A DNA stretch of 64,000 nt from the NCBI RefSeq assembly GCF_014931715.1, contig NZ_CP063164.1, positions 1,240,001 through 1,304,000 on the forward strand. Reading direction: 5' to 3'. Made by a program: the position numbers and the translations under genes. Below are positions 1-64,000 of the stretch, in pieces (the first letter of the stretch is position 1; the number at the start of each line of letters is the position of its first letter). This DNA is from Sulfurovum indicum. GTDB taxonomy: Bacteria; Campylobacterota; Campylobacteria; Campylobacterales; Sulfurovaceae. The notes below the pieces were generated by a model that did not search any database, was not told the origin of the DNA, and saw nothing but the letters and a program-made list of their open reading frames with translations.

Positions 1-30
1 ATCATACGCAGTGAAAAATCCTACCAAACT

Positions 31-320
31 CTATCACAATACATTCAAAATAATCCCCTATCATGGAAAGAAGATATATTTTACATATAAAATTTTATTG
101 TAATCCGTAGGGGTAACCCTCGTGGTTACCCACCAATCCATAACATCACCCCCATCCAAAGGGCAACCATAAAGGATTGCCCCTACATTTTTTCACAATA
201 TCAATACATTTTCAATATTCAAAACCAAATCGTAGGGGTAACCCTTGTGGTTACCCTTTGAAACCATTATGCATTCCCACGTACAATGTGGAAACGAAAA
301 GATATCGATTACGTTCACCT
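31..320. repeat. REP/BIME-like palindromic repeat block, copy 1
   Basis: The block contains short palindromic modules. Module A (106-131 and 231-256) has an 8-bp stem GGGTAACC/GGTTACCC preceded by GTAGGGG. Module B (160-186) has a GGGCAA/TTGCCC stem and ends in CCCCTAC, so A and B point in opposite directions as in a BIME. Positions 31-90 are identical to 2481-2540, and 231-300 are identical to 2781-2850. No protein-coding gene is credible in 1-376; the open frames over the repeat are by-products of it. GTAGGGG-type palindromes are widespread in bacterial genomes and are often linked to RAYT transposases, but no RAYT gene is seen here. Confidence 0.85.
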
Positions 321-376
321 GTGCCCTATTGTACCCCTATTGGCGATGTCTCTTGTCGGGCCAAGGATACCCCAAC

Positions 377-805
377 CTACATGTCATCACTTCGCACTCT
401 CCTGCGCAGCTGCTTTTTGCCTGCATGTTTCTTCTTCGATGCCAAGCGACGTTTGACGGCACCTTTGGTCGGTTTGGTGGGGATGCGCTTTTTGTGCGTC
501 ACATTGACACTCTTGATCAACTCCACCAGCCGCTCCAGTGCCTCTGCTCTGTTGAGTTCCTGACTTCGGTGATGCTGCGACTTGATGACGACAATGCCCT
601 CCTTGGTGATGCGCTTGTCTTTGCGTGCAAGGAGTTTTGTTTTATAGTGTTCAGGCAGAGAAGATGCCGCGATGTCAAAGCGCAGATGCACCGCCGCCGC
701 CACCTTGTTGACCTTCTGCCCGCCAGACCCCTGCGCCCGTATGGCAGAGATCTCCACTTCGTTTTCATCGAGGGTGACGGTGTTAGATATTTTCAGGGAT
801 GGCAT
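377..805 (-). CDS. arfB: Alternative ribosome-rescue factor ArfB (YaeJ), peptidyl-tRNA hydrolase
   Basis: The 142-residue protein has the release-factor catalytic GGQ motif near residues 28-30 (GSGGQKVNK). A lysine/arginine-rich tail follows (SKKKHAGKKQLRRRVRS), which in this family enters the empty mRNA channel. It lacks the codon-recognition domains of RF1/RF2, as expected for ArfB/ICT1. It would hydrolyse peptidyl-tRNA on ribosomes stalled without a stop codon. The length is normal for ArfB. The ATG at 805 has only a weak GAGA-type Shine-Dalgarno sequence. It reads toward the repeat block and is transcribed divergently from the Fic gene. Confidence 0.93.
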   Translation of the reverse strand: MPSLKISNTVTLDENEVEISAIRAQGSGGQKVNKVAAAVHLRFDIAASSLPEHYKTKLLARKDKRITKEGIVVIKSQHHRSQELNRAEALERLVELIKSVNVTHKKRIPTKPTKGAVKRRLASKKKHAGKKQLRRRVRSDDM

Positions 806-900
806 ATTTTCTCTTTTTGGTGCTTTCTTCTTAGAGTTTATCTATATCTACTTAAAAGTCCCTACAAAATTGATAAATTTATCTCTAAAACAGTAAAAAT

Positions 901-952
901 ATGCATAATATAGTAATAAATATGCATATTTATTATGCATTTATGCTATTAT
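901..952 (+). promoter_or_regulatory. Fic promoter with three ATGCAT palindromes
   Basis: Three ATGCAT palindromes lie at 901-906, 922-927 and 935-940, two of them extended to TATGCATA. They sit just upstream of a -10-like TATTAT at 947-952. The predicted transcript would start about 960, before the ATG at 987. The repeated palindromes resemble operator sites, and the N-terminal part of the Fic protein looks like a helix-turn-helix, so autoregulation is possible. This is inferred from position only. Confidence 0.5.
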
Positions 953-986
953 ATGGATAACATGAATGCCAAATAAGGATTTTACT

Positions 987-1907
987 ATGAACAATGTAGG
1001 CTACAAAGAGAAGATCGAAGCACTTCTTGAATACTACAAATTTTCAACCAAACTTGCAGAAGCTTTGCATGTGCACCGTATGTCTATACCAAACTGGCGT
1101 GAAGGCAAGGTTGAGATCAGCAAGGAGAACCGTTTGCGTATCGATGTACTCTATGCAACACACTGTGTCATCCCCTCTTTGAAAAAAGCGGATGTAGATG
1201 CGAAAGTACGCGAACTTGAAAGAGAAGACCACACTGCATATTTGGATAACATTGACATCGTTACCGAGGTAAGCAGAAAAAATGCCTTTGGTTCACTTGA
1301 AGTGGAAGTGGCTGATGTAAGCGAAAGCGTATTTTACAAAGTGGTGGAAGGCAGCTACATCGAGAAAGATATCGACAAGCGCAAATTTTTGGAGATGAAC
1401 AATCTTGCCTTTTTGACCAAGCAAATACTTGTAGATACCAAAGAGGGAAGAATCACCTCCATAGAGAGTGATCTTATCAAAAAATGGCATTTTGGTTTAA
1501 TGGCCGGCATCCGTGACGATGCGGGGAGGTACTCTACCAAAATGCGTATTATACCCGATACCAAAATCACTTTGACCCGACCTGAAGACATCCCTGAAGA
1601 GGTGGAGTACTGGGTAGGCAAATACGCTGAAGTCAAAAGCATTTACGACATTGCCCATGCCCATGAACATTTTGAGCTTATTCACCCTTTTGGTGATGGC
1701 AACGGCAGAGTAGGCAGACTGATCATGGCACATCAGTTTTTAAAGCTCGGTCTCTTGCCACCCATGATAGACGGACACAACAAAGCCCTCTACTACGCCA
1801 CACTCGAAAAGGCTCAGATAGATGGCAATATCATTCCTTTGGTCTATTTTTTAACAGAGGCAGTGGAGAGGATGAAAGCGCAGTTGGGGATAAAGAGAAG
1901 TTTATAA
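987..1907 (+). CDS. Fic-domain protein (probable AMP-transferase) with N-terminal HTH-like region
   Basis: The core motif HPFGDGNGRVGR matches the canonical Fic signature HxFx(D/E)GNGRxxR, with catalytic His and the phosphate-binding loop intact. The family usually transfers AMP from ATP to a target protein hydroxyl. The first ~60 residues (LAEALHVHRMSIPNWREG) resemble a helix-turn-helix, which suggests DNA binding or autoregulation. The ATG at 987 is chosen over 966 because AAGGA at 975-979 sits 7 nt before it; the protein is then 306 residues. No separate small antitoxin gene is seen next to it. The target is unknown. Confidence 0.88.
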   Translation: MNNVGYKEKIEALLEYYKFSTKLAEALHVHRMSIPNWREGKVEISKENRLRIDVLYATHCVIPSLKKADVDAKVRELEREDHTAYLDNIDIVTEVSRKNAFGSLEVEVADVSESVFYKVVEGSYIEKDIDKRKFLEMNNLAFLTKQILVDTKEGRITSIESDLIKKWHFGLMAGIRDDAGRYSTKMRIIPDTKITLTRPEDIPEEVEYWVGKYAEVKSIYDIAHAHEHFELIHPFGDGNGRVGRLIMAHQFLKLGLLPPMIDGHNKALYYATLEKAQIDGNIIPLVYFLTEAVERMKAQLGIKRSL

Positions 1908-1949
1908 GCCATCTCTCTGGTTCCCACGTTGCACGTGACACCCCTAGTT

Positions 1950-2345
1950 TCATAAGTCAAAAGAGAGATTGGCAAATGCCCCTTCGACACTTGCAGCACT
2001 TTTGTAGCGTGTAGCGAGTACCCTTACTTTTTTGGTCTGGAGGTCACATATAGCGATTCGGAAGCTCATACCCATCTGCGGTTCAACAACACAGATGATC
2101 TTTCCTTCATATTCCCGTGTGGCATGGATAATGCCCTGCAGTCCTGGAAAAAAGTATTTCGGATAACTCAGCGGTGTGATCTCAACAATCTTGATTTGAT
2201 CATTTCGTTCAAGCGTATCGAGCACCAGCTGTGCATCTTCTATACTCTCAAACTGCACACACCAGTCATCAAAGACTTTATTGAAGTGCTTAAGGTCTTC
2301 ATCCAAGAAGCCGCCGGCAAGTGATTGTAAAGCAAAAATTCCCAT
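1950..2345 (-). CDS. Conserved-looking hypothetical protein, 131 aa
   Basis: This is a soluble 131-residue protein with no signal peptide or membrane segment. It begins MGIFALQSLAGGF and has a mixed alpha/beta appearance with a beta-rich second half. I recognise no family. It is convergent with the Fic gene (42-bp gap) and its 5' end faces repeat copy 2. The frame is open over its full length and its composition is protein-like, so I consider it real, but no function can be assigned. Confidence 0.65.
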   Translation of the reverse strand: MGIFALQSLAGGFLDEDLKHFNKVFDDWCVQFESIEDAQLVLDTLERNDQIKIVEITPLSYPKYFFPGLQGIIHATREYEGKIICVVEPQMGMSFRIAICDLQTKKVRVLATRYKSAASVEGAFANLSFDL

Positions 2346-2480
2346 TTGTGTTATCCTCTACTTTAAAAGCAGAATATTAGCATAATTCTCTCTTTTTTCT
2401 TTCCCCATCCATAAATATACAAGGTGGATAAGAGAAGGAAAGATATTATATAGCATTAGCATCACCTGTCTCCTTTTTTC

Positions 2481-2870
2481 CTATCACAATACATTCAAAA
2501 TAATCCCCTATCATGGAAAGAAGATATATTTTACATATAACAATTATTTAATCCAAACTGTAGGGGTAACCCTTTGGTACAAAAATACCTTTTCCGTTCT
2601 AGGGCAACCATAAAGGAATGCCCCTACATTTTTTCACAATATCAATACATTTTCAATATTCAAAATCAACCCGTAGGGGTAAGCCTCGTGATTACCCTCT
2701 GGTACCAAAATGCCCTCCCCATTCAAGGGCAACCACAAGGGATTGCCCCTACAAATGCAAACAAAATTTCAATCCAAAACCGTAGGGGTAACCCTTGTGG
2801 TTACCCTTTGAAACCATTATGCATTCCCACGTACAATGTGGAAACGAAAAGTTGTCGATTACGTTCACCT
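2481..2870. repeat. REP/BIME-like palindromic repeat block, copy 2
   Basis: This is a longer relative of the block at 31-320. It holds A-B module pairs at about 2562-2627 and 2672-2753 and a further A module at 2781-2806. The outer 60 bp (2481-2540) and the tail (2781-2850) are identical to copy 1. The extra 100 bp is one additional A-B unit, consistent with unit-wise expansion. Together the two blocks bracket arfB, the Fic gene and the 131-aa gene as direct repeats. Confidence 0.85.
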
Positions 2871-2931
2871 CTCCCTTATTTAATTAACTTGTTTGCTATA
2901 CTCTATATGATTGAAACAAAAAAGGACAAAC

Positions 2932-3138
2932 ATGCAGTACGTATATATGATAAATAATAAAAATATTGTCTCTGACATTAAGTTTGGCACTATAGACACA
3001 TTTGGAAACTTTAAAGCAGAAGCTGAGGATAACGCAATATTATTTGGCTTAAAAGAAAAGGTTGATAAAATGATGAAAGAGGGTGAGAAGAAACAGAATT
3101 TTAAAGGGTTCTCGCTCAGATTAAGGGAGGATGATTAG
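2932..3138 (+). CDS. Small hypothetical protein, 68 aa
   Basis: The ATG at 2932 is preceded by AAAGGA five bases upstream, better than the in-frame TTG at 2911. The protein starts MQYVYMINNKN and ends in a charged tail (GFSLRLREDD). There is no signal peptide or transmembrane segment. No family is recognised. It sits alone between the repeat block and the DUF2130 gene; 3139-3362 holds no gene. Confidence 0.5.
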   Translation: MQYVYMINNKNIVSDIKFGTIDTFGNFKAEAEDNAILFGLKEKVDKMMKEGEKKQNFKGFSLRLREDD

Positions 3139-3362
3139 TATTTTCTATCGTTCCTACTCTCCTGAGTGGGAATAAATGCTGAATATATAATGTGCTTTAA
3201 GGTTCTGCCTTGTTGACGAAACTCCCGATAGTGTAAATTTTATTGAGTTATCATTCCTATCTCTACCACGTAACTATATTTATTTGGGAATATGGTAGAT
3301 TTGTCATATTTTAGCTGATGTATGCATTCTCTCGTACAACTTAGAAATGCAAAAATACAACC

Positions 3363-4676
3363 TCACTCATCCTCCAATTCCTCAGGAAGCTCCAGAACAT
3401 CGATCTTCGGTAATGCATTCCCTCCGGCAATCCCCTGAAGTGAACCGTACATCTCGGTAGTATTGGCCAGTACAGAGTCTATGAGCTTTTGGCGGCGTTT
3501 CCAGGCTGCCATGAGGGAGCGTCTCTCTTTGTCGAGCTCGGTCTGCATCTGCATGAAGCCGTCGACAATGGCTTTGAGCTGCATCTGAAACTCGTTGCCT
3601 GTAAGGTAGTTGTAGAGCAGTGTCATCTTGTCAGACTTGTTCTCCTCCTTTTGTACCGTCGCATGGATGCGGATGAGGCTTTCACGCAGCAGAGAAACCG
3701 AGCCTTTGAACTCCTCAAGAGAACAAACCCAGATGCCATCCACCCAGCCCATACGCTCCATGCCGTTAGGATAGACCGATGTTACCAGCACACCGATGTC
3801 TGCACTAGCTCCCAACATATCTTGCTTGAGTTTAACGATCCAGTTGTCACTCCACGCCTTGGTATTCTTCGACTCGTAGCAGATAATGCCGCAGTTTTGG
3901 GCATCGCGGGTGTGGACTGTCTGGATGCAGTCGGCTCCAAACGCCCCCTTTTTGACCTCTTCGATGGTATCAAACGGAAACTGGCTTGCCAACCAACTCT
4001 CGATGGCAAGCTCCAGTGCCTCACCCTGTACCTGCATGCTCCCCTGCTCTGCTTTGCGCTTGGCATCTTCAAGGCTGCGCTTAAGCTGCTCGAGCTGTTC
4101 ATCTTTCTCCTTGAGTTTGAGTGCCTGCGCCTCCTCAACCTCCTTGAGCTTCTGTACCGCCATTTCATCGAGCATCTTCTGCATCTTGACTTTTTCGTCC
4201 CCCAGCCGTCTGTTGAGCTCCGCTTCGGCTTCCGCCTTTGCCTTGAGTGCCAGCTCTTCCTTTTCACGTTTGAGCTGTGCTATCTCAACCTTGGCGGCAC
4301 TGAGCTCCTGGATCTCCTTGGACTTCTCTTCAAGCTCCTTCTGCATCATCGCCATCGCCTCGCTCTGATCCTCGACGATCTGCCGCTTGAGCTCATCGGC
4401 AAGTTTGGCACGCTCAACCTTCAGCTGCTCTCTTGTCGCTTTACGTAGTTCTTCATCGAACTTCTCTTTTTCTTCCAAAAGGGCTTCCTCTTTGGCTTTA
4501 AGTGCATCCAGATGGCTCTTGTACTGTTTGCGTGCCTCGTCGATCTCTGCTTGCAGTTTCTTTTTCTCTGCTAACTGCTGTGCCTTGAACTTCTCCTCAA
4601 TTTGGTGATAGAATATCTCATCAATGTCTATTTGTGTACCACAGTTTGGGCACTGAATCGTATTGGCAGAAGGCAT
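3363..4676 (-). CDS. DUF2130 domain protein: zinc ribbon, long coiled coil, nuclease-like C-terminal domain
   Basis: The 437-residue protein starts with a CPNCG half zinc ribbon. A highly charged coiled coil rich in E, K, A and L follows (roughly residues 30-215). The C-terminal domain contains CYESKNTKAWSDNWI, which looks like the E-x-K core of a PD-(D/E)XK-type fold; DUF2130 has been suggested to be related to such nucleases. The substrate is unknown. AAGGATC precedes the ATG at 4676. It is a single gene, divergent from thpR. Confidence 0.8.
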   Translation of the reverse strand: MPSANTIQCPNCGTQIDIDEIFYHQIEEKFKAQQLAEKKKLQAEIDEARKQYKSHLDALKAKEEALLEEKEKFDEELRKATREQLKVERAKLADELKRQIVEDQSEAMAMMQKELEEKSKEIQELSAAKVEIAQLKREKEELALKAKAEAEAELNRRLGDEKVKMQKMLDEMAVQKLKEVEEAQALKLKEKDEQLEQLKRSLEDAKRKAEQGSMQVQGEALELAIESWLASQFPFDTIEEVKKGAFGADCIQTVHTRDAQNCGIICYESKNTKAWSDNWIVKLKQDMLGASADIGVLVTSVYPNGMERMGWVDGIWVCSLEEFKGSVSLLRESLIRIHATVQKEENKSDKMTLLYNYLTGNEFQMQLKAIVDGFMQMQTELDKERRSLMAAWKRRQKLIDSVLANTTEMYGSLQGIAGGNALPKIDVLELPEELEDE

Positions 4677-4777
4677 AAGTTGATCCTTTGAACTTTATTG
4701 GTTAAATTTTATCGTAAATTATCAAAGTCTTGTAACTATATGTCATTTTGTCATATAATTTTTAAAAAAGGAGATCC

Positions 4778-5263
4778 ATGCGCCTCTTCATCGCCTCACC
4801 TGTTGCTCTGGATGACTATGAAACCGTTAAAAAAGATTTTGAAGGCATCTTTGAGGGCAAGTGGACCGAAGAGGAGAACCTGCATCTGACATGGGTATTT
4901 CTGGGAGAGACAGAAGACGCAACCCCTGTTCTTAACAAACTAAAAACGCTCACACCGCTTGAAAGTGAAGTACAGATATCCGAACTCGGGTACTTTGGCA
5001 GGCCGCCAAGGGTCTTTTATGCAAAAGCGGAGTCTCAGGTACTCAACAGCAAAGCACGGGAGTTTAAAGAGGCCGACTTCAAGCTTTACCGCTTTAAACC
5101 GCACATTACACTTTGCCGCATCAAAGTCATCCATGACTACAAAGCCTATAAAGAGATGATGAAAAGCTACAGAGAAAAAATGTTGGGAAAAGTGCTGCCG
5201 CAGATACACCTTTACAAAAGCACCCTTACACAAAAGGGTGCCCATTATGAAAAGTTAGTCTAA
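4778..5263 (+). CDS. thpR: RNA 2',3'-cyclic phosphodiesterase (LigT/ThpR, 2H superfamily)
   Basis: Two HxTx-type catalytic motifs characteristic of 2H phosphoesterases are present: HLTWVFLG near residue 34 and HITLCRI near residue 110. The 161-residue length is slightly short for the family (about 175-190). The enzyme opens 2',3'-cyclic phosphates on RNA ends. AAGGAG sits upstream of the ATG at 4778. The 3' end overlaps the convergent methyltransferase gene by 9 bp. Confidence 0.88.
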   Translation: MRLFIASPVALDDYETVKKDFEGIFEGKWTEEENLHLTWVFLGETEDATPVLNKLKTLTPLESEVQISELGYFGRPPRVFYAKAESQVLNSKAREFKEADFKLYRFKPHITLCRIKVIHDYKAYKEMMKSYREKMLGKVLPQIHLYKSTLTQKGAHYEKLV

Positions 5264-6049
5264 AAATGCCAGCAAAGAGGCTGTCACCGCCACATTGAGC
5301 GACTCAACCCCTCTGTTCATAGGGATGGATATACGCTCATCACAAAGTCTCTCTATCTGGGGAGAGACACCCTCACTCTCATTACCCAAAATAAAAATGC
5401 ACTTCTCACCGTAGTTTTGTTCTTTGTAGCTCTTCTCTGCATGGGAAGAGAGTGTATAGAGTTCAGCACCCTCTCTCTTCAGTACAGAAAGCGTCTCTTT
5501 AAGATTTGAGGTTTTGATAATGGGCATTTTAAAAAGCGTACCTACACTGGCTTTGATGACCAGCGGGCTGATCTGTGCGGCACCTTTGGCAGGAAGCAGA
5601 ACGGCATCGATGTTCCCTGCCGCACAGGAGCGGATGATCATACCGAGGTTCTGTGGGTTCGTCACTCCGTCAAGTGCGATCATGCGATATTTAATATTTT
5701 TTGATATAAAATCATCGGCGGAACCAAACTGCTCCAGCACAATATCCAGTGCCACCCCCTGATCCTGCTTTGCATTCTTGGAGATACGAGAGAGTGCCTG
5801 TTTGTCATGATAGGCAACCTCAATGCCGCGTTCCTTTGCAATGGCTGCCATTTTATCCAGTGCAGGAGCCGGCTTGTTAGACTTTGAGAAGTGAAGTTTA
5901 TAGATGGTTACCGCAGGGTCTTCCAATGCTTCAAGCACCGCATTGCGCCCATAAATAGTCAAAACCTTTTCGAAAAAAGCTTTCTTTGCAAGGTACTCAG
6001 CAGAGTCCTGCTTCGAGCGCTGAGCGTTGAGCGTTGAGGAATTAGACAT
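5255..6049 (-). CDS. rlmB: TrmH/SpoU-family RNA 2'-O-methyltransferase (RlmB-like)
   Basis: An N-terminal substrate-binding domain begins at IYGRNAVLEAL (about residue 33) and is followed by the SPOUT domain. The three SpoU motifs are visible: DGVTNPQNLGMIIRSC, ILGNESEGV and IPMNRGVESLNVAVTASL. The closest named family is RlmB (23S rRNA Gm2251), but the rRNA site is inferred. The annotated N-terminus (MSNSSTLNAQRSK) is odd: its codons are made of the CTCAACGCTC repeat that borders the upstream four-helix-bundle gene, and the ATG overlaps that gene by 8 bp. The native start may have been lost or lie further in. Confidence 0.85.
   Translation of the reverse strand: MSNSSTLNAQRSKQDSAEYLAKKAFFEKVLTIYGRNAVLEALEDPAVTIYKLHFSKSNKPAPALDKMAAIAKERGIEVAYHDKQALSRISKNAKQDQGVALDIVLEQFGSADDFISKNIKYRMIALDGVTNPQNLGMIIRSCAAGNIDAVLLPAKGAAQISPLVIKASVGTLFKMPIIKTSNLKETLSVLKREGAELYTLSSHAEKSYKEQNYGEKCIFILGNESEGVSPQIERLCDERISIPMNRGVESLNVAVTASLLAFLD
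6014..6041. repeat. Cassette-edge repeat (GCGTTGAG type), left
   Basis: The segment contains GAGCGCTGAGCGTTGAGCG followed by TTGAGG, which is two to three tandem copies of an AGCGTTG unit. Its inverse, CTCAACGCTAAGCGCTTAAC, occurs at 6399-6418 on the other side of the four-helix-bundle gene. The repeat runs into the first codons of the rlmB-like gene. Confidence 0.7.
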
Positions 6050-6401
6050 AGTTCTTCTTTAATCCTACCAGCATACGGGAAATATCATTAAGCTCTTTTA
6101 TCCAACCTAATCCTATTTCCTTTTCAATATAGCCGATTTCTATACCAATATAGGTTTGAGTGATCAATTCTGCATTTGAACCACGGGCAATTTCAATAAA
6201 ACGTACTTTCTCTTTATCTGATTCTTTTTCCAAACCTTCAGCAATGTTACTTGCAATAGAAAGAGAACTTCGGGTAATTTGGTCTTTAAAACCAAAATCT
6301 TTACACTTAGCAAAAATCCTATATACTTCTACACTCAAACGGCAACTGCGTTTCCATACATCTAATCTCTCACAACGCAAATAGAACTCCCTTCTAAACA
6401 C
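6042..6401 (-). CDS. Four-helix-bundle protein (23S rRNA intervening-sequence / S23 family)
   Basis: The 119-residue protein has the family hallmarks LDVWKRSCRLSVEVYRIF, FGFKDQITRSSLSIASNIAEG and SNAELITQTYIGIEIGYI. This family was first seen as an ORF inside 23S rRNA intervening sequences, but it also occurs as free-standing genes between ordinary genes. It may bind RNA; the function is unproven. The gene sits between the rlmB-like gene and fabI, bounded by inverted AGCGTTGAG-type repeats, so it looks like an inserted cassette. Upstream bases are repeat-derived and show no clear ribosome site. Confidence 0.85.
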   Translation of the reverse strand: MFRREFYLRCERLDVWKRSCRLSVEVYRIFAKCKDFGFKDQITRSSLSIASNIAEGLEKESDKEKVRFIEIARGSNAELITQTYIGIEIGYIEKEIGLGWIKELNDISRMLVGLKKNYV

Positions 6402-6421
6402 TCAACGCTAAGCGCTTAACT
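6399..6421. repeat. Cassette-edge repeat (CTCAACGC type), right
   Basis: CTCAACGCTAAGCGCTTAAC is the inverted counterpart of the repeat at 6014-6041. It lies at the 5' edge of the four-helix-bundle gene, inside the spacer to fabI, and itself holds an AAGCGCTT palindrome. Confidence 0.65.
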
Positions 6422-6439
6422 CTTCAAAATAGGCTTTGC

Positions 6440-7285
<846 letters not shown>

Positions 7286-7358
7286 TTAATTCCGATATTT
7301 TATCATCATTGAGGTAAAATGTAGAACATATATAACAAAAAGAAAGAAAAGAAAACCT

Positions 7359-7859
7359 ATGCATAAAATACTCATCATCAATACCGGAGGAACTTTCAAT
7401 AAAAAATATAATCCGATCTCCGGTGATCTGGAAGTAGATCAGGAAGCTGAAGCACTGGACTCTCTGGCTTCCAAATGGCTTTGCAAATTCAATATTATCA
7501 ATATTATCGGCAAAGACTCTCTTGAAATGACAAACCACGACCGGCTTGAACTGCTTGCAACGATCCATCAGTCGAATAATGAGAAGATCATCATTGTACA
7601 TGGGACCGATACGATGCACCTGACAGCAGAGTATCTTGCCGATTCAGACCTGGAGAAACAGATCGTTCTTACCGGTGCAATGGTGCCCTACAGTATCGAC
7701 CCTGTAGAGGCCACCGCCAATTTTGCTTCAGCCTGCGGTTATCTTGAATGCTTACAGAAAGAGGGTATATATATTGCGATGAACGGCCTTGTCGGCCCCT
7801 ATGAAAAAATCATAAAAGAGCGCCAAAAAGGGCGGTTTGTATTAAAAAATATTACCTAG
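7359..7859 (+). CDS. Asparaginase-like protein, N-terminal domain only
   Basis: It carries both threonine motifs of type I/II asparaginases: INTGGTFNKKY near the start and VHGTDTMHLTAEYL around residue 79. It ends after GLVGPYE, at 166 residues against about 330 for full enzymes. The whole C-terminal domain, which completes the active site at the dimer interface, is missing. No frameshifted remainder follows; a new promoter and gene begin within 80 bp. It is therefore probably a genuine short family member, with uncertain activity. Confidence 0.8.
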   Translation: MHKILIINTGGTFNKKYNPISGDLEVDQEAEALDSLASKWLCKFNIINIIGKDSLEMTNHDRLELLATIHQSNNEKIIIVHGTDTMHLTAEYLADSDLEKQIVLTGAMVPYSIDPVEATANFASACGYLECLQKEGIYIAMNGLVGPYEKIIKERQKGRFVLKNIT

Positions 7860-7871
7860 CTGTTTCTTGTA

Positions 7872-7901
7872 TTGACACTTCTGTAAAAAGAGTGCTATAA
7901 T
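7872..7901 (+). promoter_or_regulatory. Sigma70-type promoter for the repeat lipoprotein
   Basis: TTGACA at 7872-7877 and TATAAT at 7896-7901 are both perfect consensus hexamers separated by 18 bp. The start codon at 7934 follows with AAAAGGAG just before it. Confidence 0.75.
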
Positions 7902-7933
7902 GGAAAAATGTTTAGTACTCAAAAGGAGAAAAT

Positions 7934-8671
7934 ATGAGAATCTCTAAATTAATGATCGTGCTGGCTGCATTTATTGCTGCATTGAACTTTACAGGATGTG
8001 CCCCATATGCAGAAGGTGTTGCGGTCAATACAGTCACTTACGGTGAGCCGTTTTACTATGAAGATTATAACTATGGCATTAACCGAAATGCAGAATACAG
8101 ACGCGGTGTACGTGACGGATGCAGCTCCAGGCAGGGAAGATGGAGAAAAGATACCTATCTTTACCGTAACAGCTACAGCTATAGAAACGGATGGAAGGCC
8201 GGATACAGGGAATGCCGAAGAGCGGCTACCCATAACTACTACCAGCAGGGATACAATGACGGATGCTGGTCAAAACGCCATCCAGGTACAAGAAAGAAAC
8301 AAAATCTCTACAGGAACAGCAGAAGTTACAGAAATGGCTGGAACAGAGGCTTCAGAGAGTGTAGACAAAATGCTGTCATAAACTACTATAAAAAAGGATA
8401 CAGTGACGGATGCTGGTCAAAACGCCATCCAGGTACAAGAAAGAACCAAAACCTCTACAGGAACAACAGAAGTTACAGAAATGGCTGGAATGCAGGTTTC
8501 AGAAAGTGTAAACAAGCCCCTGTAATCAACTACTACCAAAAAGGATACAGCGACGGATGCTGGTCAAAACGCCATCCCACTACAAGAAAGAACCAAAACC
8601 TCTACAGAAACAACAGGAGTTACAGAAATGGCTGGAATACGGGTTTCAGAGAGTGTAGAAGAAACTATTGA
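7934..8671 (+). CDS. Lipoprotein with four tandem 49-residue repeats
   Basis: The signal peptide ends in a lipobox, LNFTGC, with the cysteine at about residue 22. The rest is mostly four tandem units of about 49 residues. Each contains a DGC(W/S) element, a TRK-x-QNLYRN element, SYRNGW and an (E/K)C pair, so there are two cysteines per unit. DNA copies begin near 8117, 8261, 8408 and 8555; the last three have an exact 147-bp period and are nearly identical, indicating recent expansion. The protein is strongly basic and rich in Tyr, Arg and Asn. I recognise no named family. It is probably anchored in the envelope; function unknown. Confidence 0.82.
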   Translation: MRISKLMIVLAAFIAALNFTGCAPYAEGVAVNTVTYGEPFYYEDYNYGINRNAEYRRGVRDGCSSRQGRWRKDTYLYRNSYSYRNGWKAGYRECRRAATHNYYQQGYNDGCWSKRHPGTRKKQNLYRNSRSYRNGWNRGFRECRQNAVINYYKKGYSDGCWSKRHPGTRKNQNLYRNNRSYRNGWNAGFRKCKQAPVINYYQKGYSDGCWSKRHPTTRKNQNLYRNNRSYRNGWNTGFRECRRNY

Positions 8672-8681
8672 TAAGATCCAG

Positions 8682-8708
8682 GGTATACCGGTTCTGTTCC
8701 GGTATATC
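8682..8708 (+). terminator. Stem-loop after the repeat lipoprotein
   Basis: ATACCGG at 8685-8691 pairs with CCGGTAT at 8699-8705 around a 7-nt loop, and the stem can extend to about 10 pairs. No T-run follows, so it may be a weak or factor-dependent terminator or an mRNA-stabilising hairpin. The rest of 8709-8890 shows no gene. Confidence 0.45.
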
Positions 8709-8892
8709 AAATGCTCAACGCATTGCAGGCAGCAATACTTTAACCCTGAATATACTTTAGGGATCACCGACTTCTCACAGACCGTTGTCTCATGCACACT
8801 TCGCAATTCCAATATACAGGTTTTCACACTTTAACCCTACTGCTTCACTTCATACAGACCCTGTACCAAATCCATAACACACAGAAACCTGA

Positions 8893-8898
8893 TATAAT
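8893..8898 (+). promoter_or_regulatory. -10 box upstream of the 115-aa lipoprotein
   Basis: A perfect TATAAT lies 32 bp before the ATG at 8931, and GAAGGGAA serves as ribosome site. No good -35 is seen. Confidence 0.5.
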
Positions 8899-8930
8899 AG
8901 AGAAGAAATATCATACTGAAGGGAAATAAG

Positions 8931-9278
8931 ATGATACAAAAAATATCCCTGTTTATTCTAACTGCTGCTTTGCTGGCCGGATGCAGTCCCTCTATGACTT
9001 CCCTGACAGCTTCCAAAAGGTATGAAAAACCGACACCGGAAAAGGAAGAGAAGTTTCAGGAAGTCATGATAAAAGTAGCACAAAGCACACAAGAGAATCC
9101 CATCTATCATAGAATGGCGCTTAACAGCCCGGAAGAGAAAGAGTGGTTTAAAGATCTGATGTACCGTTTATGGGACAGACAGATCACAAGAAAAGAGTTC
9201 ATAGCAGAAGGAACGGCAAAATATCCGGACCATATCTATGAGTTCAGCTATATCGCCAATGCCTATCAGCGTTTTTAG
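8931..9278 (+). CDS. Small hypothetical lipoprotein, 115 aa
   Basis: A short signal peptide ends in the lipobox LLAGC (Cys near residue 18). The mature part is charged and mostly helical (KEEKFQEVMIKVAQ, EEKEWFKDLMYRLWDRQ). No family is recognised. It is monocistronic with its own promoter and convergent with queC (21-bp gap). Confidence 0.72.
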   Translation: MIQKISLFILTAALLAGCSPSMTSLTASKRYEKPTPEKEEKFQEVMIKVAQSTQENPIYHRMALNSPEEKEWFKDLMYRLWDRQITRKEFIAEGTAKYPDHIYEFSYIANAYQRF

Positions 9279-9299
9279 CTGTCCGGGTGCAAAGCTCTT

Positions 9300-9965
9300 T
9301 CAGGCATATTCAATGGGGTCTTTGGCACCGGCCTGCTCAAAACCGCGCAGACGTAATCTACAGCTGTCACATACCCCACACGCTTTATCTTCAGACTGGT
9401 AGCAGCTCCAGGTATGTTCCAAAGGTACTCCCAGCGCCAGTGACCTTGCAACGATCTGGCTCTTTTTCATATGGACCAAAGGCATCTTTATCTCGATACA
9501 GGTCTCATCTTTTGTTCCAAGGTTGATCGCTTTCTGCATCTGTTCAATGTAATGCTCCCTGCAGTCAGGATAACCTGAACTGTCTTCCTCTACCACACCG
9601 ATAAAGAGTGCTTCTGCACCATGTTTTTCGGCAACAGATGCTGCGATGGAGAGAAAGATACCGTTACGGAACGGTACATAGGTTACCGGGACACCTTCTT
9701 CCAGCCCCCCGGTAGGGACATCAATACTTTTGTCCGTCAGTGCTGAAGCACCTATCTGCTCAAAAAAAGGCAGATCGATCTCATAACGCTCTGCAGCTTC
9801 TATCTCTTGAGCGATCTTCCTGAAACACTCAAGCTCTTTGTACTCTGTCCTCTGTCCATAGTTAAAATGCAGTGCAATGATCTCATACCCCTCTTTTTGG
9901 GCGATCTTTGCACTCAACGCACTATCCATTCCGCCAGAGATAATACAGACTGCTTTTTTCATCAA
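9300..9965 (-). CDS. queC: 7-cyano-7-deazaguanine (preQ0) synthase QueC
   Basis: The PP-loop ATPase signature [10 protein letters not shown] is near residue 10. Four cysteines near the C-terminus ([19 protein letters not shown]) form the QueC zinc site. The 221-residue length fits the family. The enzyme converts 7-carboxy-7-deazaguanine to preQ0 with ATP and ammonia in queuosine tRNA-modification synthesis. Other queuosine genes are not in the window. It is divergent from ybeY. Confidence 0.95.
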
Positions 9966-10031
9966 ATATTGCCTTTATGCTTCAAGTTTTACTCTCCTGC
10001 ATTTTACCAAGATTTGGGTAAAATGGCACCC

Positions 10032-10466
10032 ATGTTAATAGATTTAGTAAATGAAACCGACCTGCCTGTAGATACGGATATGCTTGAAAAGATCGCAAAA
10101 GATCTTACTGAACGCCAGATAGAGCTCATTATTACCGGCAATGACGGCATAAGAGCCCTCAATGCCGAGCATAGAGACAAAGACATGGCAACTGATGTTC
10201 TGAGCTTTCCAATGGGTGACACAGTTCCTCATACACCGCTTGGCGCCATTGTTATCTCAAAAGATTTCGTAACACAAAAGGCCAAAGAGCTTGGCCACAC
10301 GGAGCAGGAGGAACTTACTCTGCTCTTCATTCATGGCCTGCTTCACCTGCTTGGATTCGATCATGAGACAGATCAGGGAGAAATGCGCCGGAAAGAGGCA
10401 TTGCTTATTGAGAGATGGAAACTGCCAAAAAGTCTCATAATTCGGAATGAAAAGGAAGAGTCATGA
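10032..10466 (+). CDS. ybeY: Endoribonuclease YbeY (rRNA maturation)
   Basis: The zinc-binding signature HGLLHLLGFDH (HxxxHxxxxxH) is near residue 100, preceded by DVLSFPMGD, both diagnostic of YbeY. The protein acts in 16S rRNA 3'-end processing and ribosome quality control. The ATG at 10032 gives 144 residues; the in-frame ATG at 10023 is possible, and neither has a strong ribosome site. The 3' end overlaps the antiporter gene by 4 bp (ATGA), implying translational coupling. Confidence 0.93.
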   Translation: MLIDLVNETDLPVDTDMLEKIAKDLTERQIELIITGNDGIRALNAEHRDKDMATDVLSFPMGDTVPHTPLGAIVISKDFVTQKAKELGHTEQEELTLLFIHGLLHLLGFDHETDQGEMRRKEALLIERWKLPKSLIIRNEKEES

Positions 10467-11395
10467 ACTTTCTGATATTTGTGATCGCAATGGGTGTCCT
10501 CATCTGGGGAGCCGATATGCTTATACGCCAAAGCGAGAAGATCGCACTCAGGTTCAACATCCCCGAATTCATCATAGGTGCAACACTGATCGCTTTGGGA
10601 ACATCTCTGCCCGAGATGGCAGCCAGTATCGCAGCAAGTGCGGGAGACAAACCCGATATTGCCATTTCAAACGTGATCGGAAGCAATATCCTGAATATCA
10701 CGCTGGTACTGGCTTCTGTTTTTCTGATTGCAAAAAATATATCACCGAACAGGGATTTTTTTGCCAAAGACAGTACCTGGGCACTGGTACCTGTTTTTGT
10801 ATTTATTTTGATGATACTTGATGGAGTCATCTCGCGTTTTGATGCTTCTCTGCTGCTCCTTCTGATGGGGGCATACCTGCTTTTTTTGCTCCAGGATGCC
10901 AAAAACATCCCTGAAGAAGAGCTTGACGATGTCGATATGGCACATTTTAGCTGGACAACAACCATCCCGATGCTTATCATCGGATTTATACTGGTCATTG
11001 CAGGAGCACACTTTACTGTGGAGAGTGCCTCTGATATAGCCAAGAGTTTCGGAATTTCAGAATGGGTCATCGGGATTATTCTCATCTCCCTGGGAACTTC
11101 TCTTCCTGAGCTTGTCGTGAGCATCTCCGCCGCTGTCAAGGGAAAGGTCGATATGGCTATTGGCAATATCATTGGTTCAAATATGGCCAATACCAGTGTC
11201 GTACTTGGTGCTGCCGCTTTTGTCAAACCTATGCCGATTGAATCATTCAACTATATCTTTGACATTAGCACAATGATTGTTGCCACTCTGCTGCTGGTCT
11301 TCCTGACCGCAAACAAACTTTATACCAAATCCGCGGGGATCAGTCTGGTCATCATTCTCGGCCTCTTTCTGGAGCACACCATACAGAGCATCTAG
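10463..11395 (+). CDS. CaCA-family Na+/Ca2+ (or K+-independent) antiporter, YrbG-like
   Basis: The 310-residue membrane protein has about ten hydrophobic segments and two alpha-repeats. Each repeat carries the ion-binding signature: GTSLPEM...VIGSNILN in the first half and GTSLPEL...IIGSNMAN in the second. Family members exchange Ca2+ for Na+ or H+ across the inner membrane; the actual ions are not shown by sequence. It is coupled to ybeY by a 4-bp overlap and followed directly by a terminator. Confidence 0.92.
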   Translation: MNFLIFVIAMGVLIWGADMLIRQSEKIALRFNIPEFIIGATLIALGTSLPEMAASIAASAGDKPDIAISNVIGSNILNITLVLASVFLIAKNISPNRDFFAKDSTWALVPVFVFILMILDGVISRFDASLLLLLMGAYLLFLLQDAKNIPEEELDDVDMAHFSWTTTIPMLIIGFILVIAGAHFTVESASDIAKSFGISEWVIGIILISLGTSLPELVVSISAAVKGKVDMAIGNIIGSNMANTSVVLGAAAFVKPMPIESFNYIFDISTMIVATLLLVFLTANKLYTKSAGISLVIILGLFLEHTIQSI

Positions 11396-11424
11396 CCGGT
11401 ATCTTTCATACAACCGGTTCTTTT
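11395..11424 (+). terminator. Rho-independent terminator after the antiporter gene
   Basis: GCCGGT at 11395-11400 pairs with ACCGGT at 11413-11418 across a 12-nt loop, followed by TCTTTT. It lies in the gap between the convergent antiporter and mrdA genes. Confidence 0.6.
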
Positions 11425-11459
11425 ATCTCCGTAAATTACTCTTTTATATTTCCAAACAG

Positions 11460-13349
11460 CTAAAAAGTTTCCATATACCGGCCGTCTCCACCCTTTTTAT
11501 ATGAACCGCCTTTAGAGATCTGCTCTGCTTCATTCAAGCTGTTTTGGGAAGCTGCTTCTCTCTCTTTAAAGTAGTTATGTGCATAAAGCCACTTGTATAT
11601 CATGGCTGCCATAGGACCGGATGTACTTCCTCCGTGTCCCCCATGCTCGACAAGCACTGTGACGACATATTGCGGATCATTGTAGGGTGCATAGGTTGTA
11701 ATCCATGCATGAGAACGATGGAAATATTCCAGTTCAGACTCCTTAAGACGTTTGATGGTTGACTGGGGAATGGAGGTAACCTGGGATGTCCCTGTCTTAC
11801 CGGCTACAACGACCGGCAGATCATGCATCGCTTTATAAGCCGTTCCCTTTCGTGTATTACAGACATCATACATTCCTTTGCGTATCTCTGTGATCGAAAC
11901 CGGATCGAACCTGATAGGCTTGCTTGTCGGCCTGGTCACGTTGCCATCTACAAGTTTTGCCACTCTTGGGGTAACAAGGTTGCCTGTAGCGATCAGTGCC
12001 GTATAACGTGCAACCTGCAGCGGTGTTACAGAGTCGTATCCCTGCCCTATAGATGCGATCACTGTTTCTCCTTTGTACCAAGGCTGTTTGAAGCGCCGCA
12101 TCTTCCATGCTTTGTCCGGGATCACCCCGTTATATTCACGTGGCAGATCTACACCTGTTTTGACACCAAGACCAAAAGCATGAAGATTTTTTGCCATATC
12201 GTCGATCCCGACCTTTAAACTCTTTTTGTAGAAAAATACATCACAGCTTTCCCGTATTGCTTTACGCAGATGTACATCACCGTGTCCATAATGTTTCCAG
12301 CATCTGAACTTGTGTTTACTCTTTCCGATGGTAATGAACCCGTTACAGTACTCCGATTGTCCCAGAATACCGGGGATCGCTTTGTCAAATGCCAGTGCCA
12401 TTCCCATCTTGATAGTAGATCCGGGAGGATAGGTACCATGTGTGATCTTATTTGTAAACGGGTGTGCAAGGTCTTCTTGAAGTGCCCGCCAGTCTTTGGA
12501 GCTGATACCGCCCACGAACAGATTCGGATCGTATGCCGGATAACTCACAGCTGCAACGATCTCACCTGTCGTACGCATCACAATAGCGACACCGGTCTCT
12601 TTCATATCGGCAAACTCCTGATAGATCATCTGCTGCAGATCGATATCAATATTCAATGTAAGATTCTTGTTATCTTTTGGCAATACCTTTTCAAGTACCT
12701 CTATCGTACGGTTTGTCGCAGTCACTTTATTGATCACATAACCGAGTTCCCCCTGCAGTACTTTATTGTAATAGCGTTCCAAACCGCTTTTGCCTACTTT
12801 GCCGACGACATCGACTACTTCATCCGCTTCATTCTCTTTTTGGTTTGATCGTCCGGTATAACCGACAAGATGTGCTACATATTTTCCATAAGGGTAGTAG
12901 CGTTTTGTTTCTGCTTCGATCTTTATCTCCGGGTAAAGACTCAGTTTGGCATAGGCTCCCATCATATCCGCATAAGGTATAAAGTCAACCACTTTGATGA
13001 ATTTATGATTATAGGGGGAACTCTGTTTCCTGTATACTTTGTAAAGTACTGTCGTGTTCAGATCAGGAAAAGTTTCAGCAAGTACTTCTCCTACCGCTTC
13101 AAGTCTCTTGTCCCCCTCCTTAAGGTGCGGCATGACCGATACAGAAAAGCCGATCTGATTCATTGCCAGAAGCTTGCCATGCACATCTGTGATCTCCCCT
13201 CTGACCGGTTTGAGATACTCTTTGCGTTCAATATTCTCTTTTGCCAGTTCCTCATAGTAGTAATTTGATTTGATACTGACATGATAGAGGCGAATCATCA
13301 TCACTGCCCAAACTGCAATAAAGATCAGAATGATAAATTGATATCTCAT
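11460..13349 (-). CDS. mrdA: Penicillin-binding protein 2 (MrdA), elongation transpeptidase
   Basis: The 629-residue class B PBP has one N-terminal membrane anchor (IILIFIAVWAVMMIRLY) and a dimerisation domain starting at PVRGEITDVHGKLLA. All three transpeptidase motifs are present: STIK (SxxK), SCD in the SxN position, and KTGTS. It cross-links peptidoglycan with RodA during side-wall growth. The SCD variant is found in PBP2 proteins. It overlaps the upstream membrane-protein gene by 4 bp and is the last gene of the minus-strand envelope block. Confidence 0.95.
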   Translation of the reverse strand: MRYQFIILIFIAVWAVMMIRLYHVSIKSNYYYEELAKENIERKEYLKPVRGEITDVHGKLLAMNQIGFSVSVMPHLKEGDKRLEAVGEVLAETFPDLNTTVLYKVYRKQSSPYNHKFIKVVDFIPYADMMGAYAKLSLYPEIKIEAETKRYYPYGKYVAHLVGYTGRSNQKENEADEVVDVVGKVGKSGLERYYNKVLQGELGYVINKVTATNRTIEVLEKVLPKDNKNLTLNIDIDLQQMIYQEFADMKETGVAIVMRTTGEIVAAVSYPAYDPNLFVGGISSKDWRALQEDLAHPFTNKITHGTYPPGSTIKMGMALAFDKAIPGILGQSEYCNGFITIGKSKHKFRCWKHYGHGDVHLRKAIRESCDVFFYKKSLKVGIDDMAKNLHAFGLGVKTGVDLPREYNGVIPDKAWKMRRFKQPWYKGETVIASIGQGYDSVTPLQVARYTALIATGNLVTPRVAKLVDGNVTRPTSKPIRFDPVSITEIRKGMYDVCNTRKGTAYKAMHDLPVVVAGKTGTSQVTSIPQSTIKRLKESELEYFHRSHAWITTYAPYNDPQYVVTVLVEHGGHGGSTSGPMAAMIYKWLYAHNYFKEREAASQNSLNEAEQISKGGSYKKGGDGRYMETF

Positions 13350-13801
13350 ATGATCACCGCCACAAGAAGATCCACAATCAAAGGATAGAGAAGAATGTCA
13401 TCAAGCACTACATTCTTTGTTTGAAAAACAAAATCATATGAGAGCAGGAAAGCGAGATAGACAAGATCGACCATCAGCACCGTCAGAAGCGGTGTACAGA
13501 CCTTGCACCGTCTAAAATGAATGAAGTGCGGGTAGAAAAAGATATAGACGAACAGAGTTGCTATAGAAGCAAGAAAAAAGGGTAAAGAGAGGTTAATATT
13601 CATATTTAACATATAAAGCAGAGAAACCGCTATGTAGGAAACCTTTCCCCTCTCGATTCCCAGGATCAAAATATATCCCATGATACCGATGAAGAGAGGG
13701 AGAAAAACATAGATGGAAATAAGCATCGGATAAAAGAGGATGAACATCGCAATGAGTATCCACAAGAGTAATTTCTGTAAAAAATGTTTGGTCTTCTCCA
13801 T
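13346..13801 (-). CDS. Membrane protein of unknown family in the MreD position
   Basis: This 151-residue, very hydrophobic protein has about five transmembrane segments (for example LLLWILIAMFILFYPMLI and YIAVSLLYMLNM). No motif is recognised. Size, topology and its 4-bp overlap with mrdA match the genomic position of MreD in other bacteria. A role in the elongasome is therefore plausible but is inferred from context only. Confidence 0.75.
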   Translation of the reverse strand: MEKTKHFLQKLLLWILIAMFILFYPMLISIYVFLPLFIGIMGYILILGIERGKVSYIAVSLLYMLNMNINLSLPFFLASIATLFVYIFFYPHFIHFRRCKVCTPLLTVLMVDLVYLAFLLSYDFVFQTKNVVLDDILLYPLIVDLLVAVII

Positions 13802-13809
13802 GATCTCTT

Positions 13810-14271
13810 CTATATTTTATAGACCAGAGCCACTTCGTTACAGACAGGGAAGTGGATACACTTGATACAGTCAGTCCAGATCTTATGTTCAGGTATCCCC
13901 TCTTTATTGATCTCTTTAAATCCTATCTTTGCAAAGAAATCCGGCAGATAGGTCAAGACAAGTACATCCTCTTTTACACCCAGGTCTTTTGCTTCTTCAA
14001 GCGTGAACTGCACCAGTTTCTGACCGATATGACGACCACGATAGTCCTCATCGACAATCAGGCTTCGTATTTCAGCCAAACGTGGAGAGTGGATATGCAG
14101 TGCAGTATAACCTACAAGTCTGCCGTTCACTTTTGCCAGAACATAGGAGCGGATGTTTGTTGCAACTTCATCTTCACTCCGGTCAAGGATAATCCCCTCT
14201 TTCACTTCTGAAGCCACCAGCTCCTGCATAGCCGGGATATCGGCAAGTTTGGCTTTAACCAGCTCTATCAC
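13810..14271 (-). CDS. GNAT acetyltransferase, short ArgA-type N-acetylglutamate synthase candidate
   Basis: The GNAT acetyl-CoA loop appears as IVDEDYRGRHIGQKLV. The C-terminal segment PEHKIWTDCIKCIHFPVCNEVALV, with its cysteines, resembles the short stand-alone N-acetylglutamate synthases that begin arginine synthesis. The substrate is therefore likely glutamate, but other amino acids are possible. I choose the GTG at 14271 (153 residues) because GAGGAG lies 7 nt upstream; an ATG at 14304 deeper inside engB is less likely. The gene overlaps engB by 17 bp. Confidence 0.8.
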   Translation of the reverse strand: MIELVKAKLADIPAMQELVASEVKEGIILDRSEDEVATNIRSYVLAKVNGRLVGYTALHIHSPRLAEIRSLIVDEDYRGRHIGQKLVQFTLEEAKDLGVKEDVLVLTYLPDFFAKIGFKEINKEGIPEHKIWTDCIKCIHFPVCNEVALVYKI

Positions 14272-14905
14272 TCGGCAGCTCCTCTTGTGATCTTTCTTCT
14301 TCATCTACACCAAAGATCGTTTGGAGTATCTCCCTGTGCACCCTTTCATGCCCACTCTTTTTAAGATTGGAAAGTGTAATGGAGCCGGGAAATTCACGTT
14401 TGAGTTTGGCACGCTCCTTCTGGTTCAGTTTGTCTGTCTTTGTAAAGACCGTCAAGTAGCGCTGATCGGGTCTGATAAACTCAGAGATGTATGCCTCTAC
14501 ATCATCATCGATCTTGGCATGGGGATGTCTGGCATCACGCAGGTGGATAAAAAGACGTATGGAGACACGATGTTCAATGAACTCCACCAGGTTCCTCTGC
14601 CATACCTCTTTAAGTGTTTTGGAGACCTTGGCATATCCAAAGCCCGGCAAATCTACAAAACGTACAGGATAGCTCTCTTCATTGTAGAGATAACGTGTTT
14701 CAAAGAAGTTGATCAGCTGTGTCTTCCCCGGTGTCGCAGAACTCTTTGCAAGATTTTTTCGGTTGGTCAGAGAGTTGAGTGTTGAACTTTTTCCCACATT
14801 GGAACGCCCCAGAAAAACCACTTCACTCATATCTTCAGGCAGTGAGTCGGCGATACTCTGTGCCGACTTGATAAAATCTGCTTCTACTATACGCGGACTA
14901 CTCAC
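14255..14905 (-). CDS. engB: Ribosome-biogenesis GTPase EngB (YsxC/YihA)
   Basis: The G-motifs appear in order: GRSNVGKSS (G1), the switch region ATPGKTQ (G2), DLPGFGYA (G3) and TKTD (G4). LFIHLRDARH corresponds to the usual LVDxRH element. The family is needed for large-subunit assembly. The GTG at 14905 is preferred: it follows GGAGAAGAA and overlaps the end of lptA by 8 bp. The longer frame starts with TTG at 14923. Confidence 0.93.
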   Translation of the reverse strand: MSSPRIVEADFIKSAQSIADSLPEDMSEVVFLGRSNVGKSSTLNSLTNRKNLAKSSATPGKTQLINFFETRYLYNEESYPVRFVDLPGFGYAKVSKTLKEVWQRNLVEFIEHRVSIRLFIHLRDARHPHAKIDDDVEAYISEFIRPDQRYLTVFTKTDKLNQKERAKLKREFPGSITLSNLKKSGHERVHREILQTIFGVDEEERSQEELPSDRAG

Positions 14906-15356
14906 TCTTCTTCTCCATATCAAAAATGAACTTCACCGGTTTTTTACGGTTTCCTTTTACACTTGCATCTCCCGTGATAAGATCAAGTATGATCTCCTCA
15001 CCGTTGACATGCCGTTTATTGACAATATCATCAATAACCGCTTTTCCTCTCAGAATATATCTTGATCTTTTCGGATCATAGGTTACTTTGTCGGCACTTC
15101 CTTTGTAAAGTGCCTCTTTCTGCTTCAATTCAAAGGTAACATTACCGACTGCTTCATACTTCTTTGTCTCATTGTTCTCGTCAAAATAGACAATGATCTC
15201 ATCACCATGGATCCAGTTATCCAACTGTTTCACTTTTGCATTTCCCATAAAATGAACCTCTTTTTTAAGATCCATGGCTTTCATACTGTCAGAAGTGATC
15301 TGTACCTTCTCAGCCCAGAGTGAGAGAGTAAATACCACCAGCAAGATAATTTTCAT
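14898..15356 (-). CDS. lptA: LPS-transport periplasmic protein LptA
   Basis: A short signal peptide (MKIILLVVFTLSLWA) precedes an OstA-type beta-jellyroll repeat region: VQITSDSMKA, VHFMGNAKVKQ, EAVGNVTFE, ILRGKAVID. It would bridge LPS from LptC to LptD. About 152 residues is normal for the family. The ATG at 15356 is chosen; a TTG at 15365 has slightly better ribosome-site spacing and cannot be excluded. It lies between lptC (31-41 bp gap) and engB (8-bp overlap). Confidence 0.87.
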   Translation of the reverse strand: MKIILLVVFTLSLWAEKVQITSDSMKAMDLKKEVHFMGNAKVKQLDNWIHGDEIIVYFDENNETKKYEAVGNVTFELKQKEALYKGSADKVTYDPKRSRYILRGKAVIDDIVNKRHVNGEEIILDLITGDASVKGNRKKPVKFIFDMEKKSE

Positions 15357-15396
15357 ACGATTCAATACTGCACCTTTATATCAAAGTATCATTATA

Positions 15397-15909
15397 TCAT
15401 TTTTCCGCCGTATATACGACAGCTTTCAGCATTGTGGCAAAAGCCTCTTTGCGTACGGTGTCATACTGAAGTGTTTCCCCCTGTATGACATTTTTGTTCA
15501 GGTAGGCGACAAAAGGAGAGGTCACATAGATAACCTCTGCTGATTTGTCATAGTAGGCATGCTCCGTATAATACTTAAATCCCTCTTTCTGCATCAGACT
15601 TACATTGCCGTCAAGATAGATCCTGTTATCTTCATATCTGCCCTTGTCAGCCAAAAGAAGTTCAATATTCTCATTGCTGTAACGCAGATTCTCTATGGTC
15701 AATATACCTGCTATACGTGTACCTCGGGTACCGTACGCAACCCCCTCTCTTTTATGTATGGTCACTTCGGTAAAGGTTGTACCGGTAAACTCAAGCTCTT
15801 TGTCAAATACTTCATCCAATACTTTCTGGTCACTTAGCTGTATAGACATAGTAAGCACAGAGGTAAATGCGATCAACAGTACAAGCAACAGTTCTAGTTT
15901 TAATCCCAT
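15397..15909 (-). CDS. lptC: LPS-export protein LptC
   Basis: An N-terminal hydrophobic anchor (LLLVLLIAFTSVLTM) is followed by a periplasmic beta-jellyroll with RIAGILTIENLRY, GRYEDNRIYLDGNVSL and FVAYLNKNVIQGETLQYD. This arrangement fits LptC (about 170-190 residues). It is flanked by kdsC (10-bp overlap) and lptA, the conserved kdsC-lptC-lptA order of Gram-negative bacteria. Sequence similarity alone is weak; context makes the call secure. Confidence 0.87.
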   Translation of the reverse strand: MGLKLELLLVLLIAFTSVLTMSIQLSDQKVLDEVFDKELEFTGTTFTEVTIHKREGVAYGTRGTRIAGILTIENLRYSNENIELLLADKGRYEDNRIYLDGNVSLMQKEGFKYYTEHAYYDKSAEVIYVTSPFVAYLNKNVIQGETLQYDTVRKEAFATMLKAVVYTAEK

Positions 15910-16397
15910 AATTCAAGATACTTCGCTTCCAGTCCCTCTTTTTTAATAAGGTACTCTATCATTTCACGTACAGCACCTTCTCCACCTTTTTTGTTCAAAA
16001 CCACATCTGCGATCTTGTCCACATAGGGGCTGGCATCCCTGGGGACAAAAGAGATGGCAGCAGCTCTGAGCATGGGAAGGTCATTGAGATCATCCCCTAT
16101 GGCAGCGACATGTTTCATTTCAATATCAAGTTTTTTCAAAAGCCTGTCCAGTACCTCTTTTTTATTGTCAACTCCCTGATAAAAGTGTTCAATATGCAGC
16201 TCTTTGGCCCTCCGTGCGACGATCTGTGAACTTCTGCCTGTGATAATTGCTACTTGTCTTCCCAAACGTCTCCAGGAAGCGATCGCCAAACCGTCCTTTA
16301 CATTAAATGACTTGATCTCGTCACCCGCTTCACTGTAAGTGATACGACTGTCGGTCATCGTACCGTCTACATCCAACACGATCAGTTTGATACTCAT
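15900..16397 (-). CDS. kdsC: 3-deoxy-manno-octulosonate-8-phosphate phosphatase KdsC
   Basis: A HAD-superfamily phosphatase without a large cap. Motif I is LDVDGTMTDSRI, motif II IITGRSS, and motif IV GDDLNDLPML. It dephosphorylates KDO-8-P in LPS-core synthesis in the cytosol. The 165-residue length is normal. It overlaps hisB by 4 bp and lptC by 10 bp. Confidence 0.94.
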   Translation of the reverse strand: MSIKLIVLDVDGTMTDSRITYSEAGDEIKSFNVKDGLAIASWRRLGRQVAIITGRSSQIVARRAKELHIEHFYQGVDNKKEVLDRLLKKLDIEMKHVAAIGDDLNDLPMLRAAAISFVPRDASPYVDKIADVVLNKKGGEGAVREMIEYLIKKEGLEAKYLELWD

Positions 16398-16966
16398 AGA
16401 ACACCCTTGGTACTTGGAATACCTGCATTCTCATTGACTGCTACAGCTCGGCGCAGTGAAACAGCCAGAGCCTTGAATGCTCCTTCAATAATATGATGTT
16501 TATTTTTACCGCGATTATAGATAAGATGCAGGGTAAGGGGAAGATTGAAAGCAAATGCCCTGAAGAACTCTTCTACCAGTTCCACATCGAACTCACCTAC
16601 TTTCCCGCCTATCGGCAGTTCAAATACCAAGAATCCACGGTTTGAAAGATCGATATCACACGTAATACTCGCCTCATCCATAACCACAGTTGCATTACCG
16701 AAGCGTTCAATACTTTTAACCGGATAGATCGCCTCCCTGAGTGCCTGTCCGATAACGATACCGACATCTTCGACCGTATGGTGATCATCAATATGGGTAT
16801 CTCCTTTACACGTCACTTCCATATCGATATGGGCATGCTTGGTAAAAGCTTCCAGCATATGGTCAAAAAATCCTACACCTGTATCTATCTTCGCTTCTCC
16901 TTTTCCATAAAGATTCAATTTGACAGTGATCTGTGTCTCTTTGGTCTCTCGTCTCTTTTCGATCAT
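16394..16966 (-). CDS. hisB: Imidazoleglycerol-phosphate dehydratase HisB
   Basis: The metal-binding motifs of IGP dehydratase are seen twice: DHHTVEDVGI in the first half and KHHIIEGAFKALA in the second. DTGVGFFDHML is also present. This is the 190-residue monofunctional form without the histidinol-phosphatase domain. It catalyses the dehydration step in histidine synthesis. Other his genes are not adjacent; it lies in an envelope operon with kdsC and rlpA. Confidence 0.96.
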   Translation of the reverse strand: MIEKRRETKETQITVKLNLYGKGEAKIDTGVGFFDHMLEAFTKHAHIDMEVTCKGDTHIDDHHTVEDVGIVIGQALREAIYPVKSIERFGNATVVMDEASITCDIDLSNRGFLVFELPIGGKVGEFDVELVEEFFRAFAFNLPLTLHLIYNRGKNKHHIIEGAFKALAVSLRRAVAVNENAGIPSTKGVL

Positions 16967-16984
16967 CTATTCCCCTTTATTTAC

Positions 16985-17782
16985 TTAATTGCGTATAATG
17001 GCTGCACCGGTAAGCCCCAGGCAGTTGTCTCTGTAGTCTCTTGCTGCTTCTTCACTTGCAAATCCCATCATAAAGACCCGGTAAAGTGTACGTCCGGTCC
17101 CATCTACACCATCTGCTTTTTTAATGACAACTCGGAATTTGTTCCCGCCAAGTGTTTCATACTTTCTTTTAGTGACCAGTGCACCTTCATAACGCACGAA
17201 TGCACCGACCTGGATACCAAAGTTCGTTAGTTTCATACGGGCTTCTGTTTTGCTCGCCTTTGCTTTGGCAATGGCTTGCGGAGAGTGTACTTTCCCTGCA
17301 AATCCGACAACTTCTATCTTCACTTTTGCAATACCCATTCTGTCAAGCCCCAGCTCTTTTCCCGCAGCATAGCTGCAGTCAATAATACGCCCTTTGACAA
17401 ACGGTCCCCTGTCATTGATGCGCACAATAGTGCTTCTTCCGTTCTGCAGGTTCGTTACCTTGACCATTGTATCCATCGGCCACGTTTTATGCGCTGCTGT
17501 TCTTGCATGCATATTGTAACGCTCTCCGTTACTGGTCTGCTTGCCGTGAAAATTGGGTCCGTACCAACTGGAGATCCCTGTCATGGTCTGCCCTACTTTG
17601 ACATAGGTAGGCTGATATGTCTTTCCCAATACCGTGTAACAGCGCATGGTTGACTTGTACCGTGCAGCACTGGTAAACTTACCGGAACTATACTTGTCCG
17701 GCTTTCCGGAACAACCAGTAAGAGACAATATCGCAGACAACACTACAGCACCGGAAAGAAGAAGAAAACGTCTCTTGGACAT
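16985..17782 (-). CDS. rlpA: RlpA-family septal lytic transglycosylase with SPOR domain
   Basis: A lipoprotein signal (LSLTGC) is followed by the double-psi beta-barrel: GISSWYGPNFHGKQTSNGE, MHARTAAHKTWPM, VRINDRGPF and IIDCSYAAGKEL, including the catalytic Asp of NDRGPF. A C-terminal SPOR-like domain (FGIQVGAFVRYEGA...RVFMMGF) would bind denuded septal glycan. It cleaves naked glycan strands at division. It lies 18 bp before hisB and about 108 bp after tatD. Confidence 0.92.
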   Translation of the reverse strand: MSKRRFLLLSGAVVLSAILSLTGCSGKPDKYSSGKFTSAARYKSTMRCYTVLGKTYQPTYVKVGQTMTGISSWYGPNFHGKQTSNGERYNMHARTAAHKTWPMDTMVKVTNLQNGRSTIVRINDRGPFVKGRIIDCSYAAGKELGLDRMGIAKVKIEVVGFAGKVHSPQAIAKAKASKTEARMKLTNFGIQVGAFVRYEGALVTKRKYETLGGNKFRVVIKKADGVDGTGRTLYRVFMMGFASEEAARDYRDNCLGLTGAAIIRN

Positions 17783-17890
17783 TGGGAAACCTTACATCAA
17801 ATTAGGCAGATATTATCTCTTTATTTGACTTTATATCTGCTTGATAGTTTATCGTCTCAGAAAGCGGATCCACTCTGGCAGCAGTCTTTT

Positions 17891-18661
17891 TTAAAGACCG
17901 AACAGTCTGTTGGCGTTTCCTGTAGTCAATGTTTCCATCTCTGTACGGGAAAGTCCGCTGAGTTCACACATTTTATCGGCTATCAGAGTACAATAGGAAG
18001 GTTCATTTCGCTTTCCTCTATGCGGATGCGGGGTAAGATAGGGAGCATCAGTTTCAATAAGCAGTCTATCATGCGGGATCTTTGGAAAAACATTGATCAG
18101 CTTACGTGCATTTTTGAACGTGAGTACGCCGCCAATTCCATAATAAAAATGCTTTTGGGCCAGTTTCAGGAGTGATTCATTCGCATTATAACAATGCAGA
18201 ACACCCCCCTCTTCCCCGGCATATTCGTCCAGCATATCAAGAGAATCCTGACTTGATTCGCGAATATGTACGATCAATGGTTTTTTCACTTTTTTGGCCA
18301 AAAGTATCTGATCGAGAAATACCTCTTTTTGCAATACTTTTTCAGCTGCGATCTCATCTTCCTTTTCAGGAAGACGATAGTAATCCAGTCCGCACTCACC
18401 AACAGCAACACATTTGGGATGCTCGACGAACTTCTCCAGATAACATCTGTCATACTCTTTCGCATCGTAAGGATGTACGCCTGCCGCAAAATAGACCTCT
18501 TCATATTTTTCAGCGATCTCAACCGCTCTCTCAAGACTCTCCGGATCAGCACCGGGAATAATAAACTTTCCAACACCCTGGACCACTGCTCTTTGTATCA
18601 CTTCTTCAAGATCGTCATTGTAACGAATATCATCGAGGTGACAATGTGTATCTACTATCAT
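17891..18661 (-). CDS. tatD: TatD-family metal-dependent deoxyribonuclease
   Basis: The 256-residue TIM-barrel hydrolase begins VDTHCHLDD (metal-binding HxH). It shows VGECGLDYYR, PLIVHIRES, VLHCYNA and IETDAPYLTP, covering all TatD signatures. Family members are 3'-5' DNases or related hydrolases; the exact substrate is not shown. It is probably the first gene of the minus-strand run toward mrdA. Confidence 0.93.
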   Translation of the reverse strand: MIVDTHCHLDDIRYNDDLEEVIQRAVVQGVGKFIIPGADPESLERAVEIAEKYEEVYFAAGVHPYDAKEYDRCYLEKFVEHPKCVAVGECGLDYYRLPEKEDEIAAEKVLQKEVFLDQILLAKKVKKPLIVHIRESSQDSLDMLDEYAGEEGGVLHCYNANESLLKLAQKHFYYGIGGVLTFKNARKLINVFPKIPHDRLLIETDAPYLTPHPHRGKRNEPSYCTLIADKMCELSGLSRTEMETLTTGNANRLFGL

Positions 18662-18780
18662 TTCAACCCTGTTTTTTTAATGCAATTATACCCAAAACAG
18701 ACTATCTTTGATTTGAAACAACTTTTTCTAATACTAAATAAGTTATAGTAATAACATATTGTGTGTGGAGGGTGTAATCT

Positions 18781-19518
18781 ATGGGTGCTGCAATAGTTAT
18801 AGGTATTATCATATTTGTCATTGTTCTTATTGTTTATCTTGAGTATAAAAACGAAAAAGCGTACCAGGAAAAAAGGCGTCAGGAGAAGGAGAAGAAAAAG
18901 AAAAAACTCACGCCAAAAGTGACAAGACGTCCTACTCCTGCATCTCAAAAAAAGAAACCGCTCACTCCTCCACCTGCACCTCAAAAAAAAGAGACCCGTA
19001 AAGAGCACCCCCTCAAAGCTGAAAAGAAAAAGCCTGCTGCAGAAACCAAACCGGAAACAACTGATATCCCCCAGACTGTGAAAACGGAACCCCCAGCAGA
19101 AGTCCCGAAAAAGAAAGAGAAGCAGGCAGTAAAAGAGACTTCAAGAACCGAAGAGAAGCCGACTGTAGAACTCCCCAGGTGTGAATACCCCGAGTTCAAC
19201 TACAGCCGTCTCATAGCAATGGGGCTCTCCGAAGAAGAAGCTCATGAGTTCATCCGGGAACTTATTCCCCAGATCCTTGAGCAGATCCCCCTGATCGAGG
19301 AAGCGATGGAGATTCCGGACTTCCATAAAATGGAACGCTTGACACACAGTATCAAAGGGTCTTCTACCACCATTGGTACAGGAGGGGTCTCAGACCTGCT
19401 TGTCGACTACAATACCTATCTGAAAACAGGAGAAGAGCTTGTAGTGGTGAAGGAGTACCAGAGGCATCTCAAATATTATCTGCAGACACTTAGAGAACAG
19501 TTTCCCGAAAAAAGCTGA
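18781..19518 (+). CDS. Membrane-anchored protein with C-terminal Hpt phosphotransfer domain
   Basis: The protein has one N-terminal transmembrane helix (about residues 3-20). A lysine/proline/glutamate-rich linker of roughly 100 residues follows, then a helical domain from about residue 150. That domain contains LTHSIKGSSTTIG, which fits the Hpt phospho-histidine motif HxxKGxx. It could accept phosphate from a hybrid kinase or response regulator. No kinase gene is next to it. GGAGGG precedes the ATG at 18781. It is convergent with recN (8-bp gap). Confidence 0.75.
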   Translation: MGAAIVIGIIIFVIVLIVYLEYKNEKAYQEKRRQEKEKKKKKLTPKVTRRPTPASQKKKPLTPPPAPQKKETRKEHPLKAEKKKPAAETKPETTDIPQTVKTEPPAEVPKKKEKQAVKETSRTEEKPTVELPRCEYPEFNYSRLIAMGLSEEEAHEFIRELIPQILEQIPLIEEAMEIPDFHKMERLTHSIKGSSTTIGTGGVSDLLVDYNTYLKTGEELVVVKEYQRHLKYYLQTLREQFPEKS

Positions 19519-19526
19519 GCATACTC

Positions 19527-21059
19527 TCAACTCCGTAACTTTCTGGCAAACGCCACGGCCTGTTCTGTAGGATTCTCTCCGGCAATAATACGGCAGATCT
19601 CCGCTATCCTTCCTTCTTCATCCAACACTCTTGCCCTGCTGACACCACTCTCTTTTTCCACAACAATATGCTGTGTTGCTTTTGCTGAAAGATGCGGCTG
19701 GTGGGAGATGGCAAATATCTGGTAGCCTTTGGCAAGTGTCGCAATCATTTCGGCAATAGCGATCGATTCATCTCCGCTTACGTTCGCATCGATCTCGTCA
19801 AGTATCAGTACCCCCTGTGCTTGTCTCTCTTGGGGCATAGTTGCAGCCATCAATGCCAAACGTACACGATTGAATTCACCTCCGCTGAGTGTATCCATCA
19901 TCATAGAAGCTCCAAGACGCACCTCTACACTGTCAATACCGTTTTCCCCCAACTCTTCCGTATAGAAATCGAAATAGAGTGGTGGCAGTTTAAGAGAAGA
20001 AAGATAGTCTGCCAGGCTCGCTTCCAGTACTGCAGCCTCCTTTCTCCGTAACTGGGAAAGACGGGATGCAATAATATTCAGTTCGGAGAACTCTATCTGC
20101 AGAAAACTCTGTAACATACTTTTATCCTGTGCTATATGCCGGTATCCTTCCAACTCTTTGATCTTTTCATCTCTGTAGGACAGGGCCTCCTCTATCGATC
20201 CGTAACGGCTCTTGAGCGACATAAGTTCACTCAGTCTGTCCAGTACCTCTTCAACATCGATTTCTTCAAGTTCATCGGCCAGCATTTCACTCTCTTCAAA
20301 GTCTGCTCTGAGCTGACCCATTGCTTCGGAAAATGGGGTAACATCTTTATCCAGAAGGCGATAGACCTCTTCTACACTGCTCTCATAATGAAAGATCTCA
20401 CTGGCTCTGCTCAGCGCATCTCTAACCTTGTCAATATGCGAGAGCTGCTGTTTAACCTTGAGCAGTTTCTCCTCTTCCCCTACTTTGGGATCAATAAGGC
20501 TGATCTTGTCTATCTCATACTGTGCAAACTCCATTTTTTCAGCAAGCTTTGCTTCATCTTCTTCTATCTTCTCCAACTGCAGCTCTTTACTGCGATAGTT
20601 GGCATAACGTTTCTTATACTCTTTGAGTGACTTTTTAAAGGTTTTGTCTTTGGCAGAAAGACTCCGGTCTATCATACCAATCAGTGAAGCTGAGTCAAAG
20701 CCGCTTTGGTCCCGTACAGTAAGATATTTTATATAGGGAGCGAACATCTCAGCCAAAGCTTTTTTTGAGATACTCTGTCCGTCGATAAAATAGCGAAGTT
20801 TCTCTTTTTTAAGTGTTTTTATGCACAGGTTCTCCTCAAGTACAAATGCGTCACTCTGCAGTTTGGAAGGTTTTTGCAGATTTACCTCACACAATGCAGC
20901 GGCTCCCTTGGCAGCGTATCCGAAACTTGAAAGTATGGCGGAGATAAGCACCGATTTTCCTGCACCGCTTGGACCACTGAATACCACCAGTCCCTGTTCA
21001 AACTCCAATTCAAGCTCTTTGAAGCTTACCAGGTCACGGAGATAAAGGCGCTCTACCAA
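19527..21059 (-). CDS. recN: DNA repair ATPase RecN (SMC-like)
   Basis: The N-terminal Walker A is FSGPSGAGKSVLI, followed by two coiled-coil arms (about residues 155-345). The C-terminal half has the ABC signature LSGGEFNRVRLAL and Walker B GVLILDEIDANVSG, with the switch His in ISHQPHLSA. RecN bridges DNA ends in double-strand-break repair. At 510 residues it is a little shorter than typical RecN (about 550). Its ATG overlaps nadK by 7 bp. Confidence 0.92.
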   Translation of the reverse strand: MVERLYLRDLVSFKELELEFEQGLVVFSGPSGAGKSVLISAILSSFGYAAKGAAALCEVNLQKPSKLQSDAFVLEENLCIKTLKKEKLRYFIDGQSISKKALAEMFAPYIKYLTVRDQSGFDSASLIGMIDRSLSAKDKTFKKSLKEYKKRYANYRSKELQLEKIEEDEAKLAEKMEFAQYEIDKISLIDPKVGEEEKLLKVKQQLSHIDKVRDALSRASEIFHYESSVEEVYRLLDKDVTPFSEAMGQLRADFEESEMLADELEEIDVEEVLDRLSELMSLKSRYGSIEEALSYRDEKIKELEGYRHIAQDKSMLQSFLQIEFSELNIIASRLSQLRRKEAAVLEASLADYLSSLKLPPLYFDFYTEELGENGIDSVEVRLGASMMMDTLSGGEFNRVRLALMAATMPQERQAQGVLILDEIDANVSGDESIAIAEMIATLAKGYQIFAISHQPHLSAKATQHIVVEKESGVSRARVLDEEGRIAEICRIIAGENPTEQAVAFARKLRS

Positions 21060-21925
21060 TTTCTATCTCCCCAATGGAGCTTCTCACGAAGCACGGAGAA
21101 GTAATTGTGTTCTTTCCGGTGAATGAGTGTCGCACCCTTTTTGGCTCCGGCTATATAAAGTACATCCCCCTCTTCAAGCTCATAGACTTCCTGCCCGTCA
21201 ATTGATGCAATAGCTCTGTACTTCTCAGCATCAAGCTCTATGCTGAAGTCAGCCGGTACGACAAGCGGACGCTGGTTTGCCAGAGAGTGTGCGAGAACAG
21301 GTGTAATAATGAATGCCTGTGTCAGAGGATAGAGTATAGGACCGCCAGCAGAGAGATTATATGCAGTCGAACCTGTTGGTGTAGAGATGATCAGCCCGTC
21401 ACCTGTGTAACTGTTGAAACGTTCTCCATCGATAGAAGCATTTACTTTTACCATTTTGGAAGGCTCAGGAGAAGTAATGACCACATCATTGAAAGCGATG
21501 AACTTTTTCTTCTTGCCTGATACTTTTTGAACATACCCTTCTATCATCATACGGTCGTCAATACGGTATTCTCCTGCAAGCAGACGGCCCAGGAAGGCAT
21601 CAACATCATCAATAGTAATATCTGCCAAAAATCCAAGGTTTCCGGCATTGATACCTACGACAGGTTTATGGAAGCCGTAGCTTCTGCGTACCAGGGAAAG
21701 CAGCGTACCGTCACCCCCCAAGGAGACCAGGAAATCCGACCTTGTACACATCTCAGCGAAAGGAACCCCCTCCAGACCGATCGTTTCGGCGGATCTCTCT
21801 GAAAGCAGTACGGTGATCCCTTTACTCTCGAACTCTCTTTTGATCTTCTCATAAACCGGCTTTATCTCCGGTGCATCCGGTTTGAGTATAAATCCTGCTG
21901 TCTTGACCTGTTCTAGTTGTTTCAC
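21053..21925 (-). CDS. nadK: NAD kinase
   Basis: The GGDGT motif (LVSLGGDGTLLS) and NAGNLGFLAD are intact, followed by TGDGLIISTPTGSTAYNLSAGGPI, the glycine-rich conserved region two of NAD kinases. The enzyme phosphorylates NAD to NADP. The start is a GTG at 21925 with no clear Shine-Dalgarno sequence. The nadK-recN pair is a common bacterial arrangement. Confidence 0.95.
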   Translation of the reverse strand: MKQLEQVKTAGFILKPDAPEIKPVYEKIKREFESKGITVLLSERSAETIGLEGVPFAEMCTRSDFLVSLGGDGTLLSLVRRSYGFHKPVVGINAGNLGFLADITIDDVDAFLGRLLAGEYRIDDRMMIEGYVQKVSGKKKKFIAFNDVVITSPEPSKMVKVNASIDGERFNSYTGDGLIISTPTGSTAYNLSAGGPILYPLTQAFIITPVLAHSLANQRPLVVPADFSIELDAEKYRAIASIDGQEVYELEEGDVLYIAGAKKGATLIHRKEHNYFSVLREKLHWGDRNW

Positions 21926-21946
21926 AGATAGTCACTCCATTGCTTT

Positions 21947-22216
21947 ATTACCGTACCAATTAAATACCTCAATCTTTGATGCTGCAATTTCATTCACAGA
22001 CAAGGCAGATTTTCGCAGGACTAGCCAGAGGCTAATTCAAGAAAATCTAACGCCGTATGTGGGCGAAAGTGCTGCACCCTTCGGGGAGAACGATACGAGA
22101 CAACCTGCACGCAAAAAAATCTTTGAATTACCTACGGGTAGTCCTTCAGATTTTTCACGCACATCTTGCCTCGTCTCGTTCTCTCAAAGTTTGAGGTATT
22201 TAGTTGGTGCGGTAAT
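21947..22216. repeat. 270-bp near-palindromic element with 33-bp terminal inverted repeats
   Basis: The ends 21947-21979 and 22184-22216 are inverted repeats matching at 30 of 33 positions; two of the three differences would be G-U pairs in plus-strand RNA. Inside are two related hairpins of their own, around 22012-22054 (AGGACTA-x-CC-nnn-GG) and 22113-22158, which are themselves inverted copies of each other. A further stem joins GAGAACGATACGAGA near 22087 with TCGTCTCGTTCTC near 22171. Nothing in it codes convincingly. It lies between nadK and the aspS promoter. It may be a MITE or a structured RNA. Confidence 0.75.
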
Positions 22217-22366
22217 AGTAATAATGATAGCCTAACATAATGTTGCTTGTGAGGTTCAAAAATATTTCAAATTGACATCTATTCTTTATTAAAAAATATC
22301 CTAAAAGTATCACTGCACGTTAAAGATGATTTGTATTAGACAATTTAGCCCTAAACAACTTTTGGC

Positions 22367-22372
22367 TATAAT
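22367..22372 (+). promoter_or_regulatory. -10 box for aspS
   Basis: TATAAT lies 62 bp before the GTG start of aspS, in an AT-rich stretch (22217-22434) that otherwise shows no gene. A start near 22379 would give a leader of about 55 nt with a weak CCCGG/TTCGGG stem. Confidence 0.5.
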
Positions 22373-22434
22373 CGCGCAACTTATTTCATCCCGGATTGAT
22401 AAGTGCATCATTCGGGTTTATACGAGGAATGCAC

Positions 22435-24186
22435 GTGAGAACACACTATTGTGCCGAAATTAATGAACAACATATTGGTGAGGAAGTCACCGTTGCCGGC
22501 TGGGTTGCCAGCCGGAGAGACCATGGAGGCGTGATCTTCATCGACCTTCGTGACAAAGATGAAGTCGTACAGCTTGTCTGTGACCCGGCTGACAATGCCG
22601 ATGCGCATAAAGTAGCCGAAGAGGTCAGGGACCAGTTCGTACTTATTGCTACAGGTAAAGTAAGAGCCAGGGGAGAGGGACTGGAAAATCCTAATCTCAA
22701 GACCGGCAAGGTAGAACTCGTCGTAGATACACTCAAAATTGAGAACCGTTCCAAACCGATGCCGTTTGATATCGGAGATGAGAAGGTTAACGAAGAGATC
22801 CGGCTGAAATACCGCTACCTTGAGCTTCGAAGCCAAAAGTCCTACGATATCTTCAAACTGCGTTCCAAAGCGACCATCGCAACACGTAACTCACTGGATG
22901 AACTCGGTTTCCTTGAAGTAGAGACACCTGTGCTTACCAAGTCTACACCTGAGGGAGCCAGAGACTACCTTGTGCCAAGCCGTGTTCACCCTGGCGAGTT
23001 CTATGCACTTCCCCAGTCTCCGCAACTCTTCAAGCAGCTTTTGATGGTCTCAGGTTTTGACCGTTATTTTCAGATCGCAAAATGTTTCCGCGATGAAGAC
23101 CTCAGAGCTGACAGACAACCGGAATTTACGCAGATAGATGTTGAGATGAGTTTCTGTACGCAAGAGGATGTTATTGCTGTTGCTGAAAAACTTATCAATG
23201 ATATCTTCACACAGTGTGGTTTTGAGATCCCTAAGACTTTCAGACGCATTACCCATAATGAAGCGATGGAGAAGTACGGAACAGACAAGCCTGATATGCG
23301 TTATGACATGGCTATGGTGGATGTCATCGATATCTTTGAAAGATGTGACAATGAGATATTCTCATCAATCGCAAAGGCACCAAAAAAGAACCGTATCAAG
23401 GCACTTAAGGTACCAAACGGTGACAACATCTTTTCCAAACGCCAGATGAAAGGTTTTGAGGAGTATGTACGTAAATTCGGTGCCCAGGGACTGGGATACT
23501 TCCAAATGAAAGAGGACGGGCTCAAAGGTCCACTGACCAAGTTCTTTACCCAGGAAGATATCCAGGCGATCATCGAGCGCTGTGAGCTTCAGACAGGTGA
23601 TGTAGTCTTCTTCGGTGCAGGTGAGAAAAAAGTTGTACTCGACTACATGGGTCGTTTCCGTATCTATCTTGCAGAGATCATGGAGATCATTCCTCAGGAT
23701 GTATTTGAATTCCTGTGGGTCGTTGACTTTCCGATGTTCGAAGTTGAGGAGGGGCGTGTCAAGGCACTCCACCATCCGTTCACTCAACCGAAATCACTTG
23801 ACTATGAAGATATTGAAGAGATCGAATCGATCGCATACGATATTGTACTGAACGGTACGGAACTCGGCGGTGGATCCATCCGTATACACAAAGAGGAAGT
23901 ACAGGCTGAGATCTTCAAATTGCTGGGAATCTCTGAAGAAGAGGCACAGGAGAAGTTTGGCTTCCTGCTTGATGCTCTCAAGTTCGGTGCACCTCCGCAC
24001 GGCGGATTTGCATTGGGGCTGGACAGACTCATCATGCTGATGACAGGTGCAGAGAGCATCCGTGATGTCATCGCTTTCCCTAAAACACAAAGAGCCCAAT
24101 GTCTGCTTACACAGGCTCCGGGTATGGTGGACGGAGAGCAGCTTAAAGAGTTGGGTCTTCGTATCAGACAGACACCGGTCGCATAG
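22435..24186 (+). CDS. aspS: Aspartyl-tRNA synthetase (AspRS)
   Basis: An N-terminal OB-fold anticodon-binding domain ([23 protein letters not shown]) is followed by the class II core. Motif 2 is [22 protein letters not shown] and motif 3 is [12 protein letters not shown]; the bacterial GAD insertion lies between. I choose the GTG at 22435 (583 residues, starting MRTHYC) because GAGGA at 22424-22428 is 6 nt upstream; the ATG at 22429 is too close to it. In bacteria lacking AsnRS or GlnRS relatives this type can be non-discriminating; that cannot be judged here. Confidence 0.96.
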
Positions 24187-24252
24187 ATTGGGGCTTAGGG
24201 ATAACAGAGAGTTGATAATAATAGAGAATATACAATAAAAAAGGATAACAGC

Positions 24253-24843
24253 ATGAAAAAACTATTTTTGATCATTGGAGCACCGGGTTCCGGAAAAACA
24301 ACCGATGCAAGTCTTATTGCAGAAAAGAATGACAACATTGTTCACTACTCTACCGGTGACATGCTCCGCGAAGAGGTAGCAAGCGGATCTGAACTGGGGA
24401 AAGAGATTGAGAGTTACATTTCCAAAGGTGCTTTAGTCCCTCTTGAGATCATTGTAAATACAATTGTTTCTGCGATCAACAATGCCCCTGTAGACAATAT
24501 CCTTATTGATGGATATCCAAGAAGCGAAGAGCAGATGACCGCATTTGATGAACTGGTAAGCAAAGAAGAGAATATTGACCTTGTTTCCGTTATCGAAGTA
24601 CGTGTGAGTGAAGAAGTAGCCAGAGAAAGAATACTGGGACGCAGAGCAGAAGCAGCACCTGGAGAAGAAAGAAGTGATGACAATGAAGAGGTATTCGTAA
24701 GCCGAATGAAGATCTATACAGATCCGCTTCCGAAAATACAGGAGTTCTATGAAACAAAAGGTCTTTTGACTGTTATAAACGGAGAAAGAACGCTTGACGA
24801 AGTCGTTTCCGATATGGAGCAGTTCATTCTAAGTAAAATCTAA
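24253..24843 (+). CDS. adk: Adenylate kinase
   Basis: P-loop GAPGSGKTTDASLIA at the N-terminus, AMP-site motif YSTGDMLREEV and the DGYPRS segment are present. ERILGRRAE introduces a short LID without the zinc cysteines. The 196-residue length matches short-type adenylate kinases. It balances ATP, ADP and AMP in the cytosol. It follows aspS by 66 bp with its own AAAGGATAAC ribosome site, and a terminator follows. Confidence 0.94.
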   Translation: MKKLFLIIGAPGSGKTTDASLIAEKNDNIVHYSTGDMLREEVASGSELGKEIESYISKGALVPLEIIVNTIVSAINNAPVDNILIDGYPRSEEQMTAFDELVSKEENIDLVSVIEVRVSEEVARERILGRRAEAAPGEERSDDNEEVFVSRMKIYTDPLPKIQEFYETKGLLTVINGERTLDEVVSDMEQFILSKI

Positions 24844-24864
24844 TCTTTTCAGCATCTGCTGTTT

Positions 24865-24898
24865 CAAAAGAGCCCTGAACAGAGGTGCTCTTTTGATT
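24865..24898 (+). terminator. Rho-independent terminator after adk
   Basis: CAAAAGAGC at 24865-24873 pairs perfectly with GCTCTTTTG at 24887-24895 around a 13-nt loop, and the downstream arm supplies the T-rich tail. It ends the aspS-adk region. Bases 24899-25055 show no gene. Confidence 0.8.
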
Positions 24899-25055
24899 TG
24901 TGTATCTCTGCAATATCCTTACCGGCAACCCTTCTTCTATAATCAATTATATTCATTACAACATTTCATAATAATAATTAAATTTGCACAATAATAGCCT
25001 GCTACAATCCATAAAATAAGCTCAGTTTATAATTTGATAAAATCTATAGAAATAC

Positions 25056-25084
25056 TTGACATAGTATTTTTTTTAAACTATACT
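25056..25084 (+). promoter_or_regulatory. Strong sigma70-type promoter for the FadL-like porin
   Basis: TTGACA (25056-25061) and TATACT (25079-25084) are separated by the optimal 17 bp. The start codon at 25112 follows. Confidence 0.78.
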
Positions 25085-25111
25085 GCCTTGATTAAGAAAA
25101 AAAGGGAAAAA

Positions 25112-26407
25112 ATGAAAACAAGTATGTTTACTAAATCCACTTCAGCTATTGCATTATCATTCATGACCTCTACACTGCTTCATGCGACCAACGGGGATAC
25201 ACTTATCGCCATGGGGACCAAAGCACGCGGTATGGGCGGCGCAGGTATAGCTGTTAGTCATTGTGCCGAATCAACTTTGCAAAACCCGGCATTGATCACT
25301 TGTACAGAAGGAACGTCAATCTCGTTTGGAGGTACGATCTTTATGCCGGATATCAGTGCAAATATGGGTAGTGCTGCCTTACATGAAAGTGATGCCAATT
25401 TGAATGTTATTCCAGAAGTTTCCATTTCACATAAACTTAATGACAACTGGTATCTTGGTATTGGTATGTGGGGAACTGCCGGTATGGGTGTTGACTATCG
25501 GGATGCACCAAGAACACAGACAGACTCTGGTAACATGCACATGGTAACCAATCTGCAGCTTATGCAGTTTGGTGTATCTGTAGCCTATAAAGCCAATGAT
25601 TTTGGTTTTGCGGTGACACCTATACTGCAATATGGTTCACTTGACATTAACTATAACAATTTTGACGGAAGCAGTGTAGGTGACGGTATCGCACAGGATC
25701 TTAATTTCGGATTCAATCTGGGTGCTTATTATGATTTTACCAATCATGGTATTGATGGTCTGACGCTGGGTGCAGTCTATAAGTCAAAAATAGATATGGA
25801 CTACAGCAACCAACTTTCAAGTGCTACACAACCTTTTGCCGATCTTGACATGTTCCCTGCAGCTATGGATAATCATCTGGAACAGCCGGCAGAAATTGGT
25901 ATAGGCATAGGATACAGAATCTATCAGCACACCTTTGCTTTTGATTATAAACAGATTCAATGGTCTGATGCAAAGGGATATAGGGATTTTGGATGGGAAG
26001 ACCAGGATGTCTTTGCTGTAGGTTATCAGTATACGCAGGGAAGCTGGGCATTTAGACTGGGATACAATCATGCCAACCATCCAATTAAAGAAGCTCCCAG
26101 CGGCGGCGCTGTACAACCTTCACAGTCTCCCACAGGTTCATACCCAAATGCCGGCGGAGATGCTCTGAACCTCTTTAATCTTCTTGGATTCCCTGCAACA
26201 GCAGAAGACCATTACACCATTGGAGGCAGTTATATATTTACTGACTCTTTTGCTATAGATCTTGCATATGTCTATGCGCCGGAAACAAAAACTACCATGA
26301 ATACTATTGTGGGTATAGACCCCAATACAGGAGATTTGTACACTGGCCCATCTACAGTTTACCACACAGAAAACAGTATCTCTTTCCAACTCTCCTACAA
26401 ATTCTAA
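25112..26407 (+). CDS. OmpP1/FadL-family outer-membrane transport protein
   Basis: The ATG at 25112 begins a signal peptide (SAIALSFMTSTLLHA). The mature start NGDTLIAMGTKARGMGGAGIA is the FadL-type N-terminal hatch, followed by NPA. Beta strands run to a terminal aromatic strand, SFQLSYKF. Family members let hydrophobic compounds such as fatty acids or aromatics cross the outer membrane. Substrate is unknown. It is monocistronic, with a strong promoter. Confidence 0.9.
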   Translation: MKTSMFTKSTSAIALSFMTSTLLHATNGDTLIAMGTKARGMGGAGIAVSHCAESTLQNPALITCTEGTSISFGGTIFMPDISANMGSAALHESDANLNVIPEVSISHKLNDNWYLGIGMWGTAGMGVDYRDAPRTQTDSGNMHMVTNLQLMQFGVSVAYKANDFGFAVTPILQYGSLDINYNNFDGSSVGDGIAQDLNFGFNLGAYYDFTNHGIDGLTLGAVYKSKIDMDYSNQLSSATQPFADLDMFPAAMDNHLEQPAEIGIGIGYRIYQHTFAFDYKQIQWSDAKGYRDFGWEDQDVFAVGYQYTQGSWAFRLGYNHANHPIKEAPSGGAVQPSQSPTGSYPNAGGDALNLFNLLGFPATAEDHYTIGGSYIFTDSFAIDLAYVYAPETKTTMNTIVGIDPNTGDLYTGPSTVYHTENSISFQLSYKF

Positions 26408-26476
26408 AAAACTTTTCTTCCCTTCCGGGAAGAAGAAGCACATTCATTGCCGACACGCTTACCCTCACAGATACGC

Positions 26477-27394
26477 TCAATAACTGCAGATCATCTCTTC
26501 AAGCGTCACCTTCACATTTTCGCCCAGAGCATTAACATTGTAGCCTCCCTCCAAAAAGAAGATAAACGGTACATTTGCCGTATCCAGAATAGCACGTACG
26601 ATCGCCCGTATTCCTTCTGTTGTAACATTGAGCTGTGCCAAAGGGTCACTCTCATGCAGATCGTAACCGGCAGAGACCAGAATAATATCAGGGGAAAACT
26701 TTTTTACCAAAGGGGGCAGATCATTCTGATAGATATCGAGCACTTCAGTATCACCACTGTCTGGCATCAGCAGGAAGTTACGTGTAAACCCCTTCCCTTT
26801 TCCAGCACCGATATGGTCTTCCATCCCGGTTCCCGGATATGCAAATGCCTGATGGGTTGAGAAATAAAAAACAGTATCATCCTCCCAGAAAGTATCTTGT
26901 GTTCCATTACCATGATGGACATCAAAATCGATGATCATAACTTTTTCAAAACCTTGTTTCTGAGCATATTTGGCCGCAATAGCAATATTGTTAAAAAGAC
27001 AAAACCCCATTGCTTTTACGGGTGTTGCATGGTGTCCGGGAGGCCTTACTGCACAAAATGCTCTATCGAACTCTTTATTTTTAATACCATCTACAGCTAC
27101 GACTCCTGCACCGACAGCTACTTTTGAAACATGAAACGAATCAAAAGAACAGATGGTATCCGAGTCTATCGATGCAGCGACCTTGCTGCACTCCATGACC
27201 TCTTCTATCTGCTCACACATATGTACCATCATCAGGGTCTCTTCGGAAACACAGATCGGTGAAGGCATAGTGAGATCTTTTTTTAACGGTTCGACTGCAT
27301 TCTCTATGGCAATCAACCGTTCTTTTGACTCAGGATGCATTTCTCCTGTATCATGTTTAAGATAAACTTTGTCAGTAATATAGGCAACTTTCAC
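26477..27394 (-). CDS. Histone-deacetylase-superfamily hydrolase (AcuC/acetylpolyamine amidohydrolase type)
   Basis: The deacetylase signature is complete: RPPGHHA with tandem active-site histidines, GFCLFNNIAIAA, IIDFDVHHGNGTQ with zinc ligands, and SAGYDLHESDPLA. The 305-residue length is typical of bacterial members, which remove acetyl groups from small amines or protein lysines. The substrate is not predictable. Its ATG overlaps the 98-aa gene upstream by 4 bp, so the two are coupled. Confidence 0.9.
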   Translation of the reverse strand: MKVAYITDKVYLKHDTGEMHPESKERLIAIENAVEPLKKDLTMPSPICVSEETLMMVHMCEQIEEVMECSKVAASIDSDTICSFDSFHVSKVAVGAGVVAVDGIKNKEFDRAFCAVRPPGHHATPVKAMGFCLFNNIAIAAKYAQKQGFEKVMIIDFDVHHGNGTQDTFWEDDTVFYFSTHQAFAYPGTGMEDHIGAGKGKGFTRNFLLMPDSGDTEVLDIYQNDLPPLVKKFSPDIILVSAGYDLHESDPLAQLNVTTEGIRAIVRAILDTANVPFIFFLEGGYNVNALGENVKVTLEEMICSY

Positions 27395-27687
27395 TTCGTC
27401 AACCCTATACTCATCTTCAGCGAATCCATCTCATGACGTAATCGTACCACCTCCTCCTGCAAAGAGAGGACAAGAGTTTGCAACTCCTTATTCGACATCG
27501 ATATTTCCGAGGTACTGTTTTTAGATTCTGACCGGGACAGACGGTTCTGGCCAAGTATGTATGTAACCTCTTTACCATTCTCTTCCACTGTTTCACTTTT
27601 CAATTGACCGGACTTGATCATTTTGACAACATTGAAAAGGCTTAACTTATGTTTTACCGCATATGTTTTCATTGTCATACGTTCCAT
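27391..27687 (-). CDS. Small coiled-coil protein coupled to the deacetylase, 98 aa
   Basis: It begins MERMTMKTYAVKHKLSLFNVVKMIKSGQL, which resembles a helix-turn-helix or excisionase-like start (a helix followed by a VEENGKEVTYIL wing). It ends in a heptad-like coiled coil (LQTLVLSLQEEVVRLRHEM). AAAGGAG lies upstream of the ATG at 27687. The 4-bp overlap with the deacetylase gene implies co-translation. I recognise no named family; a DNA-binding or adaptor role is only a guess. Confidence 0.65.
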   Translation of the reverse strand: MERMTMKTYAVKHKLSLFNVVKMIKSGQLKSETVEENGKEVTYILGQNRLSRSESKNSTSEISMSNKELQTLVLSLQEEVVRLRHEMDSLKMSIGLTK

Positions 27688-27754
27688 CTTATGCTCCTTT
27701 GGGTATCATTGACACAGAATATAAATTATACACAATTTATTCATATTTCTCTGC

Positions 27755-27760
27755 TATAAT
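27755..27760 (+). promoter_or_regulatory. -10 box for the SYLF gene, with leader hairpin
   Basis: TATAAT at 27755-27760 is followed in the leader by a hairpin: AAGGGT (27774-27779) pairs with ACCCTT (27790-27795). The hairpin lies just upstream of the TAAGGA ribosome site and may affect mRNA stability. Confidence 0.5.
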
Positions 27761-27811
27761 ACACAAAAATCAGAAGGGTACTGCAAGCAACCCTTATTTA
27801 AGGAATATAAC

Positions 27812-28360
27812 ATGATGTTCAAAAAAACTTCGCTGGCACTTCTTGCTGCCTTTACTATGCTCTTTACCAATACACTTCATGCAGAAGCTGCAAAGGTTAT
27901 CGATGCCAAGGCAGATGTTGCAATCGAAAAGTTTAAAAAACTTGTAAAGGGAGGAGATGTTTTCCTTAAAAAAGTCAAAGGGTACCTTGTCTTTCCTACT
28001 GTTTACAAAGGCGGCTTCTTTGTTGGAGGAGAGTACGGAGAAGGTGTACTCAGAGTTGATGGTAAAAGTATTGCCTACTACAACATCGCTTCAGCATCGG
28101 TAGGTTTTCAGTTCGGTGCACAGAAGAGATCCTATATCTTTGCATTTGCTGATCAGTATGCACTGGACAGATTCATGAAGAGCAACGGATGGGAAGCAGG
28201 TGTGGACGGCTCCATTGCGGTTATAGACTGGGGACGCGGCATAGACATCAGTTCTATCAGTTATGAAAAGCCTATCTATGCCTTTGTCTTTGACAATAAA
28301 GGACTTATGGCAAATGTTGCCCTGGAAGGAACAAAGTTCACCCGGATTGTACCTCATTGA
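27812..28360 (+). CDS. SYLF (YSC84)-domain secreted protein
   Basis: The signal peptide (SLALLAAFTMLFTNTLHA) is followed by a SYLF/Ysc84 domain: GYLVFPTVYKGGFFVGGEYGEGVL, then SASVGFQFGAQKRSYIFAF. The SYLF domain binds lipids in eukaryotes; bacterial secreted members have unknown roles in the envelope. The ATG at 27812 is directly followed by another ATG at 27815, and either may be used. Own promoter; single gene. Confidence 0.87.
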   Translation: MMFKKTSLALLAAFTMLFTNTLHAEAAKVIDAKADVAIEKFKKLVKGGDVFLKKVKGYLVFPTVYKGGFFVGGEYGEGVLRVDGKSIAYYNIASASVGFQFGAQKRSYIFAFADQYALDRFMKSNGWEAGVDGSIAVIDWGRGIDISSISYEKPIYAFVFDNKGLMANVALEGTKFTRIVPH

Positions 28361-28368
28361 TCAAACAG

Positions 28369-28385
28369 GGCCGATTTTGCCGGCC
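28369..28385. terminator. Possible bidirectional hairpin between convergent genes
   Basis: GGCCG at 28369-28373 pairs with CGGCC at 28381-28385 in the short gap between the SYLF gene and the radical SAM gene. There is no T-run, so the call is weak. Confidence 0.3.
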
Positions 28386-28408
28386 TACTCATACAGCTTG
28401 TGTAAATC

Positions 28409-29287
28409 CTATGTAAGCTTGTCTGAAAAACGTTCCTTATAGCTGCATTTTTGGCACAGCTCTTCAACAGCTTTCCCCTTTTTAAACCCCTCTATCATAG
28501 CTACACTCCGATCAGCCTGAAGTATCTCCTCCAAAGATGACTCATGCAAATTCCCAAGTTCTATTACTCCGTCTCCGTCAAGACAGCATGGAACCACTCT
28601 TCCGTCCGCCAGGATGCCGATATGGGACTGAAGCCCCTGACAGGTACCGTCACCGTAGACAGGATTGTCCAGAGAAGGCCACTCAAAGTAGTCATCGAAA
28701 TGGATGCGTATCTTGTTGCCAAGGCGTATCGTTTTTGGTCTTTCACTATAGATCTCTTCCAGCGACAATGGCGTATCAAATGCATCAGAAAGTTTTGTGA
28801 ACAGTTTACTGTTGAATGTTTTTTCACTCATCCTGTTATCAAGGTTCCATACCCGTAAATTAATAAAACTCTCCTCTTCTCTTTTAAGCTTTTCTCTGCA
28901 TAGAGCCAATACAGGCATGATATACTGTTCAAAAGTAATAGCTGTGTCATTCTTGTTATAGCTGTTAAGTGAAATATTGATCTGTTTGACGCAGGGATGA
29001 AAGAGTGTATCAAAAGAGTGCTTTTTAAGAAAGTAACCACTGGTCGTCAATATTGCTTGAAGCCCGTATTTATGAATAATATCAAGATAGTCTGACAAGT
29101 TTGACTGTGTCAGAGGATCACCCATCACATGACATGCGATCTCACCGGTATAATGCCGGGCCTGTGAAATTACCGATCTGAAAAAAGGGAGATCCATCTT
29201 CATTGAAGGCTGTAGTTTGGTCGGACAGAAACTGCAGCTGAGACCACAGAGATTCGTCAGCTCAATATAGATACGATAGAACTTCAC
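28409..29287 (-). CDS. Radical SAM protein with SPASM-like C-terminal cluster region
   Basis: The radical SAM triad is CGLSCSFC (CxxxCxxC, about residues 14-21). The C-terminal part has GILADGRVVPCC and LCQKCSYKERF, typical of an auxiliary SPASM/twitch iron-sulfur site. Such enzymes modify peptides, proteins or small metabolites. I prefer the GTG at 29287, which shares one base with the stop of the upstream gene; a GTG at 29299 is also possible. Its partner is the unknown secreted protein next to it, and no precursor peptide gene is evident. Confidence 0.85.
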   Translation of the reverse strand: MKFYRIYIELTNLCGLSCSFCPTKLQPSMKMDLPFFRSVISQARHYTGEIACHVMGDPLTQSNLSDYLDIIHKYGLQAILTTSGYFLKKHSFDTLFHPCVKQINISLNSYNKNDTAITFEQYIMPVLALCREKLKREEESFINLRVWNLDNRMSEKTFNSKLFTKLSDAFDTPLSLEEIYSERPKTIRLGNKIRIHFDDYFEWPSLDNPVYGDGTCQGLQSHIGILADGRVVPCCLDGDGVIELGNLHESSLEEILQADRSVAMIEGFKKGKAVEELCQKCSYKERFSDKLT

Positions 29288-30342
29288 TACTTCATACACA
29301 CAGAGAGATCATTCAGGGTCTTTGCACCCCGTATACACTTCATTTTGGACTGTAGCATGAAAATATTGTCATCAAACGTGTCAAGTATCTTCTCTCTGTT
29401 CTTTTCCCACTCTTCTATCTTGTGATGTTCATTTCCGGTAAAGTAGGATTTTATCTTTACAAGATCACTCAAGCAGCTATTGGCCGCAACTGTATCTTTG
29501 GCCTGAACCAAACAGGCTCTTGTCTTTTTCATTGTCTCCAGAAGTTCCGGCAACAGACGTTTCTGATTTTCAAATATCGGCTCGCCGATCATATCCATCA
29601 GACGCTTTTTCTCTTTAGGAAGAAGTTTTTCCTCCTCGATCTTTTTTGCATTAAGCGTTTCAATGACCTTCAACAGGCGCTCGGAAAATGCTTTGGGCGC
29701 TTTTTTGCTCTTTGTCTTGAAACTTGTCGTATAGAGCGAGAATTTCTCTACAGGGTATTTCGGTATGGCACACTTTGAAGTTTCTGTTACATTGATATCA
29801 AACTGTACATCTGTAGCCTCTTCACGGTAGAAAAGACCGAGTACATTGTATTCGGTAAAAAGAGGAATCGCTTTATAGATACATTTACGTACTCCGTTTC
29901 CTTCCCACATATCGCAAACGATATTGGCAACCATCTGTTGCCCGTTTTTTGTCAGTCCCTCAGTGATATTCCGTACTTTTTTACCTTTGGGAAGCGGTCG
30001 TTCCAATATCTTTTTGCCTTTAAAGTCCACATCCAGTATCTCTTTTTCCTGATGCTTTTCACACTTCTCTTTTCTACCTATATAGTGTACGGAACCTGTC
30101 GTTCTCTCGACAATTTGTGTCTCAAAAAGCTCTACTGCACCCCATTCTTTAAAACGGAGTTTTCCGGTACCTTCCAGCGTCAGATTCACATCCGGACTTA
30201 TCACACCGCCACCGCTGATCTTGTAACGGACCATTGCATTGGGTACGTCATATATCTTCTTTTGCACCGGTGCAGCATCTGCTGATACAAATATACCTGT
30301 TATCCATACAGAACAAATCGTAGCGACCAGTTTGGGCAACAT
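29287..30342 (-). CDS. Hypothetical secreted protein, 351 aa
   Basis: A probable signal peptide (LVATICSVWITGIFVSADA) precedes a region with beta-strand character, KISGGGVISPDVNLTLEGTGKLRFKEWG, and then a lysine-rich helical half (about residues 215-350). It has several cysteines (KCEKH, VCDMW, KCIYK, KCIRG). No family is recognised. The stop touches the start of the radical SAM gene, so the two are probably co-transcribed. Confidence 0.7.
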   Translation of the reverse strand: MLPKLVATICSVWITGIFVSADAAPVQKKIYDVPNAMVRYKISGGGVISPDVNLTLEGTGKLRFKEWGAVELFETQIVERTTGSVHYIGRKEKCEKHQEKEILDVDFKGKKILERPLPKGKKVRNITEGLTKNGQQMVANIVCDMWEGNGVRKCIYKAIPLFTEYNVLGLFYREEATDVQFDINVTETSKCAIPKYPVEKFSLYTTSFKTKSKKAPKAFSERLLKVIETLNAKKIEEEKLLPKEKKRLMDMIGEPIFENQKRLLPELLETMKKTRACLVQAKDTVAANSCLSDLVKIKSYFTGNEHHKIEEWEKNREKILDTFDDNIFMLQSKMKCIRGAKTLNDLSVCMK

Positions 30343-30468
30343 TCTTTTCCTTCAAGTAAAACGTATGGTAATTGTATCATAATAATTTTCGCAAAAGCAA
30401 AATCTATACAATAGGCTCAAACAACATAACAGAAAGTGATGCATTCTTGCTCTTAGCCCTTTTACTAT

Positions 30469-31023
30469 TCACCTTAAGGCCTGGACAATAGAGGCTTCAA
30501 GTTCTCTAAATGCGTCATCCATCGAAGCGACAATACTTTCAGGATCTTTTTTGGTCATAACAGAGGTACTGAAAAGTTTCGTTCTCTTTACACCTGTACG
30601 CATATTCTCAATAATCCAGTCGGCATCAAGATAGACTCTGTTGTTCTGTGCTATAAAGCGGGTGATATTTACTTTTATTTTCAAGACAGGCTGTCTGCTC
30701 ATCCCCCAGGGATAGGCATAGATTCTGGGTTGCTGAAAACTTTTCTGAAGATAGGAGATAAGTCTTCTTGTCAGGCCGTCATCAAGGTCTTCTCCCCACT
30801 CTGCATTGGAGAAAAATATGATCCGGTGGGATGATGCGGCTACGGCTATCTCCCGTTTGAAAAGATATTCTGGAACAGTGATCTTCTCTACACCGATACT
30901 GTTTTGTTGAGAGGAAAAATGTTCTACAGGCTCCGAAGCATTGGAAAGTATATAGTAACCGGAACTTCCTGTACAACCTGAAAAGAAAAGAATCAACAGT
31001 ATCAATAGCGTGTTCCTGAACAT
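30469..31023 (-). CDS. pqiC: PqiC-like ABC-transport auxiliary lipoprotein
   Basis: The lipoprotein signal ends in LFFSGC. The mature part begins YYILSNASEP and contains VEKITVPEYLFKREIA and WGEDLDDGLTRRLISYL, characteristic of the PqiC/YmbA outer-membrane lipoprotein family. It would tether the PqiB tube to the outer membrane. It shares one base with pqiB and ends the operon. Confidence 0.87.
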   Translation of the reverse strand: MFRNTLLILLILFFSGCTGSSGYYILSNASEPVEHFSSQQNSIGVEKITVPEYLFKREIAVAASSHRIIFFSNAEWGEDLDDGLTRRLISYLQKSFQQPRIYAYPWGMSRQPVLKIKVNITRFIAQNNRVYLDADWIIENMRTGVKRTKLFSTSVMTKKDPESIVASMDDAFRELEASIVQALR

Positions 31024-32666
31024 TATTTATCTCCGAAAATAAGTGAATTTGGCTTGCGGTTAAGCATCTTAAGGAACTCATCCATCTCTTCAGATGTCTT
31101 TTTGACCGTCTTCAAAGTCTCTGTGATCTGATGAGTGAGCAGTGAGTTACTACCATACCCTTTGATCGTCTTTTTGGCTTCACGAAGGGTACGTGTCAAC
31201 TCTTTAAGCATTCTGTCTATCTCATCCGGCATCGTTTTGAAGGACTTTCTCTCTGTCATCATATTGAGATCCTTGACGCTCTTACTGAGATCTTTGAGCA
31301 CCTCATTGGCATTGGCAATCGGTTTGGCACTCTCTTCAACAACTTTGTTTAATGATGCAAGCAGTTTTTCAAGCGGCAGACTGTTAAGTTTGTCAAGAAT
31401 ACCGGATATACTGGCCATGATATCACCTGAAATATTGTCAACTGTAGGCAGGAATGCGTACTCTCCATCCCTGAGAATACTTCTGTTCTCATCATCAATA
31501 CCAAATACCAGCTTGACATACAAGCTTCCGGTAATGGGATTCAAAGAAGTGACCTGTGCACGCATCCCCTCTTCTACCGCCTGATAGAAGTTTGTTACTC
31601 CCGTATCGTTCACATCATTGCCTTGGGCAAAAACAGAGGTATCTATTTCAACCTGGACACGCCCTTTCATAAGATGTGTCTTTTTATCATATTTCAGATC
31701 TATCTGTACAACTTTTCCAATATCAAAGCCTTCATAGCGTACAGGTGCGCCTACCCTGAGATTTGCAATGGAGTGTTCTGTCTGCAGTACAAATGTTTCT
31801 GCATGTCGATATCCATGCCCAATATTCTGTTTGGATATTTCATTCTTGCTGGCATAGAGTTTGAAAGTAAAAAGATCAGGCACCGGATGCTTAGCCTTTT
31901 CTCCGTTACTGGAAAACTCGATCGCACCCTGGATCAGATCTTCAAGAGGGGCAACCTGTACATCCAGACTGCCGTTGTTCAGTGTAGCATTAAATGTATT
32001 CCTGATCCAGAATTTCGTATCTGTATGCACATAAGGTACATACATTCTATCTATGAAAACAATTACCTCAACCGTTATTCCATCCAGTCCAAGCAGTACA
32101 TATTCCACTTTGCCAACTTCGATATTCTGCAGATAGACCGGAGTTCCTTTTTTGACTGCGCTATTTCCCCTTTCTATCGTCAAGACAAAATACTCTCCTC
32201 CGGAATTATCACGATAGGCATAGTTAAGACCATGAAACTCCTCTTTGAACTCCTTGCCTCTTTTCTGGGAGTACATTTGAACATAGGTTCCGGATATCAG
32301 CGTATCAAGGCCTGTGACACCCCTAATACCCAATTCCGGTTTGACGATCCAGAATTTGGCATTCTCGTTGAGAAAAGGTGCAGCGCTTTTATCCATCCGT
32401 GCGACAACCACTACCCCCTCACCATCTTTTTCAAGTTCTACCTTGGTAATCAGTCCAACCGGTACATTACGGTACTTAATCTGGCTCTGTCCTGCCTGTA
32501 AACCTTCATTTTTTTCAAACAGGATCCTGATCTCCGGTCCCCTGTCATGATAATACTGAAATGCCAGCCATCCGGCAATAACAAGCGCAATGAAAGGTAC
32601 AATCCAGATGGAAGTAAAAAAATTGAACTTTGTGGACTCCTGTACCTCAGGGATATTTTGGGGCAT
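31023..32666 (-). CDS. pqiB: PqiB-like protein with three MCE domains
   Basis: One N-terminal membrane helix (IWIVPFIALVIAGWLAF) is followed by three MCE/MlaD-type domains: around GLQAGQSQIKYRNVPVG, SAVKKGTPVYLQNIEVG and LRVGAPVRYEGFDIG. A C-terminal helical region follows. Three MCE domains is the PqiB arrangement (LetB/YebT has more). It would form a periplasm-spanning tube for lipid movement between membranes. Confidence 0.92.
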   Translation of the reverse strand: MPQNIPEVQESTKFNFFTSIWIVPFIALVIAGWLAFQYYHDRGPEIRILFEKNEGLQAGQSQIKYRNVPVGLITKVELEKDGEGVVVVARMDKSAAPFLNENAKFWIVKPELGIRGVTGLDTLISGTYVQMYSQKRGKEFKEEFHGLNYAYRDNSGGEYFVLTIERGNSAVKKGTPVYLQNIEVGKVEYVLLGLDGITVEVIVFIDRMYVPYVHTDTKFWIRNTFNATLNNGSLDVQVAPLEDLIQGAIEFSSNGEKAKHPVPDLFTFKLYASKNEISKQNIGHGYRHAETFVLQTEHSIANLRVGAPVRYEGFDIGKVVQIDLKYDKKTHLMKGRVQVEIDTSVFAQGNDVNDTGVTNFYQAVEEGMRAQVTSLNPITGSLYVKLVFGIDDENRSILRDGEYAFLPTVDNISGDIMASISGILDKLNSLPLEKLLASLNKVVEESAKPIANANEVLKDLSKSVKDLNMMTERKSFKTMPDEIDRMLKELTRTLREAKKTIKGYGSNSLLTHQITETLKTVKKTSEEMDEFLKMLNRKPNSLIFGDK

Positions 32667-32681
32667 TATCTCTTTTCCTTG

Positions 32682-33323
32682 TTATCTATGCTCACGGATC
32701 AGCCGTGTGTCAAAGGCTTGTGCTGCCAGAAGTGTAAAAAATACTGACAAGGCAAATGCCGTCGCTGCGGTACCTGCAACGATCTCTACATTGGCCAGAC
32801 GGATCAGAGCAGCCAATATCGCTACAACAAATACATCGATCATCGACCAGGGTCCGATTATTTCTGTCAAATAGTACAGTTTATGCTTGTTCAGCTTCTT
32901 ATCTTTTCCGAGAGGGTATTTTACACTAATTAACAGATAAATCAAAATCAGGAACTTAATGATGGGGATGATGATTGAAGCAAAAAAGATGATCAATGCA
33001 ATAGGATAGGAACCATGCTCCCACAAATATACGATCCCGCCCAGAATCGTACTCTCTTCTACCTGTCCGAACTTCTTGGTAATAAGCATCGGATAGAGAT
33101 TGGCCGGTATATAGGCTATCATCGCAGTGATAAGGTATGCCCAACTTTTTTCTGTCCGAAAATGCTTATGTTTATAGATCTGGGACCCGCAACGTCTACA
33201 GCTATTCTGCCTGCCTTTATCGATATTTACTGCTTCACAGGCCGGACAGCGGATCAGGTCTTTCTCTTCGATCTCCATCAAATCTCCCTGTTCTGCTGAA
33301 AAAGCCGTTTTCTCAGCATCCAT
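32682..33323 (-). CDS. PqiA-domain membrane protein (second half of a split PqiA)
   Basis: A cytosolic zinc ribbon (RCPACEAVN...CRRCGS) is followed by four transmembrane helices in the PqiA pattern: AYIPANLYPMLI, then long hydrophobic helices. In E. coli PqiA two such domains are fused; here they are separate genes. It overlaps the upstream PqiA gene by 46 bp and precedes pqiB by 15 bp. Confidence 0.87.
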   Translation of the reverse strand: MDAEKTAFSAEQGDLMEIEEKDLIRCPACEAVNIDKGRQNSCRRCGSQIYKHKHFRTEKSWAYLITAMIAYIPANLYPMLITKKFGQVEESTILGGIVYLWEHGSYPIALIIFFASIIIPIIKFLILIYLLISVKYPLGKDKKLNKHKLYYLTEIIGPWSMIDVFVVAILAALIRLANVEIVAGTAATAFALSVFFTLLAAQAFDTRLIREHR

Positions 33324-33922
33324 ATCTCAGAGAGATGTATATTCCTGCTCAGATAGATATCGATAAAAACAAAAGCGATCAGCGCCCAAAAGGAGACCCC
33401 CATATGTATCTGGGCATACCCGATAAGCTTGACCAGTGCCACAAAAATACTGACCAGAAATATCTCTGTCATACTCCAGGGCTTAATATGATGCAGCAAT
33501 ACCAAAAGCTCTTTGAGAAGGTTCGGTGCGGATTTGAATTTCAATAAAAGAAAAAGTACAAGATAGATACTGATGATCATTAGGGGAAAAATGAATATAA
33601 AAAAGATACAAAGAAAACCTACAACAAAGAAACCATTCTCAAAAAGGCTCATGAATGTACTGGTCAGTGTTATGTACTGGGTATGCCCGAAAATCTCTAT
33701 TTTAACCAGCGGGAAAAGGTTGGCAAGCAGAAAAAAAATAAGTGCAGTGATACTCAATGCAAGCCCATGACTGATCAGTTTGCTATCGTAACGGTAAAGC
33801 ACACTTTTACACTCTCTGCAACAGGCTTTGGCACCATCTTTTATGGGGATCTCTTTATGTACAGTATGACACTTGGGGCAGATAATCAGTGTATCCAACT
33901 CATCTTCAGTTTCAATTTTCAT
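33278..33922 (-). CDS. PqiA-domain membrane protein (first half of a split PqiA)
   Basis: A CPKCH...CRECK zinc ribbon is followed by four transmembrane helices with FFLLANLFPLVKIEIFG. It is probably the first gene of the minus-strand operon pqiA1-pqiA2-pqiB-pqiC. The partner domain is encoded by the next gene, which starts inside this one. The two likely form a heterodimer equivalent to fused PqiA. Confidence 0.87.
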   Translation of the reverse strand: MKIETEDELDTLIICPKCHTVHKEIPIKDGAKACCRECKSVLYRYDSKLISHGLALSITALIFFLLANLFPLVKIEIFGHTQYITLTSTFMSLFENGFFVVGFLCIFFIFIFPLMIISIYLVLFLLLKFKSAPNLLKELLVLLHHIKPWSMTEIFLVSIFVALVKLIGYAQIHMGVSFWALIAFVFIDIYLSRNIHLSEIWMLRKRLFQQNREI

Positions 33923-33957
33923 GGATATAATTATAGCTAACGAATATAAGGAGTCTC

Positions 33958-34638
33958 ATGCGTATCCTCTCCATAGGGAAAAAAGTCGAACATAAAGGAC
34001 TTACTATCGACTTCATTGAAGCTTCTTCGCTTCCTGAGCATCACGATATAGAGCAGTACGATTACATTATCATCAATGGTGGAGACGGAACCGTCAGACG
34101 CGTACTCAAGCAGTTGCATACACTTGAAAAAATACCGGTCTTCATTCTCAATCCTACAGGTTCCTTCAATGTTGTGGCCAGGATCCACCGTGCTCCTGAG
34201 ATCACAAAAGTACTTGATATGCTTGCCAAAAAGATAAAACCAAAAACGCAGAAACACCATCTCTTCAAGCTCAACGACGAACTCTTTCTCTTCTCTGCCG
34301 GAAATATGGGAGATCTTCAACACATCTTTCTTTCCGAAACGCTGCGTTTCGGGTGGCTTAAACACGGTATGCTCAAATATATTCTCGCTCTTATCTTTCT
34401 CCTCCCTGTACATCTCATAATGACACCTTTCATGCTGATGAGCAAAACACGCTTTTTCATTTTTACACCGCTGCGTTTTATCAAAAAGTTCGGTACGTTT
34501 TACGGGGAAGTGGACAAGATCGAGATCGACCTGGAGAATGAATACAATATGCTGGAACTTGATGGCGATATCGTAACCGTACATGGGAAACATCTGTATA
34601 TCAGACAGGCGGGAAATGTCCCTGTCGTTACACAGTAG
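33958..34638 (+). CDS. Diacylglycerol/sphingosine-kinase-type lipid kinase, short
   Basis: The nucleotide-binding GGDGT motif (IIINGGDGTVRRVL) and NPTGSFNVVAR, the equivalent of the family GTxNDFAR, are present. At 226 residues it is shorter than usual (about 300). It contains an unusual hydrophobic hairpin around residues 137-160 (LALIFLLPVHLIMTPFML), which may attach it to the membrane. It would phosphorylate a lipid hydroxyl; the exact lipid is unknown. Divergent from the pqi operon, convergent with the helicase gene (11-bp overlap). Confidence 0.82.
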   Translation: MRILSIGKKVEHKGLTIDFIEASSLPEHHDIEQYDYIIINGGDGTVRRVLKQLHTLEKIPVFILNPTGSFNVVARIHRAPEITKVLDMLAKKIKPKTQKHHLFKLNDELFLFSAGNMGDLQHIFLSETLRFGWLKHGMLKYILALIFLLPVHLIMTPFMLMSKTRFFIFTPLRFIKKFGTFYGEVDKIEIDLENEYNMLELDGDIVTVHGKHLYIRQAGNVPVVTQ

Positions 34639-35923
34639 CGTCTTTCAGATCACGGTAGTACGCCACTACCCTCTCATCCACATGGATCACACGATTAAGA
34701 TAGTGTGTCAGATCTCCTCTGTTAAAGTCGATCTTCAGATGTTTAGGGTCGATGGCACGTGAGATCGCTACATAGAACTGGGAAGGGGCAAAGATATTAT
34801 CGACATTACAGACGAGATTGTCAATACTCATACCCTGCGACTTGTGAATGGTCACAGCATAGGCAAGCTTCAGAGGGAATTGTGAGAGTGTTGCCAGGGA
34901 GATTGTCTCTACCCTTCCGTCATCTTTCACTGCCATATCGAGAAGATCAAAATCATGACGCTCCACACGTACATACTCATCTTCTTTCTCCACAACAAGA
35001 TAGTCATCTTCGATCGTTCTCAGTATACCACGTTCACCATTGACAAATTTACCCCATTTGTTGACAGTAAAAAGTACCGGTACCCCTTCTTTGAGAGTCA
35101 GCTGTTCAGAGATGGGAAGCAGTTTTTTCCAGCTTGCCAGTTTCTGTTCATGGAGAGTGCCGAACATTTCAATATTTGCAAAGAGAATAGTCTCTTCCGT
35201 ATCCAGCTCATTCAGTCTCATACGGTTGGTCTGTTCCACTTCCGCATTGCGTCCAAAAAGAAAGGTAGGATCTTTTTTGAGCCCTTCATTGTTCCAAAGC
35301 TTCTGCATGTAGTGCATGACTTCTGCATCACATATCCCTCTCCTTACCTTGGAAAGGATATGGGTAAACTCCGCATCAGTTGTCCGTTTCATTTCGGTCA
35401 GTTCAATGACTGTCAGGTCAAACCGTTCCCATGCCAGAGATTCAAAAGCATAGAGCTTCGCACCAAAGATATCATGGGGGTTATGCTGCTGTTTCTGTAC
35501 CGGCGGCAGCTGAAAAAAATCTCCGACAAAAAGTACCTTGCCAAGGTAACCGTAGGCATTAAGCCGGTATGCGATCATATCAAGCAGATCTGCACTGACC
35601 ATAGAGATCTCGTCAATGATGATCAGGTCGGTTGCTTTGAGTACTTTTTTAAGATCACTCAGACGTTTTTTCGCCCGCTTGTCATACTGAGCCAGTTCTT
35701 CAAAGTTGGAAGCAATACCAAAAACAAAGAAACTGTGTACCGTAAATCCACCGATATTGACCGCACTCACGCCTGTAGAACCAAGTGCAACCACCTGCTT
35801 TCCGCGTCTTTTGTACTCAAAGATCACTTCATTGGTAATATAGCTCTTCCCGACCCCTGCACCTCCTGTAAGAAAGACATTGGAGTACTTGAGTGCTTCA
35901 AGCACATCTGTTTTATCTGCCAT
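34628..35923 (-). CDS. Pif1/RecD2-like SF1B DNA helicase
   Basis: Helicase motifs run in order: GGAGVGKSY (I), VALGSTGVSAVNIGG (Ia), LIIIDEISMV (II), LFVGDFFQLPPV (III), and AYAVTIHKSQGMSID with FYVAISRA (V/VI). The 431-residue length is that of compact bacterial Pif1 proteins. It would unwind DNA 5' to 3' and possibly remove G-quadruplexes or R-loops. Its start overlaps the RNase T2 gene by 11 bp. Confidence 0.9.
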   Translation of the reverse strand: MADKTDVLEALKYSNVFLTGGAGVGKSYITNEVIFEYKRRGKQVVALGSTGVSAVNIGGFTVHSFFVFGIASNFEELAQYDKRAKKRLSDLKKVLKATDLIIIDEISMVSADLLDMIAYRLNAYGYLGKVLFVGDFFQLPPVQKQQHNPHDIFGAKLYAFESLAWERFDLTVIELTEMKRTTDAEFTHILSKVRRGICDAEVMHYMQKLWNNEGLKKDPTFLFGRNAEVEQTNRMRLNELDTEETILFANIEMFGTLHEQKLASWKKLLPISEQLTLKEGVPVLFTVNKWGKFVNGERGILRTIEDDYLVVEKEDEYVRVERHDFDLLDMAVKDDGRVETISLATLSQFPLKLAYAVTIHKSQGMSIDNLVCNVDNIFAPSQFYVAISRAIDPKHLKIDFNRGDLTHYLNRVIHVDERVVAYYRDLKDATV

Positions 35924-36890
35924 ATCCTGCCTTGTCTACGATACCTCTGCGGCATCGGCTCACTACACGTTCCCCCTGATGCAGCAATCTTTTCAGCTTG
36001 CCGCTGCCACCACCGAGATGAAGCCACAGTTCGGTGATCAACCCGTTTTTGCACTTCATCTCTACCCGCTCACCTGCACCTTTTCCGAAACTCTCGTCAA
36101 AAATCGTTCTTACCTGCTTGAGACTGACTCTTTTTCCCATATGTTTTTGAAAAAATATACTTACTTTTGAACAGCGCACCTCTTCGGTCATTGCAATCGC
36201 ATCCCTAAAGTAGTGTTCTGCATCCGTACCGTAGCAGGTTCCATGCTTGATCCATTCATGACGGTGCAGGTTTGAGACTGTACCGGACATAATACCGGTA
36301 AGTCTCTTTTTTGTCTCCGATGTCAGTTTCGGTTCCGGAAGTTTATGCCATTCTCTATGCCTGTCCATGGCGATATATCTTCTCTCAACACCGCAATAGA
36401 CCTTGTTCTTTGGCTGCGGCCACACTCCATGCAGCGTAAAGTTCTGTTCGTATTTTTTTACAAAAGGCAGTAAATGCCATGAAGAGCTGCACTCTTTTCT
36501 TCGACGATGTGTCTCACAAAATGCGTTATACCAGCTCAATACAAGAATATTCTCTCGGGAGATACCTCTTTTTTCGTCTGTGGCTGCACTTTTTCCCGAA
36601 CCGATACTTCTGACTTCACATGCTGCAGGCGTAACATACAAGGCACTTTTGGATGCAAAGCAGTTCTCATCAACCCATCTCTGAAAAGGCTTCTTGGCCT
36701 TTACTGTAATGAGGTACTGCCCTTTATGGTGCTGTCTGACCTCATAGCTTCTCTTTGGATCAAGACGGATATCTCCGCTGTTTTTGGTATGTCTGAGATC
36801 ATCATATGCAGGACAGCTCCGAACTGGATAAAGTTCTGTACGGGACAGAAGCATCAATGTCAAAAATAAAAACAAAAAAAGTGGTCTCAT
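35913..36890 (-). CDS. Secreted RNase T2-family ribonuclease
   Basis: Both catalytic segments are present: LHGVWPQ (CAS1) and HEWIKHGTC (CAS2), each with its histidine. A signal peptide (LFLFLFLTLMLLSRTEL) indicates periplasmic location. There is a roughly 100-residue N-terminal extension before the domain, rich in basic residues and cysteines. RNase T2 enzymes cut RNA without base preference through 2',3'-cyclic intermediates. In E. coli the homologue is RNase I. Confidence 0.9.
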   Translation of the reverse strand: MRPLFLFLFLTLMLLSRTELYPVRSCPAYDDLRHTKNSGDIRLDPKRSYEVRQHHKGQYLITVKAKKPFQRWVDENCFASKSALYVTPAACEVRSIGSGKSAATDEKRGISRENILVLSWYNAFCETHRRRKECSSSWHLLPFVKKYEQNFTLHGVWPQPKNKVYCGVERRYIAMDRHREWHKLPEPKLTSETKKRLTGIMSGTVSNLHRHEWIKHGTCYGTDAEHYFRDAIAMTEEVRCSKVSIFFQKHMGKRVSLKQVRTIFDESFGKGAGERVEMKCKNGLITELWLHLGGGSGKLKRLLHQGERVVSRCRRGIVDKAGYGR

Positions 36891-37040
36891 TAATAACCTG
36901 CCTTAAAATTCTGCCATTCACAATATGATTGGAAGTTCAAGTTCTTCCGAACAATCGATCTATTGACAGCATTATAGCGTTTTGGCATTAGTTTTGCTAT
37001 TCTTCAAAGCTTGATATATAAATTTTGGTATTATTACACC

Positions 37041-37946
37041 ATGATATTTAAAAGCATTGAGAACCTGCCGGACCATTTTGGAGGCAAACAGAAAACACCC
37101 TGCACGCACCATCGCAAACGCTCTAATATGATGCTTAATCCTCTAGCACTTAAACACCTCAACAGGATAGATACGCTCAGTGCAGATATGATCACCCTGA
37201 ATCTGGAAGATGCGATTGCACCAAGCCGTAAAAAAGAGGCTCTGCACAACATTGCCCTCTTCCTTTCCCATATGGAGCACAGCAACAGCTTTATTATTGT
37301 ACGCACCAATCCGCTTGATAAAGGAGGAAGAGAGGAGATCTCTTTTCTCAATCGTTTTGAATTCGATGCCGTACGTATCGCCAAGATAAGGAACCAGACC
37401 GAAATTGCACAGGCACTTTGCCTGCTCTCAGAAGATAAAGAGCTGCATATTTCACTTGAGACAAAAGAGGCTTTTGAAAATCTTTCTGCACTGCGTATCG
37501 ATGAGAGACTCACCACAGCCAACCTGGGTATTCTTGATTTGCTTACATCATTGGGACTTCCGCAGTCGCTGGTGCACATAGGTAATCCTACAATTGACTA
37601 TATTCTTTCCAGGTTCCTTATAGATTCAAAAACTGCCGGCATCCACCCTATCTCCTTTATGTTCCAGGACTACAACGATACAGAGACTTTCAGAGCATGG
37701 TGTGCATATGAGAAGGGAATGGGCTTTGAGTCCAAAGCCTGCATGGGTCCCAAACAGGTAGAGATCGCAAATGAGATATTCGGAGTCTCTTCTGAGGAGC
37801 TGAAACGCGCTGAACACATTAAGAATCTATTTGAAGCCAATGCTGCAAAAGAAAAAAACGGCTTTATGGATGAAAAGTACGGCTTTATTGATGAGCCTAT
37901 CTATCGTGACGCATTACTTGTACTCTCACAGGCCGGAAAGCTATGA
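37041..37946 (+). CDS. HpcH/HpaI aldolase / CitE-like family protein
   Basis: It shows LNLEDAIAPSRKKEAL (metal/substrate acidic site), IIVRTNPLD and AGIHPISFMFQDYNDTETF, matching the citrate-lyase beta-subunit-like TIM-barrel family. No other citrate-lyase subunit gene is adjacent, so it probably acts on another acyl-CoA or keto acid. The ATG at 37041 (301 residues) is preferred over 37011. It overlaps mltB by 4 bp. Confidence 0.85.
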   Translation: MIFKSIENLPDHFGGKQKTPCTHHRKRSNMMLNPLALKHLNRIDTLSADMITLNLEDAIAPSRKKEALHNIALFLSHMEHSNSFIIVRTNPLDKGGREEISFLNRFEFDAVRIAKIRNQTEIAQALCLLSEDKELHISLETKEAFENLSALRIDERLTTANLGILDLLTSLGLPQSLVHIGNPTIDYILSRFLIDSKTAGIHPISFMFQDYNDTETFRAWCAYEKGMGFESKACMGPKQVEIANEIFGVSSEELKRAEHIKNLFEANAAKEKNGFMDEKYGFIDEPIYRDALLVLSQAGKL

Positions 37947-38932
37947 GAAAAATGATCATACCCTTTATACTGCTTGGTGCTGCAACACTGCAGCTTCTTT
38001 GTGCCAACGATGACAGACCGCCCATACGTTATGACTATCTTTCCAAACCTGATGTTCAAAAGTTCATTCAAGCCATGCATACACGTTACGGTTTTAAACA
38101 AAGTTATCTCAAAAAAGTCTTTACCCGTGCAAAACTGGACCGTGATACCCTGAGTCGATATACAGGGAAATTCAAAAAAAACTCAACAGTCGGAAGCTGG
38201 GAACGTTTCAAGCTGCATATCGTCAATGATGAAAGTTTTAAAGAAGCAAAAGAGTTTAAAAAACACTACTATACAACCCTGCACAAAGCAGCGAAAAGAT
38301 ACAAGGTTGATGTGGATTATATCGTCGGCTTCATAGGGGTGGAGAGTCATTACGGAAAATATACTGGTGATTACCGTGTTCTTGATGCACTTGCCACTCT
38401 GGCGTTCCACCCCAACAGAATGCAGCGTTTTTTCAAAAGTGAACTTCAACACCTTCTGCTCTTTGCCAGAGAAAAACGTTACGACATCACCGAACTTGAA
38501 GGCTCATTTGCAGGAGCGATGGGATGTGTACAGCAGGTACCCTCCATTGCCCGGAAATTCAGTTTCGACTTTGATGGAGACGGTGCAAGTATCTGGGACA
38601 TGGAAGACTGCATAGGTTCCATTGCCAGATTCATGCATGAAAAAGGGTGGAAACAAGGGGAAAAAGTCGCTGTAAAGGCAAGTTATTCTTACAAACGTTT
38701 CAGCCGACTCAAGACAGGGTACAGACACAGCTACCCTCTCAAAAAACTAAAACATCTCGGTATCACTCCAAAGCAACCGTTCCCTTACAAAAAAGCCATG
38801 CTGATCAAACTGCATAACACGACCCATGATGAACTCTGGTTGTGTGCACCCAACTTCAGGGTTCTGACTGCCTACAATGCCAGCAGCAACTACGGTATGG
38901 CGATCCATAAAATCGCACGTTCACTCAAATAG
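37943..38932 (+). CDS. mltB: Lytic murein transglycosylase B-like (MltB family)
   Basis: A signal peptide (IIPFILLGAATLQLLCA) precedes the transglycosylase domain. The catalytic Glu lies in FIGVESHYGKYTG. The family SxAGAMGxxQxxPS motif appears as SFAGAMGCVQQVPS, with Cys where most members have Leu/Ile. FDFDGDGASIW and a C-terminal ILTAYNASSNYGMAI-like YN-x-S-x-x-Y segment are also present. It cleaves glycan strands in the periplasm. Confidence 0.92.
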   Translation: MRKMIIPFILLGAATLQLLCANDDRPPIRYDYLSKPDVQKFIQAMHTRYGFKQSYLKKVFTRAKLDRDTLSRYTGKFKKNSTVGSWERFKLHIVNDESFKEAKEFKKHYYTTLHKAAKRYKVDVDYIVGFIGVESHYGKYTGDYRVLDALATLAFHPNRMQRFFKSELQHLLLFAREKRYDITELEGSFAGAMGCVQQVPSIARKFSFDFDGDGASIWDMEDCIGSIARFMHEKGWKQGEKVAVKASYSYKRFSRLKTGYRHSYPLKKLKHLGITPKQPFPYKKAMLIKLHNTTHDELWLCAPNFRVLTAYNASSNYGMAIHKIARSLK

Positions 38933-38936
38933 GGGT

Positions 38937-40826
38937 CTATATCTCGTAGGCAATACTTTTGTGTTCTCCCCCTCCTCTCCTCTCTTTATAGAAGTTTTCG
39001 AACTGCTCTTTACCCAATGCACGGGCAAAGTAAAATCCCTGGAAAATATCACAGTTGTTTTTCAGAAGGAATTGGAACTGCTCTTCTGTTTCAACACCTT
39101 CTGCAACGGTTTTAAGCTGAAAAAACTTTGCCATGGAGAGAATCGTTGTGATCATTAGTTCATCAGAACGCTGTTCACCGACATGACTGACAAAAGAGCG
39201 GTCAACCTTCAATTCATCAATAGGCATTTCACGTAAAGAACTTAAAGAGGAGTAGCCTGTCCCAAAATCATCCATGGAGAAAGATATTCCCAGTCTTTTG
39301 ATACGCTCCATCAAGGCGATAATACGCTGCATATCTTCAATTAAAATCGTTTCAGTCACCTCAAAAACAACTTTTTTGACTATCTTCTCATTAAGATACT
39401 TTCTTACAAGTTGTTCAACCTGTTCTACAAAAGTAGCATGAAAGAACTGCCGTACACTGATATTGATGGAGAACTGTTCAATTTCAATTTCATTCTCACT
39501 CCATTGGGAGAGTGTTTTAAATGCTTCCTCCATAATATAGTTCCCCAACTCTATGATCAATCCTGTTTTCTCCGCAATTGCAATAAACTCTGCAGGAGAA
39601 ACAAAACCAAACTCATGGTTGTTCCATCGTACCAACACTTCACATCCGATCATTTTCCGCTCTTTATTGAATTGCGGCTGATAGCGCAGCTCTATCTCAT
39701 TGTGCTCCAGTGCAAAATAGAGTCTGCGCTCTATCTCAAGATGATACTCTACACGCTTGGCAAGATCATCATTAAATACAATAATTCCGTCACGTCCCTG
39801 TGCTTTGGCTTCATACATGGCGATATCCGCTTCTTTAATGAAATACCTTGCATCCATTGCTTTTCTTCCTACCCCGTTGATACCGATACTGGCACTCAGA
39901 TATAGATGATGTCCCTCTATCAGATAGGGAGCTTTCAGGATATGCAAAAGTGCTTCGGAAAAATTCAGGGCAAGCTCCTGACAGTCATACTGGGCTGCAT
40001 ACTCCTTACTCATGATTGTAAATTCATCTCCGCCCAGGCGCGCTATAATATAATTATCCCCGCAATAGCGTTTGATACGGCTGGCGACTTCAACAAGTAC
40101 TTTATCTCCGATCTCATGCCCCAGTGTATCATTGATAGTCTTGAAGTGATCCAGATCTATCAAAAGGATATAGACATAATCATCTGTATGCTGAATGCGG
40201 TTGATCACACGCTCCATATACTCTACAAAGTAGCGGCGGTTATAGAGTCCGGTCAGAGAATCATGCTGTGCCTGATAATAATTCTTCTGGATCAATCGAT
40301 AACTGTTGTCTGAAGAGTAAAGCAGCACACCAAGAAAGATAACTGAAAATACAGAAAGGACATATCCATACCACTCTCCGATAAGAAAAAAATAGCCAAC
40401 CAAAGGAAGCATCAGTATCAACAATACAGGGAAGAAAAGTTTTTTATCTGAAACAAGTAGTGTCGAAGCAACAACCGAAGCGCCTATCTGGGTAAAAATA
40501 GCGATATAATGAAGCTTGTGCTCTGTTTCTGTACAATAGAGCAGAAAGATCAGTGTCCAAAGGGCAAAGATAAGATAGAAGAATACAGCGAGTTTATAGT
40601 ACCATGACTTGAGTGACGCATCTCCCATCTGGTCAAGCTTGTAATGATAGTAGAGTCTCCAGCCAAAAAGGGAGACCAGTACCATCAGCATGTACCAGAT
40701 AAGTGCCGGCACCACAACACCATTGATCCAGCCAAGAAAGATGTATGCCAGGCCGGGAATGAGAGAAAGGCCTATCATAAGAAGGATCTGTTTTTGTAAA
40801 AAGCTGTAAAATCGTTGATCGTTCAT
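38937..40826 (-). CDS. Membrane GGDEF-EAL protein (c-di-GMP synthesis/degradation)
   Basis: Six or so N-terminal transmembrane helices (to about residue 175) form a sensor region. The GGDEF domain is intact (ARLGGDEFTI). The EAL domain follows, with EVLVRW in the EAL position and DDFGTGYSSLSSL, SMAKFFQLKTVAEGVE preserved. The Ala-to-Val change is seen in other active enzymes, so both activities are possible. What it senses is unknown. Single gene, convergent with mltB (4-bp gap). Confidence 0.92.
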   Translation of the reverse strand: MNDQRFYSFLQKQILLMIGLSLIPGLAYIFLGWINGVVVPALIWYMLMVLVSLFGWRLYYHYKLDQMGDASLKSWYYKLAVFFYLIFALWTLIFLLYCTETEHKLHYIAIFTQIGASVVASTLLVSDKKLFFPVLLILMLPLVGYFFLIGEWYGYVLSVFSVIFLGVLLYSSDNSYRLIQKNYYQAQHDSLTGLYNRRYFVEYMERVINRIQHTDDYVYILLIDLDHFKTINDTLGHEIGDKVLVEVASRIKRYCGDNYIIARLGGDEFTIMSKEYAAQYDCQELALNFSEALLHILKAPYLIEGHHLYLSASIGINGVGRKAMDARYFIKEADIAMYEAKAQGRDGIIVFNDDLAKRVEYHLEIERRLYFALEHNEIELRYQPQFNKERKMIGCEVLVRWNNHEFGFVSPAEFIAIAEKTGLIIELGNYIMEEAFKTLSQWSENEIEIEQFSINISVRQFFHATFVEQVEQLVRKYLNEKIVKKVVFEVTETILIEDMQRIIALMERIKRLGISFSMDDFGTGYSSLSSLREMPIDELKVDRSFVSHVGEQRSDELMITTILSMAKFFQLKTVAEGVETEEQFQFLLKNNCDIFQGFYFARALGKEQFENFYKERRGGGEHKSIAYEI

Positions 40827-41083
40827 AGTGATATTTTATTATTCTTTTTTATAGTATTAGATTAAATTCAAAATAAAATATCAATTATTTATAATACTTT
40901 ACAGAAATTGACATTTAAAAAAATAAAGCCGAATAATGTCTTCAGAAAATTCTCTGTATGCCTGTTTGCATATTTCGTTTATTATATCATACAAATAATA
41001 TTTTATAGAAAATATTAAATTGAATACAGAGATACCAGGACCAATGCATCGTGTATCATGCCAGGGATATCTTCAACTACACT

Positions 41084-42229
41084 TTACAGATAAAGTCTGA
41101 ACTCGGTGCCTTTCCCTGGAATAGAGTCCAGTTCTATCCCAATACCATGCTCGTCACAAATACTTTTTACAATACTCAGCCCCACACCGAAACCGCCTGA
41201 ATACTCGGTACCGCGTTTAAACTTTTCAAAGATCTCTTTTTGTTTTTCTGCTTCGATACCGATACCTTCATCAGTGATCCTGAGTATCCTGTTTCTCAGC
41301 GATATTATTATGTTTGATCTTGGTGAAGAGTATTTGATGGCATTACTGATAAGGTTTCCAAAAAGCAGTGTCAACTGGGATCTGGGAATAATGGATTTTG
41401 TCTCCCGGGCATCTACTTTGAACTCTATACGTTTGATCTCGGCAAGCGGCCTGTAGTAGGCAACACTCTCTTCCAGAACATCTTTTATATCAAGTGGTTC
41501 TGCTATCTCTTTCCTGCTACTGAAGTTCAAATAGGTCAAAGAGCGGTAGATATCATAAAGCTGTTTGGTACTGATCGAGATATTATTGAGGATTTTCGTT
41601 GTACACTCCCCTGCTTTCAATGCCTGGGCAGCGGACATTGAAAGTGAAGTAATGGGGGTATTGAGTTCATGGGTAATATCATTGATAAAGCGTTCTATCT
41701 GCGTGACCCTTTGATGTACTGGTTTCATAAAAAGCCTGGCGAGTATCCAGGCAATGACCATGACCACAAAAGAGACTATACCTACAGCAAGTAAAACAGA
41801 ACTGCCTAACCTCTGCAACTCTCCCTTCAGTGTATTGGACTGTACAACCACGTAGGCGATCCCCATGTGTTCTCGCGGTGCATCTGAAATAAAGATATTG
41901 TAGTCTTCAAGGGTAAGGTACCCCGGCTTTATTTCCATGTTCGGATCTACAAGCCTGCCCGATACTACATTTCCTTCGGTATCGATCAGTGCCATTATGA
42001 CATCTTTGGGCACGACGGTTTTTTTTACGGGTCTGTCATGCATGTGTGCTGTAATAAGTTCACCGGCCTTCTGATCGGCGAGATGTTCCAGTTTATAGTG
42101 TATTTCATTCTCCAATGCATGTTTTTGTGCCGTATAGTACCAAAACCCTATCAGGGAGATAAAGAAAAATGAGGATACGATGTAGAGTCCCAGAAAGGAG
42201 TAAAAGGATCTCTTTTCCAGATCATTCAT
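41084..42229 (-). CDS. Sensor histidine kinase, probable copper/silver sensor (CusS-like)
   Basis: Two transmembrane helices (about residues 15-35 and 150-172) bracket a periplasmic domain of roughly 110 residues. The dimerisation box is FINDITHELNTPITSL with the phospho-accepting His; ATP-binding N (LLFGNLISNAIKYSS), G1 (ITDEGIGIE) and G2 (GGFGVGLSIV) boxes follow. I choose the ATG at 42229, overlapping the regulator stop by 8 bp. Metal specificity is inferred from its position next to the copper ATPase and the shared promoter motif. Confidence 0.88.
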   Translation of the reverse strand: MNDLEKRSFYSFLGLYIVSSFFFISLIGFWYYTAQKHALENEIHYKLEHLADQKAGELITAHMHDRPVKKTVVPKDVIMALIDTEGNVVSGRLVDPNMEIKPGYLTLEDYNIFISDAPREHMGIAYVVVQSNTLKGELQRLGSSVLLAVGIVSFVVMVIAWILARLFMKPVHQRVTQIERFINDITHELNTPITSLSMSAAQALKAGECTTKILNNISISTKQLYDIYRSLTYLNFSSRKEIAEPLDIKDVLEESVAYYRPLAEIKRIEFKVDARETKSIIPRSQLTLLFGNLISNAIKYSSPRSNIIISLRNRILRITDEGIGIEAEKQKEIFEKFKRGTEYSGGFGVGLSIVKSICDEHGIGIELDSIPGKGTEFRLYL

Positions 42230-42875
42230 ACCGGTAGCCCAACCCTCTTTGCGTAATGATCTTGTCAGCACCTATGACCTCCCTGAGGTTTCGTATATAG
42301 GAACGGAGTGTGGCATCACTGGGTAATGCATCAAACCCCCAGATATTCTGTATCAGCTCTTCCGGGGAGATAAGTCTTTGGGGGTGTGCAATGAAATATT
42401 CCAGTATTTCACACTCTTTTGGTCTGAGGGTTTTTTCATTGACTCCGTCACTTACCAAATGTCGTTGGGGATAATAGGTCAGTGTATCACTGAGTTTCAC
42501 CAGGCTGTCCTGCTCTATGCGGAAAAGTACTTTACTCTTCTCAATACGCAGTCTCAGTTCTTCAAGTTCAAAAGGTTTACGGATATAATCGTGGGCACCG
42601 ACATCAAAACTCTCTTTGAGATGCCTGGTGTCTTCATACGCGGTAATGATAATAGCCGGTGTGGTATCGTTAAAACTTCTGATCTCTTTGAGCAGTTCTA
42701 TACCGCTTTTGCCTGGTACATTGATATCGAAGATGAACAGATCGTAAGACTCTTCATCAATAAACTCCTGTGCCTCTGCTGAATCGAATGCCCGTCGGGT
42801 TGTGTAGTATTGCTGTAAATAGTCCGTAAGGATGTCACCAAGGACAGGATCATCCTCCATCAGTAGTATTTTCAT
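42222..42875 (-). CDS. OmpR/PhoB-family response regulator, probable copper regulator (CusR-like)
   Basis: The receiver domain has the acidic pair (LLMEDDPVLGD), phospho-Asp in LFIFDINVPGKSG, Thr in IIITAYED and Lys in YIRKPFEL. A C-terminal winged helix follows (RPKECEILEYFIAHP, then LRSYIRNLREVIG). OmpR-family regulators bind direct repeats with an 11-bp period, which is the form of the TRCACA sites near the copper genes. The gene follows copA by 75 bp, so it is probably read from the copA promoter. Confidence 0.9.
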   Translation of the reverse strand: MKILLMEDDPVLGDILTDYLQQYYTTRRAFDSAEAQEFIDEESYDLFIFDINVPGKSGIELLKEIRSFNDTTPAIIITAYEDTRHLKESFDVGAHDYIRKPFELEELRLRIEKSKVLFRIEQDSLVKLSDTLTYYPQRHLVSDGVNEKTLRPKECEILEYFIAHPQRLISPEELIQNIWGFDALPSDATLRSYIRNLREVIGADKIITQRGLGYRYE

Positions 42876-42950
42876 GTTTTCTTCCCTCTTTATCCTGATC
42901 TATTTTACTGTAATTGTATCTTTTTTGCCAAAAGGCCTGATAGATTATCC

Positions 42951-45320
42951 TTACAGTTTTACATTTTTCAACCTGAGCGAATTACTAATGACCGAAACAG
43001 ATGAAAAACTCATCGCAGCTGCTGCAATAACCGGAGAAAGAAGTATACCAAAGAAGGGATACAGCACACCCGCAGCTATAGGTACCCCCAATGAATTATA
43101 GATAAATGCGAAAAAGAGGTTCTGCCGTATGTTCTTCATCGTAATACGGCTGAGCCTGATGGCTCGTATAATACCCCTGAGATCACCTTTGACCAGGGTC
43201 ACACCGGCACTCTCCATCGCCACATCTGTACCTGTACCCATAGCGATACCGACATGTGCCTGTGCCAGGGCAGGCGCATCATTTACCCCGTCACCTGCCA
43301 TGGCAACATATCTGCCCTCTTCCTGAAGTCTCTTAACCACTTTTGATTTCTCCTCTGGAGAAACCTCTGCTATGACCCTGTCTATATGCAGTTTGGCAGC
43401 AACGGCTTTGGCAGTGGTTTCATTGTCGCCTGTCAGCATCACAACCTCAATATTTTCTTTATGAAGTGCCTTGATCGCCTCTGACGTACCTTCCTTAACA
43501 GGGTCCATCACTCCCAATATTCCGGCAGCTTTTCCGTCAAGGGCAATAAGCATCACGGTCTCTCCATTCTCTCTATACTGTTGGGATACGACTGAAAGAT
43601 TCAACGGGTCGATCCCAAGACTTTTCAAGAGTTTGTCATTGCCTATGGCAATAGAGATACCGTCTACTTCTCCGGTCACACCTTCTCCGGTCACAGAGTT
43701 GAAGTGATCTGTCTTGCCGAGCTCCAAACCTCTCGCAGCAGCACCTTTCACAATGGCTTCCGCAAGTGGATGTTCACTGGCACGTTCCAGTGTGGCGGCA
43801 GCATACAGCATCCTGTTTTCATCAACCCCTTCAAGTACTTTAACCGTAACAAGTCTGGGTGCGCCCTCTGTCAGGGTACCGGTTTTGTCTACAACAAGTG
43901 TATCAATTTTTTCAAGTATCTCCAGTGCTTCCGCATTTTTGATGAGTACACCCATACCGGCACCTTTACCGGTACCTACCATAATTGAGACAGGTGTTGC
44001 CAGCCCCAGTGCACAGGGACAGGCAATGATAAGTACAGCCACAGCTGAGACAACAGCATAGGCAAGACGGGGTTCCGGTCCCCAGAAGTACCATCCAGCA
44101 AAGGCCAGTACCGATACCAACACTACAATGGGTACAAAATAGCCTGAAACAGTATCGGCCAGTTTCTGGATAGGTGCACGTGAACGCTGTGCCTGTGCCA
44201 CCATATTCACTATCTGGGACAGAAGTGTATCTGCTCCGACCTTTTGTGCTTTTATAAGCAGAGAGCCCGTTGCATTAACCGTTGCACCTATTACCGTGTC
44301 TCCTGCCCGTTTCGGTACTGCAACCGGTTCTCCCGTCACCATGGACTCATCAACATTGCTTTCACCTTCTGTTACGATACCATCTACAGGTATCTTGTCG
44401 CCAGGACGAATACGCAGAATATCCCCAACCTGAACATGCTCAATAGGAATATTCTCTTCAGTCCCGTTTTCCCGGACGATACGTGCCGTATTTGGTGCAA
44501 GTCCAAGCAGCTTCTGAATAGCCGTATTGGTCTGGGAACGGGCACGAAGCTCCAGTACCTGTCCCAAGAGTACCAATGCCACAATAACTGCGGCTGCCTC
44601 AAAATAGACATGTACAAGCCCGCCTTCAAACTGCATTTTTGGTGGAAACAGTTGTGGAAAAAACAATGCGACCATACTGTAGAGCCATGCTGCACCCACC
44701 CCCAGAGAGATCAGCGTGAACATATTGAGATTCCATCTCTTTACCGAAAAGTAGCCTCTTACAAAGAACGGCCAGCCGCCCCATAGAACGACCGGGGTCG
44801 CCAAAATGAACTCGATCCACTGTACCATAGACATTGAAAGCCATGACGGCAGCCACTGGGGTACCAGATCAGCGACCATTGCTAAAATGAATACAGGTAA
44901 CGCCAGCAATGTACTCACCTTGAACCTGCGTGTCATATCGATCAGTTCTTCATTCTCGACCTCACCTGCCTCTACGATCATAGGTTCAAGCGCCATACCG
45001 CATATGGGACAGCTTCCCGGACCTTTCTGTTGTATTTCCGGGTGCATAGGACAGGTATAAACTGCCTTGCCGTCTATAGCTTTATCTGATATCTCATTTG
45101 AATGCGTATGTGCATGTACCTCTTTAAAGAGGGGGCTGCATGTCGAACATTCTGCAGAAGCAGCCTTATCTGTATCAATATAGGCTTGTGGATCATCTTT
45201 GAATTTATGCTGGCAGGTATCAGAACAGAAATAGTAGGCTGCCCCCTTATACTCCAGGTGCAACGCAGTATCTTTTGAGACTTCCATACCGCAAACGGGA
45301 TCTTTCACATTACTCTTCAT
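42951..45320 (-). CDS. copA: Copper-translocating P-type ATPase with N-terminal YHS and HMBD metal domains
   Basis: The 789-residue P1B-ATPase carries the copper-type CPC motif ([10 protein letters not shown]), [18 protein letters not shown] and [11 protein letters not shown]. The last helices contain YNSLGVPIA and [14 protein letters not shown], signatures of Cu+ pumps. The N-terminus lacks a CxxC ferredoxin-like domain. Instead it has a YHS domain (DPVCGMEV...YYFCSDTC) and a Cys/His-rich CPMHPEIQ...[10 protein letters not shown] domain. It exports Cu+ from the cytosol. Site 45420-45436 lies 100 bp upstream. Confidence 0.95.
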
Positions 45321-45419
45321 TTTAGATCCTTTTTTAACCCGGGTTATGCATGAAAAATCAATAATCTGACATACATACTGCAGGTTTAATGTATTACTAG
45401 GATTATTATAGTGTGATTG

Positions 45420-45436
45420 TGTGTATATAATGTGTA
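45420..45436 (-). promoter_or_regulatory. TRCACA direct-repeat site upstream of copA
   Basis: On the minus strand the site reads TACACA-N5-TACACA. A -10-like TACATT (plus-strand 45388-45393) begins 26 bp downstream. It is one of six such sites in the copper region and the likely control point for the copA-regulator-kinase unit. Confidence 0.6.
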
Positions 45437-45559
45437 TGGCGTCTGAAACGTACTATTATGTTTTGATCGGAGAAATGGCAGTCCGGATCTATTGGACTGC
45501 CTGATAAGGAGAATTACAAAATACAGAGCGTTTCAAAACCCTCTCTCATATTGCATTGG

Positions 45560-45895
45560 TTACTTGCCGGTATTGCACTTGCCTTGTGCTTTCATATTTT
45601 TCATATCACCGTCAACACTGTCGTCACCGGTTGCAAGTTTATTGGCATGTTCCAGTTCAAGTTCCGCTTTTGTCGGTTTTCTTGCCGGTTTTTTTACTTT
45701 CACTTTTACCTTTCCGCTTTGACCGGCATTACATTTTCCTGCCGCTTTCATTTTTGACATATCACCATCAACGCTGTCGTCACCAGTCGCTGTTTTGAGT
45801 GCATGTTCCAGTTCTACTTCTGCTTTGGTATCTGCCTGTGCAAAACCAAATCCCAGTCCCAATGCAAGAATACTTGCTACAACTACTTTTTTCAT
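45560..45895 (-). CDS. Small secreted protein with two copies of an LEHA...ATGDDSVDGDM motif
   Basis: A signal peptide (VVVASILALGLGFGFAQA) is followed by two 35-residue repeats, about residues 25-59 and 77-111. Each has ELEHA, the invariant ATGDDSVDGDM, then MKA and GKCN with one cysteine. A basic linker (SGKVKVKVKKPARKPTK) joins them. The motif offers His, Met, Asp and Cys ligands, so metal binding is plausible. I recognise no named family. Its 5' flank carries the TRCACA site at 45964-45980. Confidence 0.8.
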   Translation of the reverse strand: MKKVVVASILALGLGFGFAQADTKAEVELEHALKTATGDDSVDGDMSKMKAAGKCNAGQSGKVKVKVKKPARKPTKAELELEHANKLATGDDSVDGDMKNMKAQGKCNTGK

Positions 45896-45963
45896 TTCAT
45901 ATCCTTTAAATATGTTTTTTTCAGAGGTTTCACTCTCTGTACATCCGTATTATAAAGATATAC

Positions 45964-45980
45964 TGTGCATTGAGTGTGTA
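45964..45980 (-). promoter_or_regulatory. TRCACA direct-repeat site upstream of the 111-aa protein
   Basis: The minus strand reads TACACA-N5-TGCACA. A TATAAT lies on the minus strand at 45948-45953, only 10 bp downstream, so the site would overlap the -35 region; other -10 choices are possible. Confidence 0.55.
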
Positions 45981-45987
45981 GATTCTC

Positions 45988-46004
45988 TGCACATTTTATA
46001 CACG
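45988..46004 (+). promoter_or_regulatory. TRCACA direct-repeat site, plus strand, with no adjacent gene
   Basis: TGCACA-N5-TACACG (one mismatch to the pattern) lies 7 bp from the minus-strand site at 45964-45980. A CATATA/TATAAG -10-like stretch follows at 46032-46039. No gene starts before 46159, so this may add to control of either side or drive a short transcript. Confidence 0.4.
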
Positions 46005-46092
46005 ATACCAAACAACGCTTCTGAACATCTTCATATAAGGTATTTCTAATAGTCGTACATCCGCTTAAGATCTAATATAGTGGTTAGTAAAG

Positions 46093-46142
46093 TACACACT
46101 TTATGCACACTTTAGCGGTACACTAAACATAGAAAATATACT
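46093..46142 (+). promoter_or_regulatory. TRCACA site and -10 box of the SHOCT-copA-copB unit
   Basis: TACACA-N5-TGCACA at 46093-46109 is followed 27 bp later by a TATACT -10 (46137-46142). The ATG at 46159 follows with AAAGGAG. There is no -35 consensus; the site occupies the place of an activator just upstream of -35. Confidence 0.65.
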
Positions 46143-46158
46143 TTAGAAAGGAGTTGTC

Positions 46159-46368
46159 ATGTATGGTTTCGGACACGGATGGGGCATGGCATTTGGATGG
46201 CTTGTTCCACTTATAGTCATTGGTATTCTCTTTTACCTTTTGCAAAACAGGAGAGGAGCACATAAAAAAAGCGAAGCGCAGGATATTCTGGATAAACGTT
46301 ATGCCAACGGGGGCATAAGCAAAGAAGAGTATGAAGAAAAGTCAAGACTTTTAAAAGAACATGAATAG
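46159..46368 (+). CDS. Small membrane protein with SHOCT domain
   Basis: A 69-residue protein with one transmembrane helix (WLVPLIVIGILFYLL) and a C-terminal SHOCT motif, ILDKRYANGGISKEEYEEK. SHOCT is a short oligomerisation element often found at protein ends. The glycine/tryptophan/histidine-rich start (MYGFGHGWGM) is typical of small SHOCT proteins near copper genes. It is the first gene of the unit with the multicopper oxidase (12-bp gap). Confidence 0.85.
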   Translation: MYGFGHGWGMAFGWLVPLIVIGILFYLLQNRRGAHKKSEAQDILDKRYANGGISKEEYEEKSRLLKEHE

Positions 46369-46380
46369 AAGGGGAACAGT

Positions 46381-48114
46381 GTGGAACGAAGAACATTTAT
46401 AAAAGGGGTAGCAGCAAGCTCCCTTATGGGAATTGCAGCAGCAGACCTGCAGGCAGAGACACCTAAAAGAGTATCAGATAACAGTCCGGTTCTTACAGGG
46501 AAGGAGTTTTATCTTGATATTGATTATACCCCAGTTAATATTACAGGGAAAGCTGCTGTAGCTACTACGATCAACGGACAGATTCCCGGTCCTACCCTGG
46601 TATGGCAGGAAGGTGATACTGTCACACTGCATGTAACAAACCACTTGAAAAAGTACTCTTCCATTCATTGGCACGGGATCATTCTTCCTGCACCTATGGA
46701 CGGTGTACCGGGTATCAGTTACAAAGGCATTGCACCCGGAGAGACCTTTACATACACATTCAAGGTAGGTCAGCATGGTACCTACTGGTATCACAGCCAT
46801 TCGGAATACCAGGAACAGACCGGTATGTACGGCGCCATTGTTATCAAGCCCAAAAAGAGAGAACCCTTCCGATATGAGAGGGATTATGTTGTCATGCTCT
46901 CAGACTGGAGTGATGAAAAGCCTGCGGAAATATACCGTAAACTCAAACAAATGAGCGACTACTACAACTTTTCACAGAGAACGGTGGGGGACTTCTTTTC
47001 CGAAGTAAAGGAAAAAGGGTTTGCAAAAGCCTTTGAGGAGAGAAAAATGTGGAATGGGATGCGCATGAGTGATCGTGACCTTTCTGATGTAACAGGATAT
47101 ACCTATACTTACCTGATGAACGGGGAAAACCCTGCTACACAGTTCAAAGCCCTCTTTAAAAAAGGAGAGCGGATACGGCTGCGTTTTATTAACGGTGCAG
47201 CGATGAGTTTTTTTGATGTCCGTATTCCCGGACTTAAAATGACTGTGGTTGCAGCAGACGGAAACCATGTAAAACCTGTCAGCATTGAGGAGTTTCGTAT
47301 TGGTGTGGCAGAGACTTACGATGTCATTGTAGAACCGGTATCGAACAGAGCTTATGCTATTTTTGCCCAAAGTATTGAACGAAGCGGCTATGCACTCGGC
47401 TCACTGACACCATCTGCTTCCCAATTGGCAAATGCACCAAAAATGGATAAACCCCAACCCCTCTCAATGGTCGATATGGGGATGGATATGACCAATATGG
47501 ACCATAGCGGAGCAATGAAATGCGGTAGCGGCATGAAGATGTCCAAGACAAAAAGTATGCAAAAATACAAATGGAAAGCCATGGAAACACAGAAATACCC
47601 TGTAACAAAACTGCCTATGGCCCGGGGTGTACAGACCACTATGATGGCGATGTCTCCAAAATACCGGCTGGATGATCCCGGGGTAGGACTGCGCAACAAC
47701 GGACGAAGGGTACTGACATATGCAGATTTGAAGAACCGATACTCTACACGTCATCATAAAAAACCGGATAGAGAGATCGTATTGCATCTTACCGGAAATA
47801 TGGAACGCTACATGTGGTCGATCAACGGAATCAAATATGCCGATGCCAAACCGCTGCGGTTCAATTACGGAGAACGTTTACGTATTACTTTCATCAATGA
47901 TACTATGATGAACCATCCTATGCACCTTCACGGAATGTGGAGCGACCTCGAGACAGGAGATGATAATCATCTTGTGCGCAAACATACCGTTATAGTGCAG
48001 CCTGGAGCAAAGATCAGCTATCGTGTAACGGTCGATGCAAAAGGTGGCTGGGCATACCATTGCCACCTGCTGTACCATATGGCAGGGATGTTCAGAAAAG
48101 TAATCGTAGTATAA
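46381..48114 (+). CDS. copA: Periplasmic multicopper oxidase CopA/PcoA (copper resistance)
   Basis: The Tat-type signal RRTFIKG precedes three cupredoxin domains. All copper-ligand motifs are intact: HWHG, YWYHSH, HPMHLHG and the type-1/trinuclear HCHLLYHMAGM. A Met-rich stretch around residues 360-395 (MVDMGMDMTNMDHSGAMK) is typical of the CopA/PcoA group, which oxidises Cu(I) in the periplasm. The start is a GTG at 46381 after GAAGGGG. copB follows by 9 bp. This gene is distinct from the P-type ATPase also called copA. Confidence 0.94.
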   Translation: MERRTFIKGVAASSLMGIAAADLQAETPKRVSDNSPVLTGKEFYLDIDYTPVNITGKAAVATTINGQIPGPTLVWQEGDTVTLHVTNHLKKYSSIHWHGIILPAPMDGVPGISYKGIAPGETFTYTFKVGQHGTYWYHSHSEYQEQTGMYGAIVIKPKKREPFRYERDYVVMLSDWSDEKPAEIYRKLKQMSDYYNFSQRTVGDFFSEVKEKGFAKAFEERKMWNGMRMSDRDLSDVTGYTYTYLMNGENPATQFKALFKKGERIRLRFINGAAMSFFDVRIPGLKMTVVAADGNHVKPVSIEEFRIGVAETYDVIVEPVSNRAYAIFAQSIERSGYALGSLTPSASQLANAPKMDKPQPLSMVDMGMDMTNMDHSGAMKCGSGMKMSKTKSMQKYKWKAMETQKYPVTKLPMARGVQTTMMAMSPKYRLDDPGVGLRNNGRRVLTYADLKNRYSTRHHKKPDREIVLHLTGNMERYMWSINGIKYADAKPLRFNYGERLRITFINDTMMNHPMHLHGMWSDLETGDDNHLVRKHTVIVQPGAKISYRVTVDAKGGWAYHCHLLYHMAGMFRKVIVV

Positions 48115-48123
48115 GGATAAAAA

Positions 48124-48828
48124 ATGAAACAGAAAGAGATGAACTTGAAAAAAATACTGCTGCTTCTGGGAAGCTGTATGGCAATTGGGCAGACGCTGCA
48201 GGCTGCCGGTGCGGACGATCCTCTTCGCACAATGCTTATTATGGACAGACTGGAAATACTAGACAACGATGAGAATACCAGAGCATGGGAAGGAAGTTTC
48301 TATATAGGGTATGATATAGATAAACTCTATATCTATTCTGAGGGTTCGGCAACATCGGAAGGGCTTGAGTCAAGTCAGAATGAACTGGTCTATTCCAGAG
48401 CTATCGCACCTTTTTGGGATATACAGGCCGGTATTGCTTACGATAAGAACAGTGATGCCTCCAGGACCTGGGGAGAGATTGCCATTGCAGGTCTGGCACC
48501 CTACTTCTTTGAAACACGGGCAGCACTGCTTGTCAATAGCAATGGGAATACAGCGCTTCGTCTGGATGCCGAGTATGAGGCACTGATTACCCAAAAGCTC
48601 ATACTGACCCCGTCACTGGCAGTTGACTTCTATACAAAAGACGATCCGTCTATGCAGACTGGATCCGGGCTCTCAGCTGCAGAAGCAGGCTTGCGTCTGC
48701 GTTATGAGATCGTTCGTGAATTTGCACCTTATATCGGAGTCACATGGGAAAAAACATTTGGCAATACCCGTAATTTCAACGCCGTTGATGAAACATCACT
48801 GCTTATCGGGGTGCGATTCTGGTTTTGA
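48124..48828 (+). CDS. copB: Outer-membrane copper resistance protein CopB (PcoB)
   Basis: The signal peptide (ILLLLGSCMAIGQTLQA) is followed by a beta-barrel: AWEGSFYIGYDIDKLYIYSEG, WDIQAGIAYD, LRLRYEIVREFAPYIGVTW, ending in the aromatic IGVRFWF. This is the CopB fold without the long Met/His-rich N-terminal region of Pseudomonas proteins. AAGGAT lies before the ATG at 48124. It forms a unit with the multicopper oxidase. Confidence 0.9.
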   Translation: MKQKEMNLKKILLLLGSCMAIGQTLQAAGADDPLRTMLIMDRLEILDNDENTRAWEGSFYIGYDIDKLYIYSEGSATSEGLESSQNELVYSRAIAPFWDIQAGIAYDKNSDASRTWGEIAIAGLAPYFFETRAALLVNSNGNTALRLDAEYEALITQKLILTPSLAVDFYTKDDPSMQTGSGLSAAEAGLRLRYEIVREFAPYIGVTWEKTFGNTRNFNAVDETSLLIGVRFWF

Positions 48829-48944
48829 TACGTATTTTCCGTCTATCCGGCTTTAAGATCTTTACAGGCTCAGCCGGGAGGAACCTCTGCTGAGTACCTG
48901 TTTTACCCTGAAACTTCTCTACTTTAATAAGCCATATCTGACTT

Positions 48945-48996
48945 TACACATAACCTACACACAGCATCTGTACAATGAAAAAAGACCGAATACTAT
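48945..48996 (+). promoter_or_regulatory. TRCACA site and -10 box upstream of the 148-aa protein
   Basis: TACACA-N5-TACACA (48945-48961) is followed 29 bp later by TACTAT (48991-48996). The ATG of the next gene is at 49038 after AAAGGA. Bases 48829-48944 contain a CTCAGC/GCTGAG stem-loop (about 48868-48893) after copB and no gene. Confidence 0.6.
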
Positions 48997-49037
48997 AGAT
49001 ATAGTATTTCAAAAAAAGTATAAAAAAAGGATTAGAA

Positions 49038-49484
49038 ATGTTATACAGAAAAACAGTTGTTTTCTTGTTGATGATAGTTTCCACAACATTGCTCATGGCA
49101 GAACACGCACAACGGCATCAGATAGTTGATAACATCAGTGTCTACTTTGGTGCCATCCCGGCACAGATGATAGGTGGACATGGCAGTATGCACTACCCTG
49201 AAAACAGGAAAATAGGAAAACATACGTATCATATACTCGTTTCTCTTTTTGATGAGAAGTCAGGAGAACGTATTACAGATGCATCTGTCAAAGCTACTGT
49301 TATTCCCCTGGGTATGAAGGGAAAAACAAAAAAACTTGAACCTATGCATGGTGAAGTAGTAAGCTACGGCAACTTCTTTAAAATGCCGGAAAGGACACCC
49401 TATACGATACAGGTTGAGATAGTACCTGAAAAAAGCAGTAAGAAATCGATTGCTGTCTTTACATTTACCAGACCCAGAGATTAG
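49038..49484 (+). CDS. Secreted hypothetical protein of the copper region, 148 aa
   Basis: A signal peptide (VVFLLMIVSTTLLMA) precedes a beta-sandwich-like domain. It is His/Met-rich near the N-terminus (EHAQRHQ, MIGGHGSMHYPE, GKHTYHILVSLFDEKSGERI) and has LEPMHGEVVSYGNFFKM. Proteins with this layout occur beside metal-resistance genes, but I cannot name the family. Its promoter has the TRCACA site, so a periplasmic copper-handling role is inferred. Confidence 0.75.
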   Translation: MLYRKTVVFLLMIVSTTLLMAEHAQRHQIVDNISVYFGAIPAQMIGGHGSMHYPENRKIGKHTYHILVSLFDEKSGERITDASVKATVIPLGMKGKTKKLEPMHGEVVSYGNFFKMPERTPYTIQVEIVPEKSSKKSIAVFTFTRPRD

Positions 49485-49632
49485 TTCTATGACCTTTCTG
49501 TAAAAGCCGGATCTGAGAGTAGCTCGCGGGAGACAGAGAATATACAGACAGCCGTGTCGGAAGGAAAGGCTTTCAAAACAACAAACGCTTTTCAGAATGC
49601 GTTTGGAGAGTGAACACAGAATAGCTCTGCAC

Positions 49633-49684
49633 TGCACACTTTATGCACAAAGAACAAATAAAATAAGTATATATCGGCTATACT
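49633..49684 (+). promoter_or_regulatory. TRCACA site and -10 box of the RND efflux unit
   Basis: A perfect TGCACA-N5-TGCACA (49633-49649) is followed 29 bp later by TATACT (49679-49684). It precedes the small His-rich gene at 49710 and the RND genes, which places the efflux system in the copper regulon by inference. Confidence 0.65.
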
Positions 49685-49709
49685 ACACAAATAGTTGGAA
49701 GGAGTAGCA

Positions 49710-50015
49710 GTGAAAAGCAGGATCATCAGTTTTTTACTATTGTTATCGCTGTTTTTCAATGTTGCACATGCTTCCATTATTGTCTCCGAGGCACACTATA
49801 TTCATGAAAGTATCAGTGAACATATGCCTGAAAGCGACCATACCGAAGAGTGCGACACTCTTTGTCATTTTCACGATCTCTTTCACCTCAGTGCCATCAT
49901 CATCCATGCTCTACAGTTTGTTCCGACCCCAAGATATTCCGAACAGCCGAATACAAAACTGCTCACCTACCATCCTCCTTTTCAAAAAAACAAAAAAAAA
50001 CCTCCTATAGCCTGA
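49710..50015 (+). CDS. Small secreted His/Cys-rich protein before the RND operon
   Basis: The GTG at 49710 is preceded by GGAAGGAG with 5-nt spacing; 101 residues result. After the signal peptide (FLLLLSLFFNVAHA) comes a cluster of possible ligands: EAHYIHESISEHMPESDHTEECDTLCHFHDLFH. It resembles the small CopL/DUF2946-like proteins found ahead of metal efflux genes, but similarity is by layout only. A comparable protein lies at 55726 before the second metal cluster. Confidence 0.7.
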   Translation: MKSRIISFLLLLSLFFNVAHASIIVSEAHYIHESISEHMPESDHTEECDTLCHFHDLFHLSAIIIHALQFVPTPRYSEQPNTKLLTYHPPFQKNKKKPPIA

Positions 50016-50154
50016 CCCTTTTTACTGCACCACAGTTCTCTCAAAAAGAACACTTATTATATTAGAAAAAAGGATCACCTATGCCATATCTACTGCTTAC
50101 ATTTTCTGAGTGCACATACGTTAATAGTGTAAAAACCGTATGGAGACAAAAAAC

Positions 50155-51330
50155 ATGAAACAACTTGCTCTACTGTTTATCCTGCTTTCCCTAAATCTTG
50201 ATGCAATGAGTTATGTACAATTCAAAGCACATACCCTGAAACACTCAAAGATACTGCAAGCTCAGGAACTCTCACTGCAAATGACCCGACAGAAAAACAA
50301 GATACTTCTAAGAAGCTCCAACCCCTCCTTGAACCTTGAGGTCTCAAACTACAATAAAAAGGCCGGAGGAGAGAGTTTTGGATATGCCGCCGGTATTTCC
50401 CAGACCATCCGTACAGAAAACTATAGGGATGGTCTGCAGGAAAAAGCCCGGGCAACGATGCTTTTAAGCAAAGCATTTGTAACCCAGGGAAAAGCCGGAT
50501 ATATCAAAACACTTGAAATCCTCTACACACACTATGTCTACCAGAGTAAGATGCTGACACTGATGCAGCAGGAGTACAGACTCTCAAAGAGAATTTCGGC
50601 CATAGTCAAGGAACGCTATAAAAGCGGATCGGAAAACCGTGTTGCCTTCCTTCGGGCAAGAACAGAGACTCTCACACTCAAAACACAGACCTATGCCATC
50701 AGGCAGCAACTCAACGAACTCTACAGCCAACTGCTTGCCATAGCAGGATTGACTAAAAAGGTTCCCCTGGAGAAAAAGTTCATATACTCTGTCTCTCCGG
50801 AAACACGAAACAGTACACAACTGAGTCCTCAGCAGCTTCTGCTTCAGGCAAAAAAGAAGCTCTACCGGAGTGATCACAGCATAAACAGGAGCACTTTTCG
50901 GAATTTCGATCTCGTTGCCGGTATCGAAGAGGAACCTGACCAGAGCATTCTACGTATAGGTGTAAATATTCCTCTCTCCATTAACAATGACCGAAGTGAA
51001 GAGAGAATGCTGGCAAAACTCAAAATAATGCAGACAATGCTGGATAACGAACAGCTCTCTATTGAAATAGAGTCTCAGAAACGGATGCTTAAAGATTCTA
51101 TAAGAGAGCTTTCACAGCAGTACCTGGTACTCAGGACACTGCAAAAAGAGCAGCAGGAGCTTGCGGCTCTTCTTCAGGAAGGCTACAAGATCTCAAAGGG
51201 CTCTCTCTTTGAGCTTATGAGAGCGAAAAACAAGCTTATACAGACAAAAAAAACCCTGCTTCAAACCGAAAAAATGATCAATGACCAAAAAATAGAATTA
51301 CATTTTTTACAAGGAAACTACAATGAATAG
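50155..51330 (+). CDS. TolC-family outer-membrane factor of an RND metal efflux system (CusC/CzcC-like)
   Basis: A signal peptide (LALLFILLSLNLDA) is followed by long alpha-helical coiled coils and two short beta regions, the TolC layout: NPSLNLEVSNYNKKAGGES, YTHYVYQSKML, FDLVAGIEEEPDQSILRIGVNIPLS and a final helix with TLLQTEKMINDQ. GGAG at 50142 lies 9 nt before the ATG at 50155. It overlaps the adaptor gene by 8 bp. Confidence 0.88.
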   Translation: MKQLALLFILLSLNLDAMSYVQFKAHTLKHSKILQAQELSLQMTRQKNKILLRSSNPSLNLEVSNYNKKAGGESFGYAAGISQTIRTENYRDGLQEKARATMLLSKAFVTQGKAGYIKTLEILYTHYVYQSKMLTLMQQEYRLSKRISAIVKERYKSGSENRVAFLRARTETLTLKTQTYAIRQQLNELYSQLLAIAGLTKKVPLEKKFIYSVSPETRNSTQLSPQQLLLQAKKKLYRSDHSINRSTFRNFDLVAGIEEEPDQSILRIGVNIPLSINNDRSEERMLAKLKIMQTMLDNEQLSIEIESQKRMLKDSIRELSQQYLVLRTLQKEQQELAALLQEGYKISKGSLFELMRAKNKLIQTKKTLLQTEKMINDQKIELHFLQGNYNE

Positions 51331-52480
51331 ATATATACTTTTTTTACTGCCTGTTTTGGCTTTTTCAAGCCAGATCAGCATAGAACGCGTACAGCTGAAG
51401 CCAATGGGAAAGATCGTCAGGGCGAATGCCCAGATCACCCAGCTTTCTGACCAGAAACAGAAGATCGTATCCCGCCTTCGGGGACATGTTGAGAAATATT
51501 TTGTCACAACAGGAGAGTATGTACATACAGGAGAGAGAGTAGCACTCATAGAGTCTATCGAGCTCTCGAAAATGTCTGCGAAATATGTCGCTCTCAGACA
51601 ACAGGTCAAAGCAGCCAAAGAAAAACTTGCCACAGCAGAAAAACTCTACATGAAAGGTTTGACATCTCAAAATGAACTCAACCAGATCATTATCGAATCA
51701 GAAGATCTGCTGGCAAAACAAAATACCCTTGAGTCTCAGCTGAATTCCCTGGGGATCAAAGCTTCTGAGGTCAAAGGAGCAACCGACCAGTTCATACTTT
51801 ATGCCCATGCTGACGGTGTTGTGGGAGAGATATTCGTTCCCCTCCACTCCAATGTCAATGCAGAAGATACACTGATGTCCGTTATTAACCAAGGTGCCTA
51901 CTATGCTGTTGCCTACCTCAGTGTCGACGATGCCATGAAGGTTACCGGCAAAACAACCGGTTTTGTTACTGTTGCCGGCAAGAAGTACCCCGCACACTTT
52001 GTACAGCTTCTCCCGACTGTTGATGAAGAGACACAGCGTGCCAAGGTGCTTTTCAGGATGAAAGAGCACCCTGGGAACATGCTCATCAATGCCTTTACCC
52101 AAATGGAGATCTCACTTGAGCCTTCTGCTAAATCGCTTATTGTAAAAAGATCTTCTCTCTCCCTCTTCCGGGGCGAATGGGTTGTATTTGTTGAAACTGA
52201 ACATGGAGAAGAGCGCATGAAAGAAGAGGGTCACGGTGATCATGCAAAAGAGGAAGCAGAAGAGGAAAAAGAGAGTGCACATGACCATGAAGCTGAAAAA
52301 GAACATGAGGGAGAGCATGACGAGGCACCCTATAGACCGAAAGTGGTCAAAATCATCGCTTTTTACGGAGATGATGTCGCTGTTGAAGGCGTGGAAGAAG
52401 GCGAATTATATGTCTCTAAGGGCGTTTACTTTGTCAAATCAATGCTGCTCAAATCATCCCTTGGCGGGCATGGTCACTAG
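51323..52480 (+). CDS. RND efflux periplasmic adaptor (CusB/CzcB-like) with His/Glu-rich segment
   Basis: A membrane-fusion protein with signal peptide, a barrel-sandwich lipoyl half (VSRLRGHVEKYFVTTGEYVHTGERVALIES), a helical hairpin, and the second half ILYAHADGVVGEIFVPLHSNV. Around residues 290-340 lies an acidic His-rich insert (EHGEERMKEEGHGDHAK...HDHEAEKEHEGEH). That insert could bind metal. It links the inner pump with the TolC-type channel. Confidence 0.9.
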   Translation: MNRYILFLLPVLAFSSQISIERVQLKPMGKIVRANAQITQLSDQKQKIVSRLRGHVEKYFVTTGEYVHTGERVALIESIELSKMSAKYVALRQQVKAAKEKLATAEKLYMKGLTSQNELNQIIIESEDLLAKQNTLESQLNSLGIKASEVKGATDQFILYAHADGVVGEIFVPLHSNVNAEDTLMSVINQGAYYAVAYLSVDDAMKVTGKTTGFVTVAGKKYPAHFVQLLPTVDEETQRAKVLFRMKEHPGNMLINAFTQMEISLEPSAKSLIVKRSSLSLFRGEWVVFVETEHGEERMKEEGHGDHAKEEAEEEKESAHDHEAEKEHEGEHDEAPYRPKVVKIIAFYGDDVAVEGVEEGELYVSKGVYFVKSMLLKSSLGGHGH

Positions 52481-52489
52481 GAGCAGCTT

Positions 52490-55400
52490 ATGAAACGATT
52501 TTTCCAACTGCTCATACAGTATAAATTTTTAGTACTTGCCCTCTTTATTGCCATTGCCGGTTTCGGTTACAAAGCCTACAAAGATATCCCGGTGGATGCC
52601 TTTCCTGACATCACACCCAAACAGGTGGTCATCTACACCGAAAGCCCGGGGAACTCGGCAGAGGATATTGAGAAGCTCATCACCTATCCCATCGAATCTG
52701 CCATGTCCGGACTCCCCGGAGTAAAGATGATCCTCTCCAACTCGATCTTCGGACTCTCCTATGTCTCTATCTTTTTTGAAGACAGTTACGATACCTACTT
52801 TCTCCGGCAGCTGGTCACCGAGCGGCTCAATACTATAGAGATACCAAAAGGCTGGGGAAAACCCGCTATGGGACCAAACACGACCGGACTGGGACAGGTT
52901 TTCTGGTATCAGATCACAGACAGCAGCGGGAAACTCTCTTTAACCAGACTGCGTGAACTGCAGGAGTATGTCGTATCTCCGCTGCTCAAATCCGTTGACG
53001 GTGTGGAGGAGGTCATAGGCTGGGGAGGCTTTGACAAACAGTATGAAGTTCTCATTGATCCCAAACGCCTTCAGGCAGCCAACGTTACCTATGATGAGAT
53101 CATTAAAGCGCTGGAGCGCTCCAATATGTCCGCCGGAGGGCAGTATCTGGAGTTCAACCGGGAACAGTATCTTATTCGCGGTGCGGGCTTTTACAGGACA
53201 CTTGATGACATTAAAAACAGTGTCATACGCAGCAAGGATGCCATTGCCGTTACCATTTCTGATGTGGCAGAGGTCAAAAAGGGGAAAGCACCTCGTTTCG
53301 GTGCGGTGACCATTGACGGAAAAGAGGCGATGTTCGGCATGGTACTCCAAAGAAGCGGTACCAATGCAGCCAAAGTCGTCGAATCGATAAAAGAGAAACT
53401 CCCAACAGTCAATGCTGCACTTCCCAAAGGAGTGCACATCAAAACCATCTACGACAGAACCGAGATTACCCATAAAGCAGTAAATACGATGACATCCGCT
53501 CTTTTGACAGGCTCCGTTCTTGTCGCCATTGTGCTCTTTCTATTCCTCTTTGAGCTGCGTTCGGCATTTATTGTCATTGTTTCACTGCCGCTCTCACTTC
53601 TGATAGCATTTTTAATGATGAAGGAGTATGGCATGTCGGCAAACCTGATGAGTCTCAGTGGGCTTGCTGTTGCCATCGGAATGATCGTGGATGGTACCAT
53701 CGTTGTGGTTGAAAACAGCTTTAGACTGCTGCATGACAATCCTAGGCTTGGACGTGCAGAAGTGATCTCCACAGCAACGGCAGAGGTTGCCAAGCCGGTT
53801 ATTTTTGCCCTCCTTATCATCACGGTCGTATTTATCCCCCTCTTAAGTCTTGAAGGACTGGCAGGCAAACTCTACACGCCTATGGCTCTGGATATCGTCT
53901 TTGTTATGCTGGGTTCACTGGCTGTTGCCCTGCTGCTGGTACCCGTACTCTCATTTATGCTGCTTAAAACAGGCAGGCACTCCAACTCCCCGCTCATGAG
54001 TGCTATTAAAAGCTTCTACACCCCTATGCTGGAATTTGCGCTGCATAACGCCAAAAAAATCATCACCCTCACCTTTGCTGTTTTTACGATCCTTATCGTA
54101 CTGCTTGCACAGCAGGGACGGGAATTCATGCCAGAACTCAATGAAGAGTCCATCATGTACCGTGTCATTGCAATTCCCGGAACTGCTCTGGGACAAAGTG
54201 TAGAGACCGGAAAGGCCATCGAAAAATACATCCTGGCACACTATCCCGATGAAGTCACCTCCGTACTCTCCATGATCGGACGAAGCGAAAAAGGTGAAAC
54301 TGCCCAGGCCAACTACATGGAAGTGCTTCTTACCCTCAAACCTGAGCTCAAAGAGATAGAAACACTGGCACACAGAATGACAGAAACATTGCAAAAAGCC
54401 TTTCCTTATGTACAGTTCATACCGACACAGCCTATTGCTATGCGTATTGAGGAGCTCCTTGAAGGCGTAAAAGCAGAACTTGCTGTCAAAATATACGGTG
54501 AAGACCAGAAAGTCATGGAGAACATAGCCGTTGAGATCCAGCAGGCAGTTTCAGGTATTAAAGGGTTGGAGAGACCGGAAACAGAATCACAGCTTGGACA
54601 GGCACAGATCACCATACGTCCTGACTATCTGGCACTTTCGCGTTATGGGATCAGTGTTGATGAAGTGATGCGTATTATTCGAAACGGTATAGGAGAAGAG
54701 CCTGTTACAGAGAAGATAGAAGGTATCCGCCGTTTTGGTATTGTTCCAAAAATAAAAGGGGCAAAAAAAGATATCTCCTCTATCAAAGCTGTGCTGTTAC
54801 GCAGCAATACGGGAAAAATGGTACGTCTGGATGAAGTTTGTGACATCAGAGTCGTTCAGGGACCTGCCTTCATCAAGCGTGAGGACCTGAGTCGTTATAT
54901 GGTGCTCTCTATGGAAGTGGAGGAGAGGGACATTGCTTCGTTTGTCGAAGAGGCCAATGAAAAGATCAAAAAAGATGTGCATATACCTGACGGATACTAC
55001 ATCAAGTGGGCAGGAGATTTCAAAAATATGCAGGAAGCCACAGCGACTCTGGCTTTGATCATTCCTGTTACACTGCTGCTGATACTGTTGCTGCTCTATA
55101 CCGCATTCAATTCATTTAAAAAAGCTTTTCTTATTTTACTGGGTGTACCGCTGGGACTCATAGGCGGTATTGTCGGACTTCTGATCAGCGGTGAGTACCT
55201 GAGTGTGTCTGCTATTGTCGGGTTCATTGCCATTTTTGCCATTGCTATACTAAATGGGATCGTACTCGTCTCTTTCATAGATGAATTAGGCAATAAATTC
55301 CCCCATGTAAAAACAGTTGACCTGGTAAAAGATGCAACATTGTTACGGTTGAGACCTGTACTGATGACAGCGTTTACCACACTGTTTGGTATTTTACCTC

Positions 55401-55537
55401 TCCTCTATGCCACAGGTGTCGGCTCCGAGATCCAGTATCCTCTTTCAGTGGTTGTGACCGGAGGTATCATTTCATCCACAGTATTAACGTTATTGGTATT
55501 GCCTGGGTTGTATGTATTGTTTTTTAGAAAAAAGTAG
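52490..55537 (+). CDS. HME-family RND heavy-metal efflux pump (CusA/CzcA-like)
   Basis: The 1015-residue pump has 12 transmembrane helices and two large periplasmic loops. PVDAFPDITPKQV and GLSYVSIFFEDSYDTYF are typical HME-RND N-terminal segments. The TM4 signature is AIGMIVDGTIVVVEN, which mixes the AIG...VD start of CusA-type pumps with the DG...VEN end of divalent-metal types. Substrate therefore cannot be set by motif; the upstream TRCACA site argues for Cu(I)/Ag(I). Bases 55538-55725 hold no gene. Confidence 0.92.
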   Translation: MKRFFQLLIQYKFLVLALFIAIAGFGYKAYKDIPVDAFPDITPKQVVIYTESPGNSAEDIEKLITYPIESAMSGLPGVKMILSNSIFGLSYVSIFFEDSYDTYFLRQLVTERLNTIEIPKGWGKPAMGPNTTGLGQVFWYQITDSSGKLSLTRLRELQEYVVSPLLKSVDGVEEVIGWGGFDKQYEVLIDPKRLQAANVTYDEIIKALERSNMSAGGQYLEFNREQYLIRGAGFYRTLDDIKNSVIRSKDAIAVTISDVAEVKKGKAPRFGAVTIDGKEAMFGMVLQRSGTNAAKVVESIKEKLPTVNAALPKGVHIKTIYDRTEITHKAVNTMTSALLTGSVLVAIVLFLFLFELRSAFIVIVSLPLSLLIAFLMMKEYGMSANLMSLSGLAVAIGMIVDGTIVVVENSFRLLHDNPRLGRAEVISTATAEVAKPVIFALLIITVVFIPLLSLEGLAGKLYTPMALDIVFVMLGSLAVALLLVPVLSFMLLKTGRHSNSPLMSAIKSFYTPMLEFALHNAKKIITLTFAVFTILIVLLAQQGREFMPELNEESIMYRVIAIPGTALGQSVETGKAIEKYILAHYPDEVTSVLSMIGRSEKGETAQANYMEVLLTLKPELKEIETLAHRMTETLQKAFPYVQFIPTQPIAMRIEELLEGVKAELAVKIYGEDQKVMENIAVEIQQAVSGIKGLERPETESQLGQAQITIRPDYLALSRYGISVDEVMRIIRNGIGEEPVTEKIEGIRRFGIVPKIKGAKKDISSIKAVLLRSNTGKMVRLDEVCDIRVVQGPAFIKREDLSRYMVLSMEVEERDIASFVEEANEKIKKDVHIPDGYYIKWAGDFKNMQEATATLALIIPVTLLLILLLLYTAFNSFKKAFLILLGVPLGLIGGIVGLLISGEYLSVSAIVGFIAIFAIAILNGIVLVSFIDELGNKFPHVKTVDLVKDATLLRLRPVLMTAFTTLFGILPLLYATGVGSEIQYPLSVVVTGGIISSTVLTLLVLPGLYVLFFRKK

Positions 55538-55725
55538 TTTTTGTGTGCAGTATTTTTTCAGGAAGAGAAGAGTCAAAGCCCGTATTAATAGAAACAGGAT
55601 ACACAACGATATGGTCTTACGGGGACTAGCATAATTGTACTGGTGATTTTCATCTGCATATAGTAATACTGGAATCCATACTAAATAAAAAATAGAATAT
55701 ACTTTCAAAAAAAGAGGAGGAGTCT

Positions 55726-56007
55726 GTGAGATACGCAAAACAGTATACTATACGTTTTCTCCTCTTTTTCTATCTTTTCTCTTCCTATCTGGGAGCAGCA
55801 CATATCCATCATGATGCACTCGCATCCCATGATGACTGTAAAGTCTGTGTAGTCGCTAAAAACCTTCATAGCGGAGATATACCTGAATCTGGTGTTCTTT
55901 CTGTAGTTTGGGATAGAGATTCTAAACAGATCATATTTTATGAAACAGTTTTTTACCTTGGTATTACAAAAGGTTTTAACGCACAAGCACCTCCTTTTTT
56001 CTTCTAA
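55726..56007 (+). CDS. Small secreted His/Cys protein before the metal-uptake genes
   Basis: The GTG at 55726 follows GAGGAGG. The 93-residue product has a signal peptide (FLLFFYLFSSYLGAAHI) and then HHDALASHDDCKVCVVAKNLH, a His/Asp/Cys cluster suited to metal binding. Layout resembles the protein at 49710. No named family is recognised. A TATACT lies at about 55698-55703 upstream. It starts the cluster that continues with a porin and ABC components. Confidence 0.7.
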   Translation: MRYAKQYTIRFLLFFYLFSSYLGAAHIHHDALASHDDCKVCVVAKNLHSGDIPESGVLSVVWDRDSKQIIFYETVFYLGITKGFNAQAPPFFF

Positions 56008-56109
56008 AATCAATCAAACAACCAGCATTAATTTACTCGTTTCGAAGCCTCGACTTAAAAAGTGAGTAATGCATACTATTTTATTTTTCACTATTTTAGG
56101 AGAACAAGC

Positions 56110-57417
56110 ATGACAAAAAAAATAATAATAATGTCTCTGGCTGCTTCTGCAACACTTTTTGCACAAAGCGACCTGGCACAACTCAAAGCACAATTAGCCC
56201 AACAGATACGCATAACACAATCCTTAATCAAACGTGTGGAAGAGCTTGAAAACAAACAAGCAACGATCACTGCCAATAAAGAGCTGGAGAAAAATGCAAT
56301 ACTAAATGGATCTAAGGAAAAACAGTCAACAACTGTTGCCAATACCCCTAAAACTGTGCAAGCATCTTCTGCAACCTTTGACCAAGGCTCTTTTCTGCCT
56401 GATATTGCATTGATTCTGAACGGTTCAGCAGTTGGAAGAAATGTGGACAACAGCACGTATGAAACCTATTGGATACCGGGATTCAGCGAATATATTACCG
56501 GTGAAGAGAGTGAGATCCCTTTTAACAAAAACCGTGGATTTAACTTTAACTATGCGGAAGTTTCTCTACACTCAACGGTAGGTCCCTACTTTGATGCAGA
56601 TGCGATCTTCCATCTGCATCCGGATGCATTTGAGATCGAAGAAGCCTATATCACTTCCCGTGCTTTACCATATGGCCTTCGTGCCAAGGCAGGAAAGTTC
56701 AGAAGTGAATTCGGGCGTATCAATGCGATCCATCAACATGCATGGAACTTTACTTCAAAACCTCTTGCTTTTGAAGCATTTCTTGGTGCTGAGGGTATCA
56801 ATGATGCAGGTGTACAGCTTCAGTGGGTGTTTCCTGCCGATATCTATCTGATGGCTGGATTTGAAACGATGCAGGGCAGCAACGATGTCAGCTTCGGAAA
56901 CACAGAGCAGAACAACCTCTACATAGGATATCTCAAAAGCAGTTTTGACCTCACAGATACAACTACGCTCCTTGCCGGCACATCCATAGCACATGGGAAA
57001 AATGAAGATGGACACAATACCGATCTCTATGGTGCTGACCTTACCGTTAAGGCAGCCTTGGACAGTTACAGTACTCTTTTATGGCAATCCGAATTGCTCT
57101 ATCGTGATAAAAAAACAGATAATGGATCAGATAAGCAGGCCGGATATTATACACAACTGATCTATCAGTATGACCGAAACTGGGCAGCAGGTATCCGCTA
57201 TGACGATCTCTTTAAAAATATCTCCGATCAACCCGACGATCTTGACCGATATACAGCTATGCTGGAGTACAAACCGTTTGAGTTCACAAAATTCAGACTT
57301 CAGTACACCTATGACAGATCAAAGTCCTTTGGTACAGAGGATCAGCGTAAAAACATTTCCGAGATCCTCTTAGGATTTACCATCGAAGCCGGTGCACACA
57401 GTGCACATGCATTTTAG
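56110..57417 (+). CDS. Outer-membrane porin-like protein linked to metal uptake
   Basis: The ATG at 56110 is preceded by AGGAGAA. After the signal peptide (LAASATLFA) comes a coiled-coil segment (LAQLKAQLAQQIRITQSLIKRVEELENK) as found in trimeric porins. A beta-barrel follows (FNFNYAEVSLHSTVGPYFDADAIF, LRAKAGKFRSEFGRINAIHQH, YYTQLIYQYD) and ends GFTIEAGAHSAHAF. It lies 9 bp before the ZnuA-like gene, so it may bring metal ions through the outer membrane. Confidence 0.82.
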   Translation: MTKKIIIMSLAASATLFAQSDLAQLKAQLAQQIRITQSLIKRVEELENKQATITANKELEKNAILNGSKEKQSTTVANTPKTVQASSATFDQGSFLPDIALILNGSAVGRNVDNSTYETYWIPGFSEYITGEESEIPFNKNRGFNFNYAEVSLHSTVGPYFDADAIFHLHPDAFEIEEAYITSRALPYGLRAKAGKFRSEFGRINAIHQHAWNFTSKPLAFEAFLGAEGINDAGVQLQWVFPADIYLMAGFETMQGSNDVSFGNTEQNNLYIGYLKSSFDLTDTTTLLAGTSIAHGKNEDGHNTDLYGADLTVKAALDSYSTLLWQSELLYRDKKTDNGSDKQAGYYTQLIYQYDRNWAAGIRYDDLFKNISDQPDDLDRYTAMLEYKPFEFTKFRLQYTYDRSKSFGTEDQRKNISEILLGFTIEAGAHSAHAF

Positions 57418-57426
57418 GAGTAGAAG

Positions 57427-58308
57427 ATGAAAAACATATTCTCTATCTTCATATTATTATCGGCTATGGCATCTGCACAGCTCAATGTCGTGGCAAGCTA
57501 TCCCTATCTGGGCAAGATCGTAAAAGCTGTCGGAGGAGAAAATGTTAGAGTCAAAGTTCTTGCTTCGCCAAAATTTGATCCACATTTCATTATTCCCAAA
57601 CCTTCGCTCATCCCTGCCATTGCACGGGCAGATATACTTATAGCCAACGGTGCCGGGCTGGAAACAGGCTGGCTGCCGCCTTTGATCAAAAGTGCCAACA
57701 ATCCAAAAGTGCAAATAGGTGCAAAAGGCTTTGTCGATGCCAGTCATGCCGTCAAACTCATTGACAAGCCAAAATCTGTTTCCCGTGCCTATGGAGATGT
57801 GCATCCGGAAGGAAATCCACACTTTAGTACTGATCCACACAATATCATCCCTATAGCCAACTATATCACTGAAAAACTCTCCAAACTTGACGAGGCCCAT
57901 GCACAGGAATATCATCATAATCTGACTAAATTCAGCAGAGAATGGAAAAAATTTTTGAAAATTTTTGATGCGCAGATGCAAACATGCAAAGGTAAAAAAG
58001 TGGTACAGTATCATGAACTGTACAACTATATACTCAGACGTTACGATATAAATGCAGTTGCTACGATAGAACCGCTTCCTGGTATCTCTCCAAGTTCAAA
58101 ACATACTATTGCGTTGATCAGAAAAATAAAAAAAGAACACATAAAAACCATTTTACAAGACCCGTATCATGAGAGTAAGACAGCTCATTTTATAGCAGCC
58201 AAAACAGATGCAAAGGTTATGGTTGTACCACACGATGTCAGTGCCGTCAGCGGTACAGATACATTAAGAACATTTTATGAAACAATGGCAAAACGGTTAT
58301 GTCACTGA
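57427..58308 (+). CDS. Metal ABC-transporter substrate-binding protein (ZnuA-like, cluster A-I)
   Basis: The signal peptide is followed by NVVASYPYLGKIVKAVGGENVRV and FDPHFIIPKPSLIPAI, where the His is the first metal ligand. NPHFSTDPHNI, YHELYNYILRRYDI and DPYHESKTAHFIA supply the further ligands expected for Zn2+ or Mn2+ binding. It lacks the long His-rich loop of ZnuA, so the metal is uncertain. It overlaps the permease gene by 10 bp. Confidence 0.9.
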   Translation: MKNIFSIFILLSAMASAQLNVVASYPYLGKIVKAVGGENVRVKVLASPKFDPHFIIPKPSLIPAIARADILIANGAGLETGWLPPLIKSANNPKVQIGAKGFVDASHAVKLIDKPKSVSRAYGDVHPEGNPHFSTDPHNIIPIANYITEKLSKLDEAHAQEYHHNLTKFSREWKKFLKIFDAQMQTCKGKKVVQYHELYNYILRRYDINAVATIEPLPGISPSSKHTIALIRKIKKEHIKTILQDPYHESKTAHFIAAKTDAKVMVVPHDVSAVSGTDTLRTFYETMAKRLCH

Positions 58309-59051
58309 TATCACTCTTGTGGCCGGCTTTTGCCCTGGCCATTTTACTAGTATTCATTCATTCAATGTTTGGACTGGAGATCATTAGGCGCGGAGTTATA
58401 TTTACCGATCTTGCCATTGGCCAATTCGCAGCCATTGGGGTAGCAGTAAGTCTCCTGTTTTTTGAAGGAAAGCATACTTTTGTGCTTACACTTGTTTTTG
58501 CACTGACTGGAGCATTTCTTATCTCTTTGGCAACCTATCGTGTAAAACATATTGAAGCCTTTATCGGTATGCTGTATGCCTTGGGGGCCAGCAGTATTAT
58601 TGTTTTACTTTCCAATACAACACAGGGAACAGAGCTTTTCAACAAACTTCAGGCAACAGATATTCTGTTCACTGCATCATCCGACCTCTGGGAACCATTG
58701 ATCCTCTATAGTATTATTAGTGCCTTATTTGCATTTTTTTATCCTAAGTTTACAGGCATTGCAAAAGAGATGTTGTTTTTTGGTCTGCTTGCATTAACCG
58801 TTACCTCTTCCGTACAACTTGCAGGTGTTCTGGTAGTTTTTGTACTGCTTATTGTACCTGCTTTTATTTCCCTGCTTCAAACAAAATTTGCCAAACTTCC
58901 CTTTTCATGGATAACAGGCTCTTTCATTATTATCTTTGCTATGATCATCTCATATTTTTTTGATCTGCCAACCGGATATACGATTGTATTTATTGCTTCC
59001 CTTTCCGGTATCCTGAGTGCTTTGATATTGAGTGATCAAAAAACAGGATAG
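58299..59051 (+). CDS. Metal ABC-transporter permease (ZnuB/ABC-3 family)
   Basis: The 250-residue protein has about eight transmembrane helices and ABC-3 family elements: GVIFTDLAIGQFAAIGVAVS, VKHIEAFIGMLYALGASS and FVLLIVPAFISLL. It would pair with the binding protein before it. No ATP-binding subunit gene follows; the next gene is on the opposite strand, so the ATPase must be encoded elsewhere. Confidence 0.88.
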   Translation: MSLISLLWPAFALAILLVFIHSMFGLEIIRRGVIFTDLAIGQFAAIGVAVSLLFFEGKHTFVLTLVFALTGAFLISLATYRVKHIEAFIGMLYALGASSIIVLLSNTTQGTELFNKLQATDILFTASSDLWEPLILYSIISALFAFFYPKFTGIAKEMLFFGLLALTVTSSVQLAGVLVVFVLLIVPAFISLLQTKFAKLPFSWITGSFIIIFAMIISYFFDLPTGYTIVFIASLSGILSALILSDQKTG

Positions 59052-59156
59052 TGGAATAATACCCAACCTATAAGAGATCTGTTTCAAAAGCTTTTAGATG
59101 AAAACCTAAAAAGGGGTGGTATCAAATGGCTCACATCAGCGCGCGCAGATAGGATC

Positions 59157-59183
59157 GCGGGGTAAAATCACCCCGCAATTTTA
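59157..59183. terminator. Terminator between the permease and barrel genes
   Basis: GCGGGGT at 59157-59163 pairs perfectly with ACCCCGC at 59170-59176 around a 6-nt loop, followed by AATTTTA. It could serve both convergent transcripts. Confidence 0.72.
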
Positions 59184-60044
59184 AAATTTATAATTTACAA
59201 TAGCTCTTATGTTCTTTACTTCCACATTTTCATTTTTTAACGGCAGCTCCGTTGCCCTCTGGTAGATGTACTGTAGTCTAACAACAGCATTGCCAATGCT
59301 TTTTCCAACTCCTACGGCATAAGCTCTGTCAAACTCCATGGCATGGTGTTGCAGTTTTAAGCCGTCATTCATAATTGCAAAGGCTCTCTTGCCAAAATAA
59401 GCGGCCGTCCCGAAGTGCCAACTGTTGTAATGAGCATGCAGCTTCACGGCGGAAGTAAAGTAGCTCTCTTTTGCATTCTTTGTAAATGTATTTTGGTTCT
59501 CTTCATCGATGTTGATGTAGAGATTTTCAGAAGTCAGCTTTATTTTATATGCACCTATTTGTATTTTAAAGTCTATGTTAACATTACTCTGATAAACATC
59601 AAAATCTTTGTAATCTGTATAATATTGGGTAAAATTCAGACCAAGCTTTTTGGAAGGAAAGTAGCTTATCCCCGCACCGTAAGCATCTCCACCGTCCGTT
59701 ATGGCGATATTGTCATACAAGACGGTAAGATAATTCAGGTTTAAAGCAAAACTTTTATTAGGTGCATAAGCATAACGCAAAAAGAGTTTTTCCACATCAA
59801 GGTCATCTCTTAGCGGCGGCTGTTTTGTTTGTGTCTTTCCACGCTCATAGGCAAATCTTATTTCAGAGTTTTGTATATGCAGATCTCCGCCAATGCCATA
59901 CACAACTCCATCTATCTTTTGTTTGGAGTTGTCAAAATCTTTACTCTCGAAGTAGAGCTGCATACTTGAATGGATGGGCTGAAACTCCACACCATAAAGA
60001 TTTAAGGCTATACACAAAAATGTAAAAATTTTTTTCATCATCAA
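59181..60044 (-). CDS. Outer-membrane beta-barrel protein coupled to a multihaem cytochrome
   Basis: A signal peptide (IFTFLCIALNLYG) is followed by alternating hydrophobic strands (SSMQLYFESKD, EIRFAYERGK, KLFLRYAYAPNK, AGISYFPSKKLGLNFTQYYTDYKDF) ending in the C-terminal aromatic strand RAIVNYKF. At 287 residues it would make a barrel of perhaps 12-14 strands. It overlaps the cytochrome gene by 4 bp. I recognise no named family. Base composition is more AT-rich than the surroundings. Confidence 0.78.
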   Translation of the reverse strand: MMMKKIFTFLCIALNLYGVEFQPIHSSMQLYFESKDFDNSKQKIDGVVYGIGGDLHIQNSEIRFAYERGKTQTKQPPLRDDLDVEKLFLRYAYAPNKSFALNLNYLTVLYDNIAITDGGDAYGAGISYFPSKKLGLNFTQYYTDYKDFDVYQSNVNIDFKIQIGAYKIKLTSENLYINIDEENQNTFTKNAKESYFTSAVKLHAHYNSWHFGTAAYFGKRAFAIMNDGLKLQHHAMEFDRAYAVGVGKSIGNAVVRLQYIYQRATELPLKNENVEVKNIRAIVNYKF

Positions 60045-61150
60045 AATTCAAATCTCTCTTTTTTAAACTCTACAAAATCTGTTGCTATTTTTTCATTTTG
60101 CAGATTAAGTTTTTTTGCTGCATTGGGATTTACAAGGTACCAACCTAAAACAACCTCTACACTATCCCCTTTTTGTAAAGCAAAATCATACTTTACGCTT
60201 CTTTTTTCGTTTGCTTTTATCATGGTATCACGCAGTGTAGTTGAAGCTTTCCATGGCATAGCAGGTTTTCCGTTATGCCCTATAACTCGCACAAAAACTT
60301 CATCTTTGAGTTGTATCTTTTTTCCGCCTCTGTTTACGCTTACTTTTAATATGCCAACTCTTAGAGGATGCAAAAGAAGTGCGTGTGATGTTTGGTTGTC
60401 GATATTTACCACAAAATCATCAATCTCTCTCAAAAGGGAGATATTGACATACTTTTGAAGCATATCGGAGTGAAAATGGCTCCCTGCAAAACCATGAAAA
60501 GCATGGGTCTTTCTTTGTGTCATATCTGAAACACTCCCTTTTACCTGTAGCATATGACAGCTTACACAGTTCGCGCCATCCATCTCATTGGCTATATTTG
60601 TCGAGCAGACATTTAAACCAAATTTATTTGCCTTGTGCGAATGACACCCGATGCAGACATTACCATTTTCCATAAGCCTGTTTTCATTTGTAGATATTTT
60701 ATGAAATGGAGATTTCGCATGCTCTTTGCGTGTACCAAAATAGTTTTTCTCTTGCGTTGCAATGATGTTTATGTTAGATATTTTATGTTTTTCAATCCTC
60801 TCTATTCTATGACAATACGCACATGAAATACCATCTGTATGTGTGACATTTGTTACATCCGGAAGAGCTTTTTTCCCTTTTGTTTTCATTTTATCCAGGT
60901 TGTTTGCAGCGGGAGTGTGGCATTTGCCACATGCATAGCGTTGCTCTTTTTGGTTATGTGGGTGTTTGCTCCACACAGCATTGTGAATGGGGTCTTTTTG
61001 TGGAATTGAGTGTGTATGCATAGAGCCTTCAAACTCATTGTAGATTTGACTATGACAACTTTTACACTCTTGGTTTTTGGCAAAATGATGCACTTGGTCA
61101 TTTGCAACAAGCAGCGAAACGATAAATATAAATGAAGTGAGTTTTAACAC
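60041..61150 (-). CDS. Five-haem cytochrome c, secreted
   Basis: After a short signal peptide there are five CxxCH haem sites: CKSCH, CGKCH, CAYCH, CIGCH and CVSCH. Many extra histidines could be distal ligands. The haem part (about residues 25-215) resembles the cytochrome c554 type. The last 150 residues have no haem and look like a beta domain (FVVNIDNQTSHALLLHP, VFVRVIGHNGKPAMPW). It is likely an electron carrier or terminal reductase in the periplasm or at the outer membrane. Confidence 0.88.
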   Translation of the reverse strand: MLKLTSFIFIVSLLVANDQVHHFAKNQECKSCHSQIYNEFEGSMHTHSIPQKDPIHNAVWSKHPHNQKEQRYACGKCHTPAANNLDKMKTKGKKALPDVTNVTHTDGISCAYCHRIERIEKHKISNINIIATQEKNYFGTRKEHAKSPFHKISTNENRLMENGNVCIGCHSHKANKFGLNVCSTNIANEMDGANCVSCHMLQVKGSVSDMTQRKTHAFHGFAGSHFHSDMLQKYVNISLLREIDDFVVNIDNQTSHALLLHPLRVGILKVSVNRGGKKIQLKDEVFVRVIGHNGKPAMPWKASTTLRDTMIKANEKRSVKYDFALQKGDSVEVVLGWYLVNPNAAKKLNLQNEKIATDFVEFKKERFEF

Positions 61151-61256
61151 TTTTTTCCCTTAATAGTATAATAGTAAGGATTATAATAATGTTAACTTTA
61201 TTTTATATTAAAAAGAGAAATGCCACTTCATTATCCAAAATTTAAATCCAAATAAC

Positions 61257-61262
61257 TACAAT
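61257..61262 (+). promoter_or_regulatory. -10-like box upstream of the candidate small RNA
   Basis: TACAAT in an AT-rich stretch would start transcription near 61269. No clear -35 is seen. Confidence 0.3.
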
Positions 61263-61386
61263 AGAATTCTAATTCGAGGGACAATGAGCAGCCGATGAAT
61301 AGTTCCGCTGCATATTGAGCCGTACCTTGGCATTGAATTGGGACTCTTTTTTGATCGCATGTTTCAAAGAAACAATCTTCTCCTGT

Positions 61387-61411
61387 AAGGTGTAGTATCA
61401 AAGCCCCTATT
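61387..61411. repeat. att-like 25-bp direct repeat, left copy
   Basis: It matches 62907-62931 at 24 of 25 positions and includes the first arm of the terminator hairpin. The two copies bound 1.5 kb that holds the toxin-antitoxin pair. Duplication of the 3' end of an RNA gene is the usual footprint of tyrosine-integrase insertion. Confidence 0.6.
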
Positions 61412-61430
61412 TATCGGGCTTTTCGTTTTT
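61400..61430 (+). terminator. Rho-independent terminator
   Basis: AAAGCCC (61400-61406) pairs with GGGCTTT (61416-61422), followed by TCGTTTTT. It is a typical strong plus-strand terminator and does not follow any annotated plus-strand gene, which is the main support for the small RNA. Confidence 0.78.
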
Positions 61431-61569
61431 ACTCTTCCCTTGAAAAAGCAGCTTTAAGCGTAAAAATGGGCACAGTTTTGGGCACGGTGGTTTTACCTTA
61501 TATCACCACAAACTGCATTAGATAAATAACAACTTCCCATATATTATCCAACTCAATGATTTCCTTCAA

Positions 61570-61609
61570 AATTTGTCAAATTGACAAATTTACTTAAATT
61601 GGTTAAAAT
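61570..61609 (+). promoter_or_regulatory. Palindromic operator overlapping the toxin-antitoxin promoter
   Basis: 61570-61590 is a perfect palindrome with 10-bp arms (AATTTGTCAA / TTGACAAATT) around one base. Its right half contains TTGACA (61581-61586), a consensus -35, with TAAAAT at 61604-61609 after 17 bp. A start near 61616 would coincide with the ATG at 61617, so the mRNA may be leaderless. The arrangement suggests autorepression by the HTH protein. Confidence 0.65.
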
Positions 61610-61616
61610 GACAACT

Positions 61617-62054
61617 ATGAAAATAGATCACAAAGCATTCGAGACTTTACTTAAAGCCAAAGGTATCAGTAAAAAAGCCTTTTCTGCCTACAGCAGTATT
61701 CCCTACTACACCGTCGCCGGCTGGAAAAAGTCGGGAGAGGTACCAAACTATGCGATGATCCTACTTCGCAATATGCCCACGTCCAAAGCCTATGTCACTG
61801 CCGGTGAGCTGATCGAAGCCGGCTTACCCAAAGCGATCCTCTGGAACAACGATCCCGACAAGAAAGTACCGGTGGATATCTTCATCGTCGCCACGCTCCA
61901 AAGAGCCTATAACGATTTTGCCGTGCAAAAGCTTGCCGAGTTTTTCGGTTGGGAGCGGATCCTTGCTGCTTTGCTCAAACACAAAGAGCGTGTGAGTGAC
62001 AAACTCATTGAAAGTGTCACCGCCTATCTGCAAGATCATCAGAGCGCCGCATGA
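61617..62054 (+). CDS. HTH-type antitoxin/regulator partner of AbiEii-like toxin
   Basis: From the ATG at 61617 the protein has 145 residues. Its N-terminus FETLLKAKGISKKAFSAYSSIPYYTVAGWKKSG is a phage-repressor-like helix-turn-helix. A helical domain follows, with FAVQKLAEFFGWERILAALLKHKERVSDKLIESV. It overlaps the toxin gene by 4 bp (ATGA). The gene order antitoxin-then-toxin and the palindromic promoter fit an autoregulated toxin-antitoxin system. It is not a classical AbiEi. Confidence 0.75.
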   Translation: MKIDHKAFETLLKAKGISKKAFSAYSSIPYYTVAGWKKSGEVPNYAMILLRNMPTSKAYVTAGELIEAGLPKAILWNNDPDKKVPVDIFIVATLQRAYNDFAVQKLAEFFGWERILAALLKHKERVSDKLIESVTAYLQDHQSAA

Positions 62055-62728
62055 TCAATCCTCAGACCCAAACACTACTGGAGCGGTTTTCTCAAATCGA
62101 TATGTTTGCCGAGCATCAAGCCATTTTGATGGGTGGTACGGCATTGGCATACCATTTGAAACATCGAGAAAGCTTCGATCTGGATATCTGCTTTCCATTC
62201 GCAGAGAAACTGCCTTCCATGGATTTCTTGGAAACTTTTGAAGATGTTACCTCTTTGGAGTTTGACAGAGCTATTATCGATACCGCCATCAACGAAGGCG
62301 GCGATATTCACGAGCTTATGCAACGGTACATTATCAACGGTGTCAAAGTCGATTTCGTGATCAATCCTTCCAGCAATATCTACGAGAGCAAAATACTCCA
62401 AAACGACACAGGTACCCAGCTGGGAACATTGCGAATCGCTTCTGTAGAGAGCATTTTCAAGCTCAAAGTGCTTTTGCTACTCGATCGAAACAAAATCCGT
62501 GATCTGTACGATGTAGTTTACATGTTCAAACATTGCAGATTTAGCGGGAAAGATTTACTACAAACAATCACACACTATCGCATCACCTACCGTCCGGAAC
62601 ATATCATCGATCTGCTCAAAGCAAAAAAGGAAGATCCTTTTGATTTTGAGGGGATTGAGAATGGTGTGATGGATTTGAGAGAGTATGACAAATTAAAGAA
62701 TGAGTTGTTAAATCTTATAGTGCGCTAA
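62051..62728 (+). CDS. AbiEii/AbiGii-family nucleotidyltransferase toxin
   Basis: The 225-residue protein has the family nucleotidyltransferase signature: MGGTALAYHLKHRESFDLDICF, where GGT and DLD correspond to GS and DxD, then VKVDFVIN and KLKVLLLLDRNKIRDLYDVVYM. Family members transfer nucleotides to tRNA or other targets and act in phage abortive infection. It lies within the repeat-bounded islet, consistent with a mobile defence cargo. Confidence 0.87.
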   Translation: MINPQTQTLLERFSQIDMFAEHQAILMGGTALAYHLKHRESFDLDICFPFAEKLPSMDFLETFEDVTSLEFDRAIIDTAINEGGDIHELMQRYIINGVKVDFVINPSSNIYESKILQNDTGTQLGTLRIASVESIFKLKVLLLLDRNKIRDLYDVVYMFKHCRFSGKDLLQTITHYRITYRPEHIIDLLKAKKEDPFDFEGIENGVMDLREYDKLKNELLNLIVR

Positions 62729-62760
62729 AGGGATATGCCTACTTAACATAAGATATATTG

Positions 62761-62898
62761 TTAAGTTTTTAATAAAAATATCACAGCTCCGCCAATAGCT
62801 ACAAAAAGTAGGTAATACATATCATATAACAAAGTAAAGTATATTGTATTTGTTTGCCTGATTTCCGTAATTGGTGCTTTTAGTATAAAAACCTAAAT
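62761..62898 (-). pseudogene. Possible remnant of a membrane-protein gene
   Basis: A minus-strand frame of about 45 codons ends TLLYDMYYLLFVAIGGAVIF, then LLKT and a stop. It has a clear hydrophobic segment but no start codon with a ribosome site, and it begins beside the right 25-bp repeat. It may be the cut end of a gene, or chance. The rest of 62729-63006 holds nothing else I can support. Confidence 0.2.
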
Positions 62899-62906
62899 AT
62901 CTACAG

Positions 62907-62931
62907 AAGGTATAGTATCAAAGCCCCTATT
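62907..62931. repeat. att-like 25-bp direct repeat, right copy
   Basis: Second copy of 61387-61411 (one mismatch). Here the sequence diverges after the first terminator arm, so no hairpin can form. This is expected for the distal duplicate left by insertion into the 3' end of a gene. Confidence 0.6.
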
Positions 62932-63006
62932 CTGTATAATCATGAACATACATTCGCTTCACAACAGCGACATATGCTTTAAGAAAATAGAAAAACGGAC
63001 ACCATT

Positions 63007-63057
63007 ATGGCACTTTTAAAAAGATTTGTCTCCAAGGTGACCGGTATAAAGGGGTAA
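63007..63057 (+). CDS. Very short open frame (16 codons) before ybgC
   Basis: ATG...TAA encodes MALLKRFVSKVTGIKG, a basic, amphipathic peptide. Its last codons overlap the AAAGGGG that serves ybgC as ribosome site, so it could couple or regulate translation of the downstream gene. No clear ribosome site of its own is seen. Confidence 0.25.
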   Translation: MALLKRFVSKVTGIKG

Positions 63058-63061
63058 GAGA

Positions 63062-63439
63062 GTGAACATACGGGTCTATTATGAAGATACTGATGCCGGG
63101 GGTATTGTCTATCATACCAAATATATCAATTTCTGTGAACGTGCCAGAAGCGATATATTTTTCAACAACGGTATGATGCCCGGTATTGGAGAAAAAAGCG
63201 GTTTTGTTGTACGAAAGATCAATGCAGATTTTTTAGGTAGTGCAAAGCTGGGAGACCTGCTTACTGTAAAGAATACGTTACTGCAGCTCAAACGAAGCTC
63301 CGCCATCCTTCTTCAGGAGATCTACAGGGAGAAGGAAAAGCTCTTTGGCATGGAGATCGTTCTGGTTTATATGGAGAACGGAAGGGTTTCCCGCATCCCT
63401 GAGAAGTTCAGAACACTTTTTTCAACAACTGAAGAGTGA
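63062..63439 (+). CDS. ybgC: YbgC/FadM-family acyl-CoA thioesterase (hotdog fold)
   Basis: The signature YYEDTDAGGIVYHTKYINFCERAR is present, with the catalytic Asp of DTDAGGIVY. The 125-residue length fits the family. It hydrolyses acyl-CoA or acyl-ACP thioesters. The start is a GTG at 63062 with AAGGGG upstream. It lies 7 bp before the hydrogenase protease gene and is not next to tol-pal genes here. Confidence 0.9.
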   Translation: MNIRVYYEDTDAGGIVYHTKYINFCERARSDIFFNNGMMPGIGEKSGFVVRKINADFLGSAKLGDLLTVKNTLLQLKRSSAILLQEIYREKEKLFGMEIVLVYMENGRVSRIPEKFRTLFSTTEE

Positions 63440-63446
63440 GTTGCCG

Positions 63447-63980
63447 ATGGTTATACTGGGTATTGGAAATGTTCTGCAAAAAGATGACGGCCTTGGGGTT
63501 TACGCTGCAAGCTACCTCCATGAAAACTATACTTTCTCTCCGGAAATCACCATTGTTAACGGTGGAGTCGAGGGTATCAACCTTCTCAATATCTTTATGG
63601 AAAATGACCATATTGTAATTCTTGACTCCATTGAACTTGATGATGCACCTGCATCCATCTATGCCATTCCGGCCCAGGAGCTTGGCGGGTACGGACTTAA
63701 CAGCGGCGGCGCACATGAAATAGGTGTCATACAGTGTCTGGATATGCTTGAGCTGCAAGAGCTCAGGATACCCAAAACCATGCTGATCGGTATCATCCCT
63801 CAGCACGTCACTTTTGACATAGCACTTAGTGATACTATTAAAGAGGCATTTGAAGATTATATTTCCGTTGTCTTGCAGTATCTGAAAAAAGCGGGCATAG
63901 AGGCAGTACCCAAAAGTGTACATACACCACTACAGGAGATCATTGACCGTGCCAACGATCCTTCCGGTGTTATGATTTGA
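63447..63980 (+). CDS. HyaD/HupD-type [NiFe]-hydrogenase maturation protease
   Basis: It begins MVILGIGNVLQKDDGLGVYAA, the nickel-sensing G-x-GN-x-L-x-x-DDG-x-G signature, followed by ILDSIELDD and the ligand His in GGAHEIGVIQCL. These three acidic/His sites match HyaD/HybD. The enzyme removes the C-terminal tail of the hydrogenase large subunit after nickel insertion. The ATG at 63447 (177 residues) is preferred over the frame start at 63345. It implies a [NiFe] hydrogenase locus nearby outside the window. Confidence 0.92.
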   Translation: MVILGIGNVLQKDDGLGVYAASYLHENYTFSPEITIVNGGVEGINLLNIFMENDHIVILDSIELDDAPASIYAIPAQELGGYGLNSGGAHEIGVIQCLDMLELQELRIPKTMLIGIIPQHVTFDIALSDTIKEAFEDYISVVLQYLKKAGIEAVPKSVHTPLQEIIDRANDPSGVMI

Positions 63981-64000
63981 CGATACTGGTCTCCCAGCCG

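Follow-up and report, generated by a model that had tools for sequence, protein, structure and literature searches.

The copper locus of Sulfurovum indicum raises the question of whether its transcription units share one operator and, if so, which regulator reads it. We analyzed a stretch of 64,000 nucleotides, hereafter the window (positions 1240001-1304000 of the 2.21-Mb genome), in which the following copper-locus genes were found.

41084..42271, minus strand: sensor kinase of RR1, with conserved His/Met in its periplasmic part
42222..42875, minus strand: RR1, OmpR/PhoB-type response regulator of 217 aa (receiver and Trans_reg_C), the probable reader of the boxes described below
42951..45320, minus strand: P1B-type Cu ATPase with YHS and HMBD domains, copA unit (TIGR01511 above cut-off)
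45560..45895, minus strand: exported protein of 111 aa (P111) with two tandem repeats, in no curated family
46159..46368, plus strand: SHOCT-like small membrane protein of 69 aa, under the Pfam cut-off
46381..48114, plus strand: CopA/PcoA-type multicopper oxidase, MCO (TIGR01480 above cut-off)
48124..48828, plus strand: CopB outer-membrane copper resistance protein (PF05275)
49038..49484, plus strand: exported protein of 148 aa with a weak YtkA-like match
50140..55537, plus strand: OEP, periplasmic adaptor and CusA/CzcA-type RND pump (TIGR00914 above cut-off)

Both domain matches of RR1 (PF00072 and PF00486) exceed the gathering scores, and its acidic pair, phospho-acceptor D50 and K100 are conserved. 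In the periplasmic part of the kinase H63, M77 and H135 are conserved and H76 is present in 25/30 sequences; these four residues are plausible copper ligands. The GTG start listed for the kinase is probably too early: a Met at residue 15 is kept in 28 of 30 orthologs, and a kinase starting there would overlap the regulator gene only shortly. Each P111 repeat contains ELEHA...ATGDDS...KCN, and the gene is duplicated in one locus (L112). P111 is strongly tied to Sulfurovum copper loci and is possibly an unrecognised periplasmic metal protein.

The sequence-only reading had placed six TRCACA-N5-TRCACA sites in this region. A pattern search recovered every one of them at the same coordinates and on the same strand, five being exact and one carrying a single mismatch, as had been claimed.

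45420..45436, minus strand: box 1, TACACATTATATACACA, copA promoter
45964..45980, minus strand: box 2, TACACACTCAATGCACA, promoter of the 111-aa protein
45988..46004, plus strand: degenerate box, TGCACATTTTATACACG, one mismatch and no -10, a probable relic
46093..46109, plus strand: box 3, TACACACTTTATGCACA, SHOCT/MCO/CopB promoter
48945..48961, plus strand: box 4, TACACATAACCTACACA, promoter of the 148-aa protein
49633..49649, plus strand: box 5, TGCACACTTTATGCACA, 106-aa/OEP/MFP/RND promoter

The units with a box are therefore copA-RR1-kinase, the 111-aa protein, SHOCT-MCO-CopB, the 148-aa protein and 106-aa/OEP/MFP/RND. The proposal of a shared copper regulon agrees with this gene content, the targets in the window being copper-handling by their family matches, and with a CusC-like gene and a second oxidase that have boxes elsewhere in the genome.

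At up to one mismatch the window contains 10 box matches, compared with 1.27 +/- 1.14 expected from 100 shuffles, none of which reached 10. Across the genome 15 exact boxes were found, and 67 at up to one mismatch versus 28 for a reversed-pattern control. Equal frequency at random loci, which would have spoken against a regulatory role, was thus not seen: shuffles and reversed control both lie far lower. When all TRCACA pairs within 60 bp in the window were considered, the 11-bp spacing occurred five times and every other spacing at most once.

Downstream of each exact window site a -10 element was located.

45405..45410, minus strand: TATAAT, 9 bp past box 1
45949..45954, minus strand: TATAAT, 9 bp past box 2
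46119..46124, plus strand: TACACT, 9 bp past box 3
48971..48976, plus strand: TACAAT, 9 bp past box 4
49659..49664, plus strand: TAAAAT, 9 bp past box 5

A -10-like sequence had been noticed after four of the sites, at 26-29 bp. Its presence stands, but the variable distance does not: counted from the first base of the box, TANNNT begins at 26 bp in 5/5 exact window sites, 9 bp past the box end. No TANNNT lies at the corresponding distance from the 45988 site. Genome-wide, TANNNT follows at a gap of 9 or 10 in 15/15 exact boxes versus a chance of 3.8% per site (the window frequency of TANNNT over two adjacent offsets). Among one-mismatch boxes a -10 accompanies 11/18 intergenic and 1/31 intragenic matches (Fisher p 1e-5). 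Near RR1 orthologs, at loci picked independently of the -10, TANNNT stands at gap 9 in 66 of 70 distinct boxes, while the runner-up offset accounts for 8; gap 9 or 10 is found in 67/70.

With its end 9-10 bp short of the -10, the box occupies the place of the -35 element. The predicted layout is that of a class II activator site, in which the box overlaps the -35 region at a fixed distance to the -10. An operator architecture of the OmpR/PhoB type, with tandem half-sites about one helical turn (11 bp) apart, is supported by the same sequences. The attribution of the repeat to the OmpR family fits the domains of the regulator, the 11-bp period and the fixed -35 position.

These distances bear on two other explanations. 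The hexamer itself could be the -35 element of a sigma70 or other sigma factor promoter, with no activator site, and it does stand at a constant distance 5' of a -10-like hexamer. The distances from hexamer end to -10 are, however, 9 bp and 20 bp, while the usual spacer is 16-18 bp; a hexamer repeated at 11 bp is typical of a regulator bound in tandem, and box number tracks the presence of RR1 and of its paralog RR2. We regard this explanation as very improbable. Even less credit can be given to the view that the motif plays no regulatory part here and reflects chance or compositional enrichment, or a set of DnaA-type boxes (TTATNCACA-like). A DnaA-box-like TATRCACA is present in several sites, and the TRCACA hexamer is common by itself (80 in the window). 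Neither source predicts 11-bp phasing or a fixed, oriented 9-10-bp distance to the -10, and neither predicts near-exclusive intergenic position, conservation at copper genes or an almost empty reversed control. As a sole explanation it is refuted by -10 spacing together with conservation. Both the DnaA-box and the -35-element explanations were rejected on spacing, orientation and gene content.

The activator layout can be compared with known systems. The Pho box lies in the -35 region. In it an OmpR/PhoB-type regulator binds head-to-tail to two direct-repeat units of 11 nt each (PMC4415409). The Sulfurovum box shares the 11-bp period and the -35 location, but its half-site is TRCACA instead of the PhoB sequence and its gene set is copper/envelope, not phosphate. 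Membership of RR1 in the PhoB family was rejected (114.6 bits against a curated cut-off of 296.2). The HP1043/HsrA box of Helicobacter pylori, TTTAAG-N5-TTTAAG, overlaps the promoter at -42 to -26 (PMC8345958). Both the 6-5-6 layout and the phylum are common to the two boxes, whereas the hexamer is another one and HP1043 is an orphan, phosphorylation-independent, essential regulator. Judged by resemblance, its equivalent in the present genome may be a separate gene at 413820 and not RR1. By description, RR1 and its kinase also resemble CrdRS of H. pylori, a copper-responsive OmpR-type two-component system of the same phylum that controls a copper efflux complex; the review consulted gives no CrdR operator sequence (PMC9696931). 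The CusR/CopR/CzcR group (TIGR01387) is similar in pairing a copper-locus regulator with a kinase and in having a CusCBA-like pump and PcoA/PcoB-like proteins as targets. Assignment of the pair to this group was rejected on score (RR1 78.8 bits versus 279.2; kinase 88 versus 292.6). The AgrR box, related to that group, is a 6-4-6 inverted repeat (PMC7380067).

Conservation of the box was then followed upstream of orthologous copper genes, where the regulon proposal had required it. At RR1-ortholog loci a box with up to one mismatch precedes copA in 15/16 cases, P111 in 13/13, SHOCT in 8/13 and MCO in 8/15, compared with 36/293 background genes, some of which are further regulon members; the reversed motif precedes just 9 genes out of 440 altogether. 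No box was found at these loci 5' of CopB or the kinase, both operon-internal. A box belonging to the RND unit itself is confined to this species and its near-identical relative; four further relatives (L116, L126, L128 and L132) have the unit without one, collinear with RR1-kinase and downstream of it.

A back-to-back pair of boxes with a 24-bp offset recurs in relatives, where it drives a second multicopper-oxidase-like gene. In the window box 2 is probably the minus member of such a pair and the 45988 site the decayed plus member; its decay and lost -10 would fit the disappearance here of the second oxidase-like gene that it serves in relatives. In one genome (G003) the MCO promoter with its box is present in two identical copies about 279 bp apart (L131/L202), one of which drives a truncated oxidase start; the duplication is partial and recent.

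It had further been suggested that RR1 controls itself by read-through from the copA promoter. An RR1 gene directly behind copA has its own box in just 3/16 cases. When RR1 is not directly behind copA, its own box with a -10 (up to two mismatches) is found for 15/26 distinct genes, versus 27/252 background upstream regions (Fisher p 1e-7). Detached RR1 genes thus often have a box of their own, which supports autoregulation, by read-through where RR1 follows copA and through its own box at those 15 loci. No box was found immediately 5' of RR1 homologs of Sulfurimonas (53-58% identity).

Boxes with a -10 element total 27 across the genome. Those outside the window include the following, the names of the SOD, Msr, rubredoxin, synthetase, cupin, GMC, metallo-hydrolase and second oxidase coming from sequence reading without a family search.

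105716, exact: DoxX and Cys-rich KCQAGKCG protein
106467, exact: second small Cys-rich lipoprotein-like gene
530435, exact: 63-aa membrane protein
635589, exact: rubredoxin-like gene
896089, exact: AMP-binding synthetase
925116, exact: CusC-like operon (efflux)
1148810, exact: rhodanese
1374238, exact: 79-aa Cys protein
1412813, exact: haem-binding protein
1699398, exact: second multicopper oxidase, triple repeat
556630, one mismatch, with -10: DsbD
1038793, one mismatch, with -10: Fe-type SOD
111758, one mismatch, with -10: MsrBA
1002369/1002406, one mismatch each, with -10: DoxX/metallo-hydrolase divergent pair
106490, one mismatch, with -10: GMC-type dehydrogenase unit
1656953, one mismatch, with -10: cupin

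The predicted regulon is not limited to copper efflux but takes in DsbD, SOD, Msr and, together with DoxX, bufferin-like proteins. Genome positions 104.8-106.5 kb encode two small exported Cys-rich proteins of the KCQAGKC type, each with a box and one with DoxX. The two proteins resemble EGKCG bufferins, whose operon encodes a secreted Cys-rich repeat precursor, DoxX and MNIO/DUF2063; KCQ[SA]GKC repeats and DoxX were seen in this region. In a genome without RR1 (L221, G122 C10:107859) a box with its -10 sits 117 bp 5' of a KatG-like catalase-peroxidase gene, which would widen the oxidative-stress side of the regulon.

Which regulator reads the boxes? The idea that a single one, encoded behind the ATPase, controls all units gained no support from the comparison of genomes: the same box is found in genomes without RR1 but with RR2, and is nearly absent from those lacking both. 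RR1 orthologs (at least 60% identity) are present in only part of the genus, and many RR1-less genomes have boxes. RR2, encoded at genome position 546427, is a paralog 37% identical to RR1 (blastp) with a similar recognition helix (ATIRTYIKNLR against ATLRSYIRNLR), and it was found in nearly all box-bearing genomes without RR1. RR1 is therefore probably not the sole reader. Mean exact boxes per genome were 10.1 with RR1 and RR2, 7.0 with RR2 only, 8.0 with RR1 only (two genomes) and 2.0 with neither (RR1 and/or RR2 versus neither, Mann-Whitney p 5e-5, ignoring phylogeny); the genomes share ancestry and are hence non-independent, and gaps in MAGs can look like gene absence. Among the genomes with neither regulator, six reach a completeness of 94% or more, and these have 0-2 exact boxes. 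The dsbD box (gap 10) is kept in 4/6 RR2-bearing genomes, while dsbD in eight genomes lacking RR2 yielded a single weak two-mismatch match. In RR1-less genomes copA has a box in 4/5 cases with RR2 and in 0/2 without both; the nearly complete, RR2-bearing G120 has copA without a box. A third paralog, RR3 (genome position 915468, 9 kb from the CusC-like operon), was rejected as reader because box-poor genomes carry it.

RR2 might instead be the principal reader of every box, also in the window, with a minor or different role for RR1. Within the genus RR2 has a wider distribution than RR1; it accompanies boxes, also at copA, in genomes lacking RR1, and in this genome sits between two genes with boxes, the 63-aa gene and dsbD; no box was found within 250 bp 5' of RR2 itself. 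On the other hand, in G003 (99% complete, RR1 present, no RR2 found) boxes and -10 elements persist at the MCO and RR1 loci, and RR1 has its own box once detached from copA. The boxes also differ in sequence. Those near RR1 favour TGCACACT and gap 9, with G at half-site position 2 in 74%/60%, whereas those of RR2-only genomes favour TACACA and gap 9 or 10, with G in 20%/18%. Separation of RR1-type from RR2-type boxes by PWM is moderate (leave-one-out 59/68 and 37/49). By this measure the window sites 45420, 45964 and 46093 look RR1-type (log-odds +3.7, +2.1 and +4.8), and 48945 and 49633 are ambiguous (-0.3 each). We consider RR2 as principal reader unlikely. A few kb upstream of RR2, at 541303-543999, lie two opposed gene copies that read as IS110-type transposase.

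We favour, with good confidence, the view that the exact sites are operators of activator-dependent sigma70-type promoters, with RR1 as the main reader in the copper locus and RR2 reading a related box elsewhere. The sites, their spacing and conservation, the gene content and the association with RR1 and RR2 are directly visible in the sequences, and from them we infer binding, activation, copper as the signal and a division of labour between RR1 and RR2. Through its conserved periplasmic His/Met the RR1 kinase would sense periplasmic copper. Phosphorylated RR1, most likely the main reader in the copper locus and encoded behind copA, would bind the box in place of the -35 and contact RNA polymerase (class II). 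It would switch on copA-RR1-kinase, giving positive feedback, as well as the 111-aa protein, SHOCT-MCO-CopB, the 148-aa protein and the RND pump. RR2 would read a close variant of the box, richer in TACACA and with a gap of 9 or 10, at dsbD, the bufferin-like/DoxX genes and other envelope genes, its action probably overlapping with that of RR1.

A broader proposal is put forward tentatively, at somewhat less than an even chance: two paralogous two-component regulators may use one operator alphabet in an integrated copper and periplasmic thiol/oxidative-stress regulon of Sulfurovaceae and other Campylobacterota, with about 27 promoters here and RR1 as a split-off copper branch (G at half-site position 2, gap 9). 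Such a regulon would connect disulfide reduction, superoxide dismutase and methionine sulfoxide repair, as well as bufferin-like copper-binding proteins, with copper efflux.

OmpR/PhoB-type activators on 11-bp direct repeats are a well-known kind of system. The literature search returned no paper on this motif or on copper regulation in Sulfurovum, chemolithotrophs of sulfidic and vent habitats, and the operator sequence and gene set appear to be undescribed in the papers searched. The analysis yields an operator that can be tested, together with about 27 promoters listed for copper and envelope-stress control in Sulfurovum. Gain and loss of RR1, RR2 and boxes form a natural experiment on paralogous regulators sharing or splitting an operator. 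Of 397 genomes sampled across the phylum, 65 have boxes including a -10, and these are spread over 25 of 68 genera. Their density is highest in Sulfurovum, with smaller sets in other families, including genomes with Sulfurimonas-type RR1 homologs. In one distant genome (L162) boxes precede genes that read as DsbA- and DsbB-like.
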